Shown here: piece by piece, positions 1-48,754 of the stretch
Numbering within the stretch: position 1 is the first letter of the stretch
Layout of the letters: each line of letters starts with the position of its first letter
Assembly: GCA_029960085.1 (NCBI GenBank)
Contig: JASCPG010000017.1
Span: 1 to 48,754 of the forward strand
Direction: 5' to 3'
Source: Microbacteriaceae bacterium PS02067
GTDB taxonomy: Bacteria > Actinomycetota > Actinomycetes > Actinomycetales > Microbacteriaceae
Length of the DNA stretch: 48,754 nucleotides
Program-made: the position numbers and the translations under genes
The notes under the pieces: model-generated
Databases searched by the model: none
What the model was told of the DNA's origin: nothing
The model's input: only the letters and a program-made list of their open reading frames with translations

Positions 1-918
1 GGGGGGCGCGTCGAGCGGCGGGAACGTGGACCCCGCCCGCGACCGCGGTGGGGCCGCCGGCGCGGCGGGTGCAGGCGTGCTCGGCGTGGCGGCGGGAGCC
101 GCTGCCGGGCGCGCCGCAGGGTCGGTGACACCGGGGACGAAGGAGATGACTCCGGCCGCCGTCGACGCGCCGCGAAGGGGTGCCACGGGCACGGCGGGTG
201 CGAGCACGGGCGCGGGAGCGGGTGTCGGTGCCGCGACGGCGTCTCGTCCGACGAGCTCGGTGTCTCCCGCATAGGTCATGGCACTGGGCGTCGGCACGTA
301 CGGCGGGGGTGCGACGGGAGGCGCCACCGGCGGCCCGGCAGGCGGTGCCGTCGGCGACGCGACCGGGTACGCGGGCGGGGCGGGCGGCGGCGCGACCGGG
401 TACGCAGGTGCACCCGGGGCATCCGTGACCCCCGCCCGCATCGGCACGGGCTGCGCGGCGCCCGCCTGCGGGGCCACGGGGAGCGGGGCGCCTCGGCCGG
501 CGATGTCGGTCACGACGGCACCCGTGGCTTTGTCGTGCCAGCCGCGACGCCACGGCGAGCTGTCGAACAGCGGCGAGAAGTACCCGACGACGATCGCCCC
601 GCCGAGACCCCACACGACGTTGCGCGCGAGCGCCCGGCCGAACCCGAGCGGGGACTCGGTGCCGTCGACGCGCGCGAGGCGCAGGCCGAGCGCGCGCATG
701 CCGAACGAGCCCGCACCGGCCTGCAGGAAGCTGTAGAACGCGAACCACGCGAGCAGCACGAGATAGGCCGCGATCACCGCGATCGGGAGGGGGAAGGCCC
801 CACCCGTCGCGAACGAGATCCCGGCGAAGATCGCGAGCGCGCCCATCATGAGCAGCAGGGCGATCGCCGAATCGATCAGGAGGGCGCCCGCTCGGCGGCC
901 CAGGGTCGCCGGGTTCAT
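1..918 (-). CDS. RDD family membrane protein (3' end cut by window edge)
   Basis: The frame opens at an ATG whose first bases overlap the stop of the upstream transglutaminase-like gene (ATGA) and stays open for 306 codons to the window edge, so the C-terminus is missing. Residues 1 to about 140 form the RDD domain: MNPATLGRRAGALLIDSA with the early Arg and Asp, two hydrophobic helices, then GMRALGLRLARVDG and a conserved W-R-R-G-W-H-D-K segment near the domain end. After that comes a long Pro/Ala/Val tail with repeats of the type PAYPVAPP, which looks disordered. RDD proteins are small polytopic membrane proteins of varied or unknown role. In related actinobacterial clusters such a tail often leads into an FHA domain; that would lie outside the window and is only inferred. 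It is the last visible gene of the surface operon. Confidence 0.88.
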   Translation of the reverse strand, partial: MNPATLGRRAGALLIDSAIALLLMMGALAIFAGISFATGGAFPLPIAVIAAYLVLLAWFAFYSFLQAGAGSFGMRALGLRLARVDGTESPLGFGRALARNVVWGLGGAIVVGYFSPLFDSSPWRRGWHDKATGAVVTDIAGRGAPLPVAPQAGAAQPVPMRAGVTDAPGAPAYPVAPPPAPPAYPVASPTAPPAGPPVAPPVAPPPYVPTPSAMTYAGDTELVGRDAVAAPTPAPAPVLAPAVPVAPLRGASTAAGVISFVPGVTDPAARPAAAPAATPSTPAPAAPAAPPRSRAGSTFPPLDAPP

Positions 919-3254
919 GCCGCTCCCCCCGGGCGTCGCAGCGCCATGCGGGAGCGCAGTGCCGCCAGCCCGGGGCGCAGTGACCGCAGGCTGAGACGCG
1001 CACGAAGGCGCTGCCACAGACTCGTGGAACCTCTCATTCCTCCGACGATATCGTCCACCTCGCGCCAGAACGCATCGACGTCGGCCGCGCTCGGCTCGCC
1101 CGGCCCGTAAACCTCGAGATCGGCGCGCGTCGCGAGTTCGCCGACGCGCGGCTGCGCGAACGTGGCCCCCACGATCGCCGCGCTCTCGGCGCGGGTCGCC
1201 CCCTGCACGACGGGCGCGCGCAGGTCGACCGCCGAATCGACGAGCTCGTCCCATCCGCCGGAGATCCGGTCGGCGCTGCGGGCGGCGCTGCGCCGGCGGG
1301 CGCGCCGCGCGCCCTTGATGACGCCCATGACGATGAACGGCAGGGCGAGCAGCACGACCACGCCCAGGCTGATCCCGCCGTACAGGAGCACGGGCCCGAG
1401 CCAATCGATGCCGTTCGACTGCTCCTCGTCCTGATCGCGGTCCTCCGCGATCGCCGGGGGCAGGTCGGCCGGCTCCTGTGCGGGTGGCGGCGGCTGCAGC
1501 ACCTGCGGCTTCGGGTTGGCGTGCGGCTTCGTCGTCTGGTCGTTCGGTTCGTTGTCCTCGTCGGGGGTCGGATCGAACGGCACCCACCCGACGCCCTGGA
1601 AGGCGATCTCGACCCACGCGTGCAGGTTGTCGCCGGTCGCGGTGAACATGGTCTCGGCCGGGTCGTCGGCCTTGGGGTGCCAGCCCATCACGACGCGCGC
1701 GGGCATGCCCAGCTGCCTGGCCATGAGCGCCATCGTCACGGCGTACTGCTCGTCGTCGCCGATCATCTGATCGCCTGTCACGAGCGACGTGATGCGGTTC
1801 GTCCCGTGACCCGAGAGCGAGACGACGTCGTCGGCGAGGCCGTGACTGAAGAAGCCGTCGGTGTGCAGCCAGCTCTCCAGTGCCCGCGCGCGGGCGATCG
1901 GCGTCTCGGCATCCACCGTCGCCTGGGATGCCAGATCGGCGAGCTTCTCGGGGATGCCCTCCTGCTTCGGCATCTTGAGGGATGCGAACGGAACGTCGGC
2001 GAGCGCCGCATCGCTCGGGATCACCGGGATGACCGTCTGGAGCGTGTAGCCGTCGCCGGCGGCGAGACCGGCGGGCGCGACGGCGGTGCCGGTCGCGTCG
2101 TTGAAGTGTGCCGATCGGGCGAGGTCTGCCGCACGGGACCCGGTGAAGGAGAACTCCCTCGGTGCGCCGATGTCGGGGAGCCACACCCCGCCGAGCTCTC
2201 GGATGTCGATCCTCACCGTCGCGGGGGTGCCCGTCGCGTCGGGCGACATGTTGGAGCGCACGGGGGTGAACGCGCTGGATGACCCGGCCCCGTCGTCGGC
2301 GACGTTGTAGACGATGCCGTTGTAGGCATCCATCGTCGCGAGGCGCACGCGGGCGCCCTCGGGGAGCCCCGTCACGGTGAACAGCGTCTTGTCGGCGTCG
2401 TCGCGCACGTACCCGCGGAAGCTCTGCAACGGGCTCGGATACTGCGAGATGTCGAAGGGCGGCACGACGAAGTCGCGCAGGATGTACCGGTGGGTCGGCG
2501 GCTGCGCGAACGCCGCAGCGCCGACACCCGCGACCGCGGCAATGGCGAGCACGCCACCCGCCGCGACGAGTCGGCGCACTCGGGATGAGCGCACGGACGC
2601 GGCATCCGACGTTCCCGCCGACTCCACGCGCACGGCCGCGCGGTCGCCGTCCCACGAGGCGCGCAGTGACAGCCAGGCGACGGCGACGCCGGCGAAGGCG
2701 AGCCCCTCGATGAGCGGCGCAGCCGGCTGGGCGACTCCCAGCAGGATGCTCGCGACCAGCACGATGAGCGCGGGGACGAGCGCCCACGCGGGGCGCCGGG
2801 CGCGGAGCGCGAGCGAGCCCGTGAGCACCCCGCCCGCGAGGGTCAGGATCAGCGGGACGACGAGGTGTCCGTCGGAGGCCGCGACCGGCGGCACCGTCGT
2901 GAGCAGCTGTTTCCAGGACGTGATCGTGCCGAGGGCGAGCTCCCGCAGCGTCTCGAGCGTCGGGATGAACCCCGCGATCGTCGTGTGGGGCAGCGCGAGC
3001 GCACCGCCGAAGAGGAGGTACGCGCCGAGCGTGGCGCCCGTGAGAGTGAGGATGCCCCAGCGCAGTCGCGCGCCCAGATAGGCGATCGCAAGCCCCAGTG
3101 CCGTGCCGCCGACGCCGGCGAGGACGTACTGCGGCCCGTCGAACGTCGTCGCGAACCCGATCACCGTGACGGTGAGGAGAAGGAACGCCGCGATGAGGTC
3201 GAGCGCGACGATGCGCAGCGGTCGGGATGCCGTGCCACCGGATGCCGCGCTCAC
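915..3254 (-). CDS. TgpA-type transglutaminase-like membrane protein, probable pseudoenzyme
   Basis: The 779-residue protein starts at a GTG that overlaps the stop of the DUF58 gene (GTGA). The N-terminal ~220 residues hold several membrane helices (for example ALDLIAAFLLLTVTVIGFA), then comes a large extracytoplasmic region with a transglutaminase-like fold, then one more helix (GPVLLYGGISLGVVVLLALP) and a basic cytoplasmic tail. The transglutaminase core is visible as MIGDDEQYAVTMALMARQLG, then LHAWVEI and WVPFDPTPDED. The usual nucleophile motif is G-x-C-E-x-Y-A; here Asp stands in the Cys position, while the His (LHAW) and Asp (PFDPTP) are kept, so protease or transglutaminase activity is doubtful. 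The MoxR-DUF58-TgpA gene order is common in bacteria. The family call is firm, the loss of activity is inference. Confidence 0.9.
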   Translation of the reverse strand: MSAASGGTASRPLRIVALDLIAAFLLLTVTVIGFATTFDGPQYVLAGVGGTALGLAIAYLGARLRWGILTLTGATLGAYLLFGGALALPHTTIAGFIPTLETLRELALGTITSWKQLLTTVPPVAASDGHLVVPLILTLAGGVLTGSLALRARRPAWALVPALIVLVASILLGVAQPAAPLIEGLAFAGVAVAWLSLRASWDGDRAAVRVESAGTSDAASVRSSRVRRLVAAGGVLAIAAVAGVGAAAFAQPPTHRYILRDFVVPPFDISQYPSPLQSFRGYVRDDADKTLFTVTGLPEGARVRLATMDAYNGIVYNVADDGAGSSSAFTPVRSNMSPDATGTPATVRIDIRELGGVWLPDIGAPREFSFTGSRAADLARSAHFNDATGTAVAPAGLAAGDGYTLQTVIPVIPSDAALADVPFASLKMPKQEGIPEKLADLASQATVDAETPIARARALESWLHTDGFFSHGLADDVVSLSGHGTNRITSLVTGDQMIGDDEQYAVTMALMARQLGMPARVVMGWHPKADDPAETMFTATGDNLHAWVEIAFQGVGWVPFDPTPDEDNEPNDQTTKPHANPKPQVLQPPPPAQEPADLPPAIAEDRDQDEEQSNGIDWLGPVLLYGGISLGVVVLLALPFIVMGVIKGARRARRRSAARSADRISGGWDELVDSAVDLRAPVVQGATRAESAAIVGATFAQPRVGELATRADLEVYGPGEPSAADVDAFWREVDDIVGGMRGSTSLWQRLRARLSLRSLRPGLAALRSRMALRRPGGAA

Positions 3255-4624
3255 GCGAGGACCTTCCGGATCGCGCGGGGAAGCTGGTCGAGTTCGCCGA
3301 CGGTGACGACGTCGGCCTCCGCGATCCGGCGGAGCGCGGGAGCGTCGACGCGGGAGTCCGCCACGACGACGAGCGTCCGCACCCCGAACGGCAGGCGCGA
3401 GCATGCGAGGCGCAGCTCGGAGGCATCCGCTTTCGATCCCGTCACCAGGACGATGACGGCCGCCTCGGGCGATGCGGCGGCGATCCCGCCGGCGAGCGAG
3501 ACGACGCCGCCCTGACGGCGCCGGGAGTGACCGAGCTGCGACAGTTCGTCGAGGAAGCGGCGGGGCGTCAGCGAGCGCACGGGGCCCGCCTGCGTGCGCG
3601 CATCGAGGACGCGAGAGTCGCGGAGGGCACGCAGTCCCACGGACCCTGCGGCCGAGATGGCGAGTTCGAACTCGTCGGCGTCGCGGTACTCGTCCGGATG
3701 CGTCGAGAGGCCGACGACGAAGTGCGAGCGGCGCGTCTCCTCGTACTGGCGCACCATCACCGAGCCGGCGCGGGCGGTCGACTTCCAGTGCACGTGGCGC
3801 AGGTCGTCGCCGGGCTGGTACTCGCGCAGGGCATGGAACGACACATCGTCGCGGGCGAGCTGCTGCACGGGCAGCCCCTCGAGGTCGCGGAGGTGGCCGA
3901 GGGAGAGCCCGTCGAGGGACGTCGTGCGCGGGTGGACGAACAGGTCGACGGCCTGACGACGGTCGTGCGTGCGCTCGAACAGGCCGATCGGGTCGCCGCG
4001 TCGGACGCTCACCGGACCCACCTCGAGCACGCCGCGCACGGTCGTCGGGATCGCGAACACCTCCTCGTGCTGCGCCCCGGGAACGAGGCGCGGCACCTGG
4101 AACACCCCGCGGCCCTGGCCGACCGGCAGCACGACTTCGGAGGGGAGGATCGTGCGCGACGTGCGGTTGACGAGGTTCAGCCCGCCGACGGCACGCTCCC
4201 CCACGACGACGCGCGTCCGGGTGAGGTCCAACTCGATGTCGTACGTCGTGCGACCGAAGAGGAACACGAGGCTCACGGCCAGGACGACCGTCGCGACGAC
4301 GGCCGCGACGAGCAGCTCCTTCCACCCGAAGGCGAGGCTCAGCCACCACAGCACGACCGCGCCCGCGAGCACCACCCACCCGAGCGGGTGGACCACCTCG
4401 GCGATCTGGCGCACGACACGACGCGTCGCATGCCACAGCACCTCCGCACGCTCCCGCCACCGCTCCGCACGCGTCGCCTCACGGGGGGAGACGAGCCCCG
4501 TCTCGGTCCCGATCTGCGGGTCGCCCGTGTCGGGCGCGGCGGGCGGGGGCTCGGTCACCCCGGATGCACGCGCACCCCGTCGCGCGGCGCGCGACGGGGG
4601 CAGGGTCTCCGGGGCCGAGGTCAT
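3251..4624 (-). CDS. DUF58 domain-containing protein
   Basis: The 457-residue protein starts at an ATG that overlaps the stop of the MoxR gene (ATGA). An upstream in-frame extension of 39 codons is possible but would lie inside moxR. Residues 1-75 are charged and Pro-rich. Two membrane helices follow (HPLGWVVLAGAVVLWWL and LLVAAVVATVVLAVSLVFLF), then a soluble part. The diagnostic DUF58 motif, REYQPGDDLRHVHWKSTAR, is at about residues 265-283, followed by a von Willebrand A-like fold (AVIVLVTGS). DUF58 proteins are usually encoded next to MoxR ATPases and are thought to be partners in chaperone-like assembly. The substrate here may be the giant surface protein of the same operon, which is inference from gene order. 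Confidence 0.92.
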   Translation of the reverse strand: MTSAPETLPPSRAARRGARASGVTEPPPAAPDTGDPQIGTETGLVSPREATRAERWRERAEVLWHATRRVVRQIAEVVHPLGWVVLAGAVVLWWLSLAFGWKELLVAAVVATVVLAVSLVFLFGRTTYDIELDLTRTRVVVGERAVGGLNLVNRTSRTILPSEVVLPVGQGRGVFQVPRLVPGAQHEEVFAIPTTVRGVLEVGPVSVRRGDPIGLFERTHDRRQAVDLFVHPRTTSLDGLSLGHLRDLEGLPVQQLARDDVSFHALREYQPGDDLRHVHWKSTARAGSVMVRQYEETRRSHFVVGLSTHPDEYRDADEFELAISAAGSVGLRALRDSRVLDARTQAGPVRSLTPRRFLDELSQLGHSRRRQGGVVSLAGGIAAASPEAAVIVLVTGSKADASELRLACSRLPFGVRTLVVVADSRVDAPALRRIAEADVVTVGELDQLPRAIRKVLA

Positions 4625-5595
4625 CAGCTCGCGGCCCGCGCCAGGGGCGCTTCCACGCTCGCGAGCGCGCGCTGGACGACCGACTCGGCGCTCACGCCCG
4701 AGAACTCGGCCTCGGGGTCGAGCACGAGGCGGTGCGCCCACACCGGCACGGCGAGGGTCTTGATGTCGTCGGGGATGACGAAGTGGCGGCCCTGCGAGGC
4801 GGCGTACACCTTCGCGACGCGGATCATCGAGATCGCACCGCGCACCGAGACGCCGAGGCGTGTGGCATCCGAGTCACGCGTCGCCTCGACGAGCTGCGCC
4901 GCGTAGCGCGCGACGGCGGGGTCGATGTGCACGGATGCCGCGAGATCGGCCATGTCGGCGACGGCGCCCGTCGTGATGACCGCCTCGAGGCTCGCCGAGG
5001 GGTTGCGGTCGACCGCGCCGACGAGGATCCGCTCCGTGACGGCGAGCGTCGGGTAGCCGATCGAGATCTTCAGCATGAACCGGTCGAGCTGCGCCTCGGG
5101 CAGCTTGTAGGTGCCCGACTGCTCGATGGGGTTCTGCGTCGCGATGACGAGGAACGGACGGCCCACCTCGTGCGCGACGCCGTCGACCGTCACGCGCGAC
5201 TCCTCCATGACTTCGAGAAGAGCCGACTGCGTCTTCGGCGACGCGCGGTTGATCTCGTCGGCGAGGACGATCGAGGCGAAGACCGGGCCGCGGTGGAACT
5301 CGAACCGGTGGTTCTGCTGGTCGTAGATCGTGACGCCGGTGACGTCCGAGGGCAGCAGGTCCGGCGTGAACTGGATGCGCGTCGACGTGCCCTGCACGGA
5401 GGCCGCGAGCGCCTTCGCGAGGCTCGTCTTGCCGGTACCGGGGGCATCCTCGAGGAGCACGTGCCCCTCGGCGAGCATCGCCGACAGCACGAGACCGACG
5501 ACCTCGCGCTTGCCGAGCAGCGCCTGATCGACGTTGTCGACGAGGCGCGTGAAAGTGTCGCGGAACCACGCCGCCTGCTCCGGGGTCATGCTCAT
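4624..5595 (-). CDS. MoxR family AAA+ ATPase
   Basis: The 323-residue cytoplasmic ATPase is assigned to the ATG giving MSMTPEQAAW, which has a purine-rich stretch (AGGAACGAGAAG) just upstream; 71 further codons are open but look non-coding. Walker A is EDAPGTGKTSLAKAL near residue 50, Walker B is LADEINRASPKTQSALLEVMEE near residue 110, and sensor 1 is in FLVIATQNPIEQSGTY. The C-terminal lid contains VSVRGAISMIRVAKVYA. Length and motifs are typical of the MoxR class, which acts as a chaperone-like ATPase for partner proteins, often those with vWA-like domains. Overlap with the DUF58 gene and a 43-bp gap to the giant surface-protein gene indicate a single transcript. Confidence 0.95.
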   Translation of the reverse strand: MSMTPEQAAWFRDTFTRLVDNVDQALLGKREVVGLVLSAMLAEGHVLLEDAPGTGKTSLAKALAASVQGTSTRIQFTPDLLPSDVTGVTIYDQQNHRFEFHRGPVFASIVLADEINRASPKTQSALLEVMEESRVTVDGVAHEVGRPFLVIATQNPIEQSGTYKLPEAQLDRFMLKISIGYPTLAVTERILVGAVDRNPSASLEAVITTGAVADMADLAASVHIDPAVARYAAQLVEATRDSDATRLGVSVRGAISMIRVAKVYAASQGRHFVIPDDIKTLAVPVWAHRLVLDPEAEFSGVSAESVVQRALASVEAPLARAAS

Positions 5596-5638
5596 GTCTT
5601 CTCGTTCCTGTTCTTTCTCACGTCGTGGTCGTGGGTCG

Positions 5639-8600
5639 CTACCCGCGTGGCCACCAGGTCTTCTCGGTGTCGACGCCGCCGCCCCACCCGAGGATGTCGA
5701 CCCAGACGTCGTACCCGTCGGCACCGAGGTAGCACTGCAGCTGCGCCGATCCGTTGCCGGAGAAGTCGATCGTCGGCCGATAGCCGTTGAAGCCGTCGCC
5801 CGCGCCACCGCCGCCTAGAGCGCCGTTGTAGCAATCGACCTGGCGAGGACCGGCGTCCATGTTCTGCCAGTTGACGACGAAGTAGTAGCAGCCGTTGTTG
5901 CAGCCCTTCGGCGCGAAGGCGCCGCGGGTGACCCAGACGCGGGGCGGGGGCTTCGGGTCGGTGGTCGCCGATGCGGAGTCGGTCGTGGTCTGTCCCGCCG
6001 CGCTCGTGCGCACCTCGATGCGGCCGGTCGCGCTGTAGCCGTAGCCCTTCGAATACGACCCGCTCGCGGCACCGCTGATGAGGCTGCCGTCGACGTAGAC
6101 CTGGGTGGTGATGTCCCGGCCGTTGCGGCTCGGCGAGGTCCACGAGTAGTTGATCACGCGGTCACCGCCCCGCGCCGACGCGCTGGGGTTTCCGATCGGA
6201 CCATACGGCGCGACGCGGTTCGAGGTGTTGGATGCCGTGCTCGCGAACTGCGACCCGTCGACGGTCGACACGGCGCGCACGCGCACCGTGTAGGTGCCGT
6301 TGTTCGCCACCTGAGCGCCGCCGATCGTGCCCGCACCGCCCGTGCCGCCCGAGACCCAGTCGCTCTTCCAGGCGCCGCCTTCGACCGAGTACTGGTACTG
6401 GATCTCAGAGGACGCGGCGCCGTTGGCCGCACCGGCGATCCACGTGACGCCGACCTGGTTGTTCCCCTCGCTCGCTGCGACACCCGTGGGGGCGCCCGGC
6501 GCGGTCACGCCGCGACGGGGCGCCGAGGTGGGGCTGTACTCGCCCCAGCCGGCCTTGTTCTGGGCGCGCACGTCGAAGGTGTAGTTCGTCGTCGAGGTGT
6601 CCACGACGACGGCCTGGCTCGTCTGCCCGGCAGGCACCGGCACGGTCTTCACGACCGTCGAGCCCTGCTTGACGCGCAGCTGGTAACCCGAGATCGCGTC
6701 GCCGTTGTTCGCGGGCTGGTTCCAGTTGACCTGGATCTGCGCCTGCGAGCCGACCGGGTCGAGCAGCGTCGTCGTCGGTGAGTTCGGAGCGGCCGGGGGC
6801 GCGGCGGGCACCATCGTGGCCGACCACGGGCTGAAGTCGCTCGGCTCGGGCGCGCGGTTGTGGGCGCGCACGCGCACCTGGTAGGCGACCCCGTTCTCCA
6901 GGCCCTCCCACACGATGTTCGTACCCGCGACTCCGGTCTTCTGCACGATGCCCGACGGCGGGGCCGGCGAGATCTCCAGCGTGTACGTCTCGACGGGCGA
7001 GCCCTCGGTGCGCGGCGTCGTCCACGCGACCTTGAGGCTCCGGTCGCCGAACGCGAGCGTCGGCGGGGCCGGTGTGTCCGGGCGCACGTCGGGGCGCGCG
7101 GTCTCGGATGCGGGCGACGGGTCGGACGTGCCGACCGCGTTCGTCGCGGTGACGACGAAGTTGTACTCGACGTTGTTGGTGAGCCCGTCGAGCGTGCAGG
7201 TCGTCGACGCGCACTGCTTGGAGTAGCCGCCCGCGGTCGAGGTGACGGTGTAGCCCGTGATGGGCGAGCCGTTGTCGATCGGCGGGGTCCACGCGAGCAC
7301 AACGGTGCGGCTCTGCACACTCGAGACGACGGGCTTGCCGGGGGCATCCGGGCGGCCCTGGACCGTGATCCGGATGCGGCCCTCGACGGCACGGTCAGGG
7401 TCTTCCGTGGCATCCATGATGCGGTAGCGCACCACGATCATGCCGACGTACTCCTTCGCGCTCGTCACCTCGACGTTGTCGCCGACGACGGCGACCTGCG
7501 TCGCCTGACCGCTCTCGAGCACCGCGCTCTGAACCGTGAGCGGCTTGCCGGGGAACGGGTTCACGTCGTTCGCGAGCACGGAGACCCGCTCGGTCGAGCC
7601 CTGGTCGGAGCGGTCGATGACATCGTCGTTGGCGCTCGCGAGCTGACGGGTGGATGCCGCGACCGTCACCGCGATCGTCGCCTTCGCGGGCTCGGTCTGA
7701 CCGTCATCCGCCGTCACCGTGAGGAGCACGCGCGTGCCCTTCTGCGTGTTGGCGTCGGCGGAGGCCGTGAGCGTCGCGCCCGAGATCGACGCCTTCACTC
7801 CCGCGGGAGCCGCGCCCTCGAGGCGGAAGGTGAGCTTCCCCTGGTCAGCCGGATCGGGGTCGGACGCGAGGGATGCCAGATCGAGCGTCGACGCGTCCTC
7901 GCCGGGGGCGACGTTCATCTCCGCGCCGACCATCGTCGGCGGCTGGTTGTCGGGTGGGAGCACGGTGATCGGGATCGTCAGCGTGGCCTTGCGTCCCGTC
8001 GCATCGTCGGGGCCGTCGCCGTCCGTGACCTCGAACGTCAGGGCGTCGTTTCCGAAGTAGCCCGCACCCGATGTGTAGACGAGCGTCTTCTGGTCGAGGA
8101 CGAGCGAGGCGCCGTCGGCGTGCGCGGCGCTGACCTTCGCGGCCTCGGTGATGACGACGGACTTGCCGCCCGCCGCGCGCACGTAGTCCTTGAGCGGCAG
8201 TTGGATGGTCTCGCCGCTCTTGACCTCGACGGGCTTCGTGGAGATGAGGCTCGGCGGCAGTTCAGCGAGCGCCGGCACCCGGATGAACGCCGACGCGGTC
8301 TGCGCGTCGGCATCCGTGACGGTGTAGGTGATGAGCTGCGGGGTGTCGGTGAGCGTGAGCTTCACGGTGCCCTTGCGCGTGACGGTCGCACCCTCGCCAC
8401 CCGTGCCGAGCGCGACCGCGAGCGCCCCCTTCGTGCCGTCCGGATCGTCGTCGTTCTCGCGCACGTCGATCTCGGCGGTGCCGTCGTCCTTCACGTCCTC
8501 GGCACGCACGCGGTCATCGCGCGCGATCGGGGGCGCGAGCGGCACGTTCTCGTCGACCGTGATCTGCACGCTCGTCGAGGCGCGCAGGCCCCGGGCATCC

Positions 8601-11600
8601 GTGATCGCGTACTCGACCGACGTGTTGAGTTCGCGGTCCGGTGCCGTCACGAGCAGGTACCTGCCACTCACCTTGGCCTTCAGCCCCGGCACGTCGGTCG
8701 GGACGGTCACGGCGTTCTCGCGGGCGAACCCGAACTCGTCGCCGTCGGGGTCGGAGTCGTTCGCGAGCGCCGCGATCGCCACCTCGCGTCCCGGCCGGAT
8801 GACGACGGAGTCGCGCACCGCGTAGGGGGCCTGATTCGTGGATGCCGCGGGGGCGATGCCGATCTGGATCGGCGCCGTGCCCTCCTTGCCGAGCCGATCG
8901 CGCACGCGGTAGGTGAACGCGTCGACCCCCACCGCGTCGTCGAACGCCTGATAGGTGAAGAAGTTGGCGCCCGTCTCGACGATGCGACCCTTCTTCGGGG
9001 CATCCGCGATGCCGACGAGTTCGACGGAGTCACCGTCCTCGTCGAGCCCGTCGAGGGGGACGGGGATCTTGACCTTCGAACCGCTGAGCGTCCGGGCGGT
9101 GAGGTCGCGCGGGCGCGGGGCGGAGTTCGCCTCGTCGTTGCGCGGCAGGATCTGGATCGTGATGTAGCCCGCGTCGCGCTGACCGGTCGAGTCGACCGCC
9201 TCGTACGTCGCGTAGACGGTCTTCGGCTCATCGCCGGCGCGGAAGCGGACCGTGTCCTCCGCGACGAAGGCCTCGCCGTCGGCGGGGTCGACGAGCGGCG
9301 GGATCAGGTTCGGGGCGACGTGGATCGTGTCCCCGTTCGGGTGGTAGTCGTTCGCGAGCACCGGGATCGTGACGGTGTCGCCGACACGGACGACGACGCG
9401 GTCGTCGTTGGCCACGGGAGGGCGCAGGCGAGACGGCGCGGGCACCGGGATCACGACGATCTCGCCGGTGGCGGACTGCGCCCCGTTCGACACCGTGTAG
9501 CCGACACGCACCTGCTTGTCGATCGAGGCGAGGTCGCTGATGCGGACGGTCTCGTGCCCGAGGACGGCCGCCGCGACACCCGACCCGGGGTCGACCGAGA
9601 CGGACTGCACCACGAGGATGCCGCCGTTCGGATCGGTGTCGTTCGAGAGCACGTTGACGAGGACGTCACCGCCGCTCGGCAGGAGGGCGACATCGCGCAC
9701 GGCCACGGGCGGCAGGTCCTCGTTCGAGGCCGGCAGCACGTCGATGCGGACGAGGCCCGGCACCGAGTTGGGTCCTGCCGAAGCGAGGTACTGCACGTAA
9801 TAGGTGTCGGCGGCGTCGGCCGTGAAGGTGAATGTCTTGTTGGAATAGTCGGGCACGACCGTCGCGCGCGGATGATCGTCGACGCGGGTGAGTCGCAGCT
9901 GCTCGCTGCCGGAGCTCGTGTCGTTCGTGAGCGGAGCGACCGTCACCGAGCGCCCGACGCGCGTGACGACGTGGTCGGCGTTCGTGATCGGGACGGTGGT
10001 GCCGAGCGGACGGATGTCGTAGCGCGCGATGCCGACACCGCGATCCACGCCGTCCGAGACGGAGACCGGCACGTCCTTGCGGCCCTGCGCGCCGCCGATC
10101 GCGCGGTAGGTGATCTGCCCGTCCGAGGTGAAGTCCGCCTCGTCGCCGCCGTCGGGGGCGACGTCGAGGAGGAAGATGTCGTCGCCGTCGGGGTCGATCC
10201 AGTCGGGGAGCACGTTGTACGAGGCGGTGCCGCCGGACTCGACCGTGATGGGCGTCACGCGCTTCTGGACGGGGGGTCCGTTGACGTCCATCGGGTGGAC
10301 CGTCAGCGTCACCTTCGCGGTCGCCGTCCCGCCGCGGCCGTCGTCGGCGGTGTACTCGAACGTCGCGCTGCCCGTGGCATCCGCATCGGTCGTGATCTGC
10401 AGGGCGCCGCCGTTGCGGATCGGCTCGACGGCGCCGAACGACGGCATCTTCGACACCGACGCGACGAGGACGTCGCCGTCGGCATCCGTGTCGTTGTCGA
10501 GCACGGGGAGGACCGTCGTACGTCCCGGGCGGATGCCGTACTCGTCGTCCTGAGCGATCGGGGGCGTGTTCTGATCGGTGCGCTCGGGGAGGGTCGTCTG
10601 CACCGTCTCTTCGGTCGTCTCCTCCTCCTCTTCGCCTTCGCCCTCGGGCGGCGTGATGTCCTGCCAGTTGTCGACGCGCTGCATCGACTCGGATGCCATC
10701 CATGCGGCGCCGCCGAAGACGTCGTTGAGCACCACGACATCGCGGTTCACGCGGAAGCGCAGGTCGCTCGTCGGTTCGATCCCCGCGATGTCCTGCACGA
10801 CGTCGTCGGCCGTGCCGGGGCAGTCCCGGACGAAACGGCCCGACCCCGACCATGCGCCGTACGCGCAGCCCGCGACGAACACGGGCTGGGCGGCCTTCCC
10901 CTCAGCTCCCCCGGCCGGAGTCGACACCGGCGCACCGCCTCCGACCGGCACCCTCACGAGGGCGGTCGGGGTCGCGAGCGTCACGGCGTCGGATGCCCCG
11001 GACGGCTGCTGCAGCGTGGCATCCGCAGGCACCTCGGTCGTGGACCCGTCGCCGCCGTAGAGCGTGCGGGTGTCCGCATCGAGGACGTACGCGGTCGTGC
11101 CGACCACCGTGATCGACAGGTCGTGGTCCTTCGCGATGCCGTCGAGCGTGCGGGAGGACTTCTCCACGGTCGTGCCGTCGCCACCGGGGCCGTACGAACG
11201 CAGCAGACCGGTTTCGGCGGAGACCGCGTACACGGTGCCGTCGACCCCCACGGCGATGCGCGCCTTCTCGCCCTCGTCCGCGACGGGCTCGGAGCCCTCG
11301 GCGCCGATGCCGCTGACCGCGGTGAACGGGGCGATCCAGAGGGAACCGGCGGGCTCGATCACGGCGACCGTGTCGGCCCCGAGCGCGGCCGATGAGCCGG
11401 GGGCGAGATCGGCGGAATCGGACAGGATGACGCGAGCCGGATCGATCGTCGAGATGGTGGATCCGACGGGATCGGCGACCAGGATGCGCGACCCGCTCTG
11501 CAGGATGTCGTATTCGGAGGACGTCGTGCGCAGCCCGCCGTCGAGGACACGCGAGGAGTGGTTGAAGTGTCCGACGAGCAGGCTCGACTGCTTCGTCACC

Positions 11601-11749
11601 CAGACTCCGCCGTCGTGGAGGTCGACCTCCGTCGTGGGCTTGCCCTCATAGGTGACGGCGAAGAAGCCGACGGCGAGCGCCGCCGTCGTCACGACAGCCG
11701 TCGAGATGAGCGTTTTCGGGCGCGCGCTCAGCCACGCGAACGACCTCAT
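5639..11749 (-). CDS. Giant membrane-anchored Ig-like/FN3 repeat surface protein
   Basis: The start chosen is the ATG giving MRSFAWLSARPKTLISTA, with GGAGGGGA about 12 bp upstream; it yields 2036 residues. A single helix (about residues 14-36) anchors an extracellular chain. Residues ~40-380 have short repeated strands like a beta-propeller. A Glu/Thr-rich linker (EGEEEEETTEE) comes next. About eleven cadherin/Ig-like modules follow, many with the signature PVANDD...VLANDxDPDGD, then about five fibronectin III modules beginning near GRPDAPGKPVV. A C-terminal domain with several Cys (KGCNNGCYYF, DCYNG, QCYLG) ends the protein. No sortase LPxTG motif or catalytic domain is seen. It is the first gene of the MoxR-DUF58-TgpA-RDD operon. 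The role is unknown; adhesion or cell-envelope organisation is plausible, and MoxR/DUF58 may assist its assembly. Confidence 0.92.
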   Translation of the reverse strand: MRSFAWLSARPKTLISTAVVTTAALAVGFFAVTYEGKPTTEVDLHDGGVWVTKQSSLLVGHFNHSSRVLDGGLRTTSSEYDILQSGSRILVADPVGSTISTIDPARVILSDSADLAPGSSAALGADTVAVIEPAGSLWIAPFTAVSGIGAEGSEPVADEGEKARIAVGVDGTVYAVSAETGLLRSYGPGGDGTTVEKSSRTLDGIAKDHDLSITVVGTTAYVLDADTRTLYGGDGSTTEVPADATLQQPSGASDAVTLATPTALVRVPVGGGAPVSTPAGGAEGKAAQPVFVAGCAYGAWSGSGRFVRDCPGTADDVVQDIAGIEPTSDLRFRVNRDVVVLNDVFGGAAWMASESMQRVDNWQDITPPEGEGEEEEETTEETVQTTLPERTDQNTPPIAQDDEYGIRPGRTTVLPVLDNDTDADGDVLVASVSKMPSFGAVEPIRNGGALQITTDADATGSATFEYTADDGRGGTATAKVTLTVHPMDVNGPPVQKRVTPITVESGGTASYNVLPDWIDPDGDDIFLLDVAPDGGDEADFTSDGQITYRAIGGAQGRKDVPVSVSDGVDRGVGIARYDIRPLGTTVPITNADHVVTRVGRSVTVAPLTNDTSSGSEQLRLTRVDDHPRATVVPDYSNKTFTFTADAADTYYVQYLASAGPNSVPGLVRIDVLPASNEDLPPVAVRDVALLPSGGDVLVNVLSNDTDPNGGILVVQSVSVDPGSGVAAAVLGHETVRISDLASIDKQVRVGYTVSNGAQSATGEIVVIPVPAPSRLRPPVANDDRVVVRVGDTVTIPVLANDYHPNGDTIHVAPNLIPPLVDPADGEAFVAEDTVRFRAGDEPKTVYATYEAVDSTGQRDAGYITIQILPRNDEANSAPRPRDLTARTLSGSKVKIPVPLDGLDEDGDSVELVGIADAPKKGRIVETGANFFTYQAFDDAVGVDAFTYRVRDRLGKEGTAPIQIGIAPAASTNQAPYAVRDSVVIRPGREVAIAALANDSDPDGDEFGFARENAVTVPTDVPGLKAKVSGRYLLVTAPDRELNTSVEYAITDARGLRASTSVQITVDENVPLAPPIARDDRVRAEDVKDDGTAEIDVRENDDDPDGTKGALAVALGTGGEGATVTRKGTVKLTLTDTPQLITYTVTDADAQTASAFIRVPALAELPPSLISTKPVEVKSGETIQLPLKDYVRAAGGKSVVITEAAKVSAAHADGASLVLDQKTLVYTSGAGYFGNDALTFEVTDGDGPDDATGRKATLTIPITVLPPDNQPPTMVGAEMNVAPGEDASTLDLASLASDPDPADQGKLTFRLEGAAPAGVKASISGATLTASADANTQKGTRVLLTVTADDGQTEPAKATIAVTVAASTRQLASANDDVIDRSDQGSTERVSVLANDVNPFPGKPLTVQSAVLESGQATQVAVVGDNVEVTSAKEYVGMIVVRYRIMDATEDPDRAVEGRIRITVQGRPDAPGKPVVSSVQSRTVVLAWTPPIDNGSPITGYTVTSTAGGYSKQCASTTCTLDGLTNNVEYNFVVTATNAVGTSDPSPASETARPDVRPDTPAPPTLAFGDRSLKVAWTTPRTEGSPVETYTLEISPAPPSGIVQKTGVAGTNIVWEGLENGVAYQVRVRAHNRAPEPSDFSPWSATMVPAAPPAAPNSPTTTLLDPVGSQAQIQVNWNQPANNGDAISGYQLRVKQGSTVVKTVPVPAGQTSQAVVVDTSTTNYTFDVRAQNKAGWGEYSPTSAPRRGVTAPGAPTGVAASEGNNQVGVTWIAGAANGAASSEIQYQYSVEGGAWKSDWVSGGTGGAGTIGGAQVANNGTYTVRVRAVSTVDGSQFASTASNTSNRVAPYGPIGNPSASARGGDRVINYSWTSPSRNGRDITTQVYVDGSLISGAASGSYSKGYGYSATGRIEVRTSAAGQTTTDSASATTDPKPPPRVWVTRGAFAPKGCNNGCYYFVVNWQNMDAGPRQVDCYNGALGGGGAGDGFNGYRPTIDFSGNGSAQLQCYLGADGYDVWVDILGWGGGVDTEKTWWPRG

Positions 11750-11900
11750 GATTGCTCGGCTCCCCTCCGGGCTCATCGTGCTGCGTTGCGTCGGGACCCG
11801 TTGCTGAGGCGGGCGCACACACGTAGTGCAGACCCCGACAGCCTACGTCACCATTCTGTGTGCGCCGCAATCGTCTCGGCGACGCCGCCGAGCACCGTTT

Positions 11901-14261
11901 TCAGGCGCTGACGTACCGGGCGAGGTGCTCGGCGGTGAGGGTGCGGCCGTGGGCGACGAGGTCGGCCGGAGTGCCCTCGAAGACGATCGTCCCGCCGTCG
12001 CGACCGGCGCCCGGACCGACGTCGATGATCCAGTCCGCGTGCGCCATCACCGCCTGGTGATGCTCGATCACGATGACCGAGTTGCCCGCCTCGACGAGTC
12101 TGTCCAGCAGCGCCAGGAGCGTGTCGACGTCGGCGAGGTGCAGACCCGTCGTCGGCTCGTCGAGCACGTAGACGGCGCCCTTCTTCGACATCGAGATCGC
12201 GAGCTTGAGTCGCTGTCGCTCCCCGCCGGAGAGCGTGTTCAGGGCCTGCCCGAGCGTGATGTAGCCGAGACCGACGTCGACCATGCGGGAGAGGGTCGCG
12301 TGCGCCGGCCCCTTCGCGACGAAGGCGAGCGCCTCCTCCGCCGACATCGCGAGCACCTCGGCGATGTTCTTGCCGTCGAGCCGGTACTCCAGCACGGCGT
12401 CGCTGAACCCCGACCCCTCGCACAGGTCGCAGCGGGTCTCGACACTCTGGGTGAAACCCAGGTTGGTGATGATGACCCCGAGCCCGCGGCACGCGGGGCA
12501 CGCGCCTTCGGAGTTCGCGCTGAACAGCGCCGGCTTCACCCCGTTGGCCTTCGCGAACGCCTTGCGGATGTCATCGAGGATGCCCGTATAGGTCGCGGGG
12601 CTCGACCGGCGGGACCCTTTGATGGGCGCCTGGTCGACGACCACGACGTCCTCATCGGCGGGCAGCGAGCCGTGGATGAGGGAGGACTTGCCCGATCCGG
12701 CGACGCCCGTGATGACCGTGAGGATGCCGAGGGGCACGTCGACATCCACGTTCTGGAGATTGTGGAGTGCCGCTCCGCGGATCTCGAGCGCGCCCACGGC
12801 GGGGCGCACGGACGGCTTCAGCGCGGCGCGGTGGTCGAGGTGGCGGCCCGTGATCGTGTCGGAGGCGCGCAGGCCCGCGACGTCGCCCTCGTACATGATC
12901 CGCCCGCCGGCACGGCCGGCACCCGGGCCGAGATCGATGATGTGGTCGGCGATCGCGATGACTTCGGGCTTGTGCTCGACGACGAGCACCGTGTTGCCCT
13001 TGTCGCGCAACAGGAGGAGGAGCTCGTTCATCCGCTGGATGTCGTGCGGGTGCAGGCCCGTCGTCGGTTCGTCGAAGACGTACGTCATGTCGGTGAGGCT
13101 CGAGCCGAGGTGTCGGATCATCTTGGTGCGCTGCGCCTCACCGCCCGAGAGCGTTCCGCTTGCGCGGTCGAGGGACAGGTAGCCGAGCCCGATGTCGACG
13201 AACGAGTCGAGGGTGCGTCGGAGGCCCGCCACGAGCGGCGCGACGGAGGAATCGTCGATGCCGGCGACCCAGGCGGCGAGGTCCGTGATCTGCATCGCCG
13301 CGGCATCCGCGATGCTGATGCCGGCGATCTTCGACGAGCGGGCCCCGTCGTTCAGGCGCGTCCCGTCGCACGCGGGGCACGGCTGGAACGTCACCGCACG
13401 GTCGACGAAGGCGCGGATGTGCGGCTGCAGACTGTCGCGGTCCTTCTGCAGCATCGACTTCGTGAGCTTGGGGATGAGCCCTTCGTAGGTCATGTTGATG
13501 CCGGCGATCTTGACCTTGGTGGGCTCGCGGTGGAGGAAGTCGTGCAGCTCCGACTCGGAGTATTCGGCGATCGGCTTGTCGGGGTCGAGGAACCCCGACT
13601 CGGTGAAGCCCTTCACCATCCAGCCGTCGACCGTATAGCCGGGAACGCGGATCGCCCCGGCGGAGAGCGAGAGGGACCGGTCGACGATCTCGTCGAGATC
13701 GAGTTCGCTCGACACCCCGAGACCCTCGCACGCCGGGCACATGCCGCCCGTGATCTCGAAGGAGCGCTCCTTCGTGCGCCCGCCGTCCGCGCCGGCGGCG
13801 ATCGTGACGGCGCGCGCGCCGGAGACCGACGGCACGTTGAACGAGAACGCCTGCGGCGACCCGACGTGCGGTGTGCCGATGCGGCTGAACAGCAGGCGCA
13901 GCATGGCATGCACGTCGGTCGCCGTGCCGACCGTCGAACGCGCGTTGGCGCCCATCCGCTCCTGGTCGACGACGATCGCCGGGCTGATGTTCTCGAGCGC
14001 CTCGACGTCGGGGCGACTGAGCTGCCCCATGAACTGCTGCACGAAAGTGGGGTACGTCTCGTTGATGAGCCGCTGCGACTCGTTCGCGATCGTCCCGAAG
14101 ACGAGACTCGATTTGCCCGAGCCGCTCACCCCCGTGAACACCGTGAGCCGTCGCTTCGGGATCTCCACGTCGACGGCCTGCAGATTGTTCTCCTGCGCCC
14201 CGACGACACGGATCACGTCGTGTGCGTCGGCGATGCGGGCGCAGGGGGATTCCGGTGTCAT
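11901..14261 (-). CDS. Short UvrA-like ABC protein (drug-resistance type UvrA paralogue)
   Basis: The 786-residue protein starts at the ATG giving MTPESPCARIA; longer open frame upstream runs through the intergenic gap and the tetR gene. It has two ABC modules: Walker A GVSGSGKSSLVFG near residue 40 with signature LSGGEAQR and the acceptor segment FDEPTTGLHP, and a second Walker A GVAGSGKSSLIHG with LSGGERQR and LDEPTTGLHLAD. Cys pairs of UvrA zinc modules are present (CPACEGLG, CPACDG, CPACRGLG...CDLCEG). It is roughly 150 residues shorter than housekeeping UvrA, which fits the class that lacks part of the UvrB-interaction region. Such paralogues often sit beside TetR regulators and protect against DNA-binding drugs; that role is inferred from the tetR gene 82 bp upstream. 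It is probably not the main excision repair UvrA. Confidence 0.9.
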   Translation of the reverse strand: MTPESPCARIADAHDVIRVVGAQENNLQAVDVEIPKRRLTVFTGVSGSGKSSLVFGTIANESQRLINETYPTFVQQFMGQLSRPDVEALENISPAIVVDQERMGANARSTVGTATDVHAMLRLLFSRIGTPHVGSPQAFSFNVPSVSGARAVTIAAGADGGRTKERSFEITGGMCPACEGLGVSSELDLDEIVDRSLSLSAGAIRVPGYTVDGWMVKGFTESGFLDPDKPIAEYSESELHDFLHREPTKVKIAGINMTYEGLIPKLTKSMLQKDRDSLQPHIRAFVDRAVTFQPCPACDGTRLNDGARSSKIAGISIADAAAMQITDLAAWVAGIDDSSVAPLVAGLRRTLDSFVDIGLGYLSLDRASGTLSGGEAQRTKMIRHLGSSLTDMTYVFDEPTTGLHPHDIQRMNELLLLLRDKGNTVLVVEHKPEVIAIADHIIDLGPGAGRAGGRIMYEGDVAGLRASDTITGRHLDHRAALKPSVRPAVGALEIRGAALHNLQNVDVDVPLGILTVITGVAGSGKSSLIHGSLPADEDVVVVDQAPIKGSRRSSPATYTGILDDIRKAFAKANGVKPALFSANSEGACPACRGLGVIITNLGFTQSVETRCDLCEGSGFSDAVLEYRLDGKNIAEVLAMSAEEALAFVAKGPAHATLSRMVDVGLGYITLGQALNTLSGGERQRLKLAISMSKKGAVYVLDEPTTGLHLADVDTLLALLDRLVEAGNSVIVIEHHQAVMAHADWIIDVGPGAGRDGGTIVFEGTPADLVAHGRTLTAEHLARYVSA

Positions 14262-14343
14262 GCGGACATTCTGCCGGTCGACCTGCGGCGACGCGACGGG
14301 TCGAGTGGTGGGGCCGTCACTGCGCCGGGGGCACCCGACGAGG

Positions 14344-14979
14344 TCAGCCGAAGCGAGCCGCGAGGCCGGCGAGGAGGAGGTCCAACTGGCGGGCGAAGCG
14401 GGCGTTGGCGTCTCCGCGCGCGTGCCCCGCCTCGGCGACGAGCGGCGCGTCGGGGCCGACGGCGGCATCGCGGGCCGCGATGGAGTAGCGCTCGGGATCG
14501 GATGCCTCCGACTGCGCGCGCTCCTGCTCTTCGATCGTGAACCCGACGACGTAGGAGGTGACGAGTTCCGCGGCATCCATCGCGTCGCGGAGAGTGAGGC
14601 CCGCGCCGGTCCACCGACCCAGCCACGGCTCCTGTGCGCGGAGCACGTCGGGGTCCGTGAGGCGGGTACCGCTGAAGGTGCGGGCACCGTCGCGATGGGC
14701 GAGGTACTCGGTGCGCAGGATGCCGGCGTAGGTGCGGAGCGCCTCCGTCCAGGCGGTGTCGGCGGGCACCTCGGCGAGCACCGCCTGCACGCGCCGCTGG
14801 ATCTCCGTGCCCATCTCGTCGAGGAGATGCTGCTTGTTCGGCACATGCCAGTAGAGCGCGGGGGCACGCACATCGAGGCGCGCCGCGACGGTGCGGAGCG
14901 TCACGGCGTCGATGCCGCCCTCGTCGAGGACGGCGAGCGCCGCGTCCACGATGCGCTCCCGCGTGAGTCCCTTCGCCAT
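14344..14979 (-). CDS. TetR family regulator (tetracycline-repressor-like C-terminus)
   Basis: The start is the ATG giving MAKGLTRERIVDAALAVL; the upstream extension of 14 codons would run through the operator palindrome. The product is 211 residues. The N-terminal helix-turn-helix spans about residues 5-50 (GIDAVTLRTVAARLDVRAPALYWHVPNKQHLLDEM, with the W-H-V-x-N-K motif typical of TetR(B/D)-like proteins). The remainder is a helical ligand domain of TetR_C type. The gene is divergent from an oxidoreductase-like gene and precedes the UvrA-like gene on the same strand. Two perfect palindromes in the 64-bp divergent gap are its likely operators. The ligand is unknown; a cytotoxic compound is plausible from the UvrA-like partner. 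Confidence 0.92.
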   Translation of the reverse strand: MAKGLTRERIVDAALAVLDEGGIDAVTLRTVAARLDVRAPALYWHVPNKQHLLDEMGTEIQRRVQAVLAEVPADTAWTEALRTYAGILRTEYLAHRDGARTFSGTRLTDPDVLRAQEPWLGRWTGAGLTLRDAMDAAELVTSYVVGFTIEEQERAQSEASDPERYSIAARDAAVGPDAPLVAEAGHARGDANARFARQLDLLLAGLAARFG

Positions 14980-14989
14980 GCTTGACAGC

Positions 14990-15002
14990 TTAACAATGTT
15001 AA
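14990..15002. promoter_or_regulatory. Candidate TetR operator O1
   Basis: TTAACAATGTTAA is a perfect 13-bp palindrome around a central base. It lies 10 bp upstream of the tetR start in an unusually AT-rich gap. Its half-site TTAAC is shared with the second palindrome 20 bp away, and the two centres are 32 bp apart, about three helical turns. Confidence 0.7.
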
Positions 15003-15021
15003 AGGATGATCGACGCATCAT

Positions 15022-15034
15022 TTAACTTAGTTAA
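15022..15034. promoter_or_regulatory. Candidate TetR operator O2
   Basis: TTAACTTAGTTAA is a second perfect palindrome with the same half-site TTAAC. It overlaps the first bases of the ribosome-binding site AAGGAG of the oxidoreductase-like gene, so a bound repressor would block that gene directly. A further inverted repeat, ATGAT/ATCAT at 15006-15021, lies between the two operators. Confidence 0.7.
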
Positions 15035-15043
15035 GGAGCCATC

Positions 15044-15996
15044 ATGCGCGCCGCCCTCGTCACCTCGTTCGATGCCCCGCCTCAGGTCGCCGACATTCCC
15101 GTTCCCGTCCCGACCGAGGGGCGGCTCGCTCGGCACCGTGCTGGCATCCGCGCTGCACCCGCGCGTGCGCTCGCAGGCCGACGGCTCGCACTACACCGAC
15201 GACCGGCGATCTGCCTCTCGTCCCGGGCGTCGACGGCGTCGCCCGGGACGAGAACGGCGACCTGCGCTACTTCGTGCAGGAGACCGGCGCCATGGCGGAG
15301 CAGGTCGCCCTCGACCCGCGCCGCAGCGTCGTCCTGTCTGCCGGCGTCGACCCCGTCGTGATCGCGGCCGCGATGAACCCGGCGATGTCCTCGTGGATCG
15401 CCCTGCGCCGCCGGATCGAGGTCGCACCGGGATCGCGCGTGCTGATCATGGGAGCGACCGGGAACGCCGGCCGGATGGCGGTGCAGATCGCCCGGCGGCT
15501 CGGCGCCGCGCACATCGCGGCGGCGGGCCGCGACCCCGAGCGTTTGGCCGCGCTTCCCGGGCTCGGCGCCGATGACGTGATCGAACTCGGCGGAGAGGCC
15601 GACACCGTCCGCGACGCCCTGGCGGAGGTCGGGCGGGACGTCGACGTCGTCCTCGACTATCTCTGGGGCGAGCCGACCGCCGCGGCGCTGCGGGCGATCG
15701 TGCCGGCCCGTGCCGACGACTCGCGCCCACTCACCTGGATCGAGATCGGCTCCGTGACGGGCCCGGAATCCCCGATCCCGTCGGCGGCGCTGCGCGCGAC
15801 GAATCTCCGGATCGTCGGCAGTGGCCAGGGATCGGTCGCACCCCGCGACATCCTCGAGGAACTGCCCGGCCTCGCCGCGGAGATCAGCCGCGGCGGCTAC
15901 GACATCGCGGCCCGCGCGGTGCCGCTCCGCGACGTCACCGCGGCCTGGCTCGACGCCGCGACGACGACCGAGCGACTCGTCGTCGTGCCCGATTGA
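15044..15996 (+). pseudogene. Quinone oxidoreductase/zinc-type alcohol dehydrogenase-like gene with two frameshifts
   Basis: A strong AAGGAG precedes an ATG giving MRAALVTSFDAPPQVADIPV, the usual N-terminus of an MDR-superfamily oxidoreductase. The sense then moves to a second frame (LGTVLASALHPRVRSQADGS) near 15120 and to a third (DLPLVPGVDGVARDENGD) near 15200, and stays open to the stop, including the NADP-binding Rossmann motif VLIMGATGNAGRMAVQIARR. Each shift fits one extra base, in GAGGGGC and in GACCGG. An internal start would give only the C-terminal 240 residues. Intact, the enzyme would be about 316 residues and reduce quinones or enals with NADPH. The divergent TetR probably controls it. 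The shifts may be real or sequencing errors in G/C runs. Confidence 0.75.
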
Positions 15997-16018
15997 GACG
16001 CGTCAGGCCGCCCGGCGA

Positions 16019-16048
16019 CAGGCTGGCTGGCGTCAGGCTGGCCGGCGT
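16019..16048. repeat. Two tandem 15-bp repeats between convergent genes
   Basis: CAGGCTGGCTGGCGT is followed directly by CAGGCTGGCCGGCGT, one mismatch, in the gap between the convergent oxidoreductase-like and tag genes. The last base is also the final base of the tag stop codon. No function is evident. Confidence 0.6.
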
Positions 16049-16626
16049 CAGCCCGCCCGGTGGCAGCCGACGAGGTGGTCGTCGACCATGCCCGCGGACT
16101 GCATGAGGGCGTACATCGTGGTCGATCCGACGAAGCGGAAGCCGCGCTTCTTGAGCGCCTTCGACAGCGCGTCGGATGCCGCCGTCACGGCCGGCACGTC
16201 GGCGAAGGCGGCGGGTCGCTCGGCCGTCGGGCGCGCGTCGGGAGCGAACGACCACATGAACTCGTCGAACTCCCCCGGCGCCATCGCGCCGACGAGGCGG
16301 GCGTTGCCGATCGTGGCGAGCACCTTCGCACGGTTGCGGACGATACCGGCATCCGCCATCAGCCGCTCGACATCGGCCTCACCGAAAGCCGCGACCTTCT
16401 CGGGGTCGAACCCCGCGAACGCCTCGCGGAACCGCGGGCGCTTGCGCAGGATCGTGATCCACGACAGCCCCGCCTGAAAGCCCTCGAGCGACATCTTCTC
16501 GAACAGGGGCCGATCGCCGCGAAGGGGTCGCCCCCACTCCTCGTCGTGATAGCGCCGATACTCCGGGTCATCCCCGACCCACCCGCACCGGGCCAGGCCG
16601 TCCTCCCCCACGCGTAGATCGCTCAC
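16048..16626 (-). CDS. tag: DNA-3-methyladenine glycosylase I
   Basis: The 192-residue protein starts at a GTG that overlaps the stop of the epimerase gene (GTGA), so the two are translationally coupled. The Tag fold is visible throughout: RCGWVGDDPEYRRYHDEEWG near the N-terminus, LFEKMSLEGFQAGLSWITIL, then RNRAKVLATIGNA and FVGSTTMYALMQSAGMVDDHLVGCHR at the end. The Glu of the EEWG/LEGFQ regions and the zinc-binding Cys and His residues at both ends match the family. Tag removes 3-methyladenine from alkylated DNA by hydrolysis of the glycosidic bond, in the cytoplasm. Length is normal. Confidence 0.95.
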   Translation of the reverse strand: MSDLRVGEDGLARCGWVGDDPEYRRYHDEEWGRPLRGDRPLFEKMSLEGFQAGLSWITILRKRPRFREAFAGFDPEKVAAFGEADVERLMADAGIVRNRAKVLATIGNARLVGAMAPGEFDEFMWSFAPDARPTAERPAAFADVPAVTAASDALSKALKKRGFRFVGSTTMYALMQSAGMVDDHLVGCHRAG

Positions 16627-17666
16627 CCCGCCAGCGTAGAGCGGGGTGCCGACACGATGTCGCGCAGCGCCTCCTCGAGGTCGGTGTGGGCGAACTCGAA
16701 CCCCGCATCGAGGAGCCGCCGCGGCACGACCCACCGGCTCTTCAGGACGAGTTCGGGCTCGGTGCGGAGGGCCCACATGGCGGGCTCCAGCATCCATCGG
16801 GCCGCCGGCAGCCCGACCCGGGCACCGACGACGCGGCGCAGCGTGCGCATGAGGGTGCGATTGTCGGATGCCTCGGGGCTCACGATGTTCACGGGGCCGG
16901 AGATGTCCTCGCGAGCAGCGAGGAAGAGCACGGCACGGACAACGTCGTCGAGGTGGACCCAGCTGAACCGCTGCCGGCCGCGGGTGCGATGGCGCGGTGC
17001 AGCACCATCGCCGGTGGGATCCACGCCGATGCCGCGGTAGCGGCGGTGCGGGAACCACCAGCCGTCGAACTGGGGGCCGCCGAGGCCGGTCCGCGCGAGC
17101 AGGGCGAGCATGCGGGTCGCCGGCCCGTCGCCGAGGACGATCGCGATGCGCAGTGCGACGCGACGCGTGCCGGGGAGCTCGCCGGCGAAGAGCTCCGCCT
17201 CCCAGGAGCGCGCGACGTCGACGGAGAACCCCGTGCCGATGCGCCTGTCGTCCTCGCCGTTCGAGCGGTCGGTGCTGTGCGCGTAGATCGTCGCCGTCGA
17301 CGCGTTCAGCCATACCCGCGGGGGCGCGGATGCCTGAGCGACCGCTTCGCGGAGCGCGTGCGTCGTCTCGACGCGGGAGCGGAGGATCTCGTCGCGGTTG
17401 CGGTCGGTGTAGCGACAGTTGACCGACTTCCCCGCGAGGTTCACGAGGACGTCGGCGCCGTCGACGAGGCGCGCGATACCGGCGGCGTCCGTCCATTGCG
17501 CGTCCGCCCCTGTGGCATCCGTGTCGCGATCGAGACCGCGGCCGATCGTGCGCACGTCGTACCCGTCCGCGCGGAACGCATCGGCGAGCGCGCGACCGAT
17601 GAACCCGGACGCGCCCGCGATCACCGCGCGGGGCGCCTCCGCGTGGCTCCTTTCCGACTCGCGCAT
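16623..17666 (-). CDS. TIGR01777 family epimerase (SDR superfamily, YfcH-like)
   Basis: The 347-residue protein opens with a Rossmann dinucleotide-binding motif, AVIAGASGFIGRALADAF, at about residues 14-31. LVNLAGKSVNCRYTDRNRDEI near residue 75 is the hallmark of the TIGR01777 group. FSWVHLDDVVRAVLFLA and GPVNIVSPE follow, and the C-terminal DUF1731 part contains WVVPRRLLDAGFEF. The start ATG follows a purine-rich stretch (GAAGGCGGGTGAG). The substrate of this family is not established; it is an NAD(P)-binding short-chain dehydrogenase/reductase. It overlaps tag and shares its transcript. A 14-bp perfect palindrome lies 15 bp upstream of the start. Confidence 0.92.
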   Translation of the reverse strand: MRESERSHAEAPRAVIAGASGFIGRALADAFRADGYDVRTIGRGLDRDTDATGADAQWTDAAGIARLVDGADVLVNLAGKSVNCRYTDRNRDEILRSRVETTHALREAVAQASAPPRVWLNASTATIYAHSTDRSNGEDDRRIGTGFSVDVARSWEAELFAGELPGTRRVALRIAIVLGDGPATRMLALLARTGLGGPQFDGWWFPHRRYRGIGVDPTGDGAAPRHRTRGRQRFSWVHLDDVVRAVLFLAAREDISGPVNIVSPEASDNRTLMRTLRRVVGARVGLPAARWMLEPAMWALRTEPELVLKSRWVVPRRLLDAGFEFAHTDLEEALRDIVSAPRSTLAG

Positions 17667-17681
17667 CCACTCACCCGCCTT

Positions 17682-17695
17682 CTGAACATGTTCAG
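17682..17695. promoter_or_regulatory. Perfect palindrome upstream of the epimerase-tag operon
   Basis: CTGAACATGTTCAG is a perfect 14-bp palindrome next to the ribosome-binding region of the epimerase gene. It contains GAAC-AT-GTTC, but the 2-bp spacer differs from the 4-bp spacer of an actinobacterial LexA box, so another dimeric repressor is more likely. Confidence 0.55.
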
Positions 17696-17767
17696 TTCAA
17701 GGCTACTGCGAAGCCGCGAGCGCCACCATCCGGGCATTCGACGACGGCAAAAACCCGGCGCGCGACA

Positions 17768-17805
17768 ACGCGTCACGGGCGCCGCATCGCGGGCCCGTGA
17801 CGCGT
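17768..17805 (-). terminator. Hairpin terminator of the acyl-CoA oxidase-like gene
   Basis: Thirteen-base arms ACGCGTCACGGGC and GCCCGTGACGCGT pair perfectly around a 12-base loop, starting 8 bp after the stop codon of the minus-strand gene. A short T run (GTTTTTG) follows about 15 bp further on that strand. Confidence 0.75.
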
Positions 17806-17812
17806 CAGGGCG

Positions 17813-19918
17813 TCACTTCTTCTTGAGCGACTTCTCCGAGACGGGCGCCTCGCCCGAGGAGGCCAGCGCGGCGTAGTACGCACGCGCCTCGTCCTGGCGG
17901 GCCTGCTCGGCGCCCGACGCGATGGGCGCCCGGACGTGCTCGGGAGCGAAGCCGTAGGCATCCACCAGGTCCTGCGCGTGCGGGCGCAGCCGCGCCGTCA
18001 GCCGGTCGATGTAGCGCGAGACGGATGCCGCGCGCTGCGCCGACAGGCGACCGTTGATGAGGTACCAGGCGAGATGCTTCTCGATGAGGTGCATCCCGAA
18101 GAGGTCCCTCAGCCACGTGAGCACCTGCGCAGTGCCCTCGTCCTCGATGCGGGCGACGCCGTCGCTGAAGGCCTCCCACTGCAGCAGTTCTCCGTGGGCA
18201 CGGGCCGCCTCGATGAGCTCGGCCTGGTTCTGGTTGAAGATCTCGGCAGCCTCGGCGGGGGATGCCTTGGCGGCCGGGCGCAGGCGCCCTGCGATGTCGG
18301 AGATCATCTGCTCCACGCGCCCCGCGAGCAGCTCGTGCTGCTGCTCGGCGCGAAGGCCGAGCTCGACCGAGCGAGCCGTCGAACCGAGATCGGCGACCGA
18401 CTGTCCGAACTGCCGCAGACCCGCACCGTGGAACACCCGGCCCGCCGTCTGCCGCGCGGCGAAGGATGCCAGCTTCGCGGCATCCGCGCCCTTGAACTGC
18501 TTCGCGAAGTCGGCGAGGAGGCGCTTGCCGACGAGCTGCAGGAGGATGTTGTTGTCGCCCTCGAAGGTGACGTAGACGTCGAGGTCCTGGTGGAGACCGA
18601 CCATCCGGTTCTCGGCGAGGAAGCCCGAGCCGCCGCACGCCTCGCGGGCCTCCTGGATGGTGCTGAGCGCGTTCCAGGTCGAGAGCGGCTTGAGCGCTGC
18701 GGCGAGGGTCTCGAGGTCTTCGCGCTCCTCGGGGGTGTCGGTGCGGCCGGAGAAGACGCCGTCGAACTTGCGCAGCAGCTCGTCGTTGGAGAAGAACTGC
18801 GCGTAGTTCTGGGCGAGGAGCGGCAGCAGACGACGCTGGTGCTTGCCGTAGTCGAGCAGGACGACCTCGTCGCTGCCCGAACCGGAGTCGAACTGGCGGC
18901 GCTGGTTCGCATAGGTGAGCGCGATGTACAGCGCGAGGGCCGTTCCGGTCGTCGCGGCACCGTCGAGCGAGACGCGCCCCTGGACGAGAGCGCCGAGCAT
19001 CGTGAAGAACCGCCGGCCGGGCGACGGGATGTCGGACGAGTACGTGCCGTCGGCCGCGACGTCACCGTAGCGGTTCAACAGGTTGAAGCGCGGGATGCGC
19101 ACATGGTCGAACGCGAGGCGGCCGTTGTCAATGCCGTTGAGGCCGCCCTTGACGCCGTCGTCCTCGCTCTGGACGCCGGGGAGCATCGCACCCTCGTCGT
19201 CGCGGATCGGCACGAAGAAGCAGTGCACGCCGTAGTTGACGCCGCCCGTGATGAGCTGCGCGAACACCGTGGCGGCGCGCCCGTGCAGGGCTGCGTTACC
19301 GAGGTAGTCCTTCCACGCCCCGCGGAACGGGGTGTGGATGACGAACTCCTCGGTCTCGGGGTCGTAGGTCGCCGTCGTGCCGATCGCGGCGACGTCCGAG
19401 CCGTGGCCGGTCTCGGTCATCGCGAACGCGCCGGGGAGGTCGAGCTCGATGACATCGCGCATCCACGCGTCGTGGTGCTTCTCGGTGCCGAGCTGGTAGA
19501 TCGCGGAGCCGAACAGGCCCCACTGCACGCCCGACTTGATCTGCAGGCTCGGGTCGGCGAGGACGAGCTCCATGAAACCGGCGAGGTTCGCTCCGTTGTC
19601 CTCGAACCCGCCGTACTTCTTCGGGAACGCGCGGCGCGAACCGTCGTTCTCGACCAGCAGGCGCAGCTGCGCGAGGACCCGCTCGCGGTGCTCGGGCACC
19701 GGCTGGCCGTCGATGCGCCAGAACGCCGGGTCCTTGATCATCTCGCGTGCTTCGAGGCGGGTCTCGCCCCACGTGCCGAGGAGCAGCTTCGTCACGGCGG
19801 CGACGTCGATGCGCGGCTCGTGCGCCTCTTCTGCGCTGTGCGCGGCGACGGGTGCGCCGCCGGCGGGCGTGCGCTTGCTCGTGGCGGGTTTCTTCGAACG
19901 GACGGCGGCGTCGGTCAT
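17813..19918 (-). CDS. Acyl-CoA oxidase/dehydrogenase family flavoenzyme
   Basis: The 701-residue protein starts at the ATG giving MTDAAVRSKK, with GAAAGG upstream; the 23 codons before it are not credible. The long form, a Lys-rich N-terminus and the C-terminal helical extension are those of the acyl-CoA oxidase branch rather than the ~385-residue dehydrogenases. FAD and substrate contacts are seen in AFAMTETGHGSDVAAIGTTA and KDYLGNAALHGRAA. EACGGSGFLAENRM and VTFEGDNNILLQLVGKRLL hold the expected catalytic Glu region. It would oxidise acyl-CoA to 2-enoyl-CoA in fatty acid degradation. The gene is monocistronic, with a clear terminator downstream and two candidate operators upstream, one shared in part with the second acyl-CoA dehydrogenase gene at 34.5-35.7 kb. 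Confidence 0.92.
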   Translation of the reverse strand: MTDAAVRSKKPATSKRTPAGGAPVAAHSAEEAHEPRIDVAAVTKLLLGTWGETRLEAREMIKDPAFWRIDGQPVPEHRERVLAQLRLLVENDGSRRAFPKKYGGFEDNGANLAGFMELVLADPSLQIKSGVQWGLFGSAIYQLGTEKHHDAWMRDVIELDLPGAFAMTETGHGSDVAAIGTTATYDPETEEFVIHTPFRGAWKDYLGNAALHGRAATVFAQLITGGVNYGVHCFFVPIRDDEGAMLPGVQSEDDGVKGGLNGIDNGRLAFDHVRIPRFNLLNRYGDVAADGTYSSDIPSPGRRFFTMLGALVQGRVSLDGAATTGTALALYIALTYANQRRQFDSGSGSDEVVLLDYGKHQRRLLPLLAQNYAQFFSNDELLRKFDGVFSGRTDTPEEREDLETLAAALKPLSTWNALSTIQEAREACGGSGFLAENRMVGLHQDLDVYVTFEGDNNILLQLVGKRLLADFAKQFKGADAAKLASFAARQTAGRVFHGAGLRQFGQSVADLGSTARSVELGLRAEQQHELLAGRVEQMISDIAGRLRPAAKASPAEAAEIFNQNQAELIEAARAHGELLQWEAFSDGVARIEDEGTAQVLTWLRDLFGMHLIEKHLAWYLINGRLSAQRAASVSRYIDRLTARLRPHAQDLVDAYGFAPEHVRAPIASGAEQARQDEARAYYAALASSGEAPVSEKSLKKK

Positions 19919-20012
19919 CGGCGTACCTTTCGCAGGCGGGCAGGGGAGGTCACCCTCGACGGTAGGTCGACCACAATGCCGCCGCAAACCCCCTGCCGAT
20001 CACCTACAAAAG

Positions 20013-20032
20013 CCTGCACACCCGTGTGCAGG
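20013..20032. promoter_or_regulatory. Perfect inverted repeat upstream of acyl-CoA oxidase-like gene
   Basis: CCTGCACACCCGTGTGCAGG has 9-bp arms with a 2-bp spacer and lies 94 bp upstream of the minus-strand start. Size and position suit an operator for a dimeric repressor. Confidence 0.55.
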
Positions 20033-20062
20033 TCCGGTTGTATGACACCCACACCCGCGTCG

Positions 20063-20081
20063 GGTGAGACTCAGTGTCACC
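20063..20081. promoter_or_regulatory. Candidate fatty-acid operator, copy 1
   Basis: GGTGAGACTCAGTGTCACC is a 19-bp palindrome with one mismatched pair of positions. Its core ACTCAGTGTC is repeated upstream of the other acyl-CoA dehydrogenase gene in this window (35828-35837), at a similar distance from the start. Confidence 0.5.
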
Positions 20082-20153
20082 TGCCGATGGCACCCTTCGC
20101 TGCGGGGTCGCGTGCACCGGCGCACCTCCGCTGAGCACAGAGGCGGATGGCGC

Positions 20154-22190
20154 TCAGTGCGCGGCGATCACGGCGAGGACGGCGTCGCCATAGGCTTCGC
20201 GCTTCTTGGCGCCGATGCCCGTGATGCCCTCGAGGGCCGCCACCGATGCCGGGCGCCGGTCGGCGAGTGCGCGCAGCGTGGCATCCCCGAACACGATGTA
20301 CGCCGGGACGCCCTGCTCTTTCGCAGCGCCCGCGCGCCAGGCCCGCAGTGCCTCGAACAGGTCGCGGTCGCCCTCGGCGACGGCTTCGGTCGCCGCCGCC
20401 TTGCGTGTGCGGGATGCCCCGCCGCCACGGCCGAGCACGTCCCGTCGCAGCGGCACGGGTGCCTCGCCCCGCAGCACGGCGGCGCCCTCTTCGCCCACGG
20501 CCAGCACACCGTACTCGCCCTGCGCGACGATGACGCCGCGGGCGAGCAGCTGGCGGATGACGCTACGCCAGTCCTGGTCGGTGAGGTCGGCGCCGAGGCC
20601 GTACGTCGCAAGGGCATCGTGACCCTGCTGGCGGATGCGGTCGGTCGAGGCTCCGCGGAGGATGTCGACGAGGTGCCCCGCGCCGAACGCCTGGTTCCGT
20701 TCGCGCTTGAGCCGCACGATCGTCGAGAGCAGCTTCTGCGCGGGGATCAGCCCGTCCCACGTGTCGGCGGGCTGGAGGCACGTGTCGCAGTTGCCGCACG
20801 GGTCGGATGCCTGGCCGAAGTAGCCGAGCAGGTTCTGCCGTCGGCATGACACCGTCTCGCAGAGCGCGAGCATCGCGTCGAGATGCTGACCAAGACGCTG
20901 CTTGTAGGCGCGCTCTCCCGGCGACTGGTCGATGAGACGCCGCTGCTGCACGACGTCGCCGAGGCCGTACGCCATCCACGCGACCGCGGGCTCGCCGTCA
21001 CGCCCCGCGCGCCCGGTCTCCTGGTAGTACCCCTCGACCGACTTCGGCAGATCGATGTGCGCGACGAAGCGGACGTCGGGCTTGTCGATCCCCATGCCGA
21101 ACGCGATCGTCGCGACCATGACGACGCCCTCGTCACGGAGGAACCGCGATTGGTTGCGGGCGCGCACCCCGGCATCCAACCCCGCGTGATACGGCAGGGC
21201 GTCGACACCCTGCGTGCGCAGATACTCGGCGGTCTGCTCGACCGACTTGCGGCTGAGCGCGTAGACGATGCCGGCGGAACCCTCCGGCTGCGAGCGGACG
21301 AACTGGAGCAGCTGCCTGCGCGGGTCGACCTTCGGCTCGATGCGGTACTGGATGTTGGGTCGGTCGAAGCTCGCGACGAAGTGCTTCGCCGCCTCGAGGT
21401 GGAGGCGCTCGGTGATCTCCTGGTGCGTCGCGCGGGTCGCCGTCGCCGTGAGCGCCATGCGCGGGACGCCCGGGAACCGCTCGCCGAGGTCGCCGAGCGC
21501 GAGGTAGTCGGGCCGGAAGTCGTGACCCCACTGGCTGACACAGTGCGCCTCGTCGATCGCGATGACGCTGAGCTTTCCGCGCGTGAGGAGCGCGGTCGTC
21601 GCAGCCCCGCTGAGCCGCTCGGGCGCGACGTAGAGCAGGTCGAGCTCGCCCGCGAGGTAGGCCTGCTCGACGCCCGCACGCTCGGCCGGCGACTGCGTCG
21701 AGTTGAGGTATGCGGCGTTGACGCCGTTCGCGACGAGCGCGTCGACCTGGTCGTGCATGAGGGCGATGAGCGGTGAGATGACGAGCCCCGTACCCGGCCG
21801 CACGAGCGCGGGGACCTGGTAGGTGATGGACTTTCCGCCGCCGGTGGGCATGAGGACGATCGCGTCACCGCCCGCGACGACCTGCTCGACGATCGCGGCC
21901 TGATCGCCGCGGAAGTCGTCGTAGCCGAAGACCTCGTGGAGCACGGCGCGCGGGTCGGCGCCGGTGTGATCGCGACCCGTGCGGACGGGCATCGGCGCAC
22001 CGTGGTCGGGCGTGGCGCGGTGGGGTGCGTCGCCGTGACCCTGCCGCGGGGCTCCGGCGGTCTGGCGCGCCAGCGCACCGGCGTATCCGTCGAACTCGGG
22101 CGGCGGCGGTGCGTCGTAATCGTCGGGAGGCGCGAGCTCGTCGACATCCCACGGCACGTCCGCGTAGGGGTCGAAGGTCTCTCGGCTCAC
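20154..22190 (-). CDS. recQ: ATP-dependent DNA helicase RecQ
   Basis: The 678-residue superfamily 2 helicase has an acidic, Pro-rich N-terminal extension of about 90 residues. The helicase core follows: Walker A LMPTGGGKSITYQV near residue 115, DEAH box IDEAHCVSQWGHDFRPDY, and motif VI ETGRAGRDGEP. The RecQ zinc-binding segment is CRRQNLLGYFG...CGNCDTC. A winged-helix RQC part and an HRDC domain end the protein (VAALEGITGIGAKKREAYGDAV). It unwinds DNA 3' to 5' in recombination and replication repair. It lies 55 bp downstream of the DUF3516 helicase gene on the same strand, and the two may be cotranscribed. Confidence 0.95.
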   Translation of the reverse strand: MSRETFDPYADVPWDVDELAPPDDYDAPPPPEFDGYAGALARQTAGAPRQGHGDAPHRATPDHGAPMPVRTGRDHTGADPRAVLHEVFGYDDFRGDQAAIVEQVVAGGDAIVLMPTGGGKSITYQVPALVRPGTGLVISPLIALMHDQVDALVANGVNAAYLNSTQSPAERAGVEQAYLAGELDLLYVAPERLSGAATTALLTRGKLSVIAIDEAHCVSQWGHDFRPDYLALGDLGERFPGVPRMALTATATRATHQEITERLHLEAAKHFVASFDRPNIQYRIEPKVDPRRQLLQFVRSQPEGSAGIVYALSRKSVEQTAEYLRTQGVDALPYHAGLDAGVRARNQSRFLRDEGVVMVATIAFGMGIDKPDVRFVAHIDLPKSVEGYYQETGRAGRDGEPAVAWMAYGLGDVVQQRRLIDQSPGERAYKQRLGQHLDAMLALCETVSCRRQNLLGYFGQASDPCGNCDTCLQPADTWDGLIPAQKLLSTIVRLKRERNQAFGAGHLVDILRGASTDRIRQQGHDALATYGLGADLTDQDWRSVIRQLLARGVIVAQGEYGVLAVGEEGAAVLRGEAPVPLRRDVLGRGGGASRTRKAAATEAVAEGDRDLFEALRAWRAGAAKEQGVPAYIVFGDATLRALADRRPASVAALEGITGIGAKKREAYGDAVLAVIAAH

Positions 22191-22245
22191 CGTCTCAGGC
22201 TAATCGTGACGGCGGACACCGGGGGCACGTCATCCACCGGCTCCG

Positions 22246-24891
22246 CTACAGGCGCAGCACCTCGGTCACGCGGACGACGGCCGTGCCCGCCTCGGCGGAT
22301 GCCGCGAGGTCGACCTCCGCACGGATGCGCCAGTCGTGGTCGCCGGCCGGGTCGTCGATCGTCTGCTCGACGCGCCACACGCCCGACGCGGCATCCGTCT
22401 CGTCGATCATGCAGAGCCGGGGCGAGCGCGCCGGGCCGCCGGTGAGGATCTCGTCGTGCTCGTCGTAGTAGGCATCCAGCACCTCGGGCCAGCCCGCGTG
22501 GGGGTCGAGCGCGACGAGCGCGTCGTCTTCCTGCAGGGCGGCGAGCTGCACGCGGCGGAACAGCTCGTTGCGCACGAGCACCGTGAACGCGCGCCGGTTG
22601 GTGAGCACCGACGGGGGTGCGGGCGGCACGACGGGAGCGTCGTCCTCGGGGAGGTGGGCGGTGGCATCCACCAGCGCGGACCACTCGTCGACGAGGCTCG
22701 AGTCGACCTGCCGCACGAGCTCGCCCAGCCACTCGATGACATCCATCAGCTCGTCGGTGCGCGCCTCGGCGGGGACCGTCTGACGGATCGCGCGGTAGGC
22801 GTCCGACAGGTATCTCAGCACGAGACCTTCGCTGCGCTGCAGCTGGTAGAACGAGACATATTCCGCGAACGACATGGCCCGCTCGAACATGTCGCGCACG
22901 ACAGACTTCGGGCTCAGCGCGAAGTCGCGCACCCACGGCTGGCTCGACGCGAACACCTCGAACGACTGGTCGAGCAGCTCGGCGAGCGGCTTCGGCCACG
23001 TGATCTCTTCGAGCAGCGCCATGCGCTCGTCGTACTCGATGCCGTCGCGCTTCATCGCGGCCACCGCCTCGCCGCGCGCCTTGTACTCCTGCTGCGAGAG
23101 GACCGCCCGCGGGTCGTCGAGGGTCGCCTCGATCACACTCACGACGTCGAGGGCGTAGTGCCCCGTGCCGACTCCGGCCGATTCCTGGCCCGAACTCCTC
23201 CGATCCGCCGCCGATTCGGTCGAATCGGCCGGCTCCGGCCCTCCGCCGCGAGAAATGGAGGAGTTCGGGACATCCTCGTCGGGAGACAGCAGCCCGATCG
23301 CGGCGAGTGCGAACGGCGACAACGGCTGATTCAGGGCGAAATTCGGCTGCAGATCGACCGTCAGCCGGATGAGCGGGGCACCCGGCCCGCCGGGCCCGGC
23401 CCCGGGCCGGGCATCCCCGGCAGGGAGGATCTCGACGATCCCGGCATCCACGAGCGTGCGGAAGATGGCGATCGCGCGGCGCGCGAGCGCGTACTTCCGT
23501 GCGCGGGGCTCGTGATTGTCGAACACGAGCGAGCGGACGTTCCCGAAGACGTCACCGCCGCGCCCGATCACGTTGATGAGCATCGCCGCCGTCAGTCGCA
23601 GCTGCGGCACGAGCGGCTCGGGCGGCGCGGCGATGAGGCGCTCGTACGAGCCCTCACCCCAGTTCACGACGCCGGTCGGAGCCTTCTTGCGGACGATCTT
23701 CTTGCGCTTGGCAGGGTCGTCGCCCGCCTTGGCGAGGGCGACCGCGTTCTCGATCTCCCACTCGGGCGCCATCACGACGACGTTGCCGTACGGGTCGAAC
23801 CCGGCGCGCCCCGCCCGACCCGCGACCTGATGGAACTCGCGGGCCGAGAGCTGGCGCATCTTCGTGCCGTCGTACTTCGACAGCGCCGTGATGACGACGG
23901 TCCGGATCGGCACGTTGATGCCGACCCCGAGGGTGTCGGTGCCGCAGATCACCTTGAGGAGCCCCCGCTGCGCAAGCGTCTCGACGAGGCGGCGGTACCG
24001 CGGCAGCATGCCCGCGTGGTGGACGCCGATGCCCGACCGCACGAGCCGTGACAGGGTCTGCCCGAACCCCGTCGTGAACCGGAAGCCCCCGATCGCCGCG
24101 GCGATGGCATCCCGCTGTTCGCGAGTCGTGAGCGTGACGGATGCCAGGGCCTGCGCCCGCTCGAGCGCGGCGGCCTGGGCGAAGTGAACGATGTAGACGG
24201 GAACCTCGCGCTCGTCGACGAGCATCGTGAGCACCTCGTGCACGGGGCGCCGCTCGTACGAGAAATGCAGCGGTACAGGCCGCTCGACGCCCGTGATCTC
24301 GGCGACCGCACGCCCGGTGCGGCGCTCGAGATCGTCGGCGATCGGGGTGACATCGCCGAGCGTCGCCGACATCAGCAGGAACTGCGCACGCGGCAGGAGC
24401 AGCAGCGGCACCTGCCAGGCCCACCCCCGCTCGGGGTCGCCGTAGTAGTGGAACTCGTCCATGACGACCTGGTCGACCGCGGCATCCGTACCTTGACGGA
24501 GCGCGATGTTCGCCAGGATCTCCGCCGTGCAGCACACGATCGGGGCATCCGGGTTGACGGATGAATCGCCCGTGACCATGCCGACGTTCTCCGCCCCGAA
24601 GACCTCGACGAGCGCGAAGAATTTCTCGCTCACCAGCGCCTTGATCGGCGCCGTGTAATAGGAGCGACCGCCGGATGCCAGGCAGATCGCGTGCGCCGCG
24701 ATCGCCACGAGCGACTTGCCCGTGCCGGTCGGGGTCGACAGGATGACGTTCGCTCCCGAGACGAGTTCCATCACGGCCTCGTCCTGCGCGGAGTAGAGCG
24801 TCAGCCCGCGGTCGGCCGCCCATCCCACGAAGCCGTCATAGGCGGCATCCGCCGTCGCGCCGGTCGGCACGGCGTCGGTCAGGGCGGTCAC
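22246..24891 (-). CDS. DEAD/DEAH box helicase with DUF3516 (Ski2/Mtr4-like)
   Basis: The GTG giving (M)TALTDAVP was chosen because the family begins close to this point; a GTG six codons upstream is also possible. The product is 881 residues. Helicase motifs are Walker A LSTPTGTGKSLVAIAAH near residue 48, MDEFHYYGDPERGWAW (DEFH box), LLMSATLGDV, and HQVAGRAGRAGFDPYG. The C-terminal half is DUF3516-like, with FVREL-type helical segments and EGLVLRYLSDAYRAIRQTVP. The family is an actinobacterial Ski2-type nucleic acid helicase of unclear substrate. Residues ~541-567 are an in-frame 27-codon palindromic insertion (23189-23269) in a region that looks like a surface loop. Confidence 0.92.
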   Translation of the reverse strand: MTALTDAVPTGATADAAYDGFVGWAADRGLTLYSAQDEAVMELVSGANVILSTPTGTGKSLVAIAAHAICLASGGRSYYTAPIKALVSEKFFALVEVFGAENVGMVTGDSSVNPDAPIVCCTAEILANIALRQGTDAAVDQVVMDEFHYYGDPERGWAWQVPLLLLPRAQFLLMSATLGDVTPIADDLERRTGRAVAEITGVERPVPLHFSYERRPVHEVLTMLVDEREVPVYIVHFAQAAALERAQALASVTLTTREQRDAIAAAIGGFRFTTGFGQTLSRLVRSGIGVHHAGMLPRYRRLVETLAQRGLLKVICGTDTLGVGINVPIRTVVITALSKYDGTKMRQLSAREFHQVAGRAGRAGFDPYGNVVVMAPEWEIENAVALAKAGDDPAKRKKIVRKKAPTGVVNWGEGSYERLIAAPPEPLVPQLRLTAAMLINVIGRGGDVFGNVRSLVFDNHEPRARKYALARRAIAIFRTLVDAGIVEILPAGDARPGAGPGGPGAPLIRLTVDLQPNFALNQPLSPFALAAIGLLSPDEDVPNSSISRGGGPEPADSTESAADRRSSGQESAGVGTGHYALDVVSVIEATLDDPRAVLSQQEYKARGEAVAAMKRDGIEYDERMALLEEITWPKPLAELLDQSFEVFASSQPWVRDFALSPKSVVRDMFERAMSFAEYVSFYQLQRSEGLVLRYLSDAYRAIRQTVPAEARTDELMDVIEWLGELVRQVDSSLVDEWSALVDATAHLPEDDAPVVPPAPPSVLTNRRAFTVLVRNELFRRVQLAALQEDDALVALDPHAGWPEVLDAYYDEHDEILTGGPARSPRLCMIDETDAASGVWRVEQTIDDPAGDHDWRIRAEVDLAASAEAGTAVVRVTEVLRL
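23189..23269 (-). repeat. 81-bp in-frame palindromic element, copy A
   Basis: Terminal arms CCCGAACTCCTCC and GGAGGAGTTCGGG are perfect 13-bp inverted repeats, 81 bp end to end. The copy lies inside the DUF3516 helicase gene and is read in frame on the minus strand as PNSSISRGGGPEP...DRRSSG. The interior has diverged from the copies in the DEAD-box helicase, but TTCTCGCG next to the arm and the arms are kept. Confidence 0.9.
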
Positions 24892-25090
24892 ACCTCGAGT
24901 CTGCCGCACCGAGGCGGCCGCGGGCGCACCTGCAATGGCTTAGGTCATGTCTGATAATGCGGAGCGCCGGCCCGTGCAGATCCGTGCGGTGCGTCGGTGA
25001 GGCGAGTCTGGCGCTGTCGGCGGCCCTGGCTACAGTGAAGGCGACCCGCGCGGGGAGCAGGTCCCGTCTGCCGGTGAAGAAGGGATCGCG

Positions 25091-25669
25091 ATGACAATGT
25101 CTGAATCTCTCGGCAGCGGCCCGCAGCGACCGCCACTTGACAGCACGCTGAGTGGGAGCGAGTTGCTGCGGTGGTACTGGCTCAAGGACGAGCTCGTGTC
25201 GTTCGCGCGGGTTCTCGGCGTGCGTACAACGGGCAGCAAGGACGTGCTCGCCGCACGCATCGCGGCCGAGCTCGACGGCGTCGGCTTCGAGGAACCGGCC
25301 CGCTCGAAGCCCGTCGCCGCCACCCAACTGAAAGGACGCCTCACTGCAACGACAGTGATCCCGCGCGGTCAACGGTGCAGCCAGTCGGTGCGGGAGTGGT
25401 TCGTGATTCAGGTCGGGTCGACGTTCGGGTTCGACGCCGCGATGCGCCAGTACTTCGCCCACGCCGACGGCACTCAGACACTGCATGACGCACTCGATCA
25501 CTACCGAGCGACCCGCAACAGTGAGCCGAAGGCGATCGACCCGCAGTTCGAGTACAACCGCTTCACACGGTCTTGGCACCAGGCCAATCCGAACGGAACC
25601 CGAGCGGAGCTGCTCGACGCGTGGCGGCACTACCGCGCGACACCGTCCGACAGTCGCGAGCGCGCCTGA
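25091..25669 (+). CDS. SAP/DUF6434-type protein
   Basis: The ATG follows GAAGAAGGG, and a possible -10 hexamer TACAGT lies at 25031-25036. The 192-residue soluble protein begins with a SAP/LEM-like helical module (LLRWYWLKDELVSFARVLGV, then GSKDVLAARIAAEL, about residues 25-65), which in other proteins binds nucleic acid or proteins. The second half (CSQSVREWFVIQVGSTFGFD, DALDHYRATR, QFEYNRFTRSWHQANPNGT) matches my memory of the DUF6434 pattern. The function is unknown. The stop codon abuts the left end of the IS element, so the final residues may have been altered by the insertion. Confidence 0.75.
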   Translation: MTMSESLGSGPQRPPLDSTLSGSELLRWYWLKDELVSFARVLGVRTTGSKDVLAARIAAELDGVGFEEPARSKPVAATQLKGRLTATTVIPRGQRCSQSVREWFVIQVGSTFGFDAAMRQYFAHADGTQTLHDALDHYRATRNSEPKAIDPQFEYNRFTRSWHQANPNGTRAELLDAWRHYRATPSDSRERA

Positions 25670-26559
25670 GTTGTATCTGACAGGGCTTTTGTCCAGGCCA
25701 CCGCGGTGTGGATGAGTACGGCGGCGCGGTAGACGGTCGCGAGCTTGTCGTATCGGGTCGCGAGGCCGCGCCATTGCTTGGTGTGGCAGAACCGTCGCTC
25801 GATCACGTTGCGGTTCCGGTAGTCCTCGGCGTCGAGATCGACGGGCCTGCCGCCGCGTGATCCACGCCGTTTGCGGTGTCCTTGCTGATCGCGTGGCTCC
25901 GGGATCACGGCCTTGATCCCGCGGCCACGCAGGTGCGAACGGATCGCGCGGGACGAGTAGGCCTTGTCACCGCGGACGGTATCCGGGCGGGTGCGGGGCC
26001 GCCCGGTGTCGCGTGCCACGCGCAGCTGCTCGAGCATCGGGATCAGCATCGGTGAATCGCGGCCTGACCGGGCGTGATCAAGGTGACCAGCGGGAGCCCG
26101 TTGCCGTCGACGAGCTGATGGATCTTCGTCGACAAGCCACCCCGGGAGCGGCCGATGCCGTGATCAGGCGGCTCGACGGCCGGATTCGTGTAATTCGATC
26201 CAGCCCCCCGTGGGACGGGTCGTGTTCGTCGCGTGCTGATGCGCACGAGCGATCGTGGAATCCACCGACACCGACCAGTCCACTAACGCTTCCGCGTCGG
26301 CCTGCGCGATCAGCGTCGACGCGATCTTGTCCCAGGTCCCCTCGGTAGCGAGACGGTGATGCCACGTCCACACCGTCTGCCAGGGCCCGAACACCTCCGG
26401 CAGATCCCGCCACGCGATCCCGCACCGGTAGCGGTAGATGATGCCCTCCAACATCGACCGCGCATCCGAGAACTTCCGCCCCGGACGCCCCGTCGGCTTC
26501 GGCAACATCGACTCGATCAACGACCACTGAGCATCAGAAAGCAACTGGAACCGCGACAC
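25630..26559 (-). pseudogene. IS5-family transposase, frameshifted
   Basis: The first part (131 codons from MSRFQLLSDAQWSLIESMLP) contains the N-terminal domain and the first catalytic Asp in VDSTIARAHQHA. The sense then moves to a second frame near 26205, in a run of six G, giving PPDHGIGRSRGGLSTKIHQL. This could be the programmed shift known in IS427-type elements. It returns to the first frame near 26050, where GGCCGCGATT seems to lack one G (expected GQAGDSPML). The last part holds the second Asp (RGDKAYSSRAIR) and the Glu (NVIERRFCHTKQWRGLATRYDK). The C-terminus reads through the terminal repeat and 40 bp into the neighbouring gene. The second shift makes an active transposase unlikely unless it is a sequence error. 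Confidence 0.8.
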
Positions 26560-26605
26560 AGTCCCACCTTTTCAGCCGACGCCACCAACCTTTGTCAGAC
26601 ACGCC
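25670..26605 (-). mobile_element. IS5-family (IS427-like) insertion sequence
   Basis: About 936 bp containing a broken DDE transposase gene. Ends were placed from imperfect terminal inverted repeats: AGTTGTATCTGACAGGG on the left and, on the opposite strand at the right, GGGCGTGTCTGACAAAG, sharing TCTGACA. A target duplication could not be recognised, so each end is uncertain by a few bases. The element fills the space between the stop codon of the DUF6434 gene and the stop codon of the GH3 gene. Confidence 0.75.
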
Positions 26606-27799
26606 CTAGCGGGAGGCGAGCTTCGCGTGGACGATGCGGGTGGCGGCGGCATCCACGATCTTGGCGAACGCAGGGTCGGACTGCGCCTTCGCGAGCACGG
26701 CGTCGTACATCGGCGCGAACACCGTCGGGTCGGCGGAGACGAGCACCAGATCGACCCCAGCGGAGAGTGCGAGGATCGCGCGATCGGCGGGCGCCCAGGG
26801 CTTCGCGGCAGCGGCGGCAGACAGGTCATCGCTCATGATGACGCCGTCCGGCCCGATCTCACGGCGGGCGAGCGCGACGACGGTGGGCGAGAAGACGGCC
26901 GGGGCAGAGGCGTCGATGTTCTGGTAGAACGCCGTCGAGACCATGATCGCCGACGGCCCCGCCCCGGTCAGCGCGCCGTAGATCGTGACGTCGGGGCTCT
27001 GCGGCGTGACCGTCGTGTCGACGACGTTCGCCGTGGTGTCGGTGTTCGCCGTGACGTGTCCGAGGCCCGGGAAATGCTTGAAGACGGGGAGGATGCCAGC
27101 GCCGCGCATCCCCGCGGCGAACGCGCCGGCCTTCGCCTGCACGGTCGGACCGTCGTAGCCGTACTGGCGCCCCAGGGCACCGATCGGCGGGTTGTCGAAG
27201 CGGGTCGCCTGGCTCGTGACGATGTCGGCGACGGGGGCGAGGTTCATGTCCACGCCGGCGGCGGCGAGCTCGGACCCCCACTGGCCCGCCTGCGCGCGCA
27301 ACTGGTCGTCGGGGAGGTCGGCCTGGCGGATGGCGTACGGCATGTCGCTGAACCCCGGCCCGCGCAGCACCTGGACTTCGCCGCCCTCCTGATCGGTCGC
27401 GACCCACAGCCGCACACCCCCGGTCGGGCCCGCGCCGTCGGGCACCGGGGATGCCGGAGCGAGCGAGGTGAACTGCGCGACGACGGATGCCACGGCGGCC
27501 GTGCCCGCCGTGGTCCGGCCGTGCAGGAAGATGCTGCCGGCGTGTCGGTCGGTGATGGCGGCGAGCGTCGCGGGCGTCGCGCTGCTGACATCCGTGCCCA
27601 CCATGAACAGTTGCCCGACCCGCTGCTCGAGGCTGAGCGCGGCGACCGGATCGGTCGGCGTGGGCGTCGGGGTCGGGCTCGGCGTGGGCGTCGCGCTCCC
27701 GGTGGTCGCGCTCGGGGTGGGGGCGGGCGGCGATGCGGCGCACCCCGTCGCGGTGAGGACCGCGGCGATCAGGAAGGCGAGCGTGGTGCGTCGGCGCAT
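26606..27799 (-). CDS. GH3 family lipoprotein (LpqI-like beta-N-acetylhexosaminidase fold)
   Basis: The ATG giving MRRRTTLAFLIAAVLTATGC was chosen (397 residues); an ATG three codons upstream is equally possible. The signal peptide ends in a lipobox-like LTATGC, followed by a Pro/Thr-rich spacer, so the protein is probably lipid-anchored outside the membrane. GH3 motifs are LWVATDQEGGEVQVL, AGVDMNLAPVADI, FKHFPGLGHVTANTDTT and GVIMSDDLSAAAA with the nucleophile Asp. The NagZ loop normally has KHFPGHG and a D-S-H dyad; here the loop reads GLG and D-T-T, so NagZ-type acid/base chemistry is doubtful. Mycobacterial LpqI is the closest well-known relative. A role in muropeptide turnover is plausible. 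The stop codon touches the IS right end. Confidence 0.88.
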   Translation of the reverse strand: MRRRTTLAFLIAAVLTATGCAASPPAPTPSATTGSATPTPSPTPTPTPTDPVAALSLEQRVGQLFMVGTDVSSATPATLAAITDRHAGSIFLHGRTTAGTAAVASVVAQFTSLAPASPVPDGAGPTGGVRLWVATDQEGGEVQVLRGPGFSDMPYAIRQADLPDDQLRAQAGQWGSELAAAGVDMNLAPVADIVTSQATRFDNPPIGALGRQYGYDGPTVQAKAGAFAAGMRGAGILPVFKHFPGLGHVTANTDTTANVVDTTVTPQSPDVTIYGALTGAGPSAIMVSTAFYQNIDASAPAVFSPTVVALARREIGPDGVIMSDDLSAAAAAKPWAPADRAILALSAGVDLVLVSADPTVFAPMYDAVLAKAQSDPAFAKIVDAAATRIVHAKLASR

Positions 27800-27833
27800 G
27801 GCACCCATCGTCGCGGACGGCGCCGCCCGGTGC

Positions 27834-27850
27834 CACCCCGAATCGGGGTG
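27834..27850. promoter_or_regulatory. Palindrome upstream of GH3 lipoprotein gene
   Basis: CACCCCGAATCGGGGTG has perfect 8-bp arms around one base, 35 bp upstream of the GH3 start. It could be an operator or a 5' UTR hairpin. Confidence 0.45.
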
Positions 27851-27911
27851 TGGGCGGTCGGGTGGCGGCCAGCCCACGGCAGCCACCGGAGCCGAGTGGC
27901 GGCTCGATCCT

Positions 27912-27987
27912 GTCGCGAGAGCAGGGGCGACTGCGCCATCTCGAGCGGTCGGCCCCTGCCCGAGTCGATCGGCCCTGCTTTCGCGAC
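27912..27987. repeat. Intergenic hairpin repeat, copy 1
   Basis: Outer arms GTCGCGAGAGCAGGG and CCCTGCTTTCGCGAC pair with one mismatch over 15 bp, 76 bp end to end, with an inner perfect pair GCAGGGGC/GCCCCTGC that could form an alternative stem. The right arm, preceded by CGATCGG, recurs in copy 2. Confidence 0.7.
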
Positions 27988-28107
27988 GGCTCGGCCCGGT
28001 GATCGATTCGGACGGCACATGGTGACAACCGGCAGCCCAGCTTCTCGTCCGATCGCCGCGCGCGGCGATGCCGACCAGGGGTCGCCGCCGTCGGCAGCCA
28101 CGAGTGT

Positions 28108-28179
28108 CGCGGAAGCAGGCCCAACCGTCCCAGAGAGTGCCACCAGCCCCGCGCCAGCCCGATCGGCCCTGCTTCCGCG
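28108..28179. repeat. Intergenic hairpin repeat, copy 2
   Basis: Arms CGCGGAAGCAGG and CCTGCTTCCGCG are a perfect 12-bp inverted repeat, 72 bp end to end. CGATCGGCCCTGCTTCCGCG at 28160-28179 matches 27966-27985 of copy 1 at 19 of 20 bases, so the two are members of one repeat family. Confidence 0.7.
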
Positions 28180-28344
28180 GCAACACCGCCCACGACCGCG
28201 TCGATGAGGACGGCTCACGCGGATGCCGCTCGGCTCCGCCTGGCGCCAGACGCGGATGCCGAGGGCGCCCGAAGCCGCACTCACCTGGCGGAACACGCCC
28301 GCGCGCGCTTACGTTGAAGAGAACGCCCGAGAACAGGAGCCGCC

Positions 28345-28722
28345 ATGACTAACGACATCGACGTCACCCGCAACGATGGCAAGAGCCGCTACGACATCAC
28401 GGTGGACGGCGTCCTCGCCGGTTTCACCGAGTTCTTCCACGACGGCGGTCCGGGCCGCCTCATCTTCCCGCACACCGAGATCGACCCCGCGTTCGGCGGC
28501 CGCGGACTCGGCACCACACTCGTCGCGCGGGCGATGGCTGACGTCGCCGAACGCGGCGAGATCGTCATCCCCGTCTGCCCCTTCGTCGTGAAGTACCTCA
28601 AGGAGCACGACGTCCCGGGGCTCACGGTCGAGTGGCGGCCGGGCGACCGCGAGGTCGGCGAGGCCGCACCGACCGACGAGCCGACGCCCGGCGACGAGGG
28701 CGTCGGGAACTGGCGCGGATGA
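28345..28722 (+). CDS. GNAT-like N-acetyltransferase (YjdJ/COG2388 type)
   Basis: The ATG follows ACAGGAG at good spacing. The 125-residue protein has the short GNAT fold: LAGFTEFFHDGGPGRLIFPH, then TEIDPAFGGRGLGTTLVARA (acetyl-CoA binding, G-x-G-x-G-like) and a C-terminal strand with IPVCPFVVKYLKEH. This compact class is thought to acetylate small molecules or proteins; the substrate is unknown. The last 25 residues are acidic and Gly/Pro-rich. Its stop overlaps the start of the pirin gene (ATGA), so the two are coupled. Confidence 0.88.
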   Translation: MTNDIDVTRNDGKSRYDITVDGVLAGFTEFFHDGGPGRLIFPHTEIDPAFGGRGLGTTLVARAMADVAERGEIVIPVCPFVVKYLKEHDVPGLTVEWRPGDREVGEAAPTDEPTPGDEGVGNWRG

Positions 28723-29696
28723 CCCGCCTGGATGCCGGCGGCATCGACACCGAGAGCCCCGCCGACTGCGACGGGCCGCGCGCCCTGCTGCTGGAGGCGC
28801 GCGAGGTGCCGCTCGGCGGCGTGCGCGGCATGGCCGTACACCGGAGCCTCCCACAGCGCCCGCTGCCGATGGTCGGGGCGTGGTGCCTCCTCGACCGGTT
28901 CGGTCCGCAGACCGCCCGAATGCGCGTGGAGCCGCACCCGCACATCGGACTGCAGACGGTCACCTGGCCCTTTGTCGGCGAGGTGCGCCACCGCGATGTG
29001 CTCGGCAGCGACGTGGTCGTCCGTCGCGGCGCGCTGAACCTCATGACCAGCGGAGCCGGCATCGCACACTCGGAGTACTCGCTCGGTGACGACGCCGTGC
29101 CCCTCGATGCGCTGCAGCTCTGGGTCGCGCTCCCCGAATCGCGTCGGCACGGCGACGCCGCGTTCGAACGGCATGAGAACCTTCCGGTCATCGAGCTCGG
29201 CGGCGGCGCGGCTGCGACGGTGGCCGTCGGCTCCTTCGCCGGAGCGACCTCACCCGCGACGATGTACACGCCGATCGCCGGCGTCGAGGTGCATATTCCC
29301 ACCGGGGCATCCGTCGTTCTGCCGCTCGATCCCGCGTGGGAGTACGCGCTCGTCGGCGTCGACGGGGCGCCGGAGGTGATGACGGATGCCGAGGCATCCA
29401 CCATCCTCGATGACCAGAGCCTGCTGTATCTCGGCATCCGCCGGAGCGGGATCGAGATACATGCCGATCGCGACACGACCCTGTTCGTGCTCGGTGGGGA
29501 GCCCTTCGAGTCGGACATCGTCATGTGGTGGAACTTCGTCGGGCGCACGCACGAGGAGATCGTCGCTGCGCGGGATGCCTGGGAGGACCCGGCCGCCGCA
29601 CGCGCCCGCTTCGGCCATGTGACGGGCCACGACGACGAGCGCATCCCCGCGCCGCCGCTGCCCGCGGTGCGCCTCACACAGCGGCGCCGCCGCTGA
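28719..29696 (+). CDS. Pirin family protein
   Basis: The 325-residue protein starts at an ATG overlapping the GNAT stop. It has the two-cupin pirin architecture. The metal site of the N-terminal cupin is visible as VEPHPHIGLQTVTW (two His), with Glu in VTWPFVGEVRHRD and His in GIAHSEYS near residue 110. Typical pirin phrases are MTSGAGIAHSEYS and LQLWVALPE. The C-terminal cupin is degenerate, as usual. Pirins are iron proteins; some oxidise quercetin and others bind regulators. The natural substrate here is not known. A hairpin (29700-29716) follows the stop. Confidence 0.92.
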   Translation: MTRLDAGGIDTESPADCDGPRALLLEAREVPLGGVRGMAVHRSLPQRPLPMVGAWCLLDRFGPQTARMRVEPHPHIGLQTVTWPFVGEVRHRDVLGSDVVVRRGALNLMTSGAGIAHSEYSLGDDAVPLDALQLWVALPESRRHGDAAFERHENLPVIELGGGAAATVAVGSFAGATSPATMYTPIAGVEVHIPTGASVVLPLDPAWEYALVGVDGAPEVMTDAEASTILDDQSLLYLGIRRSGIEIHADRDTTLFVLGGEPFESDIVMWWNFVGRTHEEIVAARDAWEDPAAARARFGHVTGHDDERIPAPPLPAVRLTQRRRR

Positions 29697-29699
29697 TCA

Positions 29700-29716
29700 G
29701 CCGGGTTCGTCCCGGC
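29700..29716 (+). terminator. Hairpin after the pirin gene
   Basis: GCCGGGTTCGTCCCGGC, 6-bp perfect arms and a 5-base loop, begins 4 bp after the pirin stop. No T run follows, so termination is possible but not certain. Confidence 0.5.
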
Positions 29717-29751
29717 GCGGTCAGGTGGTGACGCGCGGGTACGCTGGAGAG

Positions 29752-30309
29752 GTGGCCCGGAACCCGATCCTGTCGACGCGCGTCCTGCTCGTGTGCGCGG
29801 CGATCGGTGTCGCCACGGGCATCCTCGGCGGCATCGCGGGCCTCCTGACTCCCGTGCTCCTGGCGACCCCGCTGGCCGTCGCGTACGGGTTCCTCCTCGG
29901 CGTGCACGTGCTCCCCGGGATTATCGCGCAGGAGGTGCTGCGTCTGCCGCTGGTCGCCCTGCTCTCGCACGTGATGGCGGCGCTCATCTCGAGCGCGTTC
30001 AACCCCGCGTGGGCGGTGCGCTTCATCGGTACGGCGCTGCTGTTCGGGGCGATTCAGGAGGGCGTCGCCGCGCTCACCCGGTACCGCGCCTGGGGGCCCT
30101 GGCGCTTCTTCATCTCCGCCGTCATCATCGGCGCGATCGTCGCCGTCGCGGTGTTCTTCGTGGCCCATCTGTCGTCGCTGCCTCCCGTGGCACAGATCGC
30201 GTACCTCGCTTTGTCGGTCCTCGGGCCCGTCGCCTGGACCGCAGTCGGCCTCGGCATCGGGTCGTCGCTGCGACGCGCGGGCGTGGCGCGGCAGTCGGTC
30301 CCGCGGTAG
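29752..30309 (+). CDS. ECF transporter S component (YkoE-like), first copy
   Basis: The GTG giving (M)ARNPILSTRVLLVCAAIG was chosen; TACGCT at 29740-29745 could be a -10 box, which would make the transcript leaderless. Another GTG nine codons upstream is possible. The ~185-residue protein has about six hydrophobic helices and resembles the YkoE type of substrate-binding S component. It shares LLVCAAIGVATGIL with the second S component at 33969 (LLTCAAIGVATGLL), so the two are paralogues. YkoE proteins are linked to thiamin or HMP uptake, but the neighbouring DtxR-like box and siderophore-interacting protein suggest an iron-related ligand for this system. S components capture substrate in the membrane and dock on the shared EcfT/ATPase module. 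Confidence 0.78.
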   Translation: MARNPILSTRVLLVCAAIGVATGILGGIAGLLTPVLLATPLAVAYGFLLGVHVLPGIIAQEVLRLPLVALLSHVMAALISSAFNPAWAVRFIGTALLFGAIQEGVAALTRYRAWGPWRFFISAVIIGAIVAVAVFFVAHLSSLPPVAQIAYLALSVLGPVAWTAVGLGIGSSLRRAGVARQSVPR

Positions 30310-30331
30310 GGCGTCCGGTCGGGATTGTCCT

Positions 30332-30350
30332 GAAGGTTAGGCTCGCCTAA
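30332..30350 (+). promoter_or_regulatory. DtxR/IdeR-type iron box before the ECF ATPase gene
   Basis: GAAGGTTAGGCTCGCCTAA matches the 19-bp DtxR/IdeR consensus TTAGGTTAGGCTAACCTAA at 15 positions. The core TTAGGCTCGCCTAA (30337-30350) is a perfect palindrome. It lies 40 bp before the ATPase start, the place expected for iron-dependent repression. Confidence 0.75.
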
Positions 30351-30389
30351 GCTGAGAGGACCTGCTCTGCCGACCCGCTGGGATGACCC

Positions 30390-32264
30390 GTGACCTCTGC
30401 CGTCTCCGGAGCGGCCGCGGGCGACCCCGTCGGGCCGCGTCCGCCGCTCGTGAGCGTGCGCGGACTCGGCATCCGTCACGACGGTGCGACGACCTGGTCG
30501 CCCGCCGACGCGAGCTTCGACATCGCCGCCGGCGAGGTGGTGCTCCTGCTCGGACCGAGCGGCGCCGGCAAGTCGACGCTCGCGCTCGCGCTCGATGGGC
30601 TGATCCCCCACGCGGTGCCCGCGGCGCTCGAGGGGAGCATCGTGGTCGACGGTCTCGACACTCGGGAGTCCCTGGTCGCGGAGCTCAGCACGCGGGTCGC
30701 GATGGTCTTCCAGGATCCCGACGCACAGCTGGTCACGGGGACACTGCTCGACGAGGTGGCGTTCGGTCCGGAGAACCTCCGGATGCCTGTCGACGACGTC
30801 CTCGCCCGCGCCGAGGATTCCCTGCGCCGGGTCGGCCTCTGGGAACGGCGGGGCGAGAACCCGGATCGGCTGAGCGGTGGCGGCCGGCAGCGGCTTGCGA
30901 TCGCGTGCGCGCTCGCGATGGGTTCACCGCTGCTCGTGCTCGACGAGCCGACGGCGAACCTCGACCCGCAGGGCATCGAGGAGGTGTACGCCGCGCTCGG
31001 CGAACTGGTCGCGGCGGGAGATCGGGCGATCCTGCTCGTGGAGCACAATCTGGATGCCGCCGCGCGCCTCACCGACCGGGTGGTCGTCCTGGATCAGGCC
31101 GGGCGGACCGTCGCCGACGGCACCGCCGACGAGGTGCTGCGCGGTCGGGCGGACGAGTTGCACGAGATGGGCGTGTGGCTCCCCGTCGCGACGCTCGCCG
31201 CGATGCGGCTGCGCTCCGCCGGCTGGGCGCTCGACCCGCTCCCCCTCGACCCCGACGAGCTGCGTGTCGCCCTGGATGCCGCCACGTCTCCGGCACCCGC
31301 AACCGCCGTCCCGAACTCCTCCACTTCTCTCGCCGAGACGGGGGTATCGCCCGAATCCGGGACCGACGCGACATATCGGAGGAGTTCGGGTCGGGCGACG
31401 GGAGATGCGGCGCCCCTCATCCGTGTGCGGGGGCTGCGCACGCGACGCGGACGGGCCGAAATCCTGCACGGCATCGACCTCGACGTGCGCGCGGGCGAGT
31501 TCGTCGCGATCGTCGGGGCGAACGGTGCGGGCAAGACGACGCTCCTGCAGTCGATCGCCGGGGTCGTGCCGGTCCCCCGCAGGCAGGTCACCGTCAACGG
31601 GGTCGACGTCTCGCGCATCGACCTGCGCTCGCTGTCGCGCCGCATCGGGTTCGTCTTCCAGAACCCCGAGCACCAGTTCATCGCCCCCACCGTGCACGAC
31701 GAGCTCGCCCACGGGCTGCGCCTGCAGCACCTTCCCGAGGCGGAGGTCGAGCAGCGCGTGCACGACGTGCTGCGCCGGTTCGGACTCGAGGACAAGGCCG
31801 ATGTGCACCCGTTCCTCCTGTCCGGCGGGCAGAAGCGGCGACTGTCGGTCGGGACGGCTCTCGTCGCCGGTGCCCCCGTGCTCGCCCTCGACGAGCCCAC
31901 GTTCGGGCAGGACCGCGCGCGGGCGGACGAGCTGCTGGGCCTCCTCCAGGGCCTCAACCGCGACGGCACAACGGTGCTCGTCGTCACGCACGACATGCAG
32001 CTGGTCACCGAGTACGCGACCCGCACGATCGTCATCGGCGACGGCAGGGTCCTCGCGGATGCCCCGACGGCCGAGGTCTTCTCGGACGAAACCCTGATCC
32101 GCTCGGCCGGACTGCGCCTGCCGCCGCTGCGACGGGCCTTCGCGGGTCTCGAGCGCCACCCGGAGCTTGCGGGCATCACGCGCCTCGCCGACGTCCCGTA
32201 CGGCTCGGGCTTCGACCCGGCACCGGCCTCAGCCACCCCCACCGAACCCACGGCCGCCCGATGA
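30390..32264 (+). CDS. Fused ECF-type ABC ATPase (two ATPase domains)
   Basis: The GTG giving (M)TSAVSGAAAGDPVGP starts a 624-residue protein with two complete ABC domains, equivalent to EcfA1 and EcfA2 joined in one chain. Domain 1 has Walker A GPSGAGKSTLALAL near residue 55, signature LSGGGRQR and Walker B LLVLDEPTANLDPQG. Domain 2 has Walker A GANGAGKTTLLQSI near residue 375, signature LSGGQKRR and LALDEPTFGQDRAR. Residues ~307-333, in the linker between the domains, are an in-frame palindromic element (31310-31390). The protein drives import through EcfT and the S components. Its stop overlaps the ecfT start (ATGA). An iron box lies just upstream. Confidence 0.93.
   Translation: MTSAVSGAAAGDPVGPRPPLVSVRGLGIRHDGATTWSPADASFDIAAGEVVLLLGPSGAGKSTLALALDGLIPHAVPAALEGSIVVDGLDTRESLVAELSTRVAMVFQDPDAQLVTGTLLDEVAFGPENLRMPVDDVLARAEDSLRRVGLWERRGENPDRLSGGGRQRLAIACALAMGSPLLVLDEPTANLDPQGIEEVYAALGELVAAGDRAILLVEHNLDAAARLTDRVVVLDQAGRTVADGTADEVLRGRADELHEMGVWLPVATLAAMRLRSAGWALDPLPLDPDELRVALDAATSPAPATAVPNSSTSLAETGVSPESGTDATYRRSSGRATGDAAPLIRVRGLRTRRGRAEILHGIDLDVRAGEFVAIVGANGAGKTTLLQSIAGVVPVPRRQVTVNGVDVSRIDLRSLSRRIGFVFQNPEHQFIAPTVHDELAHGLRLQHLPEAEVEQRVHDVLRRFGLEDKADVHPFLLSGGQKRRLSVGTALVAGAPVLALDEPTFGQDRARADELLGLLQGLNRDGTTVLVVTHDMQLVTEYATRTIVIGDGRVLADAPTAEVFSDETLIRSAGLRLPPLRRAFAGLERHPELAGITRLADVPYGSGFDPAPASATPTEPTAAR
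31310..31390 (+). repeat. 81-bp in-frame palindromic element, copy B
   Basis: Arms CCCGAACTCCTCC and GGAGGAGTTCGGG are perfect 13-bp inverted repeats with exactly the same 81-bp length as the other copies. It lies in the linker of the fused ECF ATPase and is read on the plus strand as PNSSTSLAETG...YRRSSG, the same frame as all other copies. The interior is the most diverged. Confidence 0.88.
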
Positions 32265-33070
32265 CCGCCGCAACGATCGACCCGTACGCGACGACCCCCG
32301 CCGGAGGGCGGTTCCTGTTCACGCTGAACCCGCTCGCGAAGTTCGCCGCGCCTCTGCCCCCGATGCTCGTGCTCGTCTTCGTCCGTGATCTCGCGACGCC
32401 GCTCGCGTCCCTCGCGCTCGCGTACATTGTGCTCCTCGCGGGCGCCCGGCTCACGGTCCGCGTCGTGCTGCTCCTCGCTGTCGCGCTCCCCGTCGCCGCC
32501 CTCGTCATCGGGCTCGGAATGTCGCTGTGGGTGGATGCCTCACGCGTCGACACCTCGGTCACCGTCGTGGAGCTCGGCGGGTGGCGGCTGTACGGCGGGG
32601 CGGTGCTGATCGGCATGGCGACGGGCATCCGGCTCGCAGCGATCGTCGCCCTCGCGCTCGTCGCAGGCCTCACGACGAACGGCGCCGACCTCGTGCGCGC
32701 GAGCGTGCAGCAGCTGCGGGTGCCGTACCGCGTCGGCTACACGGCGCTCGCGGCGTTCCGGTTCGTCCCGCGGTTCGGCCACGAACTCGATGTGATCCGT
32801 CAGGCGCACCGCGTGCGCGGGTCGCACGGCGGGCGTGGTCCGTTCGCCGCCCTCGCGCGCTGGTGGGGCTACATCGTGCCGCTGCTCGCGGGGGCGATCC
32901 GGCATGCCGAGCGCGTGGCCCTCGCGATGGATGCCCGCGCCTTCGGCGCCTACCCCGACCGCACGGAGCGGCACCTCGTGCCCTGGCGGCCGCGCGACAC
33001 CACGTTCGTCGTCGCGTTCTGGATCGTGAGCGCCGTGCTCCTCGTCACCTTCTTCCCCTGGACCCTCTGA
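32261..33070 (+). CDS. ECF transporter transmembrane component EcfT
   Basis: The ATG overlaps the stop of the fused ATPase gene (ATGA). The 269-residue protein has about five or six membrane helices. The EcfT coupling motifs are present: AFRFVPRFGHELDVIRQAHRV in the cytoplasmic loop and AMDARAFGAYP with the A-R-x-F-G signature, which contacts the ATPases. EcfT transmits ATP hydrolysis to the S component. With the two S components flanking the set, this is a complete group-II-like or dedicated ECF importer. Confidence 0.92.
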   Translation: MTAATIDPYATTPAGGRFLFTLNPLAKFAAPLPPMLVLVFVRDLATPLASLALAYIVLLAGARLTVRVVLLLAVALPVAALVIGLGMSLWVDASRVDTSVTVVELGGWRLYGGAVLIGMATGIRLAAIVALALVAGLTTNGADLVRASVQQLRVPYRVGYTALAAFRFVPRFGHELDVIRQAHRVRGSHGGRGPFAALARWWGYIVPLLAGAIRHAERVALAMDARAFGAYPDRTERHLVPWRPRDTTFVVAFWIVSAVLLVTFFPWTL

Positions 33071-33094
33071 GCGTCACCGTCGAAATGACCCCCC

Positions 33095-33969
33095 ATGGCC
33101 CGCAACTCCGGCCCCGTGAAGCCCGCCTCGCAGGATCTGCTGCACCTGACGGTGCTGCGCGCCGAACGTCTCACCCCGCACTGGATGCGCATCACGCTCG
33201 GCGGCGGCGACATCGCCCGCTTCACCCCGATGGGCTACGACCAGTGGTTCCGCATCTTCCTGCCGCACACCGGCGCGGGCGGGGATGAGGGGCTCGAGCG
33301 CATCCCGGCGAAGGCGAACAAGATCTTCGGCTACCTGAAATACCTGCGCATCCCCGAGGGCATGCGGCCTGTCATGCGCAACTACACGGTCCGCGCCTAC
33401 GGGCACAGGGCGCGTCGGGCGGCGCCGAGATCGACGTCGACTTCGTCTTGCACGGATCGGGTCCGACGGCGGGCCCCGCGTCGCGATGGGCGGATGCCGC
33501 AGAGCCGGGCGAGTCCGTCGTGATCATCGACGAGGGGGTCGGCTTCAACCCGGCCCGCGGGACGTCGGGCGTCCTCCTCGTCGCCGACGAGACCGGCGCA
33601 CCCGCCGTCGCCGGGGTCTGCGCCTCACTGCCCGCGGACGCGACCGGACTCGTGATCCTCGAGGCGCCGTCGGAGCACGACGTGCTCGAGTTCGCGGCGC
33701 CGTCCGGTGTCGAGGTGCGTTGGATCGTCCGGCCGGATGCCACGAAGCCTGGCACCCTCGCCCTGGCGGCGCTGCAGGAGCTCGCACCACCGGCATCCGA
33801 CACGCATGCGTTCGTCGTCGGCGAGCAGTCGCTGCCGACCGCGGCACGGCGCCACCTCGTCGCGCAGGGACTCCCGAAGGACCAGGTCAGCTTCGTCGGA
33901 TACTGGCGGGTGGGCGCGGCATCCCCCGCGCCGAAGTCCCAGCAGGCGCAGCAGGCGGACGCGCACTGA
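33095..33969 (+). pseudogene. Siderophore-interacting protein gene with one frameshift
   Basis: The ATG giving MARNSGPVKPASQDLLHLTV starts a siderophore-interacting (ferric reductase-like FAD) protein. The FAD-binding part is clear: LTPHWMRITLGGGDIARFTP and the R-x-Y-T motif in MRNYTVRAY. Just after this, near 33401, the sense moves to another frame: AQGASGGAEIDVDFVLHG, then GVGFNPARGTSGVLLVADET, and FVVGEQSLPTAARRHLV with the NAD(P)H-binding region, ending YWRVGAA. One missing base in TAC-GGGC (expected TACCGGGC) explains it. Intact it would be about 291 residues and reduce ferric siderophores in the cytoplasm. Its place between EcfT and the second S component supports an iron role for the importer. 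The shift may be real or a sequencing error. Confidence 0.8.
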
Positions 33970-34529
33970 TGGGCAAGGTGACGACCGCGTACCTGCTCAC
34001 GTGCGCCGCGATCGGTGTGGCAACCGGGCTGCTGATCATCCCGGCGACGGCGTTCTCGACGCTCACGCACGCGACGCTGCCGCCGCTGTCGGCTCTCGTC
34101 GCAGGGGCCTGGGTCGTGGGGTTCGTCGTCGCGATGCGGCTCATCGAGCGACCCGGGGCCGCCCTGCTCACGGGCCTCATCTCCGGACTCGTGGCCGCGC
34201 CGTTGTCAGCCACGGGCCCCGTGATCGTCGTCACGAACGTGATGTTCGCGGCGTTCATCGAGCTGCCGTTCCTCGTGACGCTGTACCGGCGGTGGTCTCG
34301 CTGGCTGTACTACCTCGGCGCGACGGCGCTCGCGGTGCTGTACGGCGCGTGGACGGTGACGGCGGCGAACATGCAGTCGTTCCCCTTCTGGGTCGTCGCC
34401 CTCTACCTCGTGACGCTGCTCGCGTCGGAGCTCGCCGCCGTCGCCCTCGGGATCCTCATCGCCGACCGGCTGCGCGCCGCCGGCGTCGCCCGTCTCGCCC
34501 GCCGCCGCGTGGTCGAGGCGGCGGGCTGA
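33969..34529 (+). CDS. ECF transporter S component (YkoE-like), second copy
   Basis: The ATG shares one base with the stop of the siderophore-interacting gene (TGATG). The 186-residue protein has about five or six hydrophobic helices: TTAYLLTCAAIGVATGLLII, LSALVAGAWVVGFVVAM, GLISGLVAAPLSATG, a polar loop with YRRWSRWLYYLG, and ALYLVTLLASELAAVALG. It is a paralogue of the first S component (29752-30309). Two S components with one EcfT/ATPase set suggest two related ligands or a heterodimeric binder. The C-terminus is Arg-rich. Confidence 0.8.
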   Translation: MGKVTTAYLLTCAAIGVATGLLIIPATAFSTLTHATLPPLSALVAGAWVVGFVVAMRLIERPGAALLTGLISGLVAAPLSATGPVIVVTNVMFAAFIELPFLVTLYRRWSRWLYYLGATALAVLYGAWTVTAANMQSFPFWVVALYLVTLLASELAAVALGILIADRLRAAGVARLARRRVVEAAG

Positions 34530-34547
34530 GACGGTCGAAGCCGGGGC

Positions 34548-35711
34548 CTACCGCTTGCCGACGATCTGGCGCGCGACGAGGTCGCGCATGATCTCGTTGG
34601 TGCCGCCGTAGATGCGGTGCACACGGGCATCCAGGTATGCGCGGGCGATCGGGTACTCGGTGATGTAGCCGTACCCGCCGTGCAGCTGAACGCCGATGTC
34701 GAGGAGCTCCGCCTCGCGGTCCGTCGCCCAGAACTTGACTTTCGCGGCCTCTTCGGCGGTGAGCTTCTGCTCCGCGTAGAGCTCCATCGCGCGGTCGACG
34801 TACGCCCACATGACATCGACGGTCGTCGCCATGTCGGCGAGGTGGAAGCGCGTGTTCTGGAAGTCGGCGATCCGCTCACCGAACGCCTCGCGGCTGATGA
34901 CGTAGTCGCGCGTCCAGTGGAACGCCGCCTCGCCCGCTGCCGCCGCGGCGACGCCGATCGACAGGCGCTCGAGGGGCAGGTTCATCATGAGCTGGATGAA
35001 GCCGAGACCCTCCTTGCCGCCGATGAGGTTGGCGTCCGGGACGAAGACGTCGGTGAACGACAGCTCCGCCGTGTCCCACCCGTGGAAGCCCATCTTCTCG
35101 AGCTTCTTGCCGTGCTCGAAGCCCTCCATGCCGTCTTCGAGGATCAGCAGGCTGAAGGCATCCGGCCGATTCCCCTCGCCCGTCTTCACGAAGGTGACGA
35201 CGATGTCGGCGGTCTTCCCCGACGAGATGAACGTCTTCGCGCCGTTGACGAGGTAGCCGCCGTCGACCTTCTTCGCCGTCGTCTTGATGCCGCGCAGGTC
35301 CGATCCCGCACCGGGCTCGGTCATCGCGAGGGCACCGAGGATCTCGCCGGTCGCCATGCCCGGGAGCCACTTCTCCTTCTGCTCCTGCGTGCCCATGTGC
35401 ACGATGTACGGCACGGCGAGGTCGTCCTGGATGCCGAAGGCGCCGGCGAGCGAGCCCTGGCCCGCCCCGATGACCTCTTCGAGCACGATGGAGCGGAAGC
35501 GGTAGTCCTGCAGCATGCCTGCACCGCCGAACTCCTCCGGCACGCTCAGCCCGATGATGCCGGACTCGCCCGCGGCGAGCATCGTGGCGCGGTCTACCTC
35601 GCCGTCCGCCTCCCACTGCTTGCGCTTCTCTTCGGTCGCGTAGCGCTTGACGAACTCCCTGACGACGTCGCGGAACGCCTCGTGGTCCTCGTCGTAGATC
35701 TTGCGTTCCAT
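34548..35711 (-). CDS. Acyl-CoA dehydrogenase
   Basis: The 387-residue flavoenzyme has normal length for the family. It shows the N-terminal helical domain (SVPEEFGGAGM), the beta-domain FAD contact LGALAMTEPGAGSDLRGIKT near residue 125, and the C-terminal domain with FQNTRFHLADM. The C-terminal signature QLHGGYGYITEYPIARAYLD is followed by VHRIYGGTNEIMRDLVARQI, where the catalytic base is expected at a Gly-rich position near the end as in short/medium/long-chain enzymes. It oxidises acyl-CoA with FAD and passes electrons to ETF. It converges on the ECF operon with only 18 bp between. Its upstream region has a candidate operator core also found before the acyl-CoA oxidase-like gene. Confidence 0.94.
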   Translation of the reverse strand: MERKIYDEDHEAFRDVVREFVKRYATEEKRKQWEADGEVDRATMLAAGESGIIGLSVPEEFGGAGMLQDYRFRSIVLEEVIGAGQGSLAGAFGIQDDLAVPYIVHMGTQEQKEKWLPGMATGEILGALAMTEPGAGSDLRGIKTTAKKVDGGYLVNGAKTFISSGKTADIVVTFVKTGEGNRPDAFSLLILEDGMEGFEHGKKLEKMGFHGWDTAELSFTDVFVPDANLIGGKEGLGFIQLMMNLPLERLSIGVAAAAAGEAAFHWTRDYVISREAFGERIADFQNTRFHLADMATTVDVMWAYVDRAMELYAEQKLTAEEAAKVKFWATDREAELLDIGVQLHGGYGYITEYPIARAYLDARVHRIYGGTNEIMRDLVARQIVGKR

Positions 35712-35824
35712 GATGCGTCGTCCTCTCGTGCCGAAAGCTCGTCACGGCGTCGCACCTCGGCCACGCCGCCGAGAAAACTCTACGCCGACTGGCACCCGAA
35801 ATGGAATCGGATGCCGCGACATCT

Positions 35825-35840
35825 GGCACTCAGTGTCGCG
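35825..35840. promoter_or_regulatory. Candidate fatty-acid operator, copy 2
   Basis: GGCACTCAGTGTCGCG contains the core ACTCAGTGTC (35828-35837), identical to the core at 20069-20078. The site GGCACT-C-AGTGTC is a near-palindrome. It lies about 117 bp upstream of the acyl-CoA dehydrogenase start. Confidence 0.45.
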
Positions 35841-35879
35841 CGCTCCTCTCTTCTCGGGCACGCCTCTTGCAAATCCATC

Positions 35880-35891
35880 GAACATATGTTC
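35880..35891 (+). promoter_or_regulatory. SOS (LexA) box
   Basis: GAACATATGTTC is a perfect palindrome of the form GAAC-N4-GTTC, preceded by TC (TCGAACATATGTTC), which matches the actinobacterial/Bacillus LexA consensus CGAAC-N4-GTTCG except at one outer base. It ends 10 bp before the radical SAM start codon. Confidence 0.75.
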
Positions 35892-35901
35892 TCATATCGA
35901 T

Positions 35902-36963
35902 ATGCGATGGCGGGGGCAAAGTATCGAAGAAACGGATGCCTCCGCGCTCCCGGGACTGGAGTCGATCGAGGGTCTCGTGCGCGCCGTCCGCACTCCCGAC
36001 TTCCAGGGCATCACGTTCCACGAGGTGCACGCCAAGTCGGCGCTCAACCGCGTGCCGGCGATGTCGGCCATGCCGTTCGCGTGGACGGTCAACCCCTACC
36101 GAGGCTGCTCGCACGCCTGCGCGTACTGCTTCGCCCGCAACACGCACACCTACCTCGACCTCGACGCCGGGCGTGACTTCGACAGCCAGATCGTCGTGAA
36201 GACGAACATCGCCGACGTCCTGCGCCGCGAGCTCGCCAAGCCCACTTGGACGCACGAGGGGGTCGCCCTCGGCACGAACACCGACCCGTACCAGCGCGCC
36301 GAGGGCCGCTACCGGCTCATGCCCGGGATCATCGAGGCGCTCGAGACGAGCGGCACGCCGTTCTCGATCCTGACGAAGGGCACACTGCTGCGGCGCGACC
36401 TGCCGCAGCTCGCGGCGGCGCGCGTGCCGATCTCGATCGCGATGTCGATCGCCGTGTTCGACGATGCGCTGCAGCAATCGCTCGAACCGGGTACGCCCAC
36501 GACCGCGGCGCGCCTTTCGACCGTGCGTGCGGCGACCGACGCGGGCTTCGCGGTCACGGTCTTCCTCATGCCGATCCTCCCGCACCTCACCGACTCGGTC
36601 GGCGTGCTCGACGGGGCACTCGCGGAGATCCGCGCCGCCGGCGCGACCCGCGTGGTGTTCGGCGCGCTGCATCTGCGGCCCGGGGCGAAGGAGTGGTTCT
36701 GGGAGTGGCTCGAGCGAGAGCACCCCGAGCTCGTCCCCGCCTATCGCGGGCTGTACCCCGGGGCATCCGCGTACGCGCCCCAGGGCTACCGGAAGTGGCT
36801 CGCAGGACGCGTGCGTCCGTTGCTCCGCCGCCATCGACTGGCGGGCGGTGCCGAGACGGATGCCGAGTCGGCGGATGCCTGGCGGCGCCCCGCGCGGAAG
36901 GGTGTCGCCAGCGACGGAGCGGGTGCGCGGGCGACGGCGCCGCCGGCGGCACGCCTGTTCTGA
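35902..36963 (+). CDS. Rv2578c-family radical SAM protein (SplB-like)
   Basis: The ATG giving MRWRGQSIEETDASALPGLE was chosen; it lies directly after the SOS box, and upstream in-frame codons overlap the divergent promoter. The 353-residue protein carries the radical SAM cluster motif CSHACAYCFA (Cys-x3-Cys-x2-Cys) in NPYRGCSHACAYCFARNTH near residue 70, and the spore-photoproduct-lyase-like segments GTNTDPYQRAEGRYRLM and FSILTKGTLLRRDLP. The C-terminal 50 residues are variable. Homologues are annotated as SPL-related; photoproduct repair has not been shown to my knowledge. A LexA box supports a DNA-damage role. Confidence 0.9.
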   Translation: MRWRGQSIEETDASALPGLESIEGLVRAVRTPDFQGITFHEVHAKSALNRVPAMSAMPFAWTVNPYRGCSHACAYCFARNTHTYLDLDAGRDFDSQIVVKTNIADVLRRELAKPTWTHEGVALGTNTDPYQRAEGRYRLMPGIIEALETSGTPFSILTKGTLLRRDLPQLAAARVPISIAMSIAVFDDALQQSLEPGTPTTAARLSTVRAATDAGFAVTVFLMPILPHLTDSVGVLDGALAEIRAAGATRVVFGALHLRPGAKEWFWEWLEREHPELVPAYRGLYPGASAYAPQGYRKWLAGRVRPLLRRHRLAGGAETDAESADAWRRPARKGVASDGAGARATAPPAARLF

Positions 36964-36981
36964 GCGCTGGTTGGGGGAGAC

Positions 36982-37641
36982 TCAGTCGCGGTTGGCGGCG
37001 ACCACGGCATCCATCGCCGCGTCTCCGATGGGGCGGATGCCCGCCGGCGTCAGTGCGCCGACGGCGGTGACCCATGCCGTCTGGTCGAAGATGTACGTCA
37101 CGGCGTACGAGCCGATCTCATTCTCGAGATCCCGCGTGAAGGAGATCCGCGCTCCGGTGGCCTGCTCGGTGAAGGTTCCCGCCGTGCGCAACGACGAGAT
37201 CAGCGACGTCGCGGCGGCGGGCGTCAGCTCGGCCGCGACGACGTGGAATCCACCGTCGGAGTTCGGGATGCCCCACGCGCAGATCTCCGACGACACCGCC
37301 GCAGACACGGCGTCGGCCGCCGCAGGCCCCGCCATCACCTCCGAAGCGGTCGACCAGACATCCAGCGCGACCGCGTTGGGGCCGAACTGGGTCTGAACGA
37401 CCGACATCGGCAGGAGGTCCGGGCACGACGGAAGGGTGAGCGGTCCGCGCAGCGCGACGCTCGCGGTCGGACTCGGACTCGCCGGGCCGTCAGCGGTCGC
37501 GGACGGTGCCGGCGCCGCCGTGGACTCCTTCGCCGTGGGCGAGGAGGACGGGCCCGGAGCCGCCGACGGCGTGCACCCCACCAGGAGGGCAGCCGCGACG
37601 ACGGCCGATGCGACCATGCCGAGCCCTGCCCTGCGCCTCAT
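36982..37641 (-). CDS. Putative lipoprotein of unknown function
   Basis: The ATG giving MRRRAGLGMVASAVVAAALL was chosen; TATCCT about 10 bp upstream could be a -10 box, giving a leaderless mRNA. The signal peptide ends in the lipobox ALLVGC, followed by a Ser/Thr/Ala/Pro spacer of about 40 residues. The 219-residue product then has a mixed globular part with LPSCPDLLPMSVVQTQFGP and ICAWGIPNSDGGFHVVAAEL; the two Cys could form a disulfide. I do not recognise the family. It is probably anchored on the outer face of the membrane. Confidence 0.75.
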   Translation of the reverse strand: MRRRAGLGMVASAVVAAALLVGCTPSAAPGPSSSPTAKESTAAPAPSATADGPASPSPTASVALRGPLTLPSCPDLLPMSVVQTQFGPNAVALDVWSTASEVMAGPAAADAVSAAVSSEICAWGIPNSDGGFHVVAAELTPAAATSLISSLRTAGTFTEQATGARISFTRDLENEIGSYAVTYIFDQTAWVTAVGALTPAGIRPIGDAAMDAVVAANRD

Positions 37642-37654
37642 GGCCAAAAGGATA

Positions 37655-37672
37655 GCGGGGAGGCTCCCCCGC
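37655..37672 (-). terminator. Hairpin after the DEAD-box helicase gene
   Basis: GCGGGGAGGCTCCCCCGC-type arms (GCGGGG and CCCCGC, loop AGGCTC) form a perfect 6-bp stem 8 bp after the helicase stop on the minus strand and just before the lipoprotein start. There is no long T run. Confidence 0.5.
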
Positions 37673-37680
37673 CGCCCGGG

Positions 37681-40056
37681 TCAGCGGTCGACGTCGGACG
37701 CCTGACGCCCTGCCAGCTCCTCCAGCAGATCGTCACCGGGACGGGCATCCTCGAACGGCGCGTCGATCTCCGCACGCTCCAGCATCTCCGTCATGCGGCG
37801 ACGGCGCTGGCGGGCGACGAGAGTCACGACGGTGCCGCTGCGGCCCGCGCGACCGGTGCGCCCCGAGCGGTGCAGATACGTCTTGTACTCGTCGGGGGCA
37901 TCCGCCTGGATCACGAGATCGATGTCGTCGACGTGGATGCCGCGGGCCGCGACATCCGTCGCGACGAGCACGTTCACGCGCCCGGACGTCAGACGCTCGA
38001 GGTTGCGCGTGCGCTTGGCCTGATTGAGGTCGCCATGCAGGGCCACCGCCTTGACGCCGGCGTCGTCGAACTGCTCGGCGAGCATCTCAGCGTACGCGCG
38101 GGTGCGGGTGAAGACGAGGGTCTTGCCGTCGCGGTCGACGAGGCTCGTGAGGATCTCGGCCTTGTCGCGGTGGTCGATGACGAGCACACGGTGGTCGATC
38201 GTGCCGGAGTCCTGGTCTTCGCCCGCGACCTCGTAGACGGCCGGGTCGACGAGGAACTCGTCGACGAGTGCCGCGACCTCGCGGTCGAGCGTCGCCGAGA
38301 AGAGGAGCTTCTGGGCATCCGGGTCGACGAGGCGGAGGATCCGCTGCATCGGCTCGAGGAAGCCGAGCTCCGACATGTGGTCGGCCTCGTCGAGGACGAC
38401 GACGCGCACCTCGGAGAGGTCGAGCTTGCCCTGCTCCTGGAGGTCTTCGATGCGTCCCGGGGTGCCGATGACGATGTCGACGCCCTTCTTGAGCGCGCCG
38501 ACCTGGCGGGCTTGGGGCACGCCGCCGTAGACCTGGGTCGTGAACAGGCCGACGCTGCGCGCGATCGGCTGGACCGTGCGGTCGATCTGCAGCGCGAGTT
38601 CGCGCGTCGGCGCGAGGATCAGGGCGCGCGGGCTGCGGCCGAACTCGCGGCGCTTGCCGGCCTGGCTGCGCAGGACCGCCTCGACGAGTGGTGCGCCGAA
38701 CGCGATCGTCTTGCCAGAGCCGGTGCGCCCGCGCGCGAGCACATCCTTGCCCTCGAGGATCGGGGCGATGGTCGCGGCCTGGATCGGGAACGGCGTCTCG
38801 GCGCCGAGTTCGGCGAGCGAGCGCACGATGTTGTCGCCGAGGCCGAGCTCCGCGAAGGTCACGTCCGCAACGGCCTCGGCCTGGATGGCCTCGGCCTGCA
38901 GCTTCTCGTGCACCGTGTCGGCGTGCTCCTCGTAGGCCTTGCGCTTCGCGGCATCCTTCGCGTCGGCGTGCCAGTCGGAACGGTTGCCTCCGTACGACGG
39001 CCGGTCGTCGCGGCGCGGCCGGTCGTCGCGGTGCCCAGATCGGTCCGAACTCCTCCAATCCGAGCCGTTTCGGGCCGAATCCCCCCGGAACGGCCGACTC
39101 TCGCGAGAAGTGGAGGAGTTCGGGCCACCCCGCTCCCCCCGTGATCCCCGGTCGTCCCGGTAGGTCGGCCGGTCGTCGCGGCCGGACCGGGCGTCGCGGC
39201 CGGACCGGTCATCCCGGTAGGCGGGACGGTCATCCCTGCGGGGCCGGTCATCCCGGTAGGTCGGCCGGTCCTCGCGGCGGGGCCGGTCGTCGCGGGCGGG
39301 ACGGGCGTCGCGGGCGGGACGGGCCGAACTCCTCCAGTCCGAGCCGTTTCGGGCCGAATCCCCCCGGAACGGGCGACTCTCGCGAGAAGTGGAGGAGTTC
39401 GGGTCGCGGCGAGGGCGATCCGTCGAGCCGGGGCGGTCCTCGCGGCGGCCCGCACGATCGTCACGGTAGGCGGGACGGTCGTCGCGACGGGACCGGTCAT
39501 CACGGTAGGCCGGACGGTCCGAACTCCTCCAGTCCGAGCCGTTTCGGGCCGAATCAGCCCGGAACGGGCGATCCTCGCGAGAAGTGGAGGAGTTCGGGTC
39601 GCGGCGCGCGCTCGAGCCGGAGCGGTCGTCGCGGTACGGACGGTCGTCGCGGCGCGGGCGGGCGGTCGAAGCGGCACCGTAAGGGCGGTCGGCCGAACCC
39701 GGCCGGCCGTCACGACCGGCGCGGTCATCACGGTAGGCGCGGCCGTCGCGACCGGCGCGGTCATCACGCTGGGCACGGTCGTCGCGGTGCGGGTCGCGAG
39801 CATGGTTGCGGATGCCTCGGGCCTCGTCGCGGCCGGCGCGCTCCTGCGCACTCCAGCGCTGCTTCTTGGCGGAAGCCTCGTCGGCGGCGGGCTCGGGGCG
39901 GTAGCCGCGGTGGCTCGGGCTCTTGGAGCCGGGCTTGCCGGCCGATGACTGGCCGGGGCGACGCTTCGCGTCCTGGTACGACGTCTTCTTCGCGCCGTAG
40001 CGCGGCTCGAAACTCTGCGCGCGGCTGCCGCCGGCGGGCTTCTTGTTCTTGGGCAT
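37681..40056 (-). CDS. DEAD-box RNA helicase with long Arg/Asp-rich N-terminus
   Basis: The ATG follows GAGGA at good spacing; the product is 791 residues. Residues 1 to ~398 are low-complexity, built of RDDRP/YRDDR repeats and basic stretches, and hold three in-frame copies of the 81-bp palindromic element. The helicase core fills residues ~399-791: VTFAELGLGD, Q motif TPFPIQAATI, Walker A RGRTGSGKTIAFG, LDEADHMSELGF, LLFSATLDREVAAL, HRSGRTGRAGRSG. The order is reversed from many DEAD proteins, where the basic tail is C-terminal. It probably remodels RNA in ribosome assembly or cold adaptation; the disordered tail may bind RNA or drive condensation. The 5' region contains a strong hairpin. 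Confidence 0.93.
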   Translation of the reverse strand: MPKNKKPAGGSRAQSFEPRYGAKKTSYQDAKRRPGQSSAGKPGSKSPSHRGYRPEPAADEASAKKQRWSAQERAGRDEARGIRNHARDPHRDDRAQRDDRAGRDGRAYRDDRAGRDGRPGSADRPYGAASTARPRRDDRPYRDDRSGSSARRDPNSSTSREDRPFRADSARNGSDWRSSDRPAYRDDRSRRDDRPAYRDDRAGRREDRPGSTDRPRRDPNSSTSRESRPFRGDSARNGSDWRSSARPARDARPARDDRPRREDRPTYRDDRPRRDDRPAYRDDRSGRDARSGRDDRPTYRDDRGSRGERGGPNSSTSRESRPFRGDSARNGSDWRSSDRSGHRDDRPRRDDRPSYGGNRSDWHADAKDAAKRKAYEEHADTVHEKLQAEAIQAEAVADVTFAELGLGDNIVRSLAELGAETPFPIQAATIAPILEGKDVLARGRTGSGKTIAFGAPLVEAVLRSQAGKRREFGRSPRALILAPTRELALQIDRTVQPIARSVGLFTTQVYGGVPQARQVGALKKGVDIVIGTPGRIEDLQEQGKLDLSEVRVVVLDEADHMSELGFLEPMQRILRLVDPDAQKLLFSATLDREVAALVDEFLVDPAVYEVAGEDQDSGTIDHRVLVIDHRDKAEILTSLVDRDGKTLVFTRTRAYAEMLAEQFDDAGVKAVALHGDLNQAKRTRNLERLTSGRVNVLVATDVAARGIHVDDIDLVIQADAPDEYKTYLHRSGRTGRAGRSGTVVTLVARQRRRRMTEMLERAEIDAPFEDARPGDDLLEELAGRQASDVDR
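39044..39124 (-). repeat. 81-bp in-frame palindromic element, copy C
   Basis: Arms CCGAACTCCTCC/GGAGGAGTTCGG (12 bp) with an inner stem CCGTTTCGGG/CCCGGAACGG and the palindrome TCTCGCGAGA. It is read in the DEAD-box helicase as PNSSTSRESRPFRGDSARNG and then SDWRSSD, residues ~311-337. Confidence 0.92.
39323..39403 (-). repeat. 81-bp in-frame palindromic element, copy D
   Basis: This copy has the same arms and length and differs from copy C at about two interior bases. Protein reading is PNSSTSRESRPFRGDSARNG then SDWRSSA, residues ~218-244 of the DEAD-box helicase. Direct duplication within the gene, after an original insertion, is likely. Confidence 0.92.
39518..39598 (-). repeat. 81-bp in-frame palindromic element, copy E
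   Basis: This copy has the same arms and length, with a handful of interior changes from copy D (GAATCAGCCC instead of GAATCCCCCC, and ATCCTCG instead of ACTCTCG). Protein reading is PNSSTSREDRPFRADSARNG then SDWRSSD, residues ~153-179. Confidence 0.92.
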
Positions 40057-40152
40057 GGGGTGTCCTCACGGGGATGTCTCGCACGAGAACAGCGCCCGCC
40101 GGCGCATCGCGCGGCAGGCCACCCGGGCGTTCATCGGCCGGGGCTGTTCAGT

Positions 40153-40186
40153 GATGGTTCATGCGCGTCGATCGACGCTCACCATC
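40153..40186. promoter_or_regulatory. Strong hairpin in the DEAD-box helicase leader
   Basis: GATGGT and ACCATC flank the perfect palindrome GCGTCGATCGACGC (40165-40178). On the minus strand it lies about 100-130 bases before the helicase start. A possible -10 TACAGT (minus strand, 40258-40263) would place it inside a ~195-base 5' UTR. Confidence 0.5.
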
Positions 40187-40308
40187 GGCCCCTGACTCAC
40201 ACAGAACATCGCTCACAGGATCCGCGCGGGCGCGCGGCGTCCGAAGCCGACCGACCCACTGTAGCGGTCGAGTCTGAGAGCACGCCGCGCCCGCCATACA
40301 CTGGCGCC

Positions 40309-41370
40309 ATGACTGCCGCCGATTCTCCCGTAACCGCGCACGCCGCCCCGACCCTCCGCGTGGAGGCCGAAGCGATCCTCGCCGCCAGCGTGTCGGGCAT
40401 CTCCGGCGCCGTCATCGGACTCCTCCTCGGTGTGACCGGGGCGGCCACGCAGCTCTGGGGTAACTGGAGCTTCGCGGTCTGGGCCGCGCTCGCGGCGGCG
40501 GTCGCGGCAGCAGTGTCTTCAGCCGTCGGATACTGGCGCGCCCGCACGACCTCGAGCGTACAATGGCGCCGCGAGATCTCGAGTTGGCGCTATGTCGTGT
40601 CGACCGTGTCGGTCGTCATCGCGCACGTCGCCCTCACGGCGATCGCGACCCTCTCGATGTTCGCCGTGCTGGCCCGCTCGTTCATCGGGGTGCAGCTGAA
40701 CTCCTTCTGGACCACGGTGCTCCTCGGGGTGACCACCGGGATCGCCGCGTGGCTGACGTACCTGTCCGCCTCGCGCATGACGACCGCCCGTCTCACGACA
40801 CTGCTCGTGAGCTTCATCGCGATCGGCACCATCGCCGCGATGCTCACGGCGAGCGACCCCCTGTGGTGGGAGTACCACTTCAGTCAGCTGGGCACGTTCG
40901 GCGACCTGTCGAGCTTCCTGTTCAACGGCACGCTCATCGCGGGCGGCCTCCTCGTCACGACGTTCACGCTGTACGTCGGCGAGGACCTCCGCGCGCTCGG
41001 CGAGTCGGAGCGCGCCATCCGCATCGTCAGCACGGCGTTGTTCATCATGGGCGTCATGCTCGCGTGCGTCGGCATCTTCCCGGTGCACGTGCACCTGCTG
41101 CTACACAACCTGTCGGCCTCCGGCATGGCGCTCATGTTCCTGCTGCTGCTCGTCGGCGGGCCGTGGATCATGCCCCGGATGCCGCGGGCGTACTTCCTCG
41201 CCTCGTGGGCCTTCCTGGCGGCCCTCGTCTGCTCGATCGTGCTGTTCGCGGTCGGCTACTTCGGGCTCACGGCGTTCGAGATCATCGTGTTCGCGCTGAT
41301 CTTCGGGTGGCTGTCGGTGTTCATCCGGTTCATGCAGGTCGCCGGCGAGCCGGACCCCCTGAAGGGCTGA
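40309..41370 (+). CDS. DUF998-like multi-spanning membrane protein
   Basis: The ATG giving MTAADSPVTAHAAPTLRVEA has TACACT about 10 bp upstream, a possible -10 box for a leaderless mRNA, and no clear ribosome-binding site. The 353-residue protein has about nine hydrophobic helices. The segment WWEYHFSQLGTFGDLSSFLFNGTLIAGG resembles the first conserved part of DUF998 proteins, and a later HVHLLLHNLSASGMALMF has membrane-embedded His. The function is unknown. It converges with the permease gene. Confidence 0.7.
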   Translation: MTAADSPVTAHAAPTLRVEAEAILAASVSGISGAVIGLLLGVTGAATQLWGNWSFAVWAALAAAVAAAVSSAVGYWRARTTSSVQWRREISSWRYVVSTVSVVIAHVALTAIATLSMFAVLARSFIGVQLNSFWTTVLLGVTTGIAAWLTYLSASRMTTARLTTLLVSFIAIGTIAAMLTASDPLWWEYHFSQLGTFGDLSSFLFNGTLIAGGLLVTTFTLYVGEDLRALGESERAIRIVSTALFIMGVMLACVGIFPVHVHLLLHNLSASGMALMFLLLLVGGPWIMPRMPRAYFLASWAFLAALVCSIVLFAVGYFGLTAFEIIVFALIFGWLSVFIRFMQVAGEPDPLKG

Positions 41371-41400
41371 CGCACCCGACCGGGCACCCCGCGACCCGAC

Positions 41401-41415
41401 GCCGGGCCGCCCGGC
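41401..41415. terminator. Hairpin between convergent genes
   Basis: GCCGGGCCGCCCGGC has perfect 6-bp arms and a 3-base loop in the 68-bp gap between the convergent DUF998-like and permease genes, so it could serve both. A short direct repeat AGGACCGGCAG occurs twice just after it. Confidence 0.5.
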
Positions 41416-41438
41416 CGAGCTCGGAGGACCGGCAGACC

Positions 41439-42992
41439 TCAGAGGACCGGCAGCGTGCCGGTGTACCCCTCGCGCTCGCGCGCGGCCTGGAGGATCCGCG
41501 GCCGGTACGCGTACCAGCCGATCACGAGGAGCGGCGCGAGGACGACGGTGGATGCCAGCACCCACCGCCCTGTCTCCGAGAACCCCATCGTCACGAGCAC
41601 GAACGCGAGGAACGCGAGGGTCAGGTACGACGTGAACGGCGCCCCGAACAGCCGGAACGTCGGCCTCGTCGCGAGGCCCTGCTTCGCCCAGCGCTGCAGC
41701 TTGATCTGGCAGAGGATGATGGTCGCCCACCCTCCGATGATCCCGAGCGCCGACACCTCCAGCACGATCTCGAACGCCTGCGAGGGCCAGAGCGCGTTGA
41801 GCCCGACGCCGAACAGCGTGATCACCGCCGTCAGCAGGATGCCGCCGTACGGCACGCCGTTCCGGCTCATCACCTCGGTAAAGCGCGGCGCCGAGCCGTT
41901 GACGGCCATCGAGCGGAGGATCCGCCCCGTCGAGTACAGCCCCGCGTTGAGGGACGACAGCGCCGCCGTCAGCACGACGAAGTTCATGATGGATGCCGAG
42001 ATCGCGCCCGCCTCGGGAGACCCGATGTGGGAGAAGAACGTGACGAACGGCGACTCCCCCGCCTTGTACATGGTGTACGGGAGCAGAAGCGACAGGAGCA
42101 GGATCGAGCCGACGTAGAAGACCGCGATGCGGATGACGACGGTGTTGACGGCCCGCGGCATCACCTCTCGCGGGTTGGCGGTCTCTCCTGCCGCAGTGCC
42201 CACGAGTTCGATCGCGGCGTACGCGAACACGACGCCCGAGATCGCGAGGACAGGGGCGACCGCGCCGGTCGGGAACCATCCGCCGTTCTCGGCGATGACC
42301 GTGAGACCGGTCGCCCCGGCATCCGTCTTGCCGTTCATAACGAGGAAGACGATGCCGATGATGAGGAAGCTCACGAGCGCGAACACCTTGATGAGCGCGA
42401 ACCAGAACTCCATCTCGCCGAAGACCTTGACCGAGACGAGGTTGAGCGACAGCACGACCGCGAGCGCGATGAGGGCGATGAGCCACTGCGGGACCGACTG
42501 CAGCGGCTCCCAGTACTGCGCCCAGAACTTGACGTACAGGGCGACGGCGGTGACGTCGACGATCGAGGTGAACGCCCAGTTGAGGAAGTACAGCCACCCC
42601 GCGGTATAGGCCATCTTCTCGCCGTAGAACTCCCGCGCGTACGAGACGAAGGAGCCTGACGAGGGGCGGTGCAGCACGAGTTCCCCGAGGGCCCGGAGGA
42701 TCAGGAACGCGAAGAATCCGCACACGAGGTAGACGAGCACGAGGGCGGGGCCGGAGGTGTTCAGACGCGACCCGGCGCCCATGAACAGACCCGTGCCGAT
42801 GGCGCCGCCGATGGCGATCATCTGGATCTGCCGCGGTTTGAGCGTCTTGTGGTAGCCCGCCTCTTCGCTCGAGAAGTCCTCGGCCGCGAGCATCACATCG
42901 CCCGTGAGCTCCCGTTCGTTCTCGAGAGTCTGCCCGGTGTCATGCTCCGCGTGGCGCAGTCGCCGCTCGCGTTCGGTCTGGTTTTCGTCCAC
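41439..42992 (-). CDS. Amino acid permease (APC superfamily, AnsP/CycA-like)
   Basis: The GTG giving (M)[19 protein letters not shown] follows GGAGGAGGCGA at good spacing. The 517-residue protein has a ~50-residue charged cytoplasmic N-terminus and about twelve helices. The AAT family signature is clear at helix 1: [20 protein letters not shown] with G-S-x-L-N after it. [21 protein letters not shown] (helix 6) and [15 protein letters not shown] are also typical. It imports a neutral amino acid by proton symport; L-asparagine, D-Ala/Gly/Ser or aromatic acids cannot be distinguished from sequence. Confidence 0.92.
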
Positions 42993-43007
42993 CGGATCGC
43001 CTCCTCC

Positions 43008-43024
43008 ACCCCGCGATGCGGGGT
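43008..43024. terminator. Hairpin between RND and permease genes
   Basis: ACCCCGCGATGCGGGGT has perfect 7-bp arms. It lies ~40 bp after the stop of the minus-strand RND gene and ~16 bp before the permease start. It may end the RND transcript or affect permease translation. Confidence 0.45.
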
Positions 43025-43062
43025 TGAGGGATCACGGTACTCCTTCGGGTGTTTCCGGTGTG

Positions 43063-46000
43063 CTACGAAATGTCGTCCGCCCCGGCGCGTCGCGCGCGGC
43101 GCGGGTGCAGGTCGCGCGTGTCGACCGGTGTCGGATCGGGGTGCTCGGCACGTCCGCGGCGGGCAGCGCGCCGCTCTCTCGCCCCTTCGACGAGGTTGTA
43201 GAGCGTCGGCAGCACGAGCAGGGTCAGCACCGTGGAGGAGATCAACCCGCCGATGACGACGATCGCGAGCGGCTGCGAGATGAACCCGCCGTGGCCCGTG
43301 ATCCCGAGCGCCATCGGGGTCAGCGCGAAGATCGTGGCGAGCGCCGTCATGAGGATCGGGCGGAGGCGTCGCGATCCTCCGGCGATCGTCGCGTCGTGCG
43401 CCGACAGCCCCTTCTCGCGGTACTGGTTGACGAGGTCGACGAGCACGATCGCGTTCGTGACGACGATGCCGATGAGCATGAGCACACCGATGAGGGATGC
43501 CACGCCGAGCGGCACGCCCGTCGCGATCTGGAGGAGGATCGCCCCGGTCGCGGCGAACGGCACCGAGATGAGGAGGAGCAGCGGCTGCCGCAGCGACTTG
43601 AACGTCGCGACCATCACGATGTAGACGATCAGGATCGCGGCGAGCATCGCGAGACCGAGCTGCCCGAAGGCATCCTGCTGCTGGGTGAGCACACCGCCGA
43701 TCTTCGCGTCGGCCCCCGTGGGGAGGTCGAGGCCGACGAGGGCGGTGCGCACGCTCGCGGAGGCTCCGTTGAGGTCGTCGGTGGCCGGGGTGACCGTGAC
43801 GGTCGCGGTGCGCTGCCCGCGCTGCGTCGTGATCGAGGTCGGCCCCTGGCTCTGCTCGAGAGTCGCGACCTCGTCGAGGCGGAGCATGCCGGCCGCGGTC
43901 GGGATCGGCAGCGCCTTCAGCGCGTCGATCGTGCCCGGCACGGAGGATGCCTGCAGGTAGAGCTTCACGGCGGTGCCGTCGAGTTCGACGGTGCCGACCT
44001 GCCGCGGCTGCATCGTGTTCGCCACGAGCGCGCCGACCGTGACCTCGGAGAGCCCGAGCGACGCGGCCTTGTCGCGGTCGACGGTCACGGCGACGTACGG
44101 CAGCGACGCCGACAGGTTCGAGGTGATCTGCCCGATGCCGGTCTTCCCGTCGAGCGCCTTCACGACGGCGTCGGTCGCGGTGTCGAGCGTCTTCGTGTCG
44201 GGGGCCGTGACGTCGACCTCGATGTTGCTCGACGCGAAGCCGCCCTGACCCGTGGAGACGGTCACGGTGCCGACATCCGACAGCCCGTCGACGGCATCCG
44301 TCACATCCTGCCGGACGCGGTCCTGGTCGGCCGAGGTCTCGGTCGTGATCGAGTAGGTGATGCCCGACGCACCGCCGGAGAACGCGTCGCGGATCGCGGA
44401 GCCGGTCGACCCGATCGAGGTCTGCACGGTCTTGATGCCGGAGACCCCGAGGATCGCCTTCTCGACCTTCTGGGCGGCGGCGTCCTGGGCATCCAGCGAT
44501 GCCGCCGGGCCGAGCTTCTGGCTGACGGTGAACGTGTTCTGCCCGCTGTCGCCGAGGAAGTTCGTCTTCATGAGGGGCGCGGCGGCGAGCGTGCCGCCGA
44601 GCACGAGCACCGCGATGATGAGGGTCACCCACGAGTGGCGGAGCGTCCACGACAGGATCGGCAGGTACGCCCGCTGCAGGCGGGACGGGGGCGCCGCCGG
44701 GTCTTCGGGGTCGATCGGGTTCCCGTCGGCGTCGAGCACGGGCTTGCCGGGCTTCATGAACCAGTAGGCGAGGACGGGAACGATCGTCAGCGCGACGAAC
44801 AGCGACGCGGTCATCGCGATCGTGACGGTGAGGGCGAACGGGCGGAAGAGCTCGCCCGTCATGTCACCGACGAACGCGATGGGGAGGAACACGGCGACGG
44901 TCGTGATGGTGGATGCCGTGATGGCGGCCGCGACCTCGCGGACGGCGAGGCGGATCGCCGCCATCTTGTCGGCGCCCTCGACGTAATGGCGCTTGATGTT
45001 CTCGATGACGACGATCGAGTCGTCGACGACGCGTCCGATCGCGATCGTGAGGGCGCCGAGCGTCAGGATGTTGAGCGAGTAGCCGAACGCCTGGATGCCG
45101 ACGAACGTGATGAGCACGCTCGTCGGGATGGAGATCGCGGCCACGAGGGTCGAGCGCACCGAGAGGAGGAAGACGAAGATGACGAGCACCGCGAAGACGA
45201 GACCGAGCAGGCCCTCCTGGGCGAGCGACTCGATGGACTGCTGGATGAACGGCGCCTGATCGAACACGACCGTGAACTGCGCGTTCTGTCCGATGGAGTC
45301 CTGCAGGCTCGGGAGGAGCGCCGTGACGGCGCGCGAGACGTCGACCGTGTTCGCGGCGGGCAGCTTCGTGATCGAGATCGTGAGTGCGGGCTTGCCGTCG
45401 ACGCGCGAGATCGAGGTCACCGGGTCCTGCCCGAGCGCGACGGTGGCGACGTCGCCGATGGTCTTCATGCCGGCCGCGGCCTGAGCGGGGCTCGACGGGA
45501 CGAGCGGCAGCTTCGCGATCGCGTCGACCGACTCGATCTTCGCGCCGGTCTGGACGGTGAGCGTCTGGTCGCCCTCGGTGACCGAGCCGCCGGGGAACAG
45601 CACGCCGTTGTGGTCGAGGGCGTCGGTGATCGCGGTCTGCGAGAAGCCCGCGGCGGCGAGTTTCGCCTGGTCGGGGGTGATCGTCACCCGCTGGCCCTTG
45701 CCGCCGATGATCGCCGCGGCGGCGACGCCCTTGACGTCTTCGAGCTTGGGGATGACGCTCGCCTCGAGCTGCGCCTGGATCTTCTCGGTGTCGTCGTAGC
45801 CGGTGACGGCGAGCGAGATCACGGGGAGGTCGTCGATGGAGAACGACACGACGTTCGGTTCGACACCGTCGGGAAGGCTCGACTTGATGCGGTTGACCGC
45901 CTGCAGGATCTTCTGCTCGGCCGTCGCGAGGTCGGTGCCGTAGGAGAAGGATGCCTGGATGATCGACGCGTTCGTGGTGCTCGTGGCCGTCGTCGACTCG

Positions 46001-46233
46001 AGGCCCGGCACGCCCTGGATCGCGGTCTCGATCGGAGTCGACACGTCGTTGTTCACGACCTCGGGCGAGGCCCCCGGGTAGGTGGAGACGATCGACAGCT
46101 GCGGGAACTCGATCGAGGGGATGAGCTCCTGCTTGAGGCTCGTGAGCGCGAGGCCCCCGAAGACGGCGGCGACGATCGTGATGAGCGCGATCAGCGCGCG
46201 GTTCTTGAGGCTCAGGACGGCGAGATTCGACAC
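43063..46233 (-). CDS. RND superfamily efflux permease (AcrB/SwrC-like)
   Basis: The GTG giving (M)SNLAVLSLKNRALIALITIV follows AAAGG. The 1056-residue protein has the full two-fold RND architecture: helix 1, a large periplasm-like loop (PGASPEVVNNDVSTPIETAI, as in HAE1 pumps), six helices, a second large loop and six more helices. The proton-relay Asp pair is present in helix 4 (IAIGRVVDDSIVVIENIKRH), and GFISQPLAIVVIGGLISSTV is the second-half landmark. The C-terminal tail is Arg/Pro/Asp-rich. In Gram-positive bacteria such pumps export lipopeptides or drugs without an outer-membrane channel. A palindrome 39 bp upstream suggests TetR-type control. Confidence 0.94.
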   Translation of the reverse strand: MSNLAVLSLKNRALIALITIVAAVFGGLALTSLKQELIPSIEFPQLSIVSTYPGASPEVVNNDVSTPIETAIQGVPGLESTTATSTTNASIIQASFSYGTDLATAEQKILQAVNRIKSSLPDGVEPNVVSFSIDDLPVISLAVTGYDDTEKIQAQLEASVIPKLEDVKGVAAAAIIGGKGQRVTITPDQAKLAAAGFSQTAITDALDHNGVLFPGGSVTEGDQTLTVQTGAKIESVDAIAKLPLVPSSPAQAAAGMKTIGDVATVALGQDPVTSISRVDGKPALTISITKLPAANTVDVSRAVTALLPSLQDSIGQNAQFTVVFDQAPFIQQSIESLAQEGLLGLVFAVLVIFVFLLSVRSTLVAAISIPTSVLITFVGIQAFGYSLNILTLGALTIAIGRVVDDSIVVIENIKRHYVEGADKMAAIRLAVREVAAAITASTITTVAVFLPIAFVGDMTGELFRPFALTVTIAMTASLFVALTIVPVLAYWFMKPGKPVLDADGNPIDPEDPAAPPSRLQRAYLPILSWTLRHSWVTLIIAVLVLGGTLAAAPLMKTNFLGDSGQNTFTVSQKLGPAASLDAQDAAAQKVEKAILGVSGIKTVQTSIGSTGSAIRDAFSGGASGITYSITTETSADQDRVRQDVTDAVDGLSDVGTVTVSTGQGGFASSNIEVDVTAPDTKTLDTATDAVVKALDGKTGIGQITSNLSASLPYVAVTVDRDKAASLGLSEVTVGALVANTMQPRQVGTVELDGTAVKLYLQASSVPGTIDALKALPIPTAAGMLRLDEVATLEQSQGPTSITTQRGQRTATVTVTPATDDLNGASASVRTALVGLDLPTGADAKIGGVLTQQQDAFGQLGLAMLAAILIVYIVMVATFKSLRQPLLLLISVPFAATGAILLQIATGVPLGVASLIGVLMLIGIVVTNAIVLVDLVNQYREKGLSAHDATIAGGSRRLRPILMTALATIFALTPMALGITGHGGFISQPLAIVVIGGLISSTVLTLLVLPTLYNLVEGARERRAARRGRAEHPDPTPVDTRDLHPRRARRAGADDIS

Positions 46234-46271
46234 GGATGACCTTTGCGAGTGACCTTGCGGGCGCGGAGTTG

Positions 46272-46287
46272 GATACAGAGGTGTATC
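46272..46287. promoter_or_regulatory. TetR-like operator before the RND pump gene
   Basis: GATACAGAGGTGTATC has perfect 6-bp arms (GATACA/TGTATC) and a 4-bp spacer, a common shape for TetR-family sites. It lies 39-54 bp upstream of the minus-strand start, in the likely promoter. No regulator gene is adjacent. Confidence 0.6.
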
Positions 46288-46373
46288 GGTTCCATTCTCC
46301 CATGGCCCGCCTGCCGCCCCGACAGGGGGTTATCCCGACGATCGCCGCCGCGGAGCATCCTTTCCCGGTGCGG

Positions 46374-46748
46374 TCACCGCGGGAACAGCCCGCCGATCGT
46401 GAGCCCGACGGCGGCCGCCACGAGGCACAGGACGAACGTGCCGACGAGGTTCACCCACGCCCAGTCGCGACGGCGGCGCTGGGCGAGCAGCACGGTCTCG
46501 ACCGCCACCGAACTGAACGTCGTGAAGCCGCCGAGGACCCCCGTGCCGAGGATCGCGAGCCAGGCGGGAGCGAGGTGCGGGATGCCGGTGAGCAGCCCGA
46601 GCAGGAAGGACCCGACGACGTTGACGACGAGGATGCCGACCGGGAAGATCCCGCGGCGGCCCCGCATGATGGCACCGTCGACGAGATAGCGCGCGCCCGC
46701 GCCGAGGCCACCGCCGACGATGAGCGCCACCCACTCGACGCCGTTCAT
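46374..46748 (-). CDS. crcB: Fluoride efflux transporter CrcB/Fluc, subunit 1
   Basis: The ATG overlaps the stop of the preceding crcB (ATGA). The 124-residue protein has four helices. Fluc hallmarks are GGGLGAGARYLVD near the N-terminus, NVVGSFLLGLLTG with the pore Asn, and GTGVLGGFTTFSSVAVET with the F-T-T-F-S sodium/fluoride segment. In Gram-positive bacteria two crcB genes usually encode the two halves of an antiparallel heterodimeric channel; the tandem pair here fits this. Confidence 0.95.
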   Translation of the reverse strand: MNGVEWVALIVGGGLGAGARYLVDGAIMRGRRGIFPVGILVVNVVGSFLLGLLTGIPHLAPAWLAILGTGVLGGFTTFSSVAVETVLLAQRRRRDWAWVNLVGTFVLCLVAAAVGLTIGGLFPR

Positions 46749-47176
46749 TCCGCGTCCTCGGCGGGTTCGATCTCTCCGGGACGGTCGGCGATACGGCGCC
46801 CGAGCCCGAGTCCGATCACGGCGGCCACCACACCGCCGAAGAGCGACACCGCGATGAGCACGAGACCGATCGCGGGTGAGGCCGAAGAGACGGTCAAGGA
46901 CTGGACGGCGAACGCGCTGTAGGTCGTGAACCCGCCCATGACGCCCGTGCCGAGTGCGACCCGCAGGAGCGGGTGGCGATCGTCGAGGAGACCGACCACG
47001 ACGCCGAGCAGGAGCGCGCCGACGAGGTTGATGGCGAGCGTCAGCGCCGGGACGACCAACGGATGGGCGGACGGTCCGAACGGCACGATGATCGCCGCCC
47101 GCACGGCGACGCCCGCGGCGCCGCCCAGGATCACGAGCAGCAGCGCGAGCGGGGAGAACCAGGCGGTGCGGGCCAT
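46745..47176 (-). CDS. crcB: Fluoride efflux transporter CrcB/Fluc, subunit 2
   Basis: The ATG giving MARTAWFSPLALLLVILGGA was chosen (143 residues). A GTG eight codons upstream overlaps the stop of the topoisomerase gene (GTGA) and may be the true coupled start. Hallmarks are GGAAGVAVRAAI, NLVGALLLGVVVG and GTGVMGGFTTYSAFAVQS, with Tyr where the partner has Phe. The C-terminus is acidic and longer than in subunit 1, consistent with opposite membrane orientation of the two subunits. It exports fluoride with subunit 1. Confidence 0.92.
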   Translation of the reverse strand: MARTAWFSPLALLLVILGGAAGVAVRAAIIVPFGPSAHPLVVPALTLAINLVGALLLGVVVGLLDDRHPLLRVALGTGVMGGFTTYSAFAVQSLTVSSASPAIGLVLIAVSLFGGVVAAVIGLGLGRRIADRPGEIEPAEDAE

Positions 47177-47196
47177 GTCCGCACCATATCGCCCGC

Positions 47197-48159
47197 TCAC
47201 CCGAGGATGAGTGCGCGGATCGCCGATTCGGGCGAGACCGTGGCATCCAGGAGCACACCGCGTCGGTAGCGGACGAACACCCGCGGGTCGATGTAGGAGC
47301 CGCGGGCGACCGTCGGGGTGTTGCCCAGGGCGTGCGCGGCCGCCTTCACGGCGAGCACCTCGGCGTGCCTGCGGTCGCTCCGCGTGCGGGCCGGCCCGAT
47401 GCGCGCGAGGGCGTCGGCGGCGAGGACCGTGCCCCGCAGCGTCCGGAAGTCCTTCGCCGTGAACGCCCCTCCGGTCACGGCGCGCACGTACGCGTTCACG
47501 TCGCGCGGCGTGAGCGGCACGCGACGCCGGCCCCGCCGGTATGCCAGCAGCGGCGCGGCGGGCCGCCCGGCCGCGAGGAGCTCGAGCACCGCCGCGAGTT
47601 CGGCGTCGTCGAGATCGAGCTCCTGCCGCTTGCCGCTCTTGCCCGGAAAGCGCAGGCTCGTGGCAGAGGCCGCGATCGTGGCATCCCGCCGCCGCAGGGT
47701 CGTCAGGCCCCGACTGCCGTGCTTCACGAGATACCGCTCGCTGCCGACGCGCGGGGCGGCGAGATCGAGGATTCGGAACGCCGCCGCGAGGACGCGCTCG
47801 CGGTCTGCCTCCGCCCGGCGCAGCGAGGTCGTGACGCGGGCTCGGGCGCGCGGGAGGGCCCCGGCGAGCTGGAGGGCGCGCGCATACTTGCCCTTGTCCC
47901 GTCCCGCCGTCCAGTCGGGGTGGTAGAGGTACTGGACGCGTCCTGCCTCATCGGTGCCGACCGCCTGGATGTGGCCGTTCGCTACCGCGCTGATCCACAC
48001 GTCCGTCCACGCGGGTGGGATGACCAGCGCCGCCGCTCTCTCGCGGTCCGCAGCGCGAAGCGGGCCACCGTCGGCGTCCGTGTACCGGAAGCCGGAGCCC
48101 GCGCGGGAGCGCCGGTACCCCGGGTCGACACCCGGGTGCACCTTCTTCAGCCGTGGCAC
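47197..48159 (-). CDS. DNA topoisomerase IB
   Basis: The GTG giving (M)PRLKKVHPGVDPGYRRSRAG starts a 320-residue protein of the short bacterial/poxvirus type. Features are IPPAWTDVWISAVANGHIQA in the N-terminal domain, RKDY-like GRDKGKYARA, KHGSRGLTTLRRRD and FTAKDFRTLRGTVLAAD. The C-terminal nucleophile Tyr is in TPTVARGSYIDPRVF. It relaxes supercoils by a 3'-phosphotyrosyl intermediate without ATP. It sits in an apparent operon with a Rho-N-type protein upstream (gap of one base) and the crcB pair downstream. Confidence 0.94.
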   Translation of the reverse strand: MPRLKKVHPGVDPGYRRSRAGSGFRYTDADGGPLRAADRERAAALVIPPAWTDVWISAVANGHIQAVGTDEAGRVQYLYHPDWTAGRDKGKYARALQLAGALPRARARVTTSLRRAEADRERVLAAAFRILDLAAPRVGSERYLVKHGSRGLTTLRRRDATIAASATSLRFPGKSGKRQELDLDDAELAAVLELLAAGRPAAPLLAYRRGRRRVPLTPRDVNAYVRAVTGGAFTAKDFRTLRGTVLAADALARIGPARTRSDRRHAEVLAVKAAAHALGNTPTVARGSYIDPRVFVRYRRGVLLDATVSPESAIRALILG

Positions 48160-48160
48160 G

Positions 48161-48430
48161 TCAGGAGTCGCGCAGCATGTCGATCAGCTCGGCCTTGCGC
48201 TTGCCGGAGTAGCCCGTGATGCCGAGCTCCTTCGCGCGCGCCCGCAGCCGCGGCACGGTCCAGTCGTCGTACGATCCGGACTCGCCGCCCCGGCGCCCGA
48301 CGGCCTTCGCCCCGTCGCGGGCGACGGCATTGGAGATGCGGGCGGCCTTCTGCTTCGAATCGCCCTGGGCCCGAAGCTCCTCGTAGAGCTCGGGATCCTT
48401 GAGCGATGAGGGGGTTCTGTTCTGTGGCAT
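48161..48430 (-). CDS. Small protein with Rho N-terminal-like (SAP-like) domain
   Basis: The 89-residue basic protein begins MPQNRTPSSLKDPELYEELR, then QKAARISNAVARDGAKAVG, and ends in WTVPRLRARAKELGITGYSG with KRKAELIDMLRDS, the helix-extended-helix of Rho_N/SAP modules. The first half matches the DUF7218-type pattern as I remember it. It probably binds nucleic acid. It is the first gene of the topoisomerase IB-crcB transcript. Confidence 0.85.
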   Translation of the reverse strand: MPQNRTPSSLKDPELYEELRAQGDSKQKAARISNAVARDGAKAVGRRGGESGSYDDWTVPRLRARAKELGITGYSGKRKAELIDMLRDS

Positions 48431-48536
48431 ACCCCGGCTCTACCGCACTATTCACGGGTCGGGCAAGGGGGGTGCCGGATGCCGCGAAGGCGATTAGTTT
48501 CGGGGCGTCCTTCATCCCCCGAACAAGGAGCAGATC

Positions 48537-48698
48537 ATGAACATCGCACTGCTGATCATCATCGTCGTCGCCATCGTGCTGGCCATCGTCGGCGGCATGA
48601 ACGCAGCCTTCAACTGGCTGCTGTGGGTCGCTCTCATCGTCGGCGTGATCGCCCTGATCGCGTTCCTCCTGAGGGTCGTCCGCGGCGGCAGGGCCTAG
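48537..48698 (+). CDS. Small hydrophobic membrane protein, 53 residues
   Basis: AAGGAG six bases before the ATG and an in-frame TAG define a short gene. The product has two hydrophobic helices: MNIALLIIIVVAIVLAIVGG and FNWLLWVALIVGVIALIAFL, and ends in RVVRGGRA. Such two-helix proteins are common in Micrococcales and have no assigned function. A strong hairpin directly after the stop supports it as a real unit. Confidence 0.8.
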   Translation: MNIALLIIIVVAIVLAIVGGMNAAFNWLLWVALIVGVIALIAFLLRVVRGGRA

Positions 48699-48705
48699 GA
48701 GCGTC

Positions 48706-48742
48706 CGCGGTGCCCGCCCGGCGATGTCGGGCGGGCACCGCG
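48706..48742 (+). terminator. Strong hairpin after the 53-residue membrane protein gene
   Basis: CGCGGTGCCCGCCCG and CGGGCGGGCACCGCG are perfect 15-bp arms around a 7-base loop, starting 7 bp after the stop codon. Confidence 0.8.
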
Positions 48743-48754
48743 AGGGTCGGTGGA

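Follow-up and report, generated by a model that had tools for sequence, protein, structure and literature searches.

Five paired elements in three protein-coding genes

The 48,754-nucleotide stretch of Microbacteriaceae bacterium PS02067 analysed here (the window; contig JASCPG010000017.1, positions 1 to 48,754, forward strand) contains three protein-coding genes that carry short elements with inverted ends. A DEAD/DUF3516 helicase gene (22246..24891, minus strand) has element 1 in a linker (23189..23269, minus strand; arms at 23190-23201 and 23257-23268), an 81-bp member of the 77-bp core class. The plus-strand gene at 30390..32264, which encodes two ABC ATPase domains and is EcfA-like by eye, has element 2 (31310..31390, plus strand; arms at 31311-31322 and 31378-31389) in the linker joining those domains. 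A minus-strand DEAD-box helicase gene (37681..40056) holds the other three, all on the minus strand: element 3 (39044..39124; arms at 39045-39056 and 39112-39123), in the low-complexity N-terminal tail, and elements 4 (39323..39403) and 5 (39518..39598). The arms of all five are CCGAACTCCTCC and GGAGGAGTTCGG. The initial annotation had reported five copies of exactly 81 bp in three genes and on both strands, and our coordinates agree with it throughout. It was also correct that all five share a reading frame, PNSS...RSS; that frame is open as described, but openness is not specific to it, as the other frames are open too except for one frame of copy 5.

Elements 3 and 4 have interiors that are 98% identical, although their 30-bp flanks match at just 43% and 33%, and the interior of element 5 is 89-91% identical to both. 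Elements 3 to 5 thus constitute a local family (interior identity 0.89-0.98) and, given their near-identical interiors, do not represent three independent insertions. A lone 12-base arm is present at 35527-35538 within an acyl-CoA-dehydrogenase-like gene (identified by eye); it is probably unrelated to the elements, with GAGGAGTTCGG coding for the native PEEFGG of that protein.

Distribution of pairs within and between genomes

A search of the window's own 3.03-Mb genome (G000) for pairs with an 11-base arm on each side gave 25 exact matches and none with the reversed control pattern, so the pair pattern is far above chance. There are 66 exact 12-base arms, and we scanned 19 stretches around those outside the window with mismatches allowed. 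This yielded 37 inward-facing pairs with up to three mismatches, together with 15 outward-facing and 12 same-direction pairs. We counted 31 pairs in total: the 25 exact pairs, one exact pair of 99 bp, and five in which the two arms together have one or two mismatches. Six were left out, five as nested or overlapping (L067 1994-2110, L074 2368-2493, L076 3079-3136, L080 3494-3595 and L084 893-972) and one with three mismatches in a single arm and a spacing of 81 (L084 2043-2123), which is possibly a worn element.

Judged by ORF calls with a codon-usage score, 19 of the 31 pairs are wholly intergenic, five overlap a gene edge and seven lie inside a called ORF. Of these seven, five are the window copies; another is at the rdgB 5' end, and the last lies in an ORF lacking a Pfam match. 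The element is therefore mainly intergenic, and the genome-wide search that the initial annotation had called for does not bear out its view of in-frame gene insertion as the general behaviour; a mostly intergenic distribution was the outcome that it had itself named as counting against it. Array length also varies within one species: three exact elements are present in one array (L067 1820-1909 and 1995-2084) and two in the corresponding array of the same-species Microbacterium sp. SCN 70-27 (L016).

We profiled 24 proteins encoded at or beside elements in this genome (a photolyase, an aromatic lyase, a thiolase, purH and others) and found among them neither a common function nor a transposase. 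A near-perfect pair (L073 2874-2953, contig C94) spans the boundary between a galT-like gene and its upstream region, with a LacI-type regulator gene adjoining, both identified by eye. Paralogous gene clusters are located near element arrays at L081 6111-6809 and L083 3479-4150; the first protein of each is WXG100-like, with a weak Pfam match in the L083 copy, and these look like polymorphic secreted-protein loci.

Among 58 sampled genomes, comprising the window's own and its relatives, the pair was found in its own genome only. Across 366 genomes of the wider genus, 12 have CGAACTCCTCC pairs and a further 27 have CATAACTCC pairs, the latter at up to 25 copies and with further arm bases that are genome-specific. 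Among the named carriers are Microbacterium sp. SCN 70-27, Microbacteriaceae bacterium PS02068, M. hominis, M. aurantiacum and oral taxon 186. Counts and sequences agree between genome G216, which carries the same species label as the window's genome, and SCN 70-27, and likewise between G309 and PS02068; we therefore treat the members of each couple as one genome. A search of viral contigs for phage carriage of the pair gave no matches.

The DUF3516 helicase allows orthologues with and without the insert to be compared, as had been proposed. We identified 27 orthologues, one of which (G085) gave no protein; among the 26 aligned, eight have the segment (three of them with other arms) and 18 do not, although two of the latter (G153 and G204) have other, longer linkers.

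Element length, helical rhythm and folding

The arms (about 12 bp) are conserved, and the interiors are mostly unrelated between copies; mean interior identity over all pairs is 0.38 in G000 and 0.39 in PS02068, the exceptions being local duplicates and an rdgB-like copy. The 42 non-redundant exact-arm elements fall into length classes of 77-79 bp (32 elements), 88-91 bp (9) and 99 bp (1), which differ by approximately one helical turn; the underlying searches spanned 62-92 bp, so lengths beyond this range are under-sampled. Seven loci (L023, L031, L036, L039, L042, L050 and L061) were left out of the length, complementarity and rhythm counts, and one further analysis dropped six of these and kept L031. 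Six of the seven belong to other genera and resemble chance matches or artefacts; L031, a 68-bp locus of Microbacterium sp. 18062, may be genuine. At L039 (4948-5019), a perfect 72-bp palindrome holding the arm lies where a contig of a Puniceibacterium MAG ends, and looks like an assembly artefact.

The interiors have an A/T rhythm that is phase-locked to the arms, with A/T at positions 12-15, 23-26 and 33-36 counted from each end. Coherent A/T power is 50.7 at 10.5 bp, compared with less than 3 at 6-9 and 12-12.5 bp and a side peak of 9.8 at 13.5 bp, and when the arms and the next five bases are trimmed away (34 elements), the power at 10 bp is 24.1, the shuffle maximum being 1.9. The independent family with CATAACTCC arms behaves similarly: its 27 elements have lengths of 69-70, 79-82 and 91-92 bp, with a power of 55.8 at 10 bp in the 16 elements of 79-81 bp (shuffle maximum 8.6) and of 31.1 at 10.5 bp in the seven elements of 90-92 bp (shuffle maximum 11.3), the latter with a second peak of 19.7 at 8 bp. 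We read the rhythm and the stepped lengths as the signature of DNA bent around a protein in whole-turn steps.

The arms pair, and RNA of eight elements folds better than shuffled sequences (z -2.9 to -7.2); complementarity between the left and right halves of the interior is the same as in shuffles, at 0.390 versus 0.389 (13 elements) and 0.369 versus 0.377 (18 elements) for the 31 elements of 77 or 78 bp. There is therefore no selected stem beyond the arms, contrary to the selection on the hairpin suggested in the initial annotation, and we rejected a hairpin or RNA element as an explanation. Rfam at gathering thresholds has no matches in the window. DNA looped on a protein fits these data better than a selected hairpin.

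These results bear on the proposal that the elements resemble the Rickettsia palindromic elements (RPEs), being selected for insertion into genes with selection on both peptide and hairpin. RPEs are outlined in a review (PMC10969869) as small palindromic elements of about 150 bp that are frequently genic and lie in frame inside unrelated genes. The five in-frame window copies with their shared peptide motif, and the better-than-shuffled RNA folding contributed by the arms, are in keeping with this, as is a second family with CCGAAAGCAGGG arms; tandem elements of that family in an ABC-F-like gene (by eye; L205 and L202) are rearranged between two strains labelled as one species, yet both copies remain in frame, with open frames of 682 and 720 codons and nearly identical flanks. 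However, the elements described here are about 80-100 bp long, and the preponderance of wholly intergenic pairs largely refutes such a model; their interiors add no complementarity, and the encoded peptide interiors differ among the three window genes. Selection on the peptide is also unnecessary, because only copies with a length divisible by three, in linkers that tolerate them, would survive in genes, although the recurrent PNSS frame is compatible with it. We regard an RPE-like palindrome under such selection as extremely unlikely; the resemblance in small size and in-frame position is genuine, but the comparison overlooks the main feature, namely the presence of a cognate nuclease-like gene with these sites on either side.

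A nuclease-like partner gene flanked by pairs

The partner gene is located on contig C100 of G000 (1493-2353), is surrounded by four pairs, and encodes a 287-residue protein that is predicted to have two modules. In a predicted model, residues 22-183 resemble the AbiEi antitoxin, with a winged helix-turn-helix (wHTH) fold, and residues 188-286 resemble the catalytic domains of the I-Bth0305I homing endonuclease and Vsr; the modelled catalytic fold is Vsr-like, with conserved acidic and His residues. By sequence profile the gene is AbiEi_4/DUF559/MTES_1575-like. DUF559 reaches the Pfam cut-off in six of eight partner proteins and MTES_1575 in none of the eight, PADLOC AbiEi profiles match the partner proteins weakly, and a single-sequence search of the PDB found nothing. 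Inspection by eye of the ORFs at two loci (L074 and L046) revealed no AbiEii (DUF1814) toxin or other toxin partner.

The AbiEi-like plus DUF559/MTES_1575-like protein is present in all 18 genomes searched, and in 12 of these, relatives of the C100 protein adjoin exact pairs, with arms that differ from genome to genome. We then scanned 30 partner-gene loci without specifying the arm, and found paralogue-specific pairs at most of them, with arms as unlike one another as TTCCGAAAGCAGGG, GTACCGATTGCAGGA and CACGGATGCAGGG. Pairs with the same arm are present on both sides of 19 of the 30 partner genes; when 180 placements were drawn at random in control loci, two had them. If a pair on either side is enough, 29 of 30 partner loci qualify, but so do 82 of 180 controls; one-sided pairs are thus common by chance, and only the two-sided measure is informative. 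The 30 loci include two same-species duplicates (L172 and L191), and the control loci may hold some real elements. In a class-wide sample the protein is present in 18 of 79 genomes at E 1e-15, and two-sided same-arm pairs occur at six of 28 further loci: five of 26 outside the window's genome, and a third G000 paralogue.

Co-variation of arms and proteins

Arm distance correlates with protein distance across 25 loci (Mantel r 0.43), with none of 5000 permutations as high. Arms were assigned by hand, those of L192, L195, L197 and L200 resting on weak pairs. Five loci were omitted: L181 and L193, which lack a clear pair; L189, which was not aligned; and L172 and L191, which are duplicates from the same species. 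In the protein tree, loci with CCGAACTCCTCC, CATAACTCCGGA-like, AACTCCTGCA and AACTCCGCCT arms fall among related proteins, with the exceptions of L177 and L185, which are placed among neighbours with other arms. The correlation is no stronger in the wHTH part (0.35, versus 0.40 and 0.33 elsewhere), and shared ancestry contributes to it.

Arms flanking a partner gene can also predict dispersed elements. Those beside a second G000 paralogue identified four dispersed pairs in G000 and six in G216, all of one length, and none in six other genomes searched. The DUF3516 gene of G089, G141 and G199 has its element at the same position, with different arms. In both G141 and G199 a partner gene has exactly the arms of the DUF3516 element on its two sides, and in G089 pairs with these arms lie beside the partner gene with single mismatches and on one side only; the one-sidedness of the G089 match lowers confidence in our preferred explanation. 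In G265 the DUF3516 gene has a CCGAACTCCTCC element and the partner gene is flanked by AACTCCTCC-type arms. The partner gene of G240 has GTTCACAACTCCG pairs, yet its DUF3516 gene has no element, which counts against a simple rule.

Short size, inverted ends, dispersal and local duplicates are all properties expected of ordinary MITEs, that is, leftovers of an unrelated transposon acting on terminal inverted repeats, with the nuclease-like gene being a frequent passenger or target. We consider this highly improbable, as most interiors are non-homologous between copies, the arms track the paralogue both within one genome and across the tree, the spacing follows the DNA helix in steps, and no transposase was seen among the 24 profiled proteins.

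A copied element in PS02068

An intergenic element in PS02068 (L024) has an interior that is 80% identical to that of the rdgB element in the same genome, compared with the mean of 0.39 over all pairs, and the two match at 82% over 111 bp; the other elements of this genome match L024 at 74-77% with lower scores in the same search. The rdgB interior is the gene's own 5' coding sequence and is found in several species, from which we infer that copying proceeded from rdgB to L024. Among 27 other genomes searched, ten were alignable over the L024 junction, and the element is absent from all ten. No clean junction was seen in these ten relatives. In G216 the two L024 flanks are about 1.7 kb apart. 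The similarity between L024 and rdgB continues beyond the arms, and we could see no target duplication at L024; repair-type copying may therefore describe the event better than precise transposition. At rdgB itself in G000 (L078 3155-3234, contig C112), one arm is the native coding sequence for HNPHKVEEF and the other lies upstream, 78 bp from outer end to outer end; this arm spacing is held in several species, and part of the intervening DNA varies. Copying is also suggested by window elements 3 and 4, nearly identical inside but with dissimilar flanks, and by the tandem elements in the ABC-F-like gene that are rearranged between the two strains. The initial interpretation is supported to this extent: in Microbacterium this is a dispersed inverted-repeat element, mobile in the past and able to sit in frame in protein linkers.

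An alternative is that the pairs are operators and not mobile DNA: the AbiEi-like protein would be a looping repressor, the pairs at its own gene autoregulatory, and the dispersed pairs regulon or chromosome-organising sites that arose by mutation and duplication, with the nuclease-like domain having another job. AbiEi and Rv2827c bind inverted repeats at their own promoters and AbiEi bends DNA, according to PMC7319586, loops suit the helical spacing and bendable interiors, and the pair straddling the galT-like gene start would be well placed for regulation. Against this, pairs also occur downstream of the partner gene, some sites are within coding linkers, the proteins at or beside the elements have no common function, and the rdgB-like copy occupies a site that relatives lack. 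We think this account unlikely, but it merits serious consideration.

A guarded nuclease is a further alternative, in which paired sites hold the nuclease inactive in a loop complex until site loss or foreign DNA frees it, the pairs acting much as an antidote in an addiction or defence system. The AbiEi-like fold with its weak PADLOC matches, and the maintenance of sites that cluster at the partner gene and have no visible host function, are consistent with this. We nevertheless judge it very unlikely, since guarding does not itself explain copying to new sites and the two loci viewed have no toxin partner.

Discussion

Building on the observed association of pairs with partner genes, their co-variation, spacing and periodicity, and one well-supported copied element, we favour, with some reserve, an interpretation in which the repeats are inverted sites, the two members of a pair being separated by a single short DNA loop (about 78, 89 or 99 bp), and in which a cognate AbiEi-like/Vsr-like nuclease binds and spreads the pairs as units. 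The partner protein is predicted to bind the arms and loop the DNA: at least two protomers would bind the two arms, and the intervening DNA would wrap into about one superhelical turn. We infer that the nuclease drives copying of the pairs. Its nuclease domain would nick or break DNA, and repair would place a copy of the paired unit, imprecise at its ends, elsewhere in the genome, mostly in intergenic DNA. Within genes, only copies that keep the frame and are tolerated in a linker would persist, which would explain the five in-frame copies in the window. A mitoribosomal match weakens the nuclease step of the proposal.

The best comparison is with REPINs and their RAYT (TnpA-REP) proteins. As presented in PMC3116915, REPINs are inverted repeat doublets with a short spacer, mostly between genes and in tandem clusters, with each sequence class beside its own single-copy gene and co-evolution of site and protein. 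The pairs described here likewise consist of two inverted repeats with a short spacer, are dispersed mainly between genes, form tandem clusters, have each class beside its own gene, and co-evolve with the protein. They differ in that the CCGAACTCCTCC arm is not self-complementary and thus not a REP palindrome, no hairpin is selected through the spacer, the lengths step by helical turns, and the adjacent gene is AbiEi/Vsr-like instead of an HUH/Y1 transposase. The best reading is therefore REPIN/RAYT-like logic with an unrelated nuclease.

Other known systems share some of these features. AbiEi and Rv2827c are described in PMC7319586 as having a wHTH and a C-terminal domain, and inverted repeats beside their own genes with a gap that differs by 10 bp between the two; the predicted wHTH-bearing AbiEi fold and the repeats beside the gene are in common with our system, but here a nuclease-like domain is fused, and the repeats are about 55-75 bp apart and genome-dispersed. 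Relative to I-Bth0305I (EDxHD) and Vsr, the DNA-binding part is AbiEi-like, no intron or intein was seen, and the spreading unit would be the paired site and not the gene. MITEs are similarly short and dispersed with inverted ends, but here there is mostly no shared interior. In the open-licence papers searched, we found no description of such a pairing of sites with a nuclease, including DUF559 together with inverted repeats, though the logic of the system is that of the known REPIN/RAYT-like lifestyle.

The chances appear evenly balanced that these pairs constitute an undescribed form of selfish DNA, in which a homing-type nuclease joined to an antitoxin-derived looping module spreads pairs of its own binding sites, spaced by one superhelical turn of DNA, and not its gene. 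If so, any DNA between the sites would be carried along, even host coding sequence, as with the start of rdgB, and the private site code of each paralogue would allow several independent, co-evolving site populations in one genome. This would give a function to the unexplained AbiEi-like plus DUF559/MTES_1575-like architecture, would be a second, unrelated solution to the REPIN/RAYT lifestyle, and would provide a natural set of proteins whose DNA codes are specific to each paralogue and can be read. With the unit seemingly set by helix spacing and not by internal sequence, it could capture and relocate host coding DNA, and such relocation would offer a direct route to the in-frame insertion of new linker peptides.
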